Source of the DNA: Alphaproteobacteria bacterium
GTDB taxonomy: Bacteria; Pseudomonadota; Alphaproteobacteria; Puniceispirillales; Puniceispirillaceae
Assembly: GCA_009920665.1 (NCBI GenBank)
Contig: RFZL01000022.1
Span: forward strand, 1 to 38,266
Direction: 5' to 3'
DNA: 38,266 bases
Shown: positions 1 to 38,266 of the stretch, piece by piece
Layout: every line of letters begins with the position of its first letter
Numbering within the stretch: the stretch's first letter is position 1
The notes under the pieces: generated by a model
The model's database searches: none
Seen by the model: only the letters and a program-made list of their open reading frames with translations
What the model was told of the DNA's origin: nothing
Program-made: the position numbers and the translations under genes

Positions 1-2
1 TT

Positions 3-1773
3 GGAACAACCGTTGGCATTCAAAGCGCAAGATTAGATAATGCTTATACTTCTGTTGGTTTAGCTACATACTTCAATGTAACTGGTCTTGCAACGGTAGG
101 TAATTATATTAATGGAGTTTATGATCCAAATAGTAATGTTACTCTTGGTGCAGGAAAACCATACGATGTTGCAACTATTGTAGGTACATTGGGCACATCG
201 TATAGTGGAGTTGGAACAAATTTTGTAGCAGGAGTTGGAACGGATAGAATTACGGGTATTTCTACTAATAGAATTGTAAGATCTATTCAAGCAACTGGAG
301 TTGCTACTGAGTATACTACTGGAACCTATGTAAGCGTTGCTTCAACTACCAATGGATCTGGTACTGGTGCAAGATTTAATGTGACTGTTTTTGGTGGAGA
401 TATTGTAAGTATTAGTGTAGAAAGAGGTGGTTCTGGATACCTAATTGGAGATGTAATATACTTAAATGCATCAGCCACTGGAATTGGATTAACTCCACCA
501 ACTCTTGGAATAAGTTCAATCAAAGTTATCACTGTTACTGGAGTTTCTACATTAGCTGTAGGAAATGATATTTCTGGAAATTATATTCAATATGGTACAG
601 TAATTTCTGGTATAGAAACTGGAGTAGTTCTTTTATCTCAAAATACTACAAATACAACAGTAAGTTCCAATCAATCCTTTGTAAGTGGACCAAAGAGTAC
701 TATTAATCTTGATGTTACTGGAAATGCGAGAGTTACTGGTATTCTAACAGTTGGAGTTTCTTCAATCACACTTGATGGTGGTACTTCTCGAATTACAGGT
801 GTTGATCAAATAAGATCTAGAGAATTTAGTGCATCTCAGAGAGTCGTTGTAGACTATCCTATTGTTACAACTTACACTGGTACTCTTGCTTATGCAAGTA
901 CAACTAGAATCACTGGAGTTGCAACTGCAAATATTCAAGTAGGCTATGCAGTAACAAATGATTATTTACTTCCAGGAACTGCTGTTGCAGCAATTGGAAA
1001 TAGTTCTATTACTATAACTGGTTTTGCACAGAATGTTGCTCCAACACAAACAACATCTGGTTATATTGAGAGCGTAAACGGAAATAAAATTGCAGGTATT
1101 AATACTTCTAATATATTTGTTGGTTCTGCTGTTACTGGAACTTATATTCCAAACGGAGCCACAGTCTCAAGTATTGGAATCGGATCAATCACTCTTTCTG
1201 CAAATACTACTTCTCCAGTTGGAGAACGAGTATATCAAGGTACTCTGGCAGCAACAGGTGTAAGTACTATTACTGGTATTGCTACATCAGGTATAGTTGC
1301 TGGTGAAAATGTATATGCATCGGACTACATTTTATCCGGAACTACAGTTGTTTCCGTTGGTAATAGTTCAATAACCTTATCACAACCACCCTCACAAGTT
1401 GGTGTAGTTACTCAAACATTTGCATTTAGAAAAATTGATACTTATCAATTTGTTTATGCTGCTGGTGCTGTTGTAACCGATACATTCTATTTTGAAGATG
1501 CATATTCTGGAATTAGTACAATTCCTAACTTAAAAGGTAGAAATCTTATTTTCAGTGGTATTGGTAGTTTTGATACTGTTATCGCTGATACTACTATTAT
1601 TACTTCTGGTTTGATTGTAGAAAATATCAATGTTCCTGGAGTTGGTACAATTGGTGTACTTGAAGCCTCAGTTGGAGTTGTTACTGATATAAGTGGTGTT
1701 AATATTAGTTACACAGGTTTAGGATCTATTGGAAATGTTAAGATTGGATATGGAAATACTGATTTCCTTGTTG
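3..1773 (+). CDS. Partial T4-like phage virion structural protein (both ends missing)
   Basis: The frame is open from base 3 with no start inside the window and is AT-rich, unlike everything after base ~1780. The protein is built of short beta-type repeats rich in Gly, Ser, Thr and Val, such as TGVSTITGI, ARVTGILTVG and NSSITLS. Spacing and wording resemble the long repetitive structural or tail-fibre proteins of T4-like cyanophages and pelagiphages; I recognise this from memory of the family, not from a search. The reading frame continues to base 2138, but past ~1773 it is only the antisense of flagellin, so the true 3' end is missing. It has no functional link to the neighbouring genes and is most likely joined to them artificially. 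The exact phage protein (fibre, baseplate or other) cannot be told. Confidence 0.7.
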
Positions 1774-2429
1774 GTCGCGCCGGTGCCGGTCTGGTTGTCC
1801 ATGACAACCTTAAAGCTGTAGCTGTCATTGCCATTGAAGGTCAGATTGACGATGTTTTCGACGGCGGCAGTGCCGGTAGCTGTGTTGTCTACATTGTTGC
1901 TGCCTGCTACCGAGCCGCTGGTGGTGCCAAGCGAGGTCGTTGCCATGTTTCCAATTGTTACAGCAAGAGTTTCATTTGCTTTGGCACCAATCTGCATCGA
2001 GCCAGAGTAGGAGCCGTCAAGCAGAACAATGTCATTCCAGCGGGTTGTGTTGACAACGCGGTCGATCTCGGACTTAAGCTCCTGAACTTCTGCATCCAGG
2101 TTGGCGCGATCGGACGAGCTGTAAGTACCGTTGGCTGACTGAACAGCGATCTCACGCATACGCTGCAGCATGTTCTCGACTTCTTCCATAGCGCCTTCGG
2201 CGGTGTTGGCGAGATTGATGCCGTCATTGGCGTTGCGGATGGCAGTGTTCAGGCCCCGGATCTGGGCGTCCATTTTCGAAGCGATGGCCAGACCGGCAGC
2301 ATCGTCGGAAGCGCTGTTGATGCGCTGACCCGACGAAAGACGTTCCATGGCCTGTTCCATCTCCTTATTCACCTGCGACAGGTGATACTGCGCTGTAAGT
2401 GCCGCAGTGTTTGTGTTAATGACAGTCAT
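1774..2429 (-). pseudogene. fliC: Flagellin, 3' part missing at the chimeric junction
   Basis: This encodes the filament subunit exported through the flagellar type III system. The N-terminal D0/D1 region is textbook: it begins MTVINTNTAALTAQ and carries LSSGQRINSASDDAAGLAIA and the helix NDGINLANTAEGAMEEVENM. The start at 2429 is chosen because the family begins exactly there and a GGAGG ribosome site lies seven bases upstream; an upstream in-frame ATG would add foreign residues. About 219 codons are recognisable, then the sequence passes into AT-rich phage DNA near 1774 and the C-terminal D1/D0 helices needed for polymerisation are absent. The frame stays open to 1719 by chance. I read this as an intact flagellin gene cut by an assembly or amplification chimera, not a natural truncation. 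fliD lies nearby on the same strand, and fliS further right on the opposite strand. Confidence 0.9.
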
Positions 2430-2450
2430 TACGACCTCCATGAGTTGGTA

Positions 2451-2464
2451 TGGCACGAGTGCCA
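2451..2464. repeat. Palindrome in the flagellin leader
   Basis: TGGCAC and GTGCCA arms are separated by two bases, 22 to 35 bases ahead of the flagellin start codon. It resembles a sigma-54 -24 element, but the required GC is not at the right distance on either strand, so I do not call it a promoter. It could be an operator or a leader-RNA hairpin affecting flagellin translation. A very weak GG-N10-GC match lies slightly further upstream (about 2475-2490, minus strand). Confidence 0.35.
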
Positions 2465-2666
2465 AGGTGTCAGGAGCGGTAACGACGCCTGTCAGAAATG
2501 ATTAGGGTTTTTTTGATTTTTTTTTATGAAGCTGATTTCTTTGGTAAAAAATTCGCGTGAGTTTAGTTTTCAGCTCGTTTTTTCCCAAGATTCGGATGTT
2601 TTTTAACTGGTGAAACAGTCAATATTGATTATATATAGATTCATAAACCCGTATCGGAATACGATT

Positions 2667-3152
2667 ATGCACTGTCCACGGTTTGTCTTTGATATCGCTG
2701 TTGCGAAGAGTGCCTCCGAGTTTCTTGGCGGTGAAATGGCGCTCGAGGCCTATGCAAAGAAATATGCCGAGGGGCTGAGCGAGCAATATACCCAGATCAC
2801 GCCTGATACGGTAAATGAAGCTGCCGAACAGATGCTGCAATTCCTGGCCGAGATCGAGGCTGGTGAGTTGGCAGTCGAGTTGCTGACCGATTTCATACAT
2901 TACCGGTTGATGTTCGATGGTCCAAACCGTCCGCGCAAGCTGAAGCCGATGTTTGGCAGCATCGAGGACGGTGTGAAGACGCCTGAACTCAGCGTCTCCG
3001 AGGCGGCGAAGGCGTTCCGTGCCTATGTCTTTGGCATGCGGGCCAATACGGCACCGCGCGCGCCGTCCGGCTGGCGGCTGGAAGAGCAGGAACATCTGCC
3101 AAACCTCAACGAGATTGCGGCGCGGACCATCTCGGTTCTGGATATTCTCTAG
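2667..3152 (+). CDS. Unknown protein between flagellin and fliD
   Basis: I do not recognise this protein. It is about 161 residues from the ATG at 2667. An alternative ATG at 2736 gives 138 residues and begins MALEAYAKKYAEGLSEQY. It is mostly helical and acidic in the first half, with no signal peptide or membrane segment, then contains a basic patch (PNRPRKLKP) and a mixed C-terminal part ending ARTISVLDIL. It diverges from flagellin and runs tail-to-tail with fliD, with only 19 bases between the stops. Length and position would suit a flagellin regulator or chaperone (FlaF and FlbT occupy such places in other alphaproteobacteria), but I see no convincing FlaF or FlbT signature and do not assign it. 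Codon use looks like the flagellar neighbours, which supports a real gene. Confidence 0.65.
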   Translation: MHCPRFVFDIAVAKSASEFLGGEMALEAYAKKYAEGLSEQYTQITPDTVNEAAEQMLQFLAEIEAGELAVELLTDFIHYRLMFDGPNRPRKLKPMFGSIEDGVKTPELSVSEAAKAFRAYVFGMRANTAPRAPSGWRLEEQEHLPNLNEIAARTISVLDIL

Positions 3153-3171
3153 ATCAGGCCTTTTTGCCGGA

Positions 3172-4797
3172 TCAAGCCTGCAGGCTGGCGCGCCAGGCAT
3201 CCATCATATTGTCGAGCGACTTGCCGGTCTCTTTCAGGCTGGTCACGGCACTTTCCATGGCCGAGAATTTGGCGACATAGCGTGCCCGTATGCTTTCGAT
3301 GCGGGTGTCAAGATCGGCAAGCGCGGTCTCGTATTCCGAAAGATCCTCATTATAGCGTGTGATCTTCAGCCCCAGATCGCTGTTCAACGCCAGCACATCA
3401 CTTGCGAAACTGCTGACCTTGTCGATCAGGCTTGTCCCGACATAGATGGTGGCATCGGCACCAGAACCGGTGATCGACAGCCTCAGGCCGGCGGCGTCGC
3501 CGGTGGCGATGCTGTAGGTGTCGCCGTTGCGCGTCATCGCCTCACCGTCAATCGTCGCGCTGCCATCATTGGCAAGGTCGAATGTGTAGACGCCGTCGGC
3601 GGGTGGCGTGCCAAGCACAGACGCGGTGACGAGGCCGCTGGATGTCGTGATACGGCTGTTGGTGATGGCGGCAAAGCTGTCCGGATTGGCCTCGAAGGTC
3701 CGGCGGAAGACATCCTGGTCAAGTGACATGGTGCCGTCGCGCGCGGTCTTCACGCCGAAATCGGCCAGATAGATGGGATCGTCCTGGAAACCGGTGAGGG
3801 ACGTCGTGGTGAATCCGCGAAGCTGGCGCTGTAGCGCGCGGACCAGCGGGTCGCCGGCAAGCGGGCCGTCCTCTTCTCCGCCGACACCGCGTTTCGACAT
3901 CGATCCTAGCATCTCGTTCATGCCGTTGAGCCCGTCGACGACCAGCTGCATCGCTGCCGTGGCGGTGGTGGTGTCATAGCGGGCGGACAAGAAGGACGCT
4001 GTCGAGGTGGTTGATTTCAGCGTCAGCGTCATGCCGTCCAGCAGGTCTGTGATGGTGTTGCTGTCACGGGTGATGGTCGTGCCGTCAAGCCGAAGCGAGG
4101 CGTCCGAGGCGGCAATGGTCTCGATATTGGTATCAACCGCGCCGTAGGCGAAATCGGCCAGGCCGGCGGCACCGGCATCCTCGCTGGCGGTGATCCGCAT
4201 GGCGTGATCGGCGCCGTCACGTGATTTCAGAACCAGCGCATGGGTGGTGGCGCTTGTCTTCAGAATTGATGCCGTGACTTCGGCGTCGGCGGCGTTGATG
4301 GCGTCGCGAAGGCCTGCCAGAGTGCCATCGCCACTCGCGATATCCACCGTCACATCGCTACGATCACCGTTGGTCGTGAAACTGCCGTCGGATTCCCATG
4401 TGCCGAAGGACAGCGTCAGGCTGCCGGTGCCGACCGAGGCGGTTTCGCCGGCATGGCCGTCAAAGACCAGGGTCTGGCCGGCGGCAACGCTGTCGACAAT
4501 CACGCTGTGCGAGAAGGCAGACGCCTTCGCCATGTCATCAATCTCGATATCGAGTGAGGCGCTGGTACTGCTGGCGACAAGGCCGGTCAGGCCGGTGGCT
4601 GGCGTCAGGCCGGAATTGAGCGTCTCGAACCCCTGCTTGATCTGACCAAGGCCGGAAATCTCGACAGTGCGCTGCTCGCGTTTCTTGGTGATCTGGCTCT
4701 CGGCCGGCGCACGCTCGGCATTCACCAGAGCATCGATGATCTCGGTGGTGTTCAGGCCACTGCCCACATTCAGGGTGCTGAGATAATCAACCGACAT
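3172..4797 (-). CDS. fliD: Flagellar filament capping protein FliD
   Basis: FliD (HAP2) forms the cap at the filament tip and guides flagellin polymerisation outside the cell. The protein is 541 residues from the ATG at 4797. It begins MSVDYLSTLNVGSGLNT followed by TEIIDALVNAERAPAE, the conserved FliD N-terminal segment. The middle is variable and rich in Thr, Ser and Ala. The C-terminal part has the coiled-coil ending with DTRIESIRARYVAKFSAME and SLDNMMDAW typical of the family. Longer upstream starts exist (to 4905) but give a non-conserved leader. A strong sigma-54 promoter match lies 57 bases upstream of the start. It is on the same strand as flagellin but separated from it by an unknown plus-strand gene. 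Confidence 0.93.
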   Translation of the reverse strand: MSVDYLSTLNVGSGLNTTEIIDALVNAERAPAESQITKKREQRTVEISGLGQIKQGFETLNSGLTPATGLTGLVASSTSASLDIEIDDMAKASAFSHSVIVDSVAAGQTLVFDGHAGETASVGTGSLTLSFGTWESDGSFTTNGDRSDVTVDIASGDGTLAGLRDAINAADAEVTASILKTSATTHALVLKSRDGADHAMRITASEDAGAAGLADFAYGAVDTNIETIAASDASLRLDGTTITRDSNTITDLLDGMTLTLKSTTSTASFLSARYDTTTATAAMQLVVDGLNGMNEMLGSMSKRGVGGEEDGPLAGDPLVRALQRQLRGFTTTSLTGFQDDPIYLADFGVKTARDGTMSLDQDVFRRTFEANPDSFAAITNSRITTSSGLVTASVLGTPPADGVYTFDLANDGSATIDGEAMTRNGDTYSIATGDAAGLRLSITGSGADATIYVGTSLIDKVSSFASDVLALNSDLGLKITRYNEDLSEYETALADLDTRIESIRARYVAKFSAMESAVTSLKETGKSLDNMMDAWRASLQA

Positions 4798-4853
4798 GCC
4801 ATTTCCGCCATTCATGCAGCCGCAACCGCGCTGCTTTGTTAACGGCGTGTCAC

Positions 4854-4869
4854 TGCAAATTTTATGCCG
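4854..4869 (-). promoter_or_regulatory. Sigma-54 promoter of fliD
   Basis: Read on the minus strand this is CGGCAT-N5-TTGCA, with the invariant GG and GC exactly ten bases apart. It lies 57 to 72 bases ahead of the fliD start. The -12 half is a perfect consensus and the -24 half has one important base changed (C for T before GG). Confidence 0.7.
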
Positions 4870-5029
4870 CAACGGCAAAAAATCGTGCGGTGGTCGCGGT
4901 TTCATATTAGTGTTTTCTTATAGAGGGAGGCGGGAACTCGGTGCTGCGGTCCCGCCGCGGGGTGAGATTGGTGGTATGTGGCTGCCGGCCCTGCGGGTAT
5001 GAAGGGCTGCTGGCGATTCCCGAAAGGCC

Positions 5030-6754
5030 GTGAATACGGACAGAAAAGACACGATTGCTGACCTGACCACGCTCCTGCGGACCATTGCGGGCGGGATCCT
5101 GTGCGGGCTTGGTTTCGGCCTTGTGATGTCGATCGTCTCCAACGGCTTTGTCATCGGCGTGAAGTCGCTGACAGAATGGCGCGAGGCGTTCAGCTTCGGC
5201 AGGCTGTCGCTCGGCGGGCTCGATATATCGCTTGCCCCGTTACTGAGTCTCGTGATTGCCGCCTGCCTGATCCTTGTGGTCCGGCGCGTTTTTGGAATTT
5301 CGCGCTGGCACGGTCCGGCTGACAGCATCTATGCAGCGCACCGAACCGATAACGAACTCGATGTAAAGAGCGGGTTCGGTTCGACCCTGGCGGCCTTCAT
5401 TTCGGCCAGCGGAGGTGCCTCGGTCGGGCAATATGGGCCGCTGGTGCATTTTGGCGCGACGATGGGAAGTTTCCTTCGCCAGGCCACCGGCGGGTTTCTG
5501 ACCACCGATGTCTTCATCGGTTGCGGCGTCGCCGGTGCGATTGCCGCCGGCTTCAACGCCCCGATTGCCGGTGTGGTGTTCGCGCATGAAGCCATTCTCA
5601 GGCATTTTTCGATGCGGGCCATTGCGCCGATTGCCGTCGCCAGCGTCAGCGCGGCCTGGTTCAGCGACCGGATTTTCGGCAGCTCCCACCTGTTTGTGAT
5701 GGATGCCAGTAGCGTGGATATGTCGGCGGTGTTGCCGGCGGCGCTTGCCATCGGTCCGGTGTTCGGGCTGGTGGCCGTGATATTCATGATGAGTGTCCGT
5801 CACAGCGCCCGGTTCAGTGCCGGCAGTGGCTGGTCGCCGGTGCGGCTCGTTATGACGGCGGCGGTTCTGACCGGCATCATCGGTATGTTCGTGCCGGAAA
5901 TTCTGGGGCTTGGCACTGGCCCGCTGGCGGCGATGCTCCAGGGTGATTTCGATCTTGGTTTCCTGATGGTCCTGCTGGGTTTGAAAATCCTGGCGACGGC
6001 GCTGTGCATCGGGTTTGGCCTGTTTGGTGGGGTCTTTTCGCCGGCCTTGTTCGTCGGCGCGGCCGCCGGTGCCGTCGGGGGGCGGATTCTGGCCGGGATT
6101 GGTATTGCCGGGGCGGGGCCGGCGCTCGCCATCTGCGGCATGGCGGCGGTCGCCTCGGCGGTGATCGGCGCACCGGTATCCGGCGTCATCATCATCCTCG
6201 AGTTGACGATGAGCTATGAATTCGCCCTGGCGGCGATGCTGTCGGTGATGGTCAGCATCATGCTGAGCAATCATCTGTTCGGTCATTCATTCTTCGACCG
6301 GCAGTTGAATGACCGCGGTATCGATGTGGCGCTGGGGCGTGGCCATATCGAGATGATGGAAACACCGGTTCTGAACATCGTGTCGGCGGATTTTCCGCGA
6401 ATCGGGGCCGAATCGCGCGTTGAGGAGGCGGTGAAAATGCTTGTCGATGCCGGCGCAACAGAAGCCTACATTACCGATGATGCTGGAATTTTTGGTGGCA
6501 AGGTCTCGCTTCACAGCCTTCTTGCAGGCAAGCCGGAACAGGGTGTGGCAAGTCTGGCCGACCCCGATGCCCTGTCGATCAAGCATGACGCCTCACTGCA
6601 ACAGGCCATCGAAGTCGCCAGTAATTTCGTCGGTGAAACGATCCCGGTGATCAATCGCGACACGGGTGAAATGCTGGGTGTCGTGACCGAGGCGGATTTG
6701 TTCCAGCTCTATCTCGGCTTGCAGACGCGGATTGCCGATCTCGAACGTGCCTGA
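5030..6754 (+). CDS. ClC-family anion channel/transporter with C-terminal CBS pair
   Basis: This is a 574-residue membrane protein of the ClC chloride channel and Cl-/H+ antiporter family. The start is GTG at 5030 with AAAGG just upstream. Ten or more hydrophobic helices fill residues 17-430. Landmarks are GGASVGQYGPLVHFG (about 128-142), GFNAPIAGVVFAHE, and FGGVFSPALFVGA (helix N). Residues about 440-574 hold two CBS motifs, ending ETIPVINRDTGEMLGVVTEADLF, which in relatives bind adenine nucleotides and tune the channel. The motif normally reading GREGP here reads GQYGP, so the gating glutamate is replaced by Tyr135, and the usual GSGIP selectivity stretch reads RWHGPAD. It is therefore a divergent subfamily whose ion and coupling mode are uncertain. 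It sits between fliD and fliS with no obvious flagellar role. Confidence 0.88.
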   Translation: MNTDRKDTIADLTTLLRTIAGGILCGLGFGLVMSIVSNGFVIGVKSLTEWREAFSFGRLSLGGLDISLAPLLSLVIAACLILVVRRVFGISRWHGPADSIYAAHRTDNELDVKSGFGSTLAAFISASGGASVGQYGPLVHFGATMGSFLRQATGGFLTTDVFIGCGVAGAIAAGFNAPIAGVVFAHEAILRHFSMRAIAPIAVASVSAAWFSDRIFGSSHLFVMDASSVDMSAVLPAALAIGPVFGLVAVIFMMSVRHSARFSAGSGWSPVRLVMTAAVLTGIIGMFVPEILGLGTGPLAAMLQGDFDLGFLMVLLGLKILATALCIGFGLFGGVFSPALFVGAAAGAVGGRILAGIGIAGAGPALAICGMAAVASAVIGAPVSGVIIILELTMSYEFALAAMLSVMVSIMLSNHLFGHSFFDRQLNDRGIDVALGRGHIEMMETPVLNIVSADFPRIGAESRVEEAVKMLVDAGATEAYITDDAGIFGGKVSLHSLLAGKPEQGVASLADPDALSIKHDASLQQAIEVASNFVGETIPVINRDTGEMLGVVTEADLFQLYLGLQTRIADLERA

Positions 6755-6793
6755 TGACGCGCTGGCATCACTGTTCAAAATTAACCAAATAAA

Positions 6794-7150
6794 TCAGGCA
6801 AGTATATCAAGCTGATTGCGGAAGCGCGGGGTTTCGGCATGCAGGTTGGATGTGCGCAGGATCCGCGTTGACATCATGCTATGCTGGAATTCAGGGGCAA
6901 GCAGGCTGCGCGCCTGAAGCGCCTGTTCGGTCGATATCGTCGAGGGCGCCAGTCGCGGACTGGTGATCATCGGCATCCGCCTGCGATAATCCTGATCGCT
7001 TCTCTCAAGCGTCTGCACGGGAACCAACCCGGTGGCGGTCTGCCGACCATTTGGCACGCTGCTTGCACCAATCGCCCGTGAATCGACACCACTGCCGGGC
7101 ATGGGCGCGCCGGCGGACGGGTAGGCTGTGGATGAAACAGGAATGGCCAT
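6794..7150 (-). CDS. Possible small hypothetical protein
   Basis: This is a 118-residue frame from the ATG at 7150, rich in Ser, Pro, Arg and Thr, starting MAIPVSSTAYPSAGAPMPG and ending RFRNQLDILA. There is no signal peptide, membrane segment or family I recognise. No ribosome site precedes the ATG, which lowers confidence, but no competing gene occupies this 480-base stretch between the ClC gene and fliS. The composition looks more like a low-complexity flagellar accessory protein than noise. The sigma-54 promoter of fliS lies inside it on the opposite strand. It may equally be non-coding. Confidence 0.4.
   Translation of the reverse strand: MAIPVSSTAYPSAGAPMPGSGVDSRAIGASSVPNGRQTATGLVPVQTLERSDQDYRRRMPMITSPRLAPSTISTEQALQARSLLAPEFQHSMMSTRILRTSNLHAETPRFRNQLDILA
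7052..7067 (+). promoter_or_regulatory. Sigma-54 promoter upstream of fliS
   Basis: TGGCAC-N5-TTGCA is a perfect match to the -24/-12 consensus with GG-N10-GC. It lies about 170 bases ahead of fliS, giving a long leader, and is antisense to the possible gene 6794-7150. It is the best sigma-54 match in the window. Confidence 0.75.
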
Positions 7151-7237
7151 GCAAAAACAATACCATATTGTAGCCGTTGCGCAAACTATCCGATCGCGGA
7201 ACGCCCTGACGATCCAGAAAAGAGGGGACAGCCAGTC

Positions 7238-7636
7238 ATGAGCCTGCGTCGCAACATGCAAGCTTACAAGAATGCCGATCGGGATGCTGCAGCTGAATCG
7301 GAAAATCCACACGCCTTGATAGCCGTGTTGTTCGATGAACTGCTGAGGCACATGCGCATATTCGTCTCCGAGATCGAGGCCGGGTCTATCGGCAAGGATG
7401 CCTCCAGCGAACATTTCTCGCGATCACTGACAATCCTCTACGGATTGCAGTCAAGCTTGAATTTCGAGCAGGGTGGTGACATCGCCAACAATCTGTTCCG
7501 TCTCTATGAATATGCGCGCCAGCAATTGTTGGCCGCGATGCGGCAGCGCGAGGTCGGCGGTACGATGGCGGCGATCGACGCGCTTGAGAATATTCGCGAT
7601 GCCTGGCGGGAAATCGACGGGCGGGTTGCGAAATGA
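7238..7636 (+). CDS. fliS: Flagellin export chaperone FliS
   Basis: FliS binds the C-terminal helices of flagellin in the cytoplasm and stops it polymerising before export. The protein is 132 residues, the usual FliS length. It starts MSLRRNMQAYKNAD and contains HALIAVLFDELLRHM, LTILYGLQSSLNFEQGGDIA and NNLFRLYEYARQQLL, which are the conserved FliS helices. AGAGGGGA precedes the ATG by nine bases. The stop overlaps the ATG of the next gene by four bases, so the two are translationally coupled. The gene is probably transcribed from the sigma-54 promoter at 7052-7067, together with late flagellar genes. Confidence 0.93.
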   Translation: MSLRRNMQAYKNADRDAAAESENPHALIAVLFDELLRHMRIFVSEIEAGSIGKDASSEHFSRSLTILYGLQSSLNFEQGGDIANNLFRLYEYARQQLLAAMRQREVGGTMAAIDALENIRDAWREIDGRVAK

Positions 7637-7983
7637 AGACCGGACATATGACGACAGGAAGTGAAACGACCGGGGAGTTCGATATGACCAAAGATGAATT
7701 CCTGGCCCAGTTCAGCCAGCTGAACAGCCATATCGAAACGGCGCTGGCGTCTCAGGATTTCGATCGTGCGATGCGCATCGACACGGCGCGGCGCAACATG
7801 CTGCATGATTTCGCCGCCGCCACCGTGCCGGACGGTGACAAGGTATTTTTCGAAACGCTGGAGAAATGCGCCGCCGACAATGCGCGCGCCATCACCGAGA
7901 TGATCTCCCAGATGGGCGCGCTGCAACGCCGTGCCGGCCACCAGATGCGCGGCCTCAGCCGCTATCGCACCCATCAGGGCTGA
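7633..7983 (+). CDS. FliT-like small flagellar protein
   Basis: This 116-residue protein overlaps the fliS stop by four bases. The conserved-looking part begins at MTKDEFLAQFSQLN (a possible start at 7684). It is all-helical and charged: FDRAMRIDTARRNMLHDFA, then CAADNARAITEMISQMGALQ. Small helical proteins directly after fliS are typically FliT-like export chaperones that bind FliD or export components. The position and size fit, but sequence signatures of FliT are weak, so this is an assignment by context. It runs tail-to-tail with the sigma-54 activator gene that follows. Confidence 0.75.
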   Translation: MKTGHMTTGSETTGEFDMTKDEFLAQFSQLNSHIETALASQDFDRAMRIDTARRNMLHDFAAATVPDGDKVFFETLEKCAADNARAITEMISQMGALQRRAGHQMRGLSRYRTHQG

Positions 7984-8022
7984 TCCGTCCTGTCCTGACC
8001 GCCTTGCCGAACAGGTCAGCGA

Positions 8023-9126
8023 TCACTCGGCGGCGTTGCCATGGCTGTCCGATTGACCGGGCCGCTCGATCATCAGTTTTTTCATTTTCTCGATCAGCGT
8101 CGTCCGCCGGAGTTTCAGCGCCTCGGCGGCCTGGCTGACCATGCCGTCAGATTTCGTCAGCGCCGCCTCGATCAGCACGACTTCAATATCGCGAAGGTGA
8201 CGTCGCAAGTCGATGCTTTCGAAATAGCTGAACCAGTCGGCGTAATGCGCCGGGTGCGGAAGCGGCGGCTCGCTGCTTTCGGTCATGATGTCGACGCCGC
8301 CAAGCCCCTGCGAGGCTTCCCATAGCGCATCCATTTCCTCGGCCCGGTCCGGTGCCTTCATGCGCAGCAGATTATCACGCACCTGCGTTGCCGTGATGGG
8401 CTGGCTTGGAAACATCACCATCGCCCGTTCCAGCACATTGCGAAGTTCGCGCACATTGCCCGGCCATGTATAGCGCGACAATTCAGCCATCGCGCTGTCA
8501 TCCAGTGTCGGTGCCGTGCTGTTCTGCGCCTTGGCCAGTGAGTTCATGATCGCGGCGGCAATCAGCGGAATATCCACATGCCGTTCGGCAAGGCTCGGCA
8601 CCTGCACCGGGAAGACATTGATCCGATAAAACAGGTCGGCCCGGAAGGCACCTTCGTCAACGCGTGACTGGATATTCTGGTGCGTCGCGCAGACAAGCCG
8701 GAAATCAACGGCGATTTCATCATTGCCACCAACGCGCTGCACCTTCCGGTCCTCAAGAACACGGAGCAGCTTGGTCTGCAGCGGCAGCGGCATGTCGCCG
8801 ATCTCGTCGAGGAACAGGGTGCCCCCGCGCGCCAGTTCCACCCGGCCTTCCCGCGGCTTGTCGGCACCGGTAAAGGCACCTTTCTCATGTCCAAAGATTT
8901 CGGATTCCAGCAATTCCGACGGAATCGCGGCGCAATTCACCGATACCAGCCGTCCGCTCCGGCCAGATGCCGCGTGGACGGCGCGGGCGACAAGCTCCTT
9001 GCCGGTTCCCGTCTCACCAAGCACAAGCACGCTTGTTGGTGAGGGGGCCACGACTTCTATGAGCCTTTTGAGCTCTTTAACCGGTGCAGATTGGCCAACA
9101 ATAATGTCGTCTATCGTGCTGTCCAT
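8023..9126 (-). CDS. Sigma-54-dependent activator (FleQ/FlrA-like core) with Fis-type HTH
   Basis: This 367-residue activator would drive RNA polymerase-RpoN at flagellar promoters. The AAA+ domain spans about residues 10-235: Walker A GETGTGKE (37-44), the sigma-54 contact loop GAFTGA (83-88), Walker [13 protein letters not shown], and [18 protein letters not shown]. The C-terminus has a Fis-type helix-turn-helix, [23 protein letters not shown]. There is no N-terminal receiver or FleQ regulatory domain: the AAA+ core starts almost at the first residue. The start at 9126 follows GGAGAAGAGG; the longer frame to 9174 lacks a good site. It diverges from the flbD-like operon, and palindromes in the shared region may be its own operators. 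FleQ, FlrA and FlbD homologues are the nearest functional analogues. Confidence 0.88.
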
Positions 9127-9209
9127 CCTCTTCTCCACCCAATAAACAAATCTGAACGAGGCGATAGGCGTCAATATTTTGGGGAGACTACCGTCACATC
9201 GGGGTGAAT

Positions 9210-9223
9210 GTCAAAATTTTGAT
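9210..9223. promoter_or_regulatory. FleQ-box-like palindrome
   Basis: The core TCAAAATTTTGA is a perfect 12-base palindrome and the extended site is GTCA-N6-TGAT. The FleQ box of Pseudomonas, as I recall it, is GTCA-N6-TGAC, so only the last base differs. A half-matching copy, GTCA-N6-TGGG, lies 40 bases away at 9170-9183. Both are within 100 bases of the start of the FleQ/FlrA-like gene, as expected for autoregulation. Confidence 0.35.
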
Positions 9224-9394
9224 GCGGCTGATGTCACCACCGGGATTCTGTCGGAAACCTGACTCTTCGAAGGCTTGATCCTTGTTCCGCTCTTTGGCGG
9301 CGGCGCCAAGAAGATGATTTCCAGCCCCATTATAGAACTGAAAATTAACGAATATTTAAGAAAATTTGTTTTTTTTAGGCATTGCCGGCGTGGC

Positions 9395-9410
9395 TGGCAG
9401 GCTTCTTGCC
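9395..9410 (+). promoter_or_regulatory. Sigma-54 promoter of the flbD-fliE-fliF operon
   Basis: TGGCAG-N5-TTGCC with GG-N10-GC lies 41 bases ahead of the ATG at 9451. There is one mismatch in each half relative to TGGCAC-N5-TTGCW. Confidence 0.7.
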
Positions 9411-9450
9411 TTTGTGTTCGCAGTGACAGTTTCCGCTTGAGGCAAGAGAG

Positions 9451-10629
9451 ATGACCACAATTCGCCTTGAACATGACAAATTCGCGTCGGCAGACCGGCT
9501 GGCCAGCATACTTCAGGATCGGCTTCTGACAGTCACCAGCCTCGATGGTGACCCTGCGGGTGATCCGAAATCCGGCATCTATATATGCAGCGCCGCTTAT
9601 GAGGCGTCGATCGGCGGTGAGGCCGAGACCATCGCGAAAGGCCGTGCAGCACGGGCCGGTTCGATGATGATCATCGAGGAGAATGCCGACAGCTTTGCCT
9701 TGACAGAAACACTCGGCGGCAAGCTCATCCGCCTGGCCCTGCCGACGGCATTGGATGCGACAACAGCTGATGACTATGGCTTGCAACTGGCCGCGACCCT
9801 GGTTTCCGATGACCGCACGGTGGCCTGTGGCGACAAGGTCAGCCAGGATTTGCTGGCGCTGGCACGCCGTGTCGCACAAACCGATGTAACCGTGTTCATC
9901 AATGGTCCCACCGGCACAGGCAAGGAAGTCCTGGCCAAATTCATCCATAATCATTCCGAACGTGCCGAGGCACCTTTCGTGGCTGTGAATTGCGCCGCCA
10001 TTCCGGACAATATGTTGGAGGCGATCCTGTTCGGTCATGAAAAGGGTGCCTTTACCGGTGCGTCGACAGCCAACAAGGGCATCTTTAGAGCGGCAGATGG
10101 CGGTACGCTGCTTCTTGACGAGATCTCTGAAATGCCGATGGCGCTGCAGGCGAAGCTGCTTCGCGCGTTGCAGGAAAAGGCGGTGACGCCGATCGGCTCG
10201 CAGACCGACATTCCGGTCGATGTGCGTGTTGTGGCGACAACCAACCGCAACATGGCTGAGGAAATCCGCGCCGGACATTTTCGCGAGGATCTCTATTACC
10301 GTCTGAATGTGTTTCCCTTGAACACGGTCGCACTGGCGGCGCGCCCGGATGATATCGTTCCGGTTGCGACCTTTCTTTTGAACCGTCATATCAAATCCAC
10401 TTCAGATCTCCCGTGGCTTGCCGATGACGCCATCGAGGTGCTTCGCCGTTATGGCTGGCCCGGCAATGTCCGTGAACTTGAGAATGTTTTGCAGCGGGCA
10501 CTTGTTCTGGCCCGGGACGGTGTCGTCTCGGCGAGCGAGATTCTGATCGATGACGTGTTGGCCCAACGTCCGGATGAACTTCCAAACAGCATGGCGGCTG
10601 CCTTCCGGCAGAGTGCCGCCCAGGTCTGA
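9451..10629 (+). CDS. flbD: FlbD-like sigma-54 activator lacking a DNA-binding HTH
   Basis: This 392-residue protein sits immediately upstream of fliE-fliF. Residues 1-125 form a divergent N-terminal domain in the place of a receiver, without an obvious phosphorylatable Asp set. The AAA+ domain follows: Walker A GPTGTGKE (about 152-159), GAFTGA (199-204), GGTLLLDEISEMP, ATTNRN, and [20 protein letters not shown]. After that only about 35 residues remain, ending SMAAAFRQSAAQV, and no Fis-type helix-turn-helix is visible; FlbD of Caulobacter carries one. There is no sign of a frameshift, because the stop is followed at 36 bases by fliE. It may act without binding DNA or together with the HTH-bearing activator encoded divergently. 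The operon is itself preceded by a sigma-54 promoter, suggesting positive feedback. Confidence 0.85.
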   Translation: MTTIRLEHDKFASADRLASILQDRLLTVTSLDGDPAGDPKSGIYICSAAYEASIGGEAETIAKGRAARAGSMMIIEENADSFALTETLGGKLIRLALPTALDATTADDYGLQLAATLVSDDRTVACGDKVSQDLLALARRVAQTDVTVFINGPTGTGKEVLAKFIHNHSERAEAPFVAVNCAAIPDNMLEAILFGHEKGAFTGASTANKGIFRAADGGTLLLDEISEMPMALQAKLLRALQEKAVTPIGSQTDIPVDVRVVATTNRNMAEEIRAGHFREDLYYRLNVFPLNTVALAARPDDIVPVATFLLNRHIKSTSDLPWLADDAIEVLRRYGWPGNVRELENVLQRALVLARDGVVSASEILIDDVLAQRPDELPNSMAAAFRQSAAQV

Positions 10630-10665
10630 ATGGCCGGCGACACCGACCCAGCGGAGTAAAGAGAC

Positions 10666-10980
10666 ATGACAACCATCGGACCCATAAGCAGTTCTGTCGG
10701 CACCGCCCACGCGCAGGTGCTGAAGCGCGCCGAACAGGCGCTGCAGACCGAAAAGCCGACGCAAGCCTTCACCGACCGCATCACCAATGCGATCGACAAT
10801 GTGGCCGACGCGCAATCAAAGAGCGCCGAGCTGGCAAAGGCCTATGAGATGGGCCAGGAGAACGACCTCAGCAAGGTGATGATCAGTCAGCAGGTATCCT
10901 CGCTTGGTTTCCAGCTGACCCTGAATGTCCGCAACAAGGTGCTGAGCGCCTACAAGGACATCATGAACATGCCGGTCTGA
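10666..10980 (+). CDS. fliE: Flagellar hook-basal body protein FliE
   Basis: FliE links the MS ring to the proximal rod and is among the first export substrates. The product is 104 residues, the normal length. The C-terminal half is conserved: QENDLSKVMISQQVSSLGFQ followed by LTLNVRNKVLSAYKDIMNMPV, the signature ending of the family. GGAGTAAAGAG precedes the ATG. It lies 36 bases after the activator gene and 47 bases before fliF, so it is almost certainly co-transcribed with both. Confidence 0.95.
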   Translation: MTTIGPISSSVGTAHAQVLKRAEQALQTEKPTQAFTDRITNAIDNVADAQSKSAELAKAYEMGQENDLSKVMISQQVSSLGFQLTLNVRNKVLSAYKDIMNMPV

Positions 10981-11027
10981 TCCGGCCCCGATAAATCTGA
11001 CGGCTGACAATAACAGGAACCGAAACG

Positions 11028-12767
11028 ATGGCAGAAGCAACGACAGTAGTGGATCCGAATGCAAAGGCTCCCGAGGACGAGACCGCAACCGCGGTTGCCA
11101 CCGTGCCGACATCGGGTCCGATGGCGATCCTCTATCGCCTGACCGGCGGACAGAGCCTCCGTCAGGTGCTGCCAGCTGTCGGCGCCATCGTGATCTCGAT
11201 AATCGGATTGGTGTTCTTCGTTGTTTCGCAGCAGCCCGAGCGCACGACACTTTATGCCTCGCTGCCGGAAGGTGAAAAGGCGCGCGTTGTGGACGCGCTG
11301 AAGAATTCCGGCGTTGACGTGAGACTTGATCCGACCACCGGTGACGTGATTGTGCCGGTGTCCGATTATCATAGCTCGCGCATGACCCTTGCGGCGCAGG
11401 GGCTTCCTGCCTCGATCCCGGACGGCTATGACGCCATTGCGGACATACCGATGGGTTCCAGCCGATCAGTGGAGAGCGCCCGGCTAAAGCAAAGCCAGGA
11501 AATCGAACTGGCGCGTTCGATCAGCGAAATCGACGGCCTTGTGACGGCCCGGGTTCATCTCGCGATACCCGAGAAATCGGTCTTTGCCCGCGCGTCCACG
11601 CCGCCCTCGGCGTCGGTGTTCGTACAGATGGAGAATGGCCGCTCGCTGTCACGCCAGCAGGTGGATGCCATTGTTCATCTGGTGTCATCTTCGATTCCCT
11701 TCATGGCGAAGAATGATGTGACCGTTGTCGACCAGTATGGCAATCTGCTGTCCCGACCGCCGCAGGACAGCGCCGGCATGCTGTCCGATGCGCAGCTTGA
11801 ACACCGGATCCGGCTTGAGGATATCTACCGCAACCGCGTGATCGCCCTCGTCAGCCCGATTGTTGGTGCTGGTAACGTGACGGCGCAGGTCAATCTCGAT
11901 ATGGATTTCACCCGTAGCGAGATTACCGAGGAAATCGTCGATCCTGAAGGCAACGCCCTTCGCAGCGAACAGCGCAGCAATGACTATTCAAGCGAGGTCA
12001 CGGCCCGCGGTGTGCCAGGCGCCACCACAAACCGTGCGCCGACGCAGACTGAAATCGGCACGCAGCAGGGCGATGACGCCGGCAACGGGGCGATGAATAA
12101 CCGGTCCTCCAGCGAGACCCGCAACTATGAGGTCAGCCGCACCGTGTCCACGACACAGCGCCCGAGCAACGAGATCACACGGATCCATGCCGCGGTTCTC
12201 GTTCGTGAGATGGAAATTCTCAATCCGGAAACCGGTGTCATGGAAGTTCAGGAAATCCCGCAGGAAAAGCTGGACGAGATAACGGCCCTTGTCGCCAATG
12301 CCATCGGCATTGATGACGAGCGTGGTGATAGTCTGAATGTGTCCAGCTCGACCTTCGTGTCGGCACTCGAAGGCGTGAAGAAGCCCTGGTACGATATGGA
12401 CTGGGCGGTGAACATCATGCGCCAGGGACTGACAATTCTGATTATGGCTGTTGTTGTTCTTGGTGTGATCCGCCCGCTGATCCAACGGATCATGGTGCCG
12501 GCAGCGCAAGGCGGCCCGGGTGAGGCTGTTGTCAGCATGGATGATGATGTCGATCTCGATACGGTCGAGATCCAGGAGGGTGAGTCGCTCGAGGACATCA
12601 AGGCCAAGCTGAAGCCGAAGAAGGCGGCCATCTCGGCAGAAATGCTGGATACGGCGAACACCTATGATGATAAGGTGGCGGTCATCCGCATGATCGTCTC
12701 CGACGAGGCCGGCCGTGTCTCGAATGTCTTCAAGACGATGATGCAACAGGATATGGACACCGTGTAG
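11028..12767 (+). CDS. fliF: Flagellar MS-ring protein FliF
   Basis: FliF assembles the inner-membrane MS ring that houses the export gate and carries the C ring. The 579-residue protein has a first membrane helix at about residues 36-62 (LPAVGAIVISIIGLVFFVV), ring-building motifs including LYASLPEGEKARVVDALK, GVDVRLDPTTGDVIVP and LARSISEIDGLVTARVHLAIP, and the segment around EYELNKT-equivalent SSETRNYEVSRTVSTTQRPS. A second helix at about 465-490 (GLTILIMAVVVLGVIRPLI) precedes a C-terminal FliG-binding tail near SDEAGRVSNVFKTMMQQD. All expected parts are present and the length is normal. The following gene is fliG, 57 bases away. Confidence 0.96.
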   Translation: MAEATTVVDPNAKAPEDETATAVATVPTSGPMAILYRLTGGQSLRQVLPAVGAIVISIIGLVFFVVSQQPERTTLYASLPEGEKARVVDALKNSGVDVRLDPTTGDVIVPVSDYHSSRMTLAAQGLPASIPDGYDAIADIPMGSSRSVESARLKQSQEIELARSISEIDGLVTARVHLAIPEKSVFARASTPPSASVFVQMENGRSLSRQQVDAIVHLVSSSIPFMAKNDVTVVDQYGNLLSRPPQDSAGMLSDAQLEHRIRLEDIYRNRVIALVSPIVGAGNVTAQVNLDMDFTRSEITEEIVDPEGNALRSEQRSNDYSSEVTARGVPGATTNRAPTQTEIGTQQGDDAGNGAMNNRSSSETRNYEVSRTVSTTQRPSNEITRIHAAVLVREMEILNPETGVMEVQEIPQEKLDEITALVANAIGIDDERGDSLNVSSSTFVSALEGVKKPWYDMDWAVNIMRQGLTILIMAVVVLGVIRPLIQRIMVPAAQGGPGEAVVSMDDDVDLDTVEIQEGESLEDIKAKLKPKKAAISAEMLDTANTYDDKVAVIRMIVSDEAGRVSNVFKTMMQQDMDTV

Positions 12768-12824
12768 ACTGGCCCAGCCAGTTTACACCCGACCAGAACG
12801 CCCATTCAGGCAAGTGAGGTTGTC

Positions 12825-13780
12825 ATGGCAGAGCAGATGAATGAAGAAGATGCTGATTCAGTTTATGATTCCCTGACGGGAACACAGAAATCGGCCATCC
12901 TGATGATGCTTCTCGGCGAAGAGGAAGCCTCCGAAATTCTGCGTAACCTGTCTCCACGCGAGGTGCAACACCTTGGCACGGCGATGTATTCGGTGCAGGG
13001 TCTGGACCAGGACACGGTGAACCGGGTTCTCGACGAATTCCTGGCGATCATCAAGGAACAGACAAGCCTCGGCCTTGGAGCCGGCAACTATATCCGCAAT
13101 GTGATGACGCGCGCGCTTGGTGAGGACAAGGCGGAGTCGGTCCTCAGCCGGATCACCCCGTCCAGCACTGATCGCCCGATCGAGATTCTCGACTGGATGG
13201 ACGCCCGCTCGATCGCCGAGCTGATCATCGACGAGCACCCGCAGATCATTGCGCTGATCATCTCCTACTGCAGACGGTGCAGCCCGATGCGCTGCGCGAG
13301 CTCGAGGACGTCATGCAACGCAAGTTCAAGGCGAACACCTCGCTTCGCGCCTCGCAGGTTGGCGGTGTGACGGCGGCTGCAAAGATCATGAACTTCACCA
13401 AGCAGGCAATGGAGGCGCGCATCATGAACGCGCTGAAGGATGATGATGAGGATCTCATGGTCGCCATCCAGGAAAGCATGTTCGTCTTCGACAACCTCGT
13501 CATGTCCGACGACAAGTCGCTGCAGACGCTGCTTCGCAGTGTCGACACCGAGGATCTGGTGCTGGCGCTCAAGGGTGCCGACGAGCCGCTTCGTGACAAG
13601 CTGTTCAGCTGCATGTCCTCGCGCGCCGCGGCGAATCTGCAGGATGAGATGGAGGCCCTTGGTCCGGTGCGCCTGACCGAGGTTCAGGAAGCACAGAAAC
13701 GTATCATCAATGTCGCACGCCGGATGTCGGATGAGGGCTCCATCGTCCTTGCCGGCCGTGGCGGCGATGACTTCGTCTAG
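12825..13780 (+). pseudogene. fliG: Flagellar motor switch protein FliG, internal deletion with frameshift
   Basis: FliG is the C-ring subunit that touches the stator and generates torque. The first frame (12825-13268) is normal FliG from MAEQMNEEDADSVYDSLTG through IDEHPQIIALIISY. The second frame, entering at 13268 as LQTVQPDALRELEDVM, runs normally to GRGGDDFV at 13780. By comparison with FliG of E. coli, about 27 residues of the middle domain are missing between ISY and LQT. The reading frame changes at the same point, so the missing DNA is 3n+1 bases, near 82. One base (C at 13268) can belong to either side. As written, translation stops at 13370 after an out-of-frame tail. Because every neighbour is intact this could be a collapsed assembly error; otherwise the strain would be non-flagellate. 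Confidence 0.9.
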
Positions 13781-13797
13781 GTGGAGGGGACAGGGTG

Positions 13798-15024
13798 ATG
13801 TCGTCCGGCACCACATCAAGTGAAAGGCTGACCGAGACTCTCGATGCGGCCGTCGCCGAGGATGCCCAGCAGGGCCGCCTCGATGACACCGAGATCCAGC
13901 GTCTTGTCGTTTTGTCACGGGATGCTTCCTATCAGCCTTCCGAGCGTGTGCCGGTAAAGACGGTGGAAGTGTTCGAGCCACGCTCCCTCGTGTCGATCGC
14001 GATGGATGCGCAGCGCCGCCGTGAGGCCGAAATGCGGACCGCCGCTGCGGCTGGTGCGTTGGTTGATCCCGATTCTGCCACCGGCCCCGAATTGTCAGAA
14101 GGTGACGCCGTCGCAGATGGTCCTTTACCTGAGGCCCCGCAAGCCGGTCCGATTGCCGGGAATGGTGACATTCCCGCTGCTGGCGAGACTGAGCAGGCGG
14201 CCACGGATGATGCTGGCGAGGCGTTGTCGACCGAGGTTGCTGATGAGCCTGCTGAGGAAGAGGCGGCGACGCAAGGCAATTCCCAGATTGATTTCGAAGC
14301 CGGGCGTGAAGCCGGGCTCGAAGAAGGCCGCAAGAGCGGGTTTGAAGAAGGCCATGCAAAGGGGCTTGAGGAAGGTCGCGCTGCCGGCCGTGCCGAGGCG
14401 TCGGCGCAGCTTGAGCGCGCCATCCAGGCTTTTGAAGCCGCGGCTGCGAAACTTGGCGGCCTGACGGAGATCGATAGCAGCGCGCTTGGCGAGAGTATTC
14501 ATAACACCATTCTGACGCTTGCCAGCGAGCGCGCCGGGCGCGCCATCGCCGAGCAGCCGGACGCCTTTGCCGACCGGATCGAAGGTCTACTTGCCGCCAT
14601 TCGCACGGCTTCCGGGCAACCGGTCATCCATCTGAACCCAGGTGACCTTGGCAGCATCCAGCCACTTGTCGAAACGCGTGAGAAGCTTCGTCATTGCAGC
14701 TTTGTCGCCGCGCCCGACCTTGCCGCCGGTGATCTGACGGTAACCGTTGGAACGATCGGCATTGACGATATTCTGCTGCCTGCGTCGGCGGAAACCGGCC
14801 CTGCCGATGAGACACCGTCCAAAGTCCCGATGACAGACAGTCCGGCTTCCGAAGGCCTGAAGCCCGACGCATCCGAAGCCATGTCGGAAATCACCGATTC
14901 TGTAGCCGAACAACCTGCCGAACAATCTGCCGAACAATCTGCTGAACAGGCGGCAGGCGTGGAGATCGCCGCAGCGGACGCTGATACCGAAGCGGAAACC
15001 GCACCAGGTGAATCTGATGACTGA
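13798..15024 (+). CDS. fliH: Flagellar export regulator FliH, long form
   Basis: FliH binds and restrains the export ATPase FliI and docks it to the C ring. The protein is 408 residues from the ATG at 13798 (GTG at 13795 is also possible), against a usual ~230. The diagnostic part is a run of GxxxG-type repeats at about residues 168-200: EAGLEEGRKSGFEEGHAKG followed by LEEGRAAGRAEA. A C-terminal FliH/V-ATPase-E-like domain follows (LAAIRTASGQPVIHLNPGDLG to IGIDDILLPA). Extra length comes from an acidic Ala/Glu/Asp-rich N-terminal linker and an acidic tail with a short AEQ-type repeat. GGAGGGG precedes the start; the 3' end overlaps fliI by eight bases. Confidence 0.9.
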   Translation: MSSGTTSSERLTETLDAAVAEDAQQGRLDDTEIQRLVVLSRDASYQPSERVPVKTVEVFEPRSLVSIAMDAQRRREAEMRTAAAAGALVDPDSATGPELSEGDAVADGPLPEAPQAGPIAGNGDIPAAGETEQAATDDAGEALSTEVADEPAEEEAATQGNSQIDFEAGREAGLEEGRKSGFEEGHAKGLEEGRAAGRAEASAQLERAIQAFEAAAAKLGGLTEIDSSALGESIHNTILTLASERAGRAIAEQPDAFADRIEGLLAAIRTASGQPVIHLNPGDLGSIQPLVETREKLRHCSFVAAPDLAAGDLTVTVGTIGIDDILLPASAETGPADETPSKVPMTDSPASEGLKPDASEAMSEITDSVAEQPAEQSAEQSAEQAAGVEIAAADADTEAETAPGESDD

Positions 15025-16342
15025 CCTGACCCGTGGACTCATCTCAGACATCGACCTGATGGCCAGTGACCGTCGCCTGTCGATGTTTGGCCATGTCAGC
15101 CGGTTTGACGGGCAGATGATCGAATGTGGCGGCTTCCCGGCAAATATCGGGTCGCTCTGTCATGTGGAAACGGATGATGACGAGCCCGCGGTGGCGGAAC
15201 TGATCGGCTTCAACAATGGCAATAACCTGCTCTCGCTGCACCGGTTCGGGGCGCGGATCAGGGTCGGCGCCAGGGTGACGCTTGCCGATGATGGCGCGAA
15301 CATTCAGGTTGGCGATGGCTTGCTTGGCCGCATTACCGACGCGCTTGGCAATCCGATTGATGGCGGGTCAGACATGCGGCTTGACGGCCGCTGGCCGCTC
15401 ATGGGGCGCGAGATCAACCCGCTGGCACGAAAGCCGGTCGAGGCACCGCTGGATGTCGGGGTGCGGGCGATCAACGCGCTCCTGACCGTCGGCAAGGGAC
15501 AGAGGATCGGCATTATCGCCGGCTCGGGTGTTGGAAAATCCGTGCTTCTTGGCATGATGAGCCGTTTTACCACGGCGGATGTCGTCGTCGTCGGGATGAT
15601 CGGTGAGCGTGGCCGCGAGGTTGGTGAATTCGCGAAAACCGTCCTTGATGGCGAGGCAGCGGCGCGCACGACTATTGTTGCCGTGCCTGCCGACCGTTCG
15701 CCACTGCTGCGCATTCGTGGCGCGGAACGCGCGACCGCTATCGCCGAATATTATCGTGACCGGGGCAAGGATGTGCTGCTGATCATGGACTCGCTGACCC
15801 GTGTGGCGCATGCCCGCCGGGAAATCGGTCTCGCGCTCGGTGAGCAGCCGACGGCAAAAGGCTATCCGCCATCCGTTGTCTCGATGATACCGCGATTGAT
15901 CGAAAGAACCGGAAGCGGATCTGCCGGTCAGGGCACGATCACTTCAATCTACACTGTTCTTGCCGATGGTGACGACACCAATGATCCGGTTGTCGATACC
16001 GCACGTGCGATCCTTGATGGTCACATCCTGTTGTCACGCCAGCAGGCCCAGATGGGGGTCTACCCGGCCATTGACGTGCCGTCCTCGGTCAGTCGCGTGA
16101 TGAATGACATTGTTGACGCGGGGCAGAGTGAAGCAGCACGGAAATTCCGCCGTCTTGTTTCCCTCTATCTGGAAAATCGGGATCTCATATTGATGGGCGG
16201 CTATGCGCCGGGGCAGGATGCCGATCTTGATCTTGCGGTCAATCTGTGGCCGCAATTGATGGATCTGATCCAGCAGAGTGGTGCTGACAAGGCTGCCTTC
16301 GGTGCCAGTCGCAATGCTCTGGTCGGGTTGATGGGGGGCTGA
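15017..16342 (+). CDS. fliI: Flagellum-specific export ATPase FliI
   Basis: FliI is a hexameric F1-beta-like ATPase that helps load substrates into the flagellar type III export gate. The product is 441 residues from the ATG at 15017. A GTG nine bases upstream is possible, but AGGTG fits the ATG better. Motifs: GSGVGKS Walker A (169-175), IGERGREVGEF, LLIMDSLTRVAHARREIGLA (Walker B region) and AMGEQPT-equivalent ALGEQPTAKGYPPSVVSMIPRL. The type III ATPase signature (ERTGSGSAGQGTITSIYTVL then DDTNDPVVDTARAILDGHI) is clear. It overlaps fliH by eight bases and is followed by fliJ after two bases, forming a tight fliHIJ unit. Confidence 0.96.
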   Translation: MTDLTRGLISDIDLMASDRRLSMFGHVSRFDGQMIECGGFPANIGSLCHVETDDDEPAVAELIGFNNGNNLLSLHRFGARIRVGARVTLADDGANIQVGDGLLGRITDALGNPIDGGSDMRLDGRWPLMGREINPLARKPVEAPLDVGVRAINALLTVGKGQRIGIIAGSGVGKSVLLGMMSRFTTADVVVVGMIGERGREVGEFAKTVLDGEAAARTTIVAVPADRSPLLRIRGAERATAIAEYYRDRGKDVLLIMDSLTRVAHARREIGLALGEQPTAKGYPPSVVSMIPRLIERTGSGSAGQGTITSIYTVLADGDDTNDPVVDTARAILDGHILLSRQQAQMGVYPAIDVPSSVSRVMNDIVDAGQSEAARKFRRLVSLYLENRDLILMGGYAPGQDADLDLAVNLWPQLMDLIQQSGADKAAFGASRNALVGLMGG

Positions 16343-16344
16343 TC

Positions 16345-16761
16345 ATGGCCCGCGGACGCAGCGTTTTCCATCTGATGGCACTGAAACAGAAAGTGGCACT
16401 GGCGCGAAAGACCAAGGCCGTCAACACGCTGCAGGAAGAACTCAACCGCACCGAGAATGTCCGTGACCGGCTGGAAGAAATGGCCGAGGGCATGACGGTG
16501 CCGCTTGGCAAGACAACGGTCGGTCATTTGCGGTCGGCAAGCTGGTATGGCAATCAGGTTCAGGAACAGCTGAAGACGATTTCCAATCGCGCCGAGTTCC
16601 TGTCCGAGGAGGTGGCAAGCCACCGCCGTGATGCGGCGCGCGTGCGGCATCAGCATAATCTCGCGGTCGAGAAGGGCGAAGCGCATGACCGCCAGCAGCG
16701 GGATCTTCGTGAGGAAAAGGCAGAGGCCGCCCTGCCGCCGCGCCGGTCGTTCAAGCGCTAG
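16345..16761 (+). CDS. fliJ: FliJ-type flagellar export stalk protein
   Basis: FliJ is a small coiled-coil protein that sits in the FliI ring like the gamma subunit of F1 and activates the export gate. This 138-residue protein is almost wholly alpha-helical and highly charged, with heptad-like runs such as LQEELNRTENVRDRLEEMAE and NLAVEKGEAHDRQQRDLREE. Length, coiled-coil character and position two bases after fliI fit FliJ; sequence identity in this family is always low, so context carries most of the weight. It ends 38 bases ahead of a sigma-54 promoter driving fliK. Confidence 0.85.
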   Translation: MARGRSVFHLMALKQKVALARKTKAVNTLQEELNRTENVRDRLEEMAEGMTVPLGKTTVGHLRSASWYGNQVQEQLKTISNRAEFLSEEVASHRRDAARVRHQHNLAVEKGEAHDRQQRDLREEKAEAALPPRRSFKR

Positions 16762-16798
16762 GATTGCCGCGCGCCGGCATTGCCGACATTTCCCGATC

Positions 16799-16814
16799 TG
16801 GCATTAATCTTGCA
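16799..16814 (+). promoter_or_regulatory. Sigma-54 promoter of fliK
   Basis: TGGCAT-N5-TTGCA with GG-N10-GC is a near-perfect match in the fliJ-fliK gap, 64 bases ahead of the fliK start. It divides the long cluster into separately driven segments. Confidence 0.72.
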
Positions 16815-16877
16815 GCACAGCCCTCGGGCGATCCCCCCTTTGCATGCAGCGGGGTGCCTGAAAGGAATAGGGCGGAC

Positions 16878-18887
16878 ATGACGATACTGGATTCACTTGG
16901 CAGCCAGGTGGCTGCCGTCAAAGCGGGGGAAGACCCGCAGCTGAAACTGGCACCTGATGCTGAAGCGCTGGCAATGTTCGCCGGTCTGTTCGCGATGTTG
17001 CAACCACATAAGGAAACAGGCGCACCGGAAGGGGCTGCCGGCCGGGCGCTCGGTGACCCCGCACCTTCACCTGACGGCCAGATGATTCCGGCAGCGATTC
17101 ATAAATCCACATCGGTCGCCCTTCCGGCCGCCGCACGTCTGATGCTTGAGAGAACACCGGCCACCGATACGCCACCTGACCAGACGGGAACGGCTGAAAC
17201 GGCGTCACTTGCACAGCTTCTGATTGCCGCGAAATCGCTGTCAGAGGATGCTGATCTGCCGCCGGTCTCAGGCGTGCCGGCCGCGCCGGATGTCGAGACC
17301 GAAACTGCGACGGATTTGACGACGGCTAAGGCGATTCTGGCTCGCGCCATCGAAATTCTCGATGATATCGACAGCGGTCCCGTTGAGATGGCCGCCGCAC
17401 CCGCCAAACCACCGCTGGCCGTACCAACGCTGATTGACCCGACGGACGCTGGTAAGCCGGCTGTCAACGACGTGGGTCCGACTTTGCATGACGCCGTTCT
17501 GGGGATCGACAGCTCTGTGTCTGCGCCGGTAACCCGGGTGATGACTGTCCCGGGGCCTTCGGAAGATTTTGTAGGTCCGATGCCGGCCGCGCCGGTGCCG
17601 GTCAGTTCCCAGAGGACGATGCCGGCACAGCTGGTGACCCAACCAACCCCGTCCGCTGATTTTGTAGGTCCGATGCCGGCCGCGCCGATGCCGGTCAGTT
17701 CCCTGACGACGATGCCGGCACAGCTGGTGACGCAACCAGCCCCGTCCGCTGATTTTGTAGGTCCGATGCCGGCCGCGCCGGTGCCGGTCACTTCCCTGAC
17801 GACGATGCCGGCGCAACTGGTGACGCAACCAGCCCCGTCCGCTGATTTTGTAGGTCCGATGCCGCTTCACCCGGTGCCACTCGCCGGACATGGTGGCTCC
17901 GGACAAGTGCAGCCTGTTCCGGGGCAGCCCGGTATCTGGCACTCAGGCATTGATGGTCTCGCAACAGGTGAAAGCTTGCCCGCGGTGAAGGGCGGCCTCG
18001 ACCCGAAGCTTGCCACCGGCATTGACATGGACCAGATCAGGATGCGTCGGCATATGGTTGGACCTGACGGCCCTCGCGCCGTGCCGGGTACGACCGGCAG
18101 CAAGGTGGATCCCGCATCGATGTCAAGCGTGACAGTGCGTGAGCTCAGGGCCCATGCGGATCAGGCCACCCTGGCGGCCGGGCAGTCATCCGCCGGCAAT
18201 GGACCCTCCGGGGCCTCATCATCGGGTCAGTCATCATCCGGCACTTCGGCATCTGCGCAGACTATCGCCGCGACCGGTGGTCAGGCAGGTGGTCAGAGCG
18301 GTGGGCAGCACCAGCCCGGCCAGGGTGGCGGTCAGTCCACATCACAGGGATTTGCTGACGCGGCGGCCGCTTCGCGCGATCTGGCGGACCGCACCATGCT
18401 GCACCGGCTCAACACCGCCAACGCAGGATGGTCGGAGACGATGATCAAGCGGCTGACATCCGATCTGCGTTCGGGTGTGCAGACGGTACGGATCATTCTA
18501 GAGCCGCGCCATCTCGGCAGGCTGAATGTCGACCTTGGTCTTCGCAATGGCAAGGCATCGATCCGCATTGCAGCCGAGACTGCCGAGGCCGCAAAGCTCC
18601 TCGGCAGCGCGCGTGGTCAACTTGGGCAGATGCTTGAACAATCCGGTATGCGGCTTGCCAGCTTCCAGACCAGCGCCAGTGGCCAGGATGCGGCGATGGA
18701 TGGCGGCGGTGGGCAACAGGGTTACGCACAGTCGGATGCCAACGGCAAAAACTCTGGTCGTGATCAAGGTTTTTCTAATAAACTAAATTCTGCCGATGGT
18801 AATATCCGTCAGGTCGACGACAGTCTGGACGAGCAGGATGTCGCCCCGCGCGCGGGTGAAACTGCTGTTTTGAGCGTTTTGGCATAG
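16878..18887 (+). CDS. fliK: Flagellar hook-length control protein FliK
   Basis: FliK is exported during hook growth, measures hook length and switches FlhB specificity to filament substrates. The start at 16878 follows AGGGCGG and begins MTILDSLGSQVAAV; an open upstream frame to 16764 runs through the promoter and is rejected. The 669-residue protein has a long Pro/Ala/Thr/Ser-rich N-terminal region with three perfect-spaced 31-residue repeats plus a partial fourth. A Gly/Ser/Gln-rich linker follows, then the conserved C-terminal FliK domain: MIKRLTSDLRSGVQTVRIIL, EPRHLGRLNVDLGLRNGKAS, and LGQMLEQSGMRLASF. The tail is rich in Gly and Gln. Family members vary greatly in length in the ruler region, which fits the repeats here. 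Confidence 0.92.
   Translation: MTILDSLGSQVAAVKAGEDPQLKLAPDAEALAMFAGLFAMLQPHKETGAPEGAAGRALGDPAPSPDGQMIPAAIHKSTSVALPAAARLMLERTPATDTPPDQTGTAETASLAQLLIAAKSLSEDADLPPVSGVPAAPDVETETATDLTTAKAILARAIEILDDIDSGPVEMAAAPAKPPLAVPTLIDPTDAGKPAVNDVGPTLHDAVLGIDSSVSAPVTRVMTVPGPSEDFVGPMPAAPVPVSSQRTMPAQLVTQPTPSADFVGPMPAAPMPVSSLTTMPAQLVTQPAPSADFVGPMPAAPVPVTSLTTMPAQLVTQPAPSADFVGPMPLHPVPLAGHGGSGQVQPVPGQPGIWHSGIDGLATGESLPAVKGGLDPKLATGIDMDQIRMRRHMVGPDGPRAVPGTTGSKVDPASMSSVTVRELRAHADQATLAAGQSSAGNGPSGASSSGQSSSGTSASAQTIAATGGQAGGQSGGQHQPGQGGGQSTSQGFADAAAASRDLADRTMLHRLNTANAGWSETMIKRLTSDLRSGVQTVRIILEPRHLGRLNVDLGLRNGKASIRIAAETAEAAKLLGSARGQLGQMLEQSGMRLASFQTSASGQDAAMDGGGGQQGYAQSDANGKNSGRDQGFSNKLNSADGNIRQVDDSLDEQDVAPRAGETAVLSVLA
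17556..17873 (+). repeat. 93-bp tandem repeats within fliK
   Basis: The phrase GATTTTGTAGGTCCGATGCC recurs at 17565, 17658, 17751 and 17844, spaced exactly 93 bases. This gives three full 31-codon units (PSADFVGPMPAAPVPV then xSLTTMPAQLVTQPA) plus a partial fourth. Units are nearly identical in DNA, so they are recent and could vary in number between strains. Confidence 0.95.
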
Positions 18888-18969
18888 ACAATGCATTGGC
18901 TTGGTCGCGGACCTGTTCGGCAGGAGTGCCTGTTTACGCGGTCGCAACGCGCAACGAAGGAAATGACTG

Positions 18970-19548
18970 ATGGCTGAGAACGAAGCAGAACCAAAGGCAG
19001 GCGGTGGCCTGATCAAGAAACTGGCGATTTTCGGCGGTGGCGGCATCCTGCTCATCGCGATTGGCTTGGGTGTCGGTTATTTTATTTTTGGCAGTGCGCA
19101 GCCCGACCCGTCGGAGGAGATCGAGGAGATCATCGAGCGCAAGATGCAGGAGCGCGAAGAGGCCGAAGCCGCGGCCGACAACGAGACGGGCCCGAGCAAG
19201 CAATCGAAGGACACGCCGGAAGAGGAAGTCTTCGAGACGATCTATCATGAATTCCCCGGCACCTTCACGACGAACCTGTCCGGTTCGCGCAAGATGCTGC
19301 AGGTCGGCATCGGGGTATCCACGCAATATGATGATACGGTGATGATGAATGTGGAATCACACCAGCTGGCGCTGCGCTCAATCATTCTTGGCGTGATCAG
19401 CGACTTCACCGAGGATAATGTGAAGGGCGCGGTGGGACGCGAGGGTCTCGCGGCTGCGCTGCGAGATGCCATCAATACCAAGCTTGAGGACCTGGAAGGG
19501 TTTGGCGGCGTCGAGGAAGTTCATTTCACGTCGTTCGTGCTGCAATAG
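18970..19548 (+). CDS. fliL: Flagellar basal body-associated protein FliL
   Basis: FliL is a single-pass inner-membrane protein that surrounds and supports the stators. The product is 192 residues with a short Lys-containing N-terminus, one membrane helix at about residues 18-38 (LAIFGGGGILLIAIGLGVGYF), and an acidic Glu-rich linker (EEIEEIIERKMQEREEAEAA). The periplasmic SPFH-like domain begins near YHEFPGTFTTNLSG, with LQVGIGVSTQYDD and the ending VEEVHFTSFVLQ. These are the usual FliL landmarks. It stands 82 bases after fliK and 21 bases before fliM. Confidence 0.94.
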   Translation: MAENEAEPKAGGGLIKKLAIFGGGGILLIAIGLGVGYFIFGSAQPDPSEEIEEIIERKMQEREEAEAAADNETGPSKQSKDTPEEEVFETIYHEFPGTFTTNLSGSRKMLQVGIGVSTQYDDTVMMNVESHQLALRSIILGVISDFTEDNVKGAVGREGLAAALRDAINTKLEDLEGFGGVEEVHFTSFVLQ

Positions 19549-19569
19549 GTCTGGAACAGGGGTGTAACG

Positions 19570-20535
19570 GTGGCATCAACCCGCAAACTCAGCAGTGATG
19601 AAGTCAACGCGCTGATCGATGGTCTCGGCAGCGAGACCGGCTCGCCCTCCGCGACCATGGAGGGTGACGATGTCCGCCCGTTCCAGTTCGGCTCTGACGA
19701 TCTCTCGCTTCTTGGCGATTACCACGCGCTGCGGATCATCAATGAGCGTTTTGCCAGACTGGCACGCGCGGTGTTCCTGCCGATGCTACGGATCCAGCCG
19801 CGTATTTCCTCGTTCCCGCCGGAAGTGAAGACGTTCGACGAATATACGGCTGGCATTGAGAATTTCATGAGCCTGAATATCAGCCGCATCGAAGAGCTGC
19901 GCGGCAACATGCTGTCGGTCATGACCCCGAACTTCATATCGGTCCTGACGAACAGCTACTATGGCGGCAAGATTACCGCGCTGCCAACGAAAAAGACTGA
20001 ATTCACAGCGACCGAGGAACGGATCATCGAGCTCATTACCGACGGGCTGAACGAGACCCTTCAGGTGGCCTGGCGCGATCTGATGCCGATCAAAATCACC
20101 TATCAGAACCGTGAGATCAATCCGCAATTCGCCTCCTTCGTGGATGGAGCGGAGCTTGTCATCATCTGTTCTTTCGTCGTGCAGCTTCCCGATACCGACG
20201 CGGCCAGCTTCGATGTGATCTACCCGCTACAGACATTGAAGCCGATCGCCGCCCAGCTGCGCTCGCGCCTGCAGGCGGATGTCGCCGAGGATGATCATAC
20301 ATGGCGCGAGAAGATGGAGCGCGCCGTTCTCAATATACCCCTGCCGGTCACCGTGCGGCTGAGCCAGCCGGTGGTCTCCATGTACAAGCTGATCAACATG
20401 CAGGTCGGCGACACCTTTCCGATCTCGATCGGCGAGGGGGTCGAGGTGAGGATCGATACCGAAGACGCCTTCATAGGGGATCTTGGCGATGTCGGTGGCA
20501 ATGCCGCTGTCAATCTCAAGTCACGCATGAAATAG
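19570..20535 (+). CDS. fliM: Flagellar motor switch protein FliM
   Basis: FliM is the middle C-ring subunit that binds phospho-CheY and switches rotation. The product is 321 residues, normal for the family. The N-terminal CheY-binding motif is visible as KLSSDEVNALIDGL. The CheC-like middle domain includes HALRIINERFARLARAVFLP and SNSYYGGK-type TNSYYGGKITALP. The C-terminal SpoA domain includes IPLPVTVRLSQPVVSMYKLI and VGDTFPISIGEGVEVRID. GTG at 19570 with AGGGG upstream is the only sensible start. It precedes fliN by 27 bases. Confidence 0.95.
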   Translation: MASTRKLSSDEVNALIDGLGSETGSPSATMEGDDVRPFQFGSDDLSLLGDYHALRIINERFARLARAVFLPMLRIQPRISSFPPEVKTFDEYTAGIENFMSLNISRIEELRGNMLSVMTPNFISVLTNSYYGGKITALPTKKTEFTATEERIIELITDGLNETLQVAWRDLMPIKITYQNREINPQFASFVDGAELVIICSFVVQLPDTDAASFDVIYPLQTLKPIAAQLRSRLQADVAEDDHTWREKMERAVLNIPLPVTVRLSQPVVSMYKLINMQVGDTFPISIGEGVEVRIDTEDAFIGDLGDVGGNAAVNLKSRMK

Positions 20536-20562
20536 TGGCGCTGGCCCAGAAAGGAACGGACC

Positions 20563-20907
20563 ATGTCTGAAGAAACCGAACTCGCCGAGGGAACCGTCGG
20601 AGAGACTGCCGCAGAGGCCATGGACGCGGAAACAGCGGCACGTGTCAGTGCTGAAAACATGCGGCTGCTCGAGAATATCGATGTCGCGCTCACCGTCGAA
20701 GTCGGCAAGGCCGAGATCAAGATTCGTGATCTGCTGCGCCTGAATGAGGGGTCGGTGATCGAGCTTGACCGCCTGGCCGGCGACGCGCTGGATATCTTGG
20801 CCAACGGCACGATGATCGCGAAGGGCGAGGTCGTGATGGTGGGTGAGAGGTTCGGTGTCCGCTTTACCGAAATCGTCGATCCGGCAGCGCGCATGGAATC
20901 GCTCTAG
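20563..20907 (+). CDS. fliN: Flagellar motor switch protein FliN
   Basis: FliN forms the base of the C ring and holds FliH-FliI. The product is 114 residues: an acidic Ala/Glu N-terminal stretch of about 40 residues, then one SpoA domain with LLENIDVALTVEVGKAEIKI, RDLLRLNEGSVIELDRLAGD and ILANGTMIAKGEVVMVGERF. These are the consensus FliN segments. AAAGGAA precedes the ATG. It ends the fliK-L-M-N segment; the next gene, fliO, has its own sigma-54 promoter. Confidence 0.95.
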   Translation: MSEETELAEGTVGETAAEAMDAETAARVSAENMRLLENIDVALTVEVGKAEIKIRDLLRLNEGSVIELDRLAGDALDILANGTMIAKGEVVMVGERFGVRFTEIVDPAARMESL

Positions 20908-20928
20908 AAAGCTGTGTGTCGGCTTTTT
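20908..20928 (+). terminator. Weak candidate terminator after fliN
   Basis: AAAGC and GCTTT arms flank a nine-base loop and end in five Ts, directly after the fliN stop codon. The stem is short, so termination may be only partial. It fits the break before the fliO promoter. Confidence 0.3.
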
Positions 20929-21072
20929 GACTGACTGCGGAACCGTCCATGCCGATTGATGTCGGGAAGTTGCCAGAGATCCGCCTTTGGACAGTGCCTT
21001 AACGGCCTGAAATAAATATTTATAATTGAATTCAATGAATTGGCTGGCGCCACAAGGGGTGGCCGGCCAATT

Positions 21073-21088
21073 TGGCATGAGGCTTGCC
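21073..21088 (+). promoter_or_regulatory. Sigma-54 promoter of fliOPQR-flhB
   Basis: TGGCAT-N5-TTGCC with GG-N10-GC lies 38 bases ahead of the fliO start, in a 218-base gap after fliN. The upstream part of the gap is AT-rich (about 21010-21035). Confidence 0.72.
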
Positions 21089-21125
21089 TTTCCCCTGGCG
21101 GAGGCGTTGTCGAGGGAGTCAAACC

Positions 21126-21557
21126 ATGCCAGTCCAGCCAGTCATCTCAATGGATCAGATCGTCATCATCGTGGCGTTTCTGATGCTGCTGTTCGTGCTG
21201 ATGTGGTTCGTAAAGCGAAACCGCACCGGCATCGCCGGGCGGCTGAACCCGGCGCGGCGCATGCAGCATATCGAGGATATGTCCCTCGCCCCGCATCAGC
21301 GCCTGCATCTGGTCGAAGTCGATGGCCGAACCTTTCTGGTCCATGCTGGCAAGGGCCATGCGGCCAGTTTCATGGCAGTCGACGGCACGCCGCCGGATGC
21401 CGCAGAGGCTGGGCAGACATCACCCGCACCCCGCAAAAAGACTGTTTCAGCCAAGACGAAATCCGCCAAGTCTGCCGCGGCGAAGCCGAAAAGCGCCTTT
21501 GCCGCCGCCATCGCGCAGGCGCGTCGCAACAACCCGTCTCTGAGGCTTGGCAAATGA
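21126..21557 (+). CDS. fliO: Flagellar export assembly protein FliO
   Basis: FliO is a small membrane protein that helps build the FliP ring of the export gate. The product is 143 residues from the ATG at 21126, preceded by GAGGGAG. One membrane helix is at about residues 11-28 (IVIIVAFLMLLFVLMWFV), followed by a cytoplasmic domain with the characteristic HIEDMSLAPHQRLHLVEVDG and RTFLVHAG, and a Lys/Ala/Ser-rich tail. An upstream in-frame ATG at 21084 overlaps the promoter and is rejected. The stop overlaps the fliP start by four bases. Confidence 0.88.
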   Translation: MPVQPVISMDQIVIIVAFLMLLFVLMWFVKRNRTGIAGRLNPARRMQHIEDMSLAPHQRLHLVEVDGRTFLVHAGKGHAASFMAVDGTPPDAAEAGQTSPAPRKKTVSAKTKSAKSAAAKPKSAFAAAIAQARRNNPSLRLGK

Positions 21558-22249
21558 TTCGCTTTCCTTTCACAGGCCGTGTCGGCATGGCGCTGGCCAC
21601 ATTCCTTGCTGGTCTATGTCTCGCCACGCCGGCGCTGGCGCAGGTCGCCGGCATTCCGGCGCTGAACATCAATGAAGGCGCGAACGGGTCGACCTATTCG
21701 CTGTCGTTGCAGATTCTAGCCCTGATGACGGCGTTGACGCTGTTGCCGTCGCTTGTTCTGGGAATGACATCCTTTACCCGCATCATCATCGTGCTGTCGA
21801 TCCTGCGTCAGGCGATGGGAACACAGCAGACGCCGCCGAATCAGGTTCTGGTGGCGATCGCGCTATTCCTGACCTTCTTCATCATGGCACCGACCTTCAC
21901 GACGCTGAATACCGATGTCATCTCGCCCTATCTGGACGGGCAGTTGCCGGCCGAGACCGCGCTGGCGAACGGCACCGAGGTGATGAAGCGTTTCCTTGTC
22001 CAGAATACGCGGGTCAATGATCTTATCATGTTTACCGAAATGGTTGGCGACCAGCCCTATGCCTCGTTCCTGCTGTTTCTGCCCTTCCTTGTGATCGACA
22101 TGGTGATTGCCTCGATCCTGATGTCGCTTGGCATGATGATGCTGAGCCCGATGCTGGTGGCGCTGCCCTTCAAGCTGCTGCTGTTCGTTCTTGTCGATGG
22201 CTGGGCGATGACCGTTGGTTCGCTTGTCGCCACCTATTCGGTCACCTGA
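21554..22249 (+). CDS. fliP: Flagellar export gate protein FliP
   Basis: FliP forms the five-subunit core of the export channel in the MS ring. The product is 231 residues. It has a cleavable signal peptide (MIRFPFTGRVGMALATFLAG then LCLATPALA), as in other FliP proteins, and then GSTYSLSLQILALMTALTLL. The family motifs PSLVLGMTSFTRIIIVLSIL, LRQAMGTQQTPPNQVLVAIAL, FTEMVGDQP and MMMLSPMLVALPFKLLLFVL are present, ending with VDGWAMTVGSLVATYSV. The frame is open far upstream, but the start at 21554 matches the signal peptide and the coupling to fliO. Confidence 0.96.
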   Translation: MIRFPFTGRVGMALATFLAGLCLATPALAQVAGIPALNINEGANGSTYSLSLQILALMTALTLLPSLVLGMTSFTRIIIVLSILRQAMGTQQTPPNQVLVAIALFLTFFIMAPTFTTLNTDVISPYLDGQLPAETALANGTEVMKRFLVQNTRVNDLIMFTEMVGDQPYASFLLFLPFLVIDMVIASILMSLGMMMLSPMLVALPFKLLLFVLVDGWAMTVGSLVATYSVT

Positions 22250-22274
22250 CCGGCTGCCCTGAAAGGATCCAGTG

Positions 22275-22541
22275 ATGGATTTTGATTCGAATGTTGAATT
22301 TCTGAGGATCGCCTTCTGGCAGATCATTCTGGCGGCGGGACCGTTGCTGGCGGTGGCGCTGGCGGTGGGCTTGCTGATCGGTATCATCCAGGCTGCCACC
22401 TCGATCAACGAGATGACACTCAGTTTCGTGCCGAAGCTCGTTATCGTCATCCTGACCTTCGGGCTAATGTCGAGCTTCATGCTGGCGCAACTGTCCGATT
22501 ACTTCCGGTTCATCTTCGACCAGATCACGCAGATCAGCTGA
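22275..22541 (+). CDS. fliQ: Flagellar export gate protein FliQ
   Basis: FliQ wraps the outside of the FliP-FliR channel. The product is 88 residues from the ATG at 22275 with AAAGGA eight bases upstream. Two membrane helices cover about residues 15-37 and 52-75. The central motif LLIGIIQAATSINEMTLSFV and PKLVIVILTF is the conserved FliQ core. It sits between fliP (25 bases) and fliR (7 bases) in the expected order. Confidence 0.96.
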   Translation: MDFDSNVEFLRIAFWQIILAAGPLLAVALAVGLLIGIIQAATSINEMTLSFVPKLVIVILTFGLMSSFMLAQLSDYFRFIFDQITQIS

Positions 22542-22548
22542 GACGCCG

Positions 22549-23370
22549 ATGCTTGGAATGGCCACAACGGAACTGATGAAGATGCCCGGGATCGATCTGC
22601 AGTTCGTGACCGGGATACTTCTGCAATATTTCCTGGCCAGCCTGCGGATCGGCGCGTTTCTGCTTTCCGCACCAATTTTCGGCGCGCGCTGGCTGCCGCT
22701 TCAGGTGCGGATCATCATGGCCTTCACCCTGGCCGCCGCTGTCATAGGTGATGTTCCGCCGGTGAGTGCCGATCTGCTGGCCTCCTCGGTTGGCATCTCG
22801 TTGATGTTTGTCGAGATAGCTGTCGGCCTCACCGCGGGTCTGATCCTGACCATCTGGTTTTCCGCGGTATTGCTGGCCGGTGAAAAGATTGCGTCATCGG
22901 CCGGCCTTGGTTATGCGGCGCAGGTTGATCCGGCGACAGGCGGCCAGACGCCGGTTGTCAGTCAGATCCTGTATCTGTTCCTGCTGGTGGTCTTTCTGTC
23001 GGTCGACGGGCATCTCCTGGCCATCGGCACAATGATGGAAAGCTATCGTATTCTGCCTGTCGGGGCGCCGGTGGCGTCGGAGGCGTTGATCGCGTCGGGC
23101 ATCGCCGCCGCCAGCTCGATGTTCCTTGCGGCGACCATCATCATGCTGCCGATCACGACGGTGCTGTTGATGATCAATGTGGCGATTGGGATTATCACGC
23201 GCTCGGCGCCGCAGCTGAACCTGTTTTCCTTTGGCTTTCCGATTTCGCTTCTGGCGGTGTTCCTGCTGCTTTTCTTCTCGGCCGGGGCGTTCGGCACAAG
23301 CTCGCAAAGCCTGATCGACAGCGCGTTGACCAGCCTTCAGGAGATGATAGGGGGGCTCGCCAATGGCTGA
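22549..23370 (+). CDS. fliR: Flagellar export gate protein FliR
   Basis: FliR completes the helical export channel with FliP and FliQ. The product is 273 residues with about six hydrophobic helices. Family motifs include RIGAFLLSAPIFGARWLPLQ, VRIIMAFTLA, GLTAGLILTIWFSAVLLAGE, SSAGLGYAAQVDPATGGQTP and the late APQLNLFSFGFPISLLAVF. The start at 22549 yields MLGMATTELMKMPGID; an internal ATG is also possible. The 3' end overlaps flhB by eight bases, as is common. Confidence 0.95.
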   Translation: MLGMATTELMKMPGIDLQFVTGILLQYFLASLRIGAFLLSAPIFGARWLPLQVRIIMAFTLAAAVIGDVPPVSADLLASSVGISLMFVEIAVGLTAGLILTIWFSAVLLAGEKIASSAGLGYAAQVDPATGGQTPVVSQILYLFLLVVFLSVDGHLLAIGTMMESYRILPVGAPVASEALIASGIAAASSMFLAATIIMLPITTVLLMINVAIGIITRSAPQLNLFSFGFPISLLAVFLLLFFSAGAFGTSSQSLIDSALTSLQEMIGGLANG

Positions 23371-24529
23371 GGAAAATCAGGACGGTCAGGAAAAAACCGA
23401 AGAACCCACCCAGCGGCGGCTGCAAAAAGCCGCCGAGGAGGGCCGGATCCTCACCTCGAAGGAGGTGATGGTCTTCACGACGCTGGCGATGGGACTTGTC
23501 CTGTTCATGGGTCTGGTTCCGTTTGTCGGCGTCGGTCTCGATGCGTGGGGATCACTGTTCAGGATCGATTCCGGCTTCAACCTCGATACGCTTGGCCTCG
23601 CGAAGGTGCGTTATGCCTTTTGGCTGCTGATCCTTTCAACACTGATCATCGGCGTGCCGATGATTGTCGCCATCATCCTGACGCAGGCGGCGGTTGGCGG
23701 GTTGAACTTTGCTGTGCAGGCGATGAATTTCAAGGGCAACCGGATCGACCCGATCGCTGGCCTGAAACGCATTTTCTCGATGAAGGGGCTGGTCGAACTT
23801 GCCAAGTCGATCCTGAAGGTCGGGTCGTTGTTCGGGATTGGCGCACTCGTCATCTACCAGCAATTGCCGCAACTGGTCTTCCTGTCGGCAAGCTCGCTTG
23901 GCCAGGGTGTCGGCCGCGCGGCACAGGCCTTTCCCTACCTTGTCGGCGGGTTGCTGATTGCCTTGCTGATCATTGCCGCCATCGACTATGCCTGGCAGAA
24001 ACATACCCACACCCAGTCGCTGCGCATGACGCTGAAGGAAGTGAAGGATGAATCGAAACAGACCGAAGGCTCGCCCGAGGTCCGTGCCAAAATCCGCCGG
24101 ATGCAGTATCAGCAGGCCCAGGATTCATCGCGTCAGCGCGAGGCCCTGGACAATGTCGGCGACGCCACGACGGTTATCACCAACCCGACCCATTTCGCCG
24201 TGGCCTTGAAATATTCTGCCGGCCAGGCCGGCGCGCCGGTTGTGCTGGCCATGGGTCGCGGCCAGATGGCCTTGCAGATTATCGAACGCGCCAAGGACGC
24301 GCGTGTACGGACGTTGCGCATTCCGATGCTGGCGCGTGCGCTGTATTTCACAAGCGAAATCGGCGGTGAAATTACCGAAGGTCTGTATAATGCGGTGGCG
24401 GTGGTGCTTGCCTATGTATTCCGTCTCGACAGCGGCGAGACCATGGACATGCCAGAATTGACATTGCCACCGGAACTGCAGTTTGACGAGAATGGTAATC
24501 CGGAAGCAGGAGGACCTGATGGCGCGTAA
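23363..24529 (+). CDS. flhB: Flagellar export switch protein FlhB
   Basis: FlhB regulates which substrates are exported and switches from hook to filament after self-cleavage. The product is 388 residues. The N-terminus, EKTEEPTQRRLQKAAEEGRI, is the family signature. Four membrane helices lie between about residues 35 and 205. The cytoplasmic domain contains the autocleavage site NPTH at residues 274-277 (TVITNPTHFAVALKY), followed by VLAMGRGQMALQIIERAKDA and IPMLARALYFTSEIGGEITE. It overlaps fliR at its start and the next small gene at its end, so transcription very probably continues into the unknown genes downstream. Confidence 0.96.
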   Translation: MAEENQDGQEKTEEPTQRRLQKAAEEGRILTSKEVMVFTTLAMGLVLFMGLVPFVGVGLDAWGSLFRIDSGFNLDTLGLAKVRYAFWLLILSTLIIGVPMIVAIILTQAAVGGLNFAVQAMNFKGNRIDPIAGLKRIFSMKGLVELAKSILKVGSLFGIGALVIYQQLPQLVFLSASSLGQGVGRAAQAFPYLVGGLLIALLIIAAIDYAWQKHTHTQSLRMTLKEVKDESKQTEGSPEVRAKIRRMQYQQAQDSSRQREALDNVGDATTVITNPTHFAVALKYSAGQAGAPVVLAMGRGQMALQIIERAKDARVRTLRIPMLARALYFTSEIGGEITEGLYNAVAVVLAYVFRLDSGETMDMPELTLPPELQFDENGNPEAGGPDGA

Positions 24530-24740
24530 CCGTAAACAGCGCAGCCTTGGCGAGATGATCAGCTCGATTTGTTTCTATGCAGTGGGGCTGTATTTCCTGC
24601 TTGAAGGGTCGCTGGCCCGCGATGAAGGTGAGCCGGCCCATATCTTTTTGGGTCTGTGGTTGGCCGGCATTGTCTGTGTCATGGGCGGTGCGCGTTTCAT
24701 GATCGCTGAAATCGTCGAGAAATTGCGGGCGAGGCGGTGA
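24519..24740 (+). CDS. Small two-helix membrane protein of unknown function
   Basis: This 73-residue protein has a perfect AGGAGG just upstream of its ATG. Its first 11 bases overlap the end of flhB, which implies translational coupling. A basic N-terminus (MARNRKQRSLGEM) is followed by two hydrophobic helices, about residues 14-31 (SSICFYAVGLYFLLEGSL) and 42-63 (HIFLGLWLAGIVCVMGGARF), and an Arg-rich end. I do not recognise the family. Position and coupling suggest a membrane partner of the flagellar export or motor machinery, but this is inference. Confidence 0.75.
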   Translation: MARNRKQRSLGEMISSICFYAVGLYFLLEGSLARDEGEPAHIFLGLWLAGIVCVMGGARFMIAEIVEKLRARR

Positions 24741-24958
24741 TGGCGGCCAAGCAACCCAACTGCTTTGAATGCAGGCATCATTTCATCACGCACGAGCCGC
24801 AACGCCCCTATGGCTGCCGGAAATTTGGCTTCAAGGGGCCTTTCCTGCCATCGCGCATGGTGTTTCAGGAAACTGGCATGAAATGTGCTTACTACGAGCC
24901 GAGCCGACGTCCCTATATGGAACGCGGGCCAACCGGATCTAACGGGAGACTGGCATGA
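24740..24958 (+). CDS. Small Cys/His protein, putative metal-binding
   Basis: This is a 72-residue protein; the start at 24740 overlaps the previous stop, and a GTG at 24737 is an alternative. It begins with NCFECRHHFITHEPQRPYGC and continues RKFGFKGPFLPSRMVFQETG and MKCAYYEP. The pattern C-x2-C-x2-H-H ... C ... C suggests a small zinc-binding fold. I recall a conserved uncharacterised family with this C-x2-C-R-H and YGCR-x-GFKS pattern in other Proteobacteria, but cannot name it. It is coupled on both sides by four-base-type overlaps, so it belongs to the flhB operon tail. Confidence 0.75.
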   Translation: MAAKQPNCFECRHHFITHEPQRPYGCRKFGFKGPFLPSRMVFQETGMKCAYYEPSRRPYMERGPTGSNGRLA

Positions 24959-25692
24959 CCACCGAGTACAATGCGGTGCAGGAGAGCATCAAGATCGCGC
25001 TTGATGCCGCCGACGCTGCCACCGACGTGACGTCTGAATACAACAAGACCAAGCGTGAGCACAAAAAGCTGGAGGACTCTGTGAAGAACGTACATCGTTT
25101 CTCAGTCATCATTTTCTCATGTTCAATGGTGGCGGCTGTTGCGGCTCTGCTGTTTGCCGGTCTGATCTACTTCCGCACCATGTCGGAACTTGACACCATG
25201 ACCACGACAAGCCGTGAAGCACTTGTTGTTTTCGCCGAGAATGTCGATGGTGTGAATGATTCACTCAACAAGATGCGGGACGCGTTGGAAACCCAGCAGA
25301 AGCTGGTTGGCCAGAACGAGACGTTGATCAACGAGCTTGTCGGTCTGCGCGACATCATCTCGCAGTCCAATGAAACGATGATGTCCGGTATCCAGACAAC
25401 CTCCACCACGATCTCGGACAGTAACAGTCAGATGGCATCTTCGATCACCAGCGGGATTGCCAATGAGCTTGGCGCCCAGACAAACCGCATGGTCAAGGAG
25501 CTGAACGCCCTGTCATCGGCCAATTCGAAGGCGTTGAGCGACATGTCAAAATCCGTGTCGGATACGAAGGGACTGGACAGGCTGGCCGCGAATCAAAAAA
25601 ATATCACCCGTCTGCTCGCTGATCTGTCGGCCCAGAACAAGGAAATCATGCGGCTGTTCAACGAGAAGGACAATCGGGTCAGCTACCCGTGA
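24955..25692 (+). CDS. Single-pass coiled-coil membrane protein of unknown function
   Basis: This is a 245-residue protein with a four-base overlap with the preceding gene. The first 48 residues are charged and helical, then one membrane helix lies at about 49-71 (FSVIIFSCSMVAAVAALLFA then GLIYF). The rest is a long Ser/Asn/Thr/Gln-rich coiled coil with NDSLNKMRDALETQQKLVGQ and repeated DSNSQM- and SSANSKALSDMSKSV-type segments. The layout resembles chemoreceptor or stalk-like signalling proteins without a signalling tip, but there is no HAMP or MCP motif. I do not recognise it. The operon context suggests a flagellum-associated or stator-associated scaffold; that is inference. Confidence 0.8.
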   Translation: MTTEYNAVQESIKIALDAADAATDVTSEYNKTKREHKKLEDSVKNVHRFSVIIFSCSMVAAVAALLFAGLIYFRTMSELDTMTTTSREALVVFAENVDGVNDSLNKMRDALETQQKLVGQNETLINELVGLRDIISQSNETMMSGIQTTSTTISDSNSQMASSITSGIANELGAQTNRMVKELNALSSANSKALSDMSKSVSDTKGLDRLAANQKNITRLLADLSAQNKEIMRLFNEKDNRVSYP

Positions 25693-25784
25693 CATTCTGA
25701 TGAATGATACTACGGGAGTGTCACGATGTTCCCTTGGATGGTTGGTCGCCAGCAGCGTTGATATCAGGATTGGCATGGTAGGGA

Positions 25785-26699
25785 ATGGAACAGCAGGACA
25801 CGGCACAGACAATTGACAATGCGGATGCGTCAGCGGCTGCCGAAGCTGCTGCGGCCGCTGTTGCGGCTGACATCGACGCCATGGCTGCCGGGCAGGTTGG
25901 TGATCCCCATGCCCGCGGGTCTGCCCAGCTTTACGAGGCCGCTGAGGCGGGTGTCGAACCCGGTACAGAAGCCAACACATTTCTGACCATCAAGGAGCTT
26001 CGGTCCATTTCGAGGGCGCGCTCACTGCGTCTCCAGCCGGACGACCTGATTGTTGCCATAGATGGCCAGCCGTTCCAGAAGGATATTGAGACCTTCCTCG
26101 ACATCATGTTCGAATGCGATCCGGAAAACGGGGTCGTACTGTCAATCTGGCGCCAGGGTGTCATCTTCAATGTGATTGCGCGCGGCCCGCTGGGATGTGT
26201 TCTGGAACATGCCAAGCCTGAATTGTCCGAGCAGGCTGTAAAGGATTTTGCCGGTGTGGTTGTCGAGTCGCAGGAAAACTACGCCACCTTCGAGGTGCTT
26301 CGCGACATTTTCCGCAACTGCATCGTCCTCGACACAAGGCTGTCGCCAATGGCAATGATTTTCCCGCCGCTCTGGTGCGTGCAGAACAGATTGTGGGAAG
26401 TGCTGATCGCCGTGTTCCTCGTCTACGGGATCACGCTGGCCGTTCATTGGGTGCTGTTTGTCATCGCTTTTGTTGTTCTGGGGATCTATTTCCGGAAGGC
26501 GCATCTCGTGCTTCGCCGCAGTTTTGCGATGATGCGCGGGCGGCATATCTGGGTGGTGCTGGCTGTTAAATCGGAACTCGAGGCGCAGCGCCTTTGTCGC
26601 AAGCTTGACCCGAAATCAATTTTTGTTCCGGATCTTGTTGGTCCGCCGGTGGTAGATGAACCACCGAAGAAAAAGCGCCGCAGACGGGCCAGCAATTAA
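25785..26699 (+). CDS. PDZ-like domain protein with C-terminal membrane helices
   Basis: This is a 304-residue protein, 92 bases after the coiled-coil gene. An Ala-rich N-terminus of about 60 residues is followed by a PDZ-like segment, about residues 65-125: ISRARSLRLQPDDLIVAIDG, QPFQKDIETFLDIMF and VVLSIWRQGVIFNVIA. A middle domain with no clear family follows, then two hydrophobic helices around 203-237 (LWEVLIAVFLVYGITLAV then HWVLFVIAFVVLGIYF). The very basic end reads PKKKRRRRASN. There is no protease domain. It is probably the last gene of the operon tail. Function is unknown; PDZ segments usually bind peptide ends, so a tethering role is possible. Confidence 0.8.
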   Translation: MEQQDTAQTIDNADASAAAEAAAAAVAADIDAMAAGQVGDPHARGSAQLYEAAEAGVEPGTEANTFLTIKELRSISRARSLRLQPDDLIVAIDGQPFQKDIETFLDIMFECDPENGVVLSIWRQGVIFNVIARGPLGCVLEHAKPELSEQAVKDFAGVVVESQENYATFEVLRDIFRNCIVLDTRLSPMAMIFPPLWCVQNRLWEVLIAVFLVYGITLAVHWVLFVIAFVVLGIYFRKAHLVLRRSFAMMRGRHIWVVLAVKSELEAQRLCRKLDPKSIFVPDLVGPPVVDEPPKKKRRRRASN

Positions 26700-26792
26700 G
26701 GCCATCGCCATCGCGTACAGGCATTTTGACGTTTGTCAGCCTGATCCGCCTCGTCCATACTGCCGCCCGATACCGGAATGGGCAGGGCGCAG

Positions 26793-28070
26793 ATGCAGGA
26801 TCACTCCAGTCGGCAAGTATCGGCGGACGCTGTGCCGCATGTCCGCTTTGACCGAGCCCTTCTTGTCTGGCTGAAAGTCAGCCTGCTCAGTTTTGGTGGG
26901 CCGGCCGGGCAGATCGCGGTAATGCACCGCCTGCTGGTTGAGGAGCTGAAATGGGTCAGCGAAAGGCGTTTCCTGCATGCGTTGAATTTCTGCATGCTGC
27001 TTCCGGGTCCGGAGGCACAGCAACTCACGATATATCTCGGATGGCTGTTGCACCGCGTGCGGGGCGGTGTCGTCGCCGGTGTGTTGTTTGTCCTGCCCGG
27101 GGCGCTGATTGTTCTTGCGCTCAGCATGCTGTATGTCACCTACCAGCATCGGCTGATCGTGATCACCGCAGCGGCCTTTCTTGCCAGCTTTGTTTTCGGT
27201 GTACCTTTCCCGCTCGTTATCCTGGGGGCGGCGCTGGCCGCCCTGCTGTGGCGAGTGCCTGCGGATGGCGGCGGTGATGACCCTGATTCTGCCGGTGATC
27301 AACGTATCATCGATCGTCGCATCGACAGCCATGGCGTCATACCGACGAACCGTAGCGCCCTGCGGGCGGCCATTGTCTGTGCCGTGTTATGGCTGGCCCC
27401 GGTGATATGTCTCCATGGGTGGCTTGGTGCCGGTCATATCTATGTCCAGCAGGGAATGTTCTTCAGCCAGGTCGCGGTGGTGACCTTTGGCGGTGCCTAT
27501 GCGGTGCTGTCCTACATGGCGCAGCAGACGGTCGGCCATTATGGCTGGCTCAGCGCGGGCGAGATGCTGGACGGTCTTGGCATGGCCGAGACCACGCCGG
27601 GCCCGCTGATCATGGTCACGCAATTTGTCGGTTTCATCGGCGCCTATCGCAGCCCCGGCATGCTGGATCCCATGCTGGCCGGCACGCTGGGCGCGCTGGT
27701 CACAACCTGGGTTACATTTGCCCCGTGCTTTCTGTGGATTTTCCTTGGCGCGCCCTATATCGAGGCATTGCGCGGCAACCGGCTGCTTGCCACCGCGCTG
27801 ACCGGCATCACGGCTGCCGTTGTCGGGGTGGTGCTGAACCTTGCCATCTGGTTCGGATTGCGGGTGATGTTCACTGATCTTGTCGAGGTGACACTGCCGG
27901 TGACCGGCAGGACGCTGCAACTGCCGGCAATCACCAGCTTTGATCCGCTGGCCAGCGCGATCACCATTGCCGCCTTCGTCGCCATCGTCATTTTCCGGGT
28001 CGGCATGATCAGGGTGCTGGCAACGAGCGCCTGTCTCGGTCTGGCGGCAGGGTCGGTCGGCCTGGCCTGA
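26793..28070 (+). CDS. chrA: Chromate transporter ChrA, two-domain form
   Basis: This CHR-family membrane transporter is credited with chromate efflux. The product is 425 residues from the ATG at 26793, chosen because AGGG lies five bases upstream; an ATG at 26778 is in frame. The first CHR half contains FGGPAGQIAVMHRLLVEELK, WVSERRFLHALNFCMLLPGP and EAQQLTIYLGWLLH. The second half repeats the pattern with FGGAYAVLSYMAQQTVGHYG, EMLDGLGMAETTPGPLIMVT and QFVGFIGAYR. About ten to twelve hydrophobic helices are visible. It lies between the flagellar tail genes and the convergent motAB operon and is probably unrelated to motility. Confidence 0.92.
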   Translation: MQDHSSRQVSADAVPHVRFDRALLVWLKVSLLSFGGPAGQIAVMHRLLVEELKWVSERRFLHALNFCMLLPGPEAQQLTIYLGWLLHRVRGGVVAGVLFVLPGALIVLALSMLYVTYQHRLIVITAAAFLASFVFGVPFPLVILGAALAALLWRVPADGGGDDPDSAGDQRIIDRRIDSHGVIPTNRSALRAAIVCAVLWLAPVICLHGWLGAGHIYVQQGMFFSQVAVVTFGGAYAVLSYMAQQTVGHYGWLSAGEMLDGLGMAETTPGPLIMVTQFVGFIGAYRSPGMLDPMLAGTLGALVTTWVTFAPCFLWIFLGAPYIEALRGNRLLATALTGITAAVVGVVLNLAIWFGLRVMFTDLVEVTLPVTGRTLQLPAITSFDPLASAITIAAFVAIVIFRVGMIRVLATSACLGLAAGSVGLA

Positions 28071-28105
28071 CCTGACACGAAGGCAGATCACAGCCCGACA
28101 ATCGA

Positions 28106-29263
28106 TCAATAATTGATTTCGATCTCGATCCGGCGGTTGGTGGCGCGGCCGCGTGCCGTATCGTTCGTTTCGACCGGCTGCGATTCACCAAAGCTGACAG
28201 CCTGCATACGGCCGGCCGGCACCTTGCCGGTATCTTCCAGCGCCTGCACGACACTGGAGGCGCGCGCGGCCGCCAGATCCCAATTGTCGCGGAACTGCGA
28301 GCCGAAGATCAGCGGGACATTGTCTGTATGGCCGGACACGGTGATCTCTCCCGATCCGGCTTCATTGACGCCGGCGATCTCTTCCATGATCTTGCGGGCA
28401 GCTTCCGTCAGTTCGGCCGAACCTGACGGGAATGCCCCGCCGGCACCAACCGTGATGATGACCTTGTCTTCCTGCCGGTCAACAGCGACCAGACCCTGGC
28501 CGATCTCCTGGCGAAGGGCGACCTTCAGGTCATCCTCGGCGATCTCGGCCTTCTCATTGGATTCCTTCTGCTGCTCCGCCTCGGCCTGCGCCTCGGCAGA
28601 GGCGGCACTGTTAGACTGCATGGCGGCGTCTGCGGCGGCGGCAAGCTGTGCCAGCTTCTGCTCAAGCCCGCCGAACAGAACTTCCTGTTCCGCCTTGCCG
28701 GCGGCTTTCTTGGCCTTGTCGATGGCCTCCAGCGTTTCCTGCAACAGGTTGGGAAGTTCTTCATCCTTGGCTTCGGTCGGGGTGAAATTGACCACGACAT
28801 TCTCGCCAAGAACCTCGACCTCGATATCGCCGCGCGCGATGGCATCCTCTAACGCTTTCACAACCTCTTCGGCAGCTTCGCTTTCGCCGCCATCCTGGTC
28901 CTTTTCGCGCTGTTTCACATCGAGGTCGGGCTTCGTGACATCGGTTGTCTGCTGCGTCATATCCTGGGTCACCGAAGGCGAGGGCGACGGGCTGAAATTC
29001 AGCGACAGCACGGTTGTGCCCTTCGGCTGTTCAACAATCGGCACGATCTTCTGCACACCAAAGGCATTCTTCAGCGAGCCCGAGATCTGCTTGAATTTCG
29101 GCACGTTGAATTCGGCGAAGGACAGAATCAGGACGAAGAAGGCCATCAGCAAAGTGGCCATGTCGGCGAAGGTCGCCATCCATGCCGGCGCGCCGACAGG
29201 CGGGCATTTCGGGCATTCTTCCTCTTCCTGCTCTTCGACTTCTTCTTCGACAAGGTCGTTCAT
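28106..29263 (-). CDS. motB: Flagellar stator protein MotB (PomB-like)
   Basis: MotB forms the ion channel with MotA and anchors it to peptidoglycan. The product is 385 residues. The N-terminus, CPKCPPVGAPAWMATFADMA then TLLMAFFVLILSF, carries the ion-binding Asp in TFAD. The following AEFNVPKFKQISGSLKNAFG reads like PomB, the sodium-type form. The C-terminal OmpA-like domain has VSGHTDNVPL, DLAAARASSVVQAL and RGRATNRRIEIEI. Between them lies an unusually long acidic linker and an Ala/Gln/Glu-rich coiled coil (about residues 185-250), making it longer than typical MotB. It starts 56 bases after the motA stop, so the two form one operon. Sodium use is inferred from resemblance, not shown. Confidence 0.92.
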   Translation of the reverse strand: MNDLVEEEVEEQEEEECPKCPPVGAPAWMATFADMATLLMAFFVLILSFAEFNVPKFKQISGSLKNAFGVQKIVPIVEQPKGTTVLSLNFSPSPSPSVTQDMTQQTTDVTKPDLDVKQREKDQDGGESEAAEEVVKALEDAIARGDIEVEVLGENVVVNFTPTEAKDEELPNLLQETLEAIDKAKKAAGKAEQEVLFGGLEQKLAQLAAAADAAMQSNSAASAEAQAEAEQQKESNEKAEIAEDDLKVALRQEIGQGLVAVDRQEDKVIITVGAGGAFPSGSAELTEAARKIMEEIAGVNEAGSGEITVSGHTDNVPLIFGSQFRDNWDLAAARASSVVQALEDTGKVPAGRMQAVSFGESQPVETNDTARGRATNRRIEIEINY

Positions 29264-29319
29264 GATTCCCTCTCCCGTTCCATCGGGCCACCGGTGGCGG
29301 CGGCACGCGGCTGATCAGA

Positions 29320-30081
29320 TCAGGCCGCGGCCAGCTTTTCCTGCAGCTTTGGTGGCAGATTGGACAGAAGTTGATCCTGGATGTTACGTGGAGATTCGCC
29401 GCGTGCGATGTTACGAAGACCTTCAACAACCATTTCACGGTAGACAATCTCATAGGCGGTATAGCCTTCAAGCTTGGTGACCATGGGCGCAAACAGAATG
29501 TTGGCAATGAAGGCACCGTAAAGCGTCGTTAGAAGCGCCACCGCCATCGCCGGGCCAATGGCCTTTGGGTCGGCCATGTTGCCAAGCATTAGAACAAGTC
29601 CAACCAGCGTGCCAATCATGCCCATGGCCGGCGCCAGGTCGACCCATGCCTTAATCACGCCCTGATTGGCTTCATGGCGGGATTTCATCGACTTGATTTC
29701 CTGTTTCAGCTGCGCCGTGAGCTTTGCCTCGTCGGCGCCGTCAACGAGCATCTGCAAGCCTTTCTCAAAAAACTTGTCGGGCACTTCCTGTCCCTCCAGC
29801 GCCATCATGCCATCCTTGCGGGCGATACCGGCAAGGTCGACCATACGCTCAACCATCCCGTCCATTTTCTTGACGGGTGGCAGAAAGGCCTTGGCCATGA
29901 CACCGAAACTGCCAAGAAAGACAGGAAGCGGAGCCGTATACATGACAGCAAAGAAGGTGCCGCCAAACACGATCAGGATCGACGCAACGTCGATAAATGG
30001 ACCGATGCCGCCCCCGGAAATCATCGCGCCAAGGATCATCCCGATGGCGCCCAGAAGGCCAATAAGTGATGCGATATCCAT
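29320..30081 (-). CDS. motA: Flagellar stator protein MotA (PomA-like)
   Basis: MotA is the four-helix stator subunit that pushes on FliG. The product is 253 residues, normal length. Helices 1 and 2 include FIDVASILIVFGGTFFAVM. The cytoplasmic loop contains DKFFEKGLQMLVDGADEAKL and the charged region before helix 3. Helices 3 and 4 include VIKAWVDLAPAMGMIGTLVG, LVLMLGNMADPKAIGPAMAV and ALLTTLYGAFIANILFAPMV. The tail YTAYEIVYREMVVEGLRNIA then RGESPRNI is conserved. The wording is closest to PomA. A sigma-54 promoter match lies about 40 bases upstream. Confidence 0.94.
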   Translation of the reverse strand: MDIASLIGLLGAIGMILGAMISGGGIGPFIDVASILIVFGGTFFAVMYTAPLPVFLGSFGVMAKAFLPPVKKMDGMVERMVDLAGIARKDGMMALEGQEVPDKFFEKGLQMLVDGADEAKLTAQLKQEIKSMKSRHEANQGVIKAWVDLAPAMGMIGTLVGLVLMLGNMADPKAIGPAMAVALLTTLYGAFIANILFAPMVTKLEGYTAYEIVYREMVVEGLRNIARGESPRNIQDQLLSNLPPKLQEKLAAA

Positions 30082-30122
30082 GATGTCACTGTCCCTTTAC
30101 ATGCGCATGCGGTGAAAGGCGT

Positions 30123-30138
30123 AGCAAAATCCATACCA
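30123..30138 (-). promoter_or_regulatory. Sigma-54 promoter of motAB
   Basis: On the minus strand this reads TGGTAT-N5-TTGCT, with GG-N10-GC, 42 to 57 bases ahead of motA. The -12 half is perfect; the -24 half has two weaker bases. Confidence 0.62.
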
Positions 30139-30302
30139 AAGCGGCCGAACCGCAACAGGACTTTGCAGGGAACATTTCATTAATTTCTGCTAAACTAACA
30201 TCAGATGACGGCGTTGGCGATGAAGATTGGTCATTTCATGACTGTCTGTTGTGGGCTGCCCGCCGGTGTGTAATGTGGCAAAGACAAGGTAAGGGGATGT
30301 GA

Positions 30303-30776
30303 ATGCGACTGGCAGGAGCGATTCTTTGTCTTGGACTCTGGCTGACTGCATCGGTTGCCAATGCTGCCAGTTTCATGACACGCGACCATCTGGTGATCGA
30401 TCTGCGGCACGGAATCGAATGGCTGCGTTGTTCGGTTGGGCAGGTCTGGGACGGCGCAACCTGCAGTGGCGAGGTGATGACGCTCGACCATGAACAGATT
30501 GAGCAGGCCATCAAACTCGCCAATGAACAGCTGGGGGGCGCATGGCGACTTCCCGACCGCGAGGAGCTTGAAGGGCTGGTTTGTCCCACCTGTGGTCCGC
30601 CACAGATTGACGCCGAGATTTTTCCCGGCACATCGGGTGAACCCTATTGGACCGGGCAGGTCAACAACAACGCGCGGCGGTTCTACTACTCAGTGAATTT
30701 CCTGAATGGCTGGACTTTTGGCCGCTTCCTGCCCACTAAGCAGCTGGCGGTTCGCCTTGTTCGGGATCGGCGCTAG
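30303..30776 (+). CDS. Secreted DUF1566-type protein
   Basis: This is a 157-residue protein. It has an N-terminal signal peptide (MRLAGAILCLGLWLTASVANA) likely cleaved after ANA, so it acts in the periplasm or outside. The mature part contains LRCSVGQVWDGATCSGE, GGAWRLPDREELEGLVCPTC and YWTGQVNNNARRFYYSVNF, then GRFLPTKQLAVRLVRD. The WRLP-x-EL and final VRLVR phrases are the hallmark of the DUF1566 (Lcl C-terminal) fold found in many secreted proteins. Four Cys residues may form disulfides. AAGGGG precedes the ATG. It diverges from motAB; no specific function is known. Confidence 0.82.
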   Translation: MRLAGAILCLGLWLTASVANAASFMTRDHLVIDLRHGIEWLRCSVGQVWDGATCSGEVMTLDHEQIEQAIKLANEQLGGAWRLPDREELEGLVCPTCGPPQIDAEIFPGTSGEPYWTGQVNNNARRFYYSVNFLNGWTFGRFLPTKQLAVRLVRDRR

Positions 30777-31011
30777 CCTCGCGCGATTCAAGCTTCCACA
30801 GAACGATCTTGATGATCAGCCCGGCGATGCCGATGGCCCATATGGCGAGTGCGGCGCGCATCGGGGTTACCGATTGCAGATAATGCAGCCTGTCATCAGC
30901 GACCAGTGCGAAAATCGCCAGACCGATGGCTGCGACTACGAAAAACCGTATCACCCGGCACCGATAACAGGTGGTACCACGCGGCGGGCGTTGACGTGAC
31001 AGGGTCAGCAT
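30736..31011 (-). CDS. Small two-helix membrane protein
   Basis: This 91-residue protein has a strong GGAGGA eight bases ahead of its ATG. The N-terminus is basic (RQRPPRGTTCYRCRVI). Two membrane helices follow at about residues 22-38 (RFFVVAAIGLAIFALVA) and 52-72 (RAALAIWAIGIAGLIIKIVL), and the tail is acidic. Its 3' end overlaps the 3' end of the convergent DUF1566 gene by 41 bases. I do not recognise the family. The good ribosome site and clean two-helix pattern make it more than a chance frame. Confidence 0.6.
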   Translation of the reverse strand: MLTLSRQRPPRGTTCYRCRVIRFFVVAAIGLAIFALVADDRLHYLQSVTPMRAALAIWAIGIAGLIIKIVLWKLESREASADPEQGEPPAA

Positions 31012-31165
31012 TCAGTCGGTCCTCCGGAGCCTGATGAGCGGCCTGCCTCACCACGGGGGTTCGCGGCTGACCGCCTATTCAAAACATATGCCAAAATCAT
31101 GCCGCGCGGGCAAAAATTGGTGTCTGTTTCTTGACAGCCAGCCCGGGCACGCTGAATGCATATTC

Positions 31166-31192
31166 ATTAACTAATTATTAATATTAGTTAAT
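31166..31192. repeat. Inverted repeat upstream of rpoN
   Basis: ATTAACTAAT and ATTAGTTAAT arms are perfect complements, ten bases each, with a seven-base AT spacer. It lies 103 to 129 bases before the rpoN start, in an AT-rich island within GC-rich DNA, and could be an operator. Confidence 0.55.
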
Positions 31193-31252
31193 TTTGTCTG
31201 AATTCTGACAAATCATCTCGTCAAATAGATGTTTTGTCACGGTAATTTTGTC
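31192..31252. promoter_or_regulatory. Cluster of TTTTGTC boxes upstream of rpoN
   Basis: TTTTGTC occurs at 31192-31198, 31232-31238 and 31246-31252, and GACAAA, its complement core, at 31207-31212. The first and the GACAAA copy form an imperfect palindrome centred on GAATTC. The cluster immediately follows the ten-base inverted repeat. I infer a binding site array for an unknown regulator of rpoN. Confidence 0.4.
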
Positions 31253-31294
31253 TCGCCATCATCCTCCCAGAAGTGCAAGGCACGGGAGGACGAC

Positions 31295-32812
31295 ATGCAA
31301 ATGATGCCATCGTTACAGGTCAAGCAGAAGCAGGCGCTTGTGATGACCCCACAATTGCAGCAAGCGATCAAGCTGCTGCAGATGACCAATCTCGATATTT
31401 GCAATTATCTTCAGAACCAGGCTCTGGAGAACCCGTTTCTGGAGGTTGAAAGCGGACCGTCGCACGATACCGCCAGCGACCTTGGCCCGCGTGACAGCGT
31501 GGACACGCCGGCAGACGGACAATCACCGGCCGAGGCGAAGGAACCTGCCGATCTGGACCGTGACATCTCTGGTGGCGCGGCGATTGGCGATGATCCGACG
31601 GCCAATGCCGATCTTGAGAACCGGTTCGGCTCGCAGGGGCTGGATTTCGGCCATGCACAGCGTGGTCGCCCGGCCGACATGGACTGGGACGCGCTTGCCA
31701 ACCTGGCCGAACAGGGGCCGGAAAGCCTTATGGAATGCGTGCTCCGGCAGATCGACCTGACGATTTTCGATCCGGGCCAGAGGGTGATTGCCTATGCTCT
31801 TGCCGAGGCTCTCGAGCCAACAGGCTGGCTTGGCCGTGACCTGGCGGATATTGCTGCCATGTGCGGTGCCGAGGTGACAGACGTCGAAGAGGTGCTTGGC
31901 CTTGTCCAGCGGCTGGAGCCGGAAGGTGTCTTTGCCCGTGATCTTGCCGAATGCCTTCGTATCCAGGCACGCGAACGTGACCTTCTCGACCCGGTGATGG
32001 AAGTTGTTCTCGACAATCTGCAGATGCTGGCCAATGGCGACATTGCGCAGCTGGCCCGCCGGGCTGATGCCGAGGCGGAGGAGATTGCCTGCTGCCTGAA
32101 ACGTATCCGTGAATTCAATCCGAAACCCGGCGAAGCCTATGAATCGACGCCGCTTCGTGTCCATGCGCCGGATGTCATCGTAACGCGCGGCGAAGACGGG
32201 TGGATTGTTGATCTCAACCGCTCGACTCTTCCGGCTCTGGTGATCAATGAGGACTATGCCGCCAGAATTGGCAAGGCATCGCGTGGCAAGGCCGCCGAGG
32301 CGGGGGCGCAGTTCGCTGCCGAGGCTATCGGGTCGGCGCGCTGGTTGCGCCGGGCACTGGAACAACGCAACAGCACAACATTGAAGATTGCCGGCGAGAT
32401 CGTCAGCCAGCAGGCGGCGTTCCTGACCGAGGGGCTGTCGGCGCTGAGGCCGCTTGCCCTGAAGGATGTGGCCGAGGCGGTTGGCATGCATGAAAGCACG
32501 GTCAGCCGCGTGACCAGTGGTCTGCTGATGGCGACCCCAAAGGGATGTTTTCCGCTGAAATCGCTGTTCAGCGTGTCGCTTGCCACTGATGAAGGCGACG
32601 CCAAGGCGGCGGCCGCGGTGCGGAACATGATCGAGTCGATCATCAAGGCTGAGCCGGCTGGCAAACCGCTGAGCGATGATGCCATCGCCGGGATGATATC
32701 GGACAAGGGCGTCAGGCTGGCGCGCCGGACTGTCGCCAAATATCGCGAGATGCTGAAGATCCCGTCCTCATCCGAGCGTCGCCGTCGGGCACGTCTTGCG
32801 ATGGCCGGATAA
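31295..32812 (+). CDS. rpoN: RNA polymerase sigma-54 factor RpoN
   Basis: RpoN directs RNA polymerase to -24/-12 promoters and needs AAA+ activators such as the two encoded in this window. The product is 505 residues from the ATG at 31295, which follows GGGAGGA; the open frame to 31229 is rejected. Region I, LKQKQALVMTPQLQQAIKLL-type (KQKQALVMTPQLQQAIKLLQ), is followed by QNQALENPFLE and an acidic linker. The core-binding domain contains GVFARDLAECLRIQARERD and the C-terminal part contains LRPLALKDVAEAVGMHESTV (HTH). The RpoN box, ARRTVAKYRE, is at residues 476-485. All parts needed for function are present. Confidence 0.96.
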   Translation: MQMMPSLQVKQKQALVMTPQLQQAIKLLQMTNLDICNYLQNQALENPFLEVESGPSHDTASDLGPRDSVDTPADGQSPAEAKEPADLDRDISGGAAIGDDPTANADLENRFGSQGLDFGHAQRGRPADMDWDALANLAEQGPESLMECVLRQIDLTIFDPGQRVIAYALAEALEPTGWLGRDLADIAAMCGAEVTDVEEVLGLVQRLEPEGVFARDLAECLRIQARERDLLDPVMEVVLDNLQMLANGDIAQLARRADAEAEEIACCLKRIREFNPKPGEAYESTPLRVHAPDVIVTRGEDGWIVDLNRSTLPALVINEDYAARIGKASRGKAAEAGAQFAAEAIGSARWLRRALEQRNSTTLKIAGEIVSQQAAFLTEGLSALRPLALKDVAEAVGMHESTVSRVTSGLLMATPKGCFPLKSLFSVSLATDEGDAKAAAAVRNMIESIIKAEPAGKPLSDDAIAGMISDKGVRLARRTVAKYREMLKIPSSSERRRRARLAMAG

Positions 32813-32846
32813 TATTCGGATACAATGAAACGGGCCTGGTATAGAT

Positions 32847-32880
32847 GGCCCGGAATCTGTCGGCCCGGAATCTGTCGGCC
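32847..32880 (+). repeat. 15-bp tandem duplication after rpoN
   Basis: GGCCCGGAATCTGTC occurs twice back to back, followed by GGCC. A CGGGCC/GGCCCG hairpin with a ten-base loop overlaps the first copy (about 32831-32852). There is no T run, so it is not a standard terminator. Confidence 0.7.
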
Positions 32881-32895
32881 TATATGAGGGTCGGA

Positions 32896-33075
32896 TTACA
32901 GATAGCTGTGAAGCGGGCGTCGATAGGTGCCGGCAGGATGGTCGGTCTCGTCGAAAAGCGTGACCTCGATCATCGGCAGCGCCGTCGGTACGGCTGATGG
33001 CTGCTCCTCAGCCGCGATTTCATCCCCGAGATCCTCGACAATCACCTCTTCCATGGCAATGAACTTGTCCTGCAT
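32896..33075 (-). CDS. Small acidic peptide downstream of the cNMP-like genes
   Basis: This is a 59-residue protein with an excellent GGGAGGA four bases from its ATG at 33075. A longer frame to 33117 starts inside the upstream gene end and is rejected. The first half is acidic (MQDKFIAMEEVIVEDLGDEI) and the end reads TYRRPLHSYL. There is no Cys, signal peptide or membrane helix. It follows the second cNMP-like gene by 38 bases on the same strand, so it probably shares its transcript. I do not recognise it; a regulatory or docking peptide for the neighbouring proteins is conceivable. Confidence 0.6.
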   Translation of the reverse strand: MQDKFIAMEEVIVEDLGDEIAAEEQPSAVPTALPMIEVTLFDETDHPAGTYRRPLHSYL

Positions 33076-33113
33076 TTGGTCCTCCCGTAACGACAGGAGG
33101 GAGGTTGCAAATG

Positions 33114-33434
33114 TCATGCCATGGCAGCGATGCCATGCAGGAATCTACCATGTTCTCCCGGCATGTCGGCAAGGGTTGCGAAAAGCACTTCGGCCGGAAA
33201 CCGCCGTACATTCGTCGGACCTTCAGCCACGGCTGTCAGATCCCAATGCCCGCGGGCCAGCACTTCGGGGATGCCAAACAGCTCACTGCCCCCGAATTGT
33301 CGTTTCACCGCATGGCCATCACGGTCGAGAACCTGAATCAGTCCGGATTCGACCAGATAGAAATGCGTTGCCATCTGGCTGGGCCGAAACAGGGCCTCGC
33401 CATGGAAAAGCGAAATGCTGGTAACGTTTTGCAT
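33114..33434 (-). CDS. Stand-alone cyclic-nucleotide-binding-like domain protein (second copy)
   Basis: This 106-residue protein consists of one Crp-like beta-roll and little else. Visible elements are ALFRPSQMATHFYLVESGLI, QVLDRDGHAVKRQFGGSELF and GIPEVLARGHWDLTAVAEG. In true cNMP binders the phosphate cassette reads roughly GE-x-ALL-x4-R-A-x-V. Here the Glu is kept (GIPE) but the Arg is missing, so cAMP binding is doubtful. There is no helix-turn-helix or effector domain. It starts six bases after the preceding cNMP-like gene. Confidence 0.72.
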   Translation of the reverse strand: MQNVTSISLFHGEALFRPSQMATHFYLVESGLIQVLDRDGHAVKRQFGGSELFGIPEVLARGHWDLTAVAEGPTNVRRFPAEVLFATLADMPGEHGRFLHGIAAMA

Positions 33435-33440
33435 ACTGCG

Positions 33441-33794
33441 TCAGCCCGCCAGCCGCCGCTGTGTCACCTCGGCGGCAATCGAGCGTGACAGCGGCAAGGC
33501 AAGGCGCCCGCCCTGTCTGATTGCCAATTCGAGATCCTGCAGGGGTATGACTTGCAGCTCACAGGCCGTAACTGCTTCGACAGTCGAGTGATAGCGATCC
33601 AGCGCCAGCGCCTCGCACAGGCTGGGTATGTCGCCTGTGCCAAGGCATGAGCCGTCCGAGGAGCGGGCCTCGCCGGCGCGCAACAGGAACAGCAGTGACG
33701 TCGCTTCACCCGGCGCGATGATCACGCGCCCTGCCTCGACTGATCGCGGCGCAAAACGATTCCGGTTGATCAGCGGCAAAATGATGTCGTGCAT
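33441..33794 (-). CDS. Stand-alone cyclic-nucleotide-binding-like domain protein (first copy)
   Basis: This is a 117-residue protein from the ATG at 33794, which follows GAGGAGG. It reads MHDIILPLINRNRFAPRSVE, then AGRVIIAPGEATSLLFLLRA, GEARSSDGSCLGTGDIPSLC and HSTVEAVTACELQVIPLQDL. The pattern matches a Crp-type beta-roll with a degenerate phosphate cassette. As in the next gene there is no DNA-binding or output domain. It begins 70 bases after the K+ channel stop codon on the same strand, and is followed by the second copy and the small peptide gene. Confidence 0.72.
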   Translation of the reverse strand: MHDIILPLINRNRFAPRSVEAGRVIIAPGEATSLLFLLRAGEARSSDGSCLGTGDIPSLCEALALDRYHSTVEAVTACELQVIPLQDLELAIRQGGRLALPLSRSIAAEVTQRRLAG

Positions 33795-33864
33795 GACGCG
33801 CCTCCTCGCTAACTGAGACGACGCGGTGACGGAAATGTTAGGTAGATTGGCCGTTCGGGGGCGT

Positions 33865-34785
33865 TTATTTTGGCACATGCCTGTCGCGAAGAAGTTCGAT
33901 CACGGCGGTGGCATGCTCATCCGACATTCCAAGACGCTTCTGCATCTCCTCGATCTTCTCCATTTCATCCTCGGTGATCACGCCATCGCTGAGTGCCGCC
34001 ACGATTTCCGCCTGAAACAATTCCTTGCGACGGGAAATCTGGTTTGAGAAGGCCGAGGCGACAATACCCGTCAGCAAGGCCACAACGCAGACACCCATCA
34101 CAGCGGTGATGGCGCCGACCAGCTTGCCGACCGGGGTGACCGGTGAGACATCGCCATAGCCGACAGTCGTCAGGGTGATAAGCGACCACCACATCGTTGT
34201 CGGAATCGAGGAGAAATTCTCCGGTTGCGCCTGATGTTCGACAACATACATCAGCGAGCTCGAAGCAAACAGAGCGATGCAGAAAAGATACAGCGCGGCC
34301 CCGAATGCGCTGCTTTCCGAGCGCACCGCCGCGATCAGATCCTCGAGCGCGGTGGAGTAATGCGAAATTTTCAGAAGTCTGACAAGGCGTAGCACCCGCA
34401 GCCAGCGAAGGTCGACCTCGCCAAGGATCAGCGGCAGCAGGCTTGGCAGAATGGCGATCAGGTCAATCAGACCGGTGAAGCTGAACACATATTCCAGCCG
34501 CCGTCCGGCCGCCGAGCTGTAGCGGCTGGCGTCATTCGCCGCCATGCTCCAGATCCGCAGCAGGTACTCAATGCCGAAAATCGTTACCGAGACCATCTCG
34601 AAGGCGAAGAAGAAGTCGCCATAGGCGGCGCTAAGTGCGTCGATGGATTCAAGTGATACGGCCAGCAGATTCAGCAGAATCATCGTCGACAGGAATCTGT
34701 CACAGATACGGCTTGTCCTGTCGCTGCCGCTTGACCGGCTCAGGATCTGCAGCATGCGTTTTTTGGTGATGATGGCCCCCGGCAT
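33865..34785 (-). CDS. Voltage-gated-type potassium channel
   Basis: This is a 306-residue six-helix ion channel. The start at 34785 has GGGAGGA six bases upstream. S1-S3 lie at about residues 30-125. The S4 sensor-like helix has regular Arg spacing (RWLRVLRLVRLLKI). The pore loop carries the K+ selectivity filter TTVGYGD with GYGD at residues 209-212. S6 follows (VGAITAVMGVCVVALLTGIV). The C-terminus is a short helical region (DGVITEDEMEKIEEMQKRLG) with no cyclic-nucleotide-binding domain of its own. Two separate cNMP-like proteins are encoded just downstream on the same strand. Confidence 0.9.
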   Translation of the reverse strand: MPGAIITKKRMLQILSRSSGSDRTSRICDRFLSTMILLNLLAVSLESIDALSAAYGDFFFAFEMVSVTIFGIEYLLRIWSMAANDASRYSSAAGRRLEYVFSFTGLIDLIAILPSLLPLILGEVDLRWLRVLRLVRLLKISHYSTALEDLIAAVRSESSAFGAALYLFCIALFASSSLMYVVEHQAQPENFSSIPTTMWWSLITLTTVGYGDVSPVTPVGKLVGAITAVMGVCVVALLTGIVASAFSNQISRRKELFQAEIVAALSDGVITEDEMEKIEEMQKRLGMSDEHATAVIELLRDRHVPK

Positions 34786-34895
34786 GCACATTCCTCCCAT
34801 AACCCCGGCCTATTGACAGGCCATGATCCGTGCCGCATTGGCAATCATAGGCATGCAAGTGCAAGCGTGAAAAGGGCAAGAACTCGGAATAATGT

Positions 34896-35186
34896 TCAGC
34901 GTTGGCTGATATCCTCGGCGATTTCCGCTGTCTCTATGCAGCGGTCGGCGAAGGCCATGGTCGCCGCCCTCCCATGGAGATAATACATCCGCATCAGGCC
35001 GAAACGTGCCGCCGCATAGGCAACCGCTTCCGGGTCGCGCCGAATGCCGGCCACCATGTTGAGCAGGGCCTCGACATTGTCCCTGATAGCCTCAAGACGG
35101 GCGATTTCCGACTTTGTCAGACCTTTATAGTCGGCCGGGTCGGTTGTCTGGCGGGCCGCGGTCGGCAGATAAATGACCTCACCCAT
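34896..35186 (-). CDS. Small helical protein of unknown function
   Basis: This 96-residue protein starts at 35186 after GGTGGAG. A polar N-terminus (MGEVIYLPTAARQTTDPADY) is followed by helical segments KGLTKSEIARLEAIRDNVEA, LLNMVAGIRRDPEAVAYAAA and MAFADRCIETAEIAEDISQR. There is no membrane segment or signal. Its start overlaps the end of the lipoprotein gene by eight bases, so the two are coupled. I do not recognise the family. Confidence 0.7.
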   Translation of the reverse strand: MGEVIYLPTAARQTTDPADYKGLTKSEIARLEAIRDNVEALLNMVAGIRRDPEAVAYAAARFGLMRMYYLHGRAATMAFADRCIETAEIAEDISQR

Positions 35187-35610
35187 TGACTGTCTCCACC
35201 TTGCTGTCCGGGCATCGTGCCATTTTCGCACTGTAGACATGTGGCACCGAGCTTGCCGAACTTTCCACGATACGAAGCGGAATAATACGGTTGGCGTTGA
35301 TCTGAACAGCGGCGTTCCGAAGTTTGATCAGCCCGTCTTCAAACATGCCGTCATGAAACAGGCGAATACCGGTGATAACGCGGCAGCCTTCAAGCTGTGC
35401 CGTGGTACTGTCCATGAAGGCCACATCATCACTCCCTTCCAGAGGAGTGGGCGGCGGCGGCGGTGCTGGCGGTGGCATGGACGCCTTCGGCGCCAGTACC
35501 GAGCCATCGGGGAGCTTGTTCTCGAAATCGATCACATACATGTTGCATCCGCTCAGGGCCAGCAATGCGCCTGCCATCATGATCTTCCTTGTCAGGATGC
35601 GCCCTGTCAT
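35179..35610 (-). CDS. Lipoprotein, possibly DUF4156/RcsF-like fold
   Basis: This 143-residue protein starts at 35610 after GGAGACGAAG. It has a lipoprotein signal peptide ending in the lipobox LSGC (RKIMMAGALLALSGC), so it is attached to a membrane lipid on the periplasmic side. A Pro-rich linker (PPPAPPPPPTPLEG) follows. A small domain contains LEGCRVITGIRLFHDGMFED, GLIKLRNAAVQINANRIIPL and a second Cys near the end. The G-x-LRN-A-x-x-x-x-AN-R pattern recalls small envelope lipoproteins of the RcsF/DUF4156 type. The partner gene 34896-35186 overlaps its end. Confidence 0.78.
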   Translation of the reverse strand: MTGRILTRKIMMAGALLALSGCNMYVIDFENKLPDGSVLAPKASMPPPAPPPPPTPLEGSDDVAFMDSTTAQLEGCRVITGIRLFHDGMFEDGLIKLRNAAVQINANRIIPLRIVESSASSVPHVYSAKMARCPDSKVETVNG

Positions 35611-35745
35611 CTTCGTCTCCGCTGGCCACTGCACGATCTGTCGGAACGAACTGACAAACCATGCTCCGTTTTCGGTAACGACGCTGTGTGCGGTAATGTT
35701 AGTTGTTTTTTGGTGGGCAACTGGTCACAGGGCCAACATCCTGGC

Positions 35746-37224
35746 TTAGGGTTGGTCGGTTGCCAGCATCAATTCCCCGCCAACGCCAATCCGGTGACCG
35801 ATCGCGAAGAATTTCTTCGGATCGATGGATTTGTCGCCAAGTCTGATTTCGTAATGAAGGTGCGCGCCTTCGACACGGCCGGTGCGCCCCATCTTGCCAA
35901 CCACGGTGCCGGGTACAACATCGGCTCCCTTGCGCACGGTGATCTTCGCCAGGTGGGCATAGGTGGTGACAAAGCCATAGGCATGTCTGACCTGAACAAC
36001 CTTGCCGAAGGATCCCTTGGCGCCGGCATAGATAACGGTTCCCGGCGCTGGCGCATGGACGGTTTCCTGCCAGGTGCCGGCAAGATCGATCCCATGATGA
36101 AACCTCTTGGTCTTCAGCACCGGATGGCGGCGCATCCCGTAATTGCTGGAAATATAGAAATACAGCATCGGCGGTTTGAGCGGCACCTTGCGAAGCAGCG
36201 AACGGTGGGCCTCGACAGCCATCGCAAGTCCGGCGAAATCGGCGGTCTCGACAAACTGATCGAGCGTGCCCAGTTCCGGCAGATTTGTTTCCGGCAGGCC
36301 GATCTCCGACAGGCTCTGGCGAATGCCCCGGATTTCGCGCGCCATCGACCGCAACAGCTTGTATTGACGGCTGGCATCGGTCACCACCGGGAGATTGTTG
36401 TCCGGGTTGAATGGCACAAGGCCGGGTGCATCCTGTTCCGGTACCGCGGGCGGTGACGCGGTTGTCATCGCAATGACTTCCACCTCACTTTCGGCGGGCG
36501 CGCCTCCCGGTCTGACAAATGACATGATATCTGGCATGTGAAGGAAGCTGGTGGCTGTGGCTACATCGGCGGCGTCATCATTATCCCGCAGATCTGGCAT
36601 CGGCGGTACCGGGATCAAACTGTCCGGTTCTGCATAATTTTTCGCTGGCATTGTGTCCCGGCCGGTGCTGTTTTCTGCAGCCTGCGGCGCCAGTGGTACC
36701 AATGCCGATAGTGGCGGCAGGGCCACACTGTCCGTAGCCGCCGAAGATGGTGGCCAGGATATTGATGGCGCGGGGGTTGTTGCCGCCGCCAGTGTGACGG
36801 TCGCCGCTGTGACTTCCGATATCACCGGCTCGATCATCGGTGGGGTTGTGGTTGTCAGCGCCGGCGCATCCTCGAGCGGGGCGGCATCCGGCATTTGGCT
36901 ATCGCCGCCGTCGGCCATCAATGTCGGGGCGCTGGCCTCGGCCGTTGTGATGGATTCATTGCGCACCACTTCCACCGACTTGAAGCCGACAAACAGCGTT
37001 GTCGCGCTGATCACCGTGATGCCGACAAGCCCGACAAAGCCGATGCCAAGAATCAGTGACGGTTTGAGGATGATCTCGACAGGACCCTTGCGGGTGAGGA
37101 ACAGGAAGCGTGTTTCCTGAAGAAGCCAGTTCTGTCGCCGCACGACCATCGGCCGGTCAGGACTGTTGCTTCGCAGTACCGGCGGCGAAAGTCTTTGCAG
37201 CAGTTGCTTCAGGACCTTCGGCAT
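35746..37224 (-). CDS. Membrane-anchored M23 peptidase (LmdC-like)
   Basis: This is a 492-residue cell-wall hydrolase. The start is at 37224; a GTG directly before it is also open. A basic N-terminus precedes one membrane helix at about residues 52-75 (LILGIGFVGLVGITVISATT). A long Pro/Ala/Thr-rich periplasmic linker follows, then a helical stretch. The C-terminal M23 domain has SNYGMRRHPVLKTKRFHHGI with HHGID for zinc, VHAPAPGTVIYAGAKGSFGK, and AHLHYEIRLG, the second metal motif. The zinc ligands are intact, so it should be an active peptidoglycan endopeptidase. It is four bases from a tail-anchored protein gene and diverges from bactofilin, matching the known bactofilin/LmdC pairing of alphaproteobacteria. 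Confidence 0.88.
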   Translation of the reverse strand: MPKVLKQLLQRLSPPVLRSNSPDRPMVVRRQNWLLQETRFLFLTRKGPVEIILKPSLILGIGFVGLVGITVISATTLFVGFKSVEVVRNESITTAEASAPTLMADGGDSQMPDAAPLEDAPALTTTTPPMIEPVISEVTAATVTLAAATTPAPSISWPPSSAATDSVALPPLSALVPLAPQAAENSTGRDTMPAKNYAEPDSLIPVPPMPDLRDNDDAADVATATSFLHMPDIMSFVRPGGAPAESEVEVIAMTTASPPAVPEQDAPGLVPFNPDNNLPVVTDASRQYKLLRSMAREIRGIRQSLSEIGLPETNLPELGTLDQFVETADFAGLAMAVEAHRSLLRKVPLKPPMLYFYISSNYGMRRHPVLKTKRFHHGIDLAGTWQETVHAPAPGTVIYAGAKGSFGKVVQVRHAYGFVTTYAHLAKITVRKGADVVPGTVVGKMGRTGRVEGAHLHYEIRLGDKSIDPKKFFAIGHRIGVGGELMLATDQP

Positions 37225-37227
37225 CAC

Positions 37228-37608
37228 CTAACCAAGCTTCTGCCAGATGATGGCAATCAGGCACACATTGGTGATCAGCTGGCAGGCGACCAGAAACAGC
37301 AGCACCTTGTTCATGCCCTGATTGCGGACATTCAGCTGGAATGACGGTAGCTGCAAGGCGTCATCGAGCGCCCCTTTGGTCCGCCGCATTGTTTCCAGAT
37401 CCGGTGCCGGTTGCGTTGCTTCGCGGGCCAGGACCGGCGCTGCCGATACTGCCGCCGAGGTCGCCGTGACCCCGGGAACCGAAAATTCAGCAACCTCCCC
37501 GGCCGGCTGCGAGGGGATCACCACGTCGCTGTCATCAGCCAGGGCTGACGATACCTCATTGCGCATATCCTCGATGCGTTTGCGAATGTCGATTACGTCT
37601 TCAGCCAT
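37228..37608 (-). CDS. Tail-anchored small membrane protein
   Basis: This 126-residue protein begins MAEDVIDIRKRIEDMRNEVS from the ATG at 37608; GGAA precedes it, and a longer frame to 37680 is less likely. The helical N-terminus is followed by an Ala/Pro/Val-rich linker and a C-terminal membrane helix (KVLLFLVACQLITNVCLIAI) close to the end, so the bulk is predicted to be cytoplasmic. It ends immediately before the M23 peptidase gene. It could be a partner linking the cytoplasmic bactofilin to the periplasmic hydrolase; that is inference from position and layout. Confidence 0.7.
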   Translation of the reverse strand: MAEDVIDIRKRIEDMRNEVSSALADDSDVVIPSQPAGEVAEFSVPGVTATSAAVSAAPVLAREATQPAPDLETMRRTKGALDDALQLPSFQLNVRNQGMNKVLLFLVACQLITNVCLIAIIWQKLG

Positions 37609-37790
37609 CAGAGAATTCCGGATTTCACTTAACTTTTTGTCAGCCCCGTCGTTTACCAAGGCAGCCAAACGTCGGGGCAAGGTTGTACGAATCCGTTAAC
37701 GACAATATGCGAATTTTGTTACCTTTCCATCAGTGATTTGGTGAAGAAATTTGGCCAGATTTTTTTTCGACGTGATTACAGGAGGATGCC

Positions 37791-38138
37791 ATGTTCGACC
37801 GTGACAAAAAGAACGGTCAAGGTGCCAGTGAAGCATCACTAATCGACACGGACATGCGAATCACCGGCAGCGTCACGTCGGTCGGAGACATTATTCTGGC
37901 CGGCAGCGTGGAAGGTGAGATCAAGTGCCGGAACCTCTACGTCGAGGATCAGGCCGTACTGACGGGGTCGGTCGAGGCCAAGGAAACGGTGGTATCCGGG
38001 ACGGTGAATGGCGAGGTGAATGCTGAAACGCTTCGCATCACCGATACCGGCGTTTTTGACGGGGTGATCAAAACCGGCGGTATCAAAGTTGAGAATGGGG
38101 CGCATGTGACGGCAAAGTTCCGCAAGCGTCGTCGCTAG
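37791..38138 (+). CDS. bacA: Bactofilin
   Basis: Bactofilins are polymer-forming cytoskeletal proteins that direct local cell-wall synthesis or hydrolysis. The product is 115 residues, with AGGAGG ahead of the ATG. The central beta-helix repeats are visible: GSVTSVGDIILAGSVEGEIK, RNLYVEDQAVLTGSVEAKET, VVSGTVNGEVNAETLRITDT and GVFDGVIKTGGIKVENGAHV. A short polar N-terminus and a basic C-terminus (KFRKRRR) flank it. It is divergent from the M23 peptidase operon, a recurring arrangement for bactofilins. Confidence 0.93.
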   Translation: MFDRDKKNGQGASEASLIDTDMRITGSVTSVGDIILAGSVEGEIKCRNLYVEDQAVLTGSVEAKETVVSGTVNGEVNAETLRITDTGVFDGVIKTGGIKVENGAHVTAKFRKRRR

Positions 38139-38225
38139 TATTGAGCGCACAAAGCCCGCAATAGCGCGGTGAATTTGTCAGGATGACGGCCCGTCGGGCG
38201 AAGCAGAAATTCAAGGGAGAGCGAG

Positions 38226-38266
38226 ATGGACAGGAGCAGAGCGATCATCGGAGCCGATGCCAAATT
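38226..38266 (+). CDS. Start of an unidentified gene, cut by the window end
   Basis: An ATG with AGGGAGAG upstream opens a frame reading MDRSRAIIGADAK before the window ends. Too short to identify. It follows bactofilin by 87 bases on the same strand. Confidence 0.5.
   Translation, partial: MDRSRAIIGADAK

Follow-up and report, generated by a model that had tools for sequence, protein, structure and literature searches.

A MotF-family gene block behind flhB in SAR116 bacteria: a candidate stator-activation module of an alphaproteobacterial flagellum

Introduction

What do the four genes do that follow the export-gate gene flhB in a SAR116 bacterium, and do they serve the flagellum at all? The question is raised by a stretch of 38,266 nucleotides from an alphaproteobacterium of the Puniceispirillaceae (assembly GCA_009920665.1, contig RFZL01000022.1), hereafter the window. 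From the sequence of the window, the original prediction described an unknown four-gene tail of the operon, in which none of the products matched a flagellar protein, and suggested a new accessory to the export gate or the stator. The four products are called P1 to P4 here.

A point of reference is provided by Cereibacter (C.) sphaeroides. MotF is reported to be required for rotation of the Fla1 flagellum of this species, the rotation defect being suppressed by mutations in the MotB plug, and to be recruited by FlgT, with FliL as a co-actor (PMC7277832).

Organization and conservation of the block

All four open reading frames were found where they had been predicted, the first three in successive overlap: flhB runs into P1 at 24519-24529, P1 into P2 by 1 base (24740) and P2 into P3 by 4 bases (24955-24958), and P4 follows P3 after a gap of 92 bases (Table 1). 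The dN/dS values of P1 to P4 against two same-genus relatives (loci L052 and L036) were 0.07-0.18, and the four are real genes under purifying selection. No family in Pfam or NCBIfam exceeded its cut-off for any of them.

Table 1. Features of the block, its stator-related neighbours and the C. sphaeroides counterpart of P3
Feature	Position	Strand	Evidence or remark
flhB, export-gate gene heading the block	23363..24529	+	Pfam Bac_export_2, E 1.9e-100
P1, 73 aa two-TM protein	24519..24740	+	11-base overlap with flhB; dN/dS 0.10
P2, 72 aa, four invariant Cys	24740..24958	+	likely zinc site (inferred); dN/dS 0.18
P3, 245 aa MotF-family protein	24955..25692	+	hhalign to profile holding C. sphaeroides
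P4, 304 aa PDZ membrane protein	25785..26699	+	AlphaFold, fold match, homologue adjoining motF homologue in C. sphaeroides
fliL	18970..19548	+	Pfam FliL, E 1.7e-16
motB, stator subunit, proposed target	28106..29263	-	Pfam MotB_plug and OmpA
motA, stator subunit	29320..30081	-	Pfam MotA_ExbB
Lcl_C-domain protein, conserved motAB neighbour	30303..30776	+	Pfam Lcl_C, E 2.1e-19
P5, small membrane protein, conserved neighbour	30790..30984 (match range, not ORF ends)	-	tblastn 2e-11
C. sphaeroides 2.4.1 motF-type ORF	L202:7555-8271		after flhB

Linkage to flhB, named as a check in the original prediction, proved to be conserved. Of the 65 named loci listed, 63 retain the gene order flhB-P1-P2-P3-P4 and both exceptions are cut by contig ends; P1 was likewise matched in 63 of the 65. 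Forty flhB loci were fetched from the order: P2 was present in 39 of them, P3 in 38 and P4 in 37, and the three loci that lack a gene (L034, L058 and L070) are all cut by contig ends; an ORF call for P1 was obtained in 29. Among 61 genomes examined in the order, 20 have neither flhB nor P3, which is a weak test of non-flagellated relatives because the two genes adjoin and would be lost together in a single assembly gap; one of the 20 (G020) has a contig that stops where P4 begins. Weak matches (E>0.001) were dropped from the searches of the class, namely 3 of 9 for P3 and 4 of 10 for P2.

P3 as a homologue of MotF

By hhalign, a profile made of SAR116 P3 sequences only matched a Rhodobacteraceae profile containing C. 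sphaeroides 2.4.1 with a probability of 99.3% (E 7.3e-21, residues 2-149), whereas five shuffles, one reversal and the profiles of FliL, MotB, FliN and FliO reached at most 2.8%. Judged by this profile match, P3 belongs to the family of C. sphaeroides MotF, so that the claim of no known flagellar protein does not hold for P3, and the tail is unknown only as regards P1, P2 and P4. The search of the Rhodobacteraceae gave 39 matches out of 394 at E<=0.05; of these, 13 (E>=7e-4) were probably due to chance and were set aside, and 26 were retained.

The genome used as C. sphaeroides 2.4.1 (G353) was recognized by two stretches with a 100% match to the plasmids of that strain. Read from its first ATG, the ORF directly after flhB encodes 239 aa (24.77 kDa) with the best 21-residue hydrophobic window at 54-74, and published MotF is given as 24 kDa with a TM segment at 54-74 (PMC7277832); the identity of the two ranges depends on the choice of the first ATG, since the open frame begins 19 codons earlier with GTG. 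P3 has one TM segment (best window 49-67, span 46-77) flanked by 7 K/R on the N-side and 1 K/R on the C-side, which predicts a cytoplasmic N-terminus and a large periplasmic C-terminal part. Of the coiled-coil membrane protein foreseen earlier, the membrane segment was thus found, and the long C-terminal part is only probably coiled-coil on a reading of its sequence. C. sphaeroides MotF and P3 are alike in lying behind flhB, in size (about 24-27 kDa), in a single TM segment near 46-77, in an N-in orientation by charge, in the C-terminal [FY]P (present in 103 of the 105 distinct sequences when the two sets are combined) and in a genome with FlgT and FliL. They differ in the periplasmic part, which has diverged: the two are alignable over about the first 115-145 residues, and the remaining 100-130 or so are not. 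These unalignable residues would be expected if P3 were a bitopic coiled-coil protein without kinship to MotF that occupies the MotF position, but the profile match lies far above all controls, the TM segment is similarly placed and the [FY]P terminus is shared, which makes that explanation very improbable.

The name MotF needs some care. In Sinorhizobium meliloti, MotF is a FliL paralogue according to the title of a paper cited in PMC9812332; it shares with the P3 family the name and a tie to stator activity. P3, by contrast, shows no FliL relation (no FliL match in Pfam at E<=1; 2.8% with the FliL profile control), hence the name seems to serve two proteins. Searching plasmids by tblastn with the window P3 at E 0.01 gave no match, yet an Octadecabacter plasmid carries a copy, which was found by searching that locus alone.

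P4, a PDZ-domain membrane protein

The PDZ-like membrane protein of the original prediction was confirmed in the AlphaFold model of P4 (mean pLDDT 88.6), which contains a confident PDZ domain (residues 62-151), a membrane hairpin at about 204-250 and a beta-alpha C-terminal part. The PDZ fold matched with Z up to 11.2, and Pfam PDZ_6 remained below cut-off (E 0.0061); the parts outside the PDZ domain were barely covered by the fold search. Residues 62-151 share the fold of the RseP and GRASP PDZ domains (Z about 10-11), but no protease part is recognized in P4 by Pfam. Charge suggests that the soluble parts of P4 are cytoplasmic.

Homology between P4 of SAR116 and of Rhodobacteraceae is indicated at 99.9% (E 1.8e-32), and of the 20 Rhodobacteraceae regions that were fetched, 17 have P4 behind P3, while two of the remaining three are truncated by contig ends. 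P4 is a new PDZ-domain membrane protein beside motF, even in C. sphaeroides, where its homologue adjoins the motF homologue; Pfam gave no family above its cut-off for either C. sphaeroides protein. The search of the class returned 117 of 240 genomes at E<=0.001, but the match covered the full length (E<=2e-67) in only 6; the rest, among the matches listed, were short and partial, covered mostly the PDZ part and were dropped. The literature search gave no paper that brings together the PDZ domain, the flagellar motor, the stator and Alphaproteobacteria.

The small proteins P1 and P2

P1 has two hydrophobic segments, in agreement with the predicted two-helix protein. For P2, described earlier as a Cys/His mini-protein, four Cys are invariant and the His residues are not. 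P2 may be a metal-binding subunit on account of the four Cys, but a flagellum-specific one was rejected at the family level: within the phylum, 85 of 299 genomes matched the family at E<=0.01 (the genome of the window and three weak matches included), and in 19 of its loci (2.3-3.2 kb each) the window protein set revealed no flagellar neighbours save one MotB match, at L222, to an OmpA-like protein. A P2 relative is annotated as uracil-DNA glycosylase, a label that was given no weight; Pfam has no match for P2 or another relative. The AlphaFold model of P2 is poor (pLDDT 62).

P1 and P2 are new, and they are missing at the corresponding place in C. sphaeroides, where the flhB-motF interval leaves no room for them. 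In another genome (G577) a MotF homologue lies between flhB and rpoN, and P1, P2 and P4 are absent at that place, indicating that they are not obligatory companions of MotF. It could accordingly be proposed that only P3 works in the motor and that P1, P2 and P4 are passengers that came with the transfer of a flagellar cluster and have other tasks in the cell, for instance membrane quality control for P4, whose PDZ matches include the RseP type, and metal sensing for P2, whose family has members at non-flagellar loci as well. The gene order kept across the named loci and the succession of P4 to P3 in Rhodobacteraceae argue against this proposal, which we consider unlikely, if by no means negligible.

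Flagellum type and stator neighbours

In the FlhB tree, 25 MotF-bearing loci, C. sphaeroides Fla1 among them, fall on one side of a branch with 100/100 support. FlgT_N was detected at E<=0.001 in 15 of 16 MotF-bearing genomes, including that of the window (14 over the Pfam cut-off), and was not found in one, G039. Only 6 of 190 genomes of the class contain FlgT_N; five of these also carry P3, and the remaining one is truncated by a contig end. Of the 49 listed named loci with more than 4.5 kb of room, 32 have a convergent motB no more than 5 kb from P4, and motB was not found so placed in the other 17; among the 65 named loci listed, matches to the Lcl_C-domain gene were obtained in 35 and matches to P5 in 31.

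The fla3-type flagellar cluster of Rhodobacterales, for which C. sphaeroides RSP_0032-0083 is the reference (PMC12363192), has in common with the block an FlhB grouping with C. sphaeroides Fla1, rpoN in the cluster, FlgT in the genome and the presence of MotF; motAB placement and gene content vary. Two sigma54-activator-like ORFs, a further common feature, were recognized by eye in the window. A phage search with an odd ORF at the left edge gave no match.

Proposed function

We regard the block, with a probability of about 0.7, as a module that activates the stator through MotF in a flagellum of the Fla1 type (sigma54, H-ring). The reading rests on the homology of P3, the linkage, the co-occurrence of FlgT, the C. 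sphaeroides rotation phenotype, fliL in the window, motB nearby, the FlhB branch that includes C. sphaeroides Fla1 and the homology of P4 across SAR116 and Rhodobacteraceae. By analogy, SAR116 P3 may act as C. sphaeroides MotF does: with a conserved basic N-terminus in the cytoplasm and one helix across the membrane, it would be kept at the motor through its long periplasmic part, by way of the FlgT H-ring, and together with FliL it would remodel the MotB plug, allowing proton flow and the start of rotation. P4, anchored in the membrane with its PDZ domain on the cytoplasmic side, may bind the peptide tail of a partner in the stator, in the export gate or on the MotF side and help to place or stabilize MotF, and P1 and P2 may be accessory factors of the same step.

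A block that instead serves the export gate, in which the small proteins and the PDZ protein modulate secretion by binding to FlhB or FlhA and P3 has a second role, would fit the overlap with flhB, the constant position behind it and the cytoplasmic charge pattern of P4. Against it stand the rotation defect of C. sphaeroides MotF and its suppression in MotB, the lack of P1 and P2 behind the C. sphaeroides flhB, and the co-occurrence with FlgT, which points to the motor ring; we hold it to be quite improbable. Beyond linkage nothing was found for the export-gate half of the earlier suggestion, whereas a link to the stator is supported.

Within the stator-activation reading, a more specific and distinctly tentative version may be considered. 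P4 would be a previously undescribed PDZ adaptor of the flagellar motor working with MotF; by reading a peptide tail on the cytoplasmic side, it would make the unlocking of the stator through MotF depend on a completed export gate or C-ring, and P1 and P2 would complete an ancestral four-part unit that was reduced to MotF and P4 in C. sphaeroides.

Significance

Among the matches listed, the literature search gave no paper with both SAR116 and MotF. MotF is not confined to Rhodobacteraceae and marks a flagellum common to SAR116 and other marine alphaproteobacteria. In the question of how stators are unlocked at the motor, it is one factor tied genetically to the MotB plug. P4 is a concrete candidate for a MotF partner, since C. 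sphaeroides, the laboratory organism of the MotF studies, has a P4 homologue adjoining motF.

P3 as MotF

The third gene of the block behind flhB, P3, is on profile and topology evidence MotF, a protein needed for Fla1 flagellar rotation in Cereibacter sphaeroides. A profile built from SAR116 sequences only matched one built from Rhodobacteraceae only with a probability of 99.3% (E 7.3e-21, residues 2–149; residues 2–114 when rerun under other settings), and five shuffles, one reversal and the FliL, MotB, FliN and FliO profiles used as controls reached at most 2.8%. Of 105 distinct P3 sequences, 103 end in [FY]P at the extreme C-terminus and the remaining two in FSR. The link to C. sphaeroides comes through G353, one of 26 Rhodobacteraceae genomes with a P3 homologue, in which two 3-kb stretches are 100% identical over their full length to plasmids of C. 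sphaeroides 2.4.1 and the P3 homologue lies directly 3' of flhB. The first ATG of this homologue stands 19 codons into the open frame; a start there gives a protein of 239 aa and 24.77 kDa, in which the best hydrophobic window of 21 residues is 54–74. We take motF to be RSP_0067. In a published gene description, fliN is RSP_0061, fliP is RSP_0063 and RSP_0067 is a hypothetical protein (PMC9779115). According to a review, MotF itself has a mass of 24 kDa, a transmembrane region spanning 54 to 74 and a large part in the periplasm (PMC7277832). The neighbouring P4 homologue of G353, with its transmembrane region near 126–167, is unlike that description.

Gene layout and linkage to flhB

The window is one whole contig within a 2.7-Mb genome whose relatives are SAR116 bacteria. 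The block comprises P1 (a small two-helix membrane protein), P2 (a Cys4 mini-protein), P3 and P4 (a PDZ membrane protein), and is followed by a chromate transporter gene and then by motB and motA in convergent orientation.

Coordinates of the block, its neighbours and opposite-strand ORFs of related loci
Sequence	Feature	Positions	Strand	Remark
Window	flhB	23363-24529	+	heads block
Window	P1	24519-24740	+	behind flhB
Window	P2	24740-24958	+	after P1
Window	P3	24955-25692	+	after P2
Window	P4	25785-26699	+	92-base gap from P3
Window	Chromate transporter gene	26790-28070		between P4 and motB
Window	Lcl_C-domain protein	30303-30776	+	flanks motA
Window	P5, small membrane protein	30790-30984	-	flanks motA
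L194	ORF before P3	6929-7510	opposite
L195	ORF before P3	7212-7814	opposite
L204	ORF before P3	8602-9186	opposite
L198	ORF before P3	8394-9086	opposite

Within the order, flhB was found in 41 of 61 genomes (own included), and P3 in those same 41. Of 40 loci fetched from the order, 39 contain P2, 38 contain P3 and 37 contain P4, and each of the three with a missing gene is truncated by a contig end. The arrangement flhB-P1-P2-P3-P4 on one strand was found in 63 of at least 65 named loci, gathered from another collection by the P3 profile and hence selected on P3, and the other two are cut; this set, in which 21 record titles name SAR116, shares genomes with the 40 loci, so that the samples are not independent. 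The remaining 20 genomes of the order lack flhB. Since flhB and P3 are neighbours, one assembly gap would delete both, and in one of the 20 (G020) the contig stops at the start of P4 with motB and motA still present; absence from non-flagellated relatives is therefore tentative.

All four genes are under purifying selection, dN/dS against the same-genus relatives L052 and L036 being 0.10 and 0.12 for P1, 0.18 and 0.18 for P2, 0.07 and 0.10 for P3, and 0.13 and 0.16 for P4, respectively.

As to the surroundings, tblastn matches to the chromate transporter were confined to the window's genus, with 6 of the 40 fetched loci positive, and the Lcl_C-domain protein and P5 were matched in 35 and 31, respectively, of the at least 65 named loci. 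At the contig edge (1-1718), a repetitive ORF runs into a flagellin gene apparently truncated at 1719; this left end is possibly chimeric, and the ORF had no match in a phage search with low-complexity filtering on.

Wider distribution

In a class-wide sample of 240 genomes, flhB occurs in 153, whereas convincing P3 and P2 matches fall in an identical six, each also with flhB, indicating that the block marks a particular kind of flagellum. Full-length P4 was likewise found in six, namely G020 and five of the six P3/P2 genomes; G201 has no P4, its contig terminating within P3. Among 394 genomes of the family of Rhodobacteraceae bacterium SB2 (L102), 26 carry a P3 homologue (E<3e-7). In 20 of these regions that were fetched, P3 lies just 3' of flhB in 17 (exceptions L197, L198 and L199), either adjacent or with P1, P2 or other ORFs in between, and P4 follows P3 in 17 (exceptions L203 and, at contig ends, L201 and L210); ORF calling gave P1 in 13 and P2 in 6. 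Octadecabacter arcticus 238 has a plasmid-borne flhB with homologues of all four genes behind it and rpoN and motBA nearby.

In several Rhodobacteraceae, an opposite-strand ORF of ~195–230 aa precedes P3 at the place of P2, and by eye these sequences are similar. Three loci have small ORFs in the interval from P4 to rpoN that may be cyclic-nucleotide-binding domains (L206 9759-10459, L211 6033-6757, L196 9637-10008). The block was also seen in a record labelled Candidatus Pelagibacterales (NP101) (L138) and in a Planktomarina bin (L135), the genome of the latter having two P3 matches; these occurrences may reflect wrong labels or bins, or transfer of the cluster.

Flagellum type

Forty-seven FlhB proteins were placed in a maximum-likelihood tree, drawn with a midpoint root; a branch with 100/100 support separates the 25 rows of MotF-bearing loci, among them C. 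sphaeroides Fla1, from the rest. Under this root, their closest neighbours are two FlhBs from alphaproteobacteria of family f16, followed by one from a gamma- and one from a betaproteobacterium; the remaining 18 alphaproteobacterial rows, among which the tree tool flags long branches, are more distant. Fla1 has been ascribed to acquisition from an ancient gammaproteobacterium (PMC7277832), and fla2 and fla3 to recruitment from alphaproteobacteria of other orders (PMC12363192). The tree is evidence for a non-typical FlhB common to MotF-bearing loci and does not fix the donor.

FlgT is stated in the same review to be required for MotF recruitment in C. sphaeroides (PMC7277832). Its N-terminal Pfam domain (E<=0.001) was found in 15 of 16 MotF-bearing genomes (14 over the cut-off), in the window's genome on a different contig; MotF-bearing G039 had no match at this threshold. 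Only 6 of 190 class genomes matched, five with P3 and the sixth being G020, cut by its contig end (Fisher's exact p 3e-9, provided that these 190 all belong to the 240-genome sample, kinship uncorrected).

P4, P2 and P1

The AlphaFold model of P4 (mean pLDDT 88.6) comprises a PDZ domain, a second alpha-beta part, a membrane hairpin and a C-terminal beta-alpha part. The PDZ fold is shared with the PDZ domains of GRASP and RseP, with Z values of up to 11.2 across 86 residues, and the SAR116 and Rhodobacteraceae profiles of P4 match each other (99.9%, E 1.8e-32). Inspection by eye shows no signal peptide, and the hairpin is followed by six basic residues, so the PDZ domain is predicted to be cytoplasmic.

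P2 has four invariant cysteines and a structure model of low confidence. Across the phylum, 85 of 299 genomes matched its profile (E<=0.01; window's own included, three only at E about 0.005), and at 19 of these loci no protein of the window's flagellar set was found beside it, save one MotB match in L222. In L221 (120-1680), a relative of P2 stands behind genes that we take, by resemblance, for iron-sulphur-cluster and Rieske-type ones, and the Cys4 domain may thus be a metal-related module of general use. P1 had no Pfam or NCBIfam family over the cut-off.

Proposed role

According to the review, FliL and MotF of C. sphaeroides act on the MotB plug, mutations of which make both dispensable (PMC7277832). 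By analogy, this mechanism probably carries over to P3. A conserved cytoplasmic N-terminal motif would be followed by a transmembrane helix and a periplasmic stalk, which would be held by FlgT and, together with FliL, open the stator channel. The strongest candidate for a partner on the cytoplasmic side is P4, as it adjoins motF even at loci without P1 and P2; in G577, however, flhB and rpoN directly flank the MotF homologue and P4 is missing at that place, which counts against P4 being essential. The original prediction had proposed a new accessory to the export gate or the stator. The stator link is borne out through the homology of P3 to MotF, and the export-gate idea keeps the linkage to flhB in its favour and gained nothing beyond it.

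MotF itself is already known. Its presence in SAR116 and other marine alphaproteobacteria and the linked P1, P2 and P4 were not found in the parts of the open-licence literature searched.
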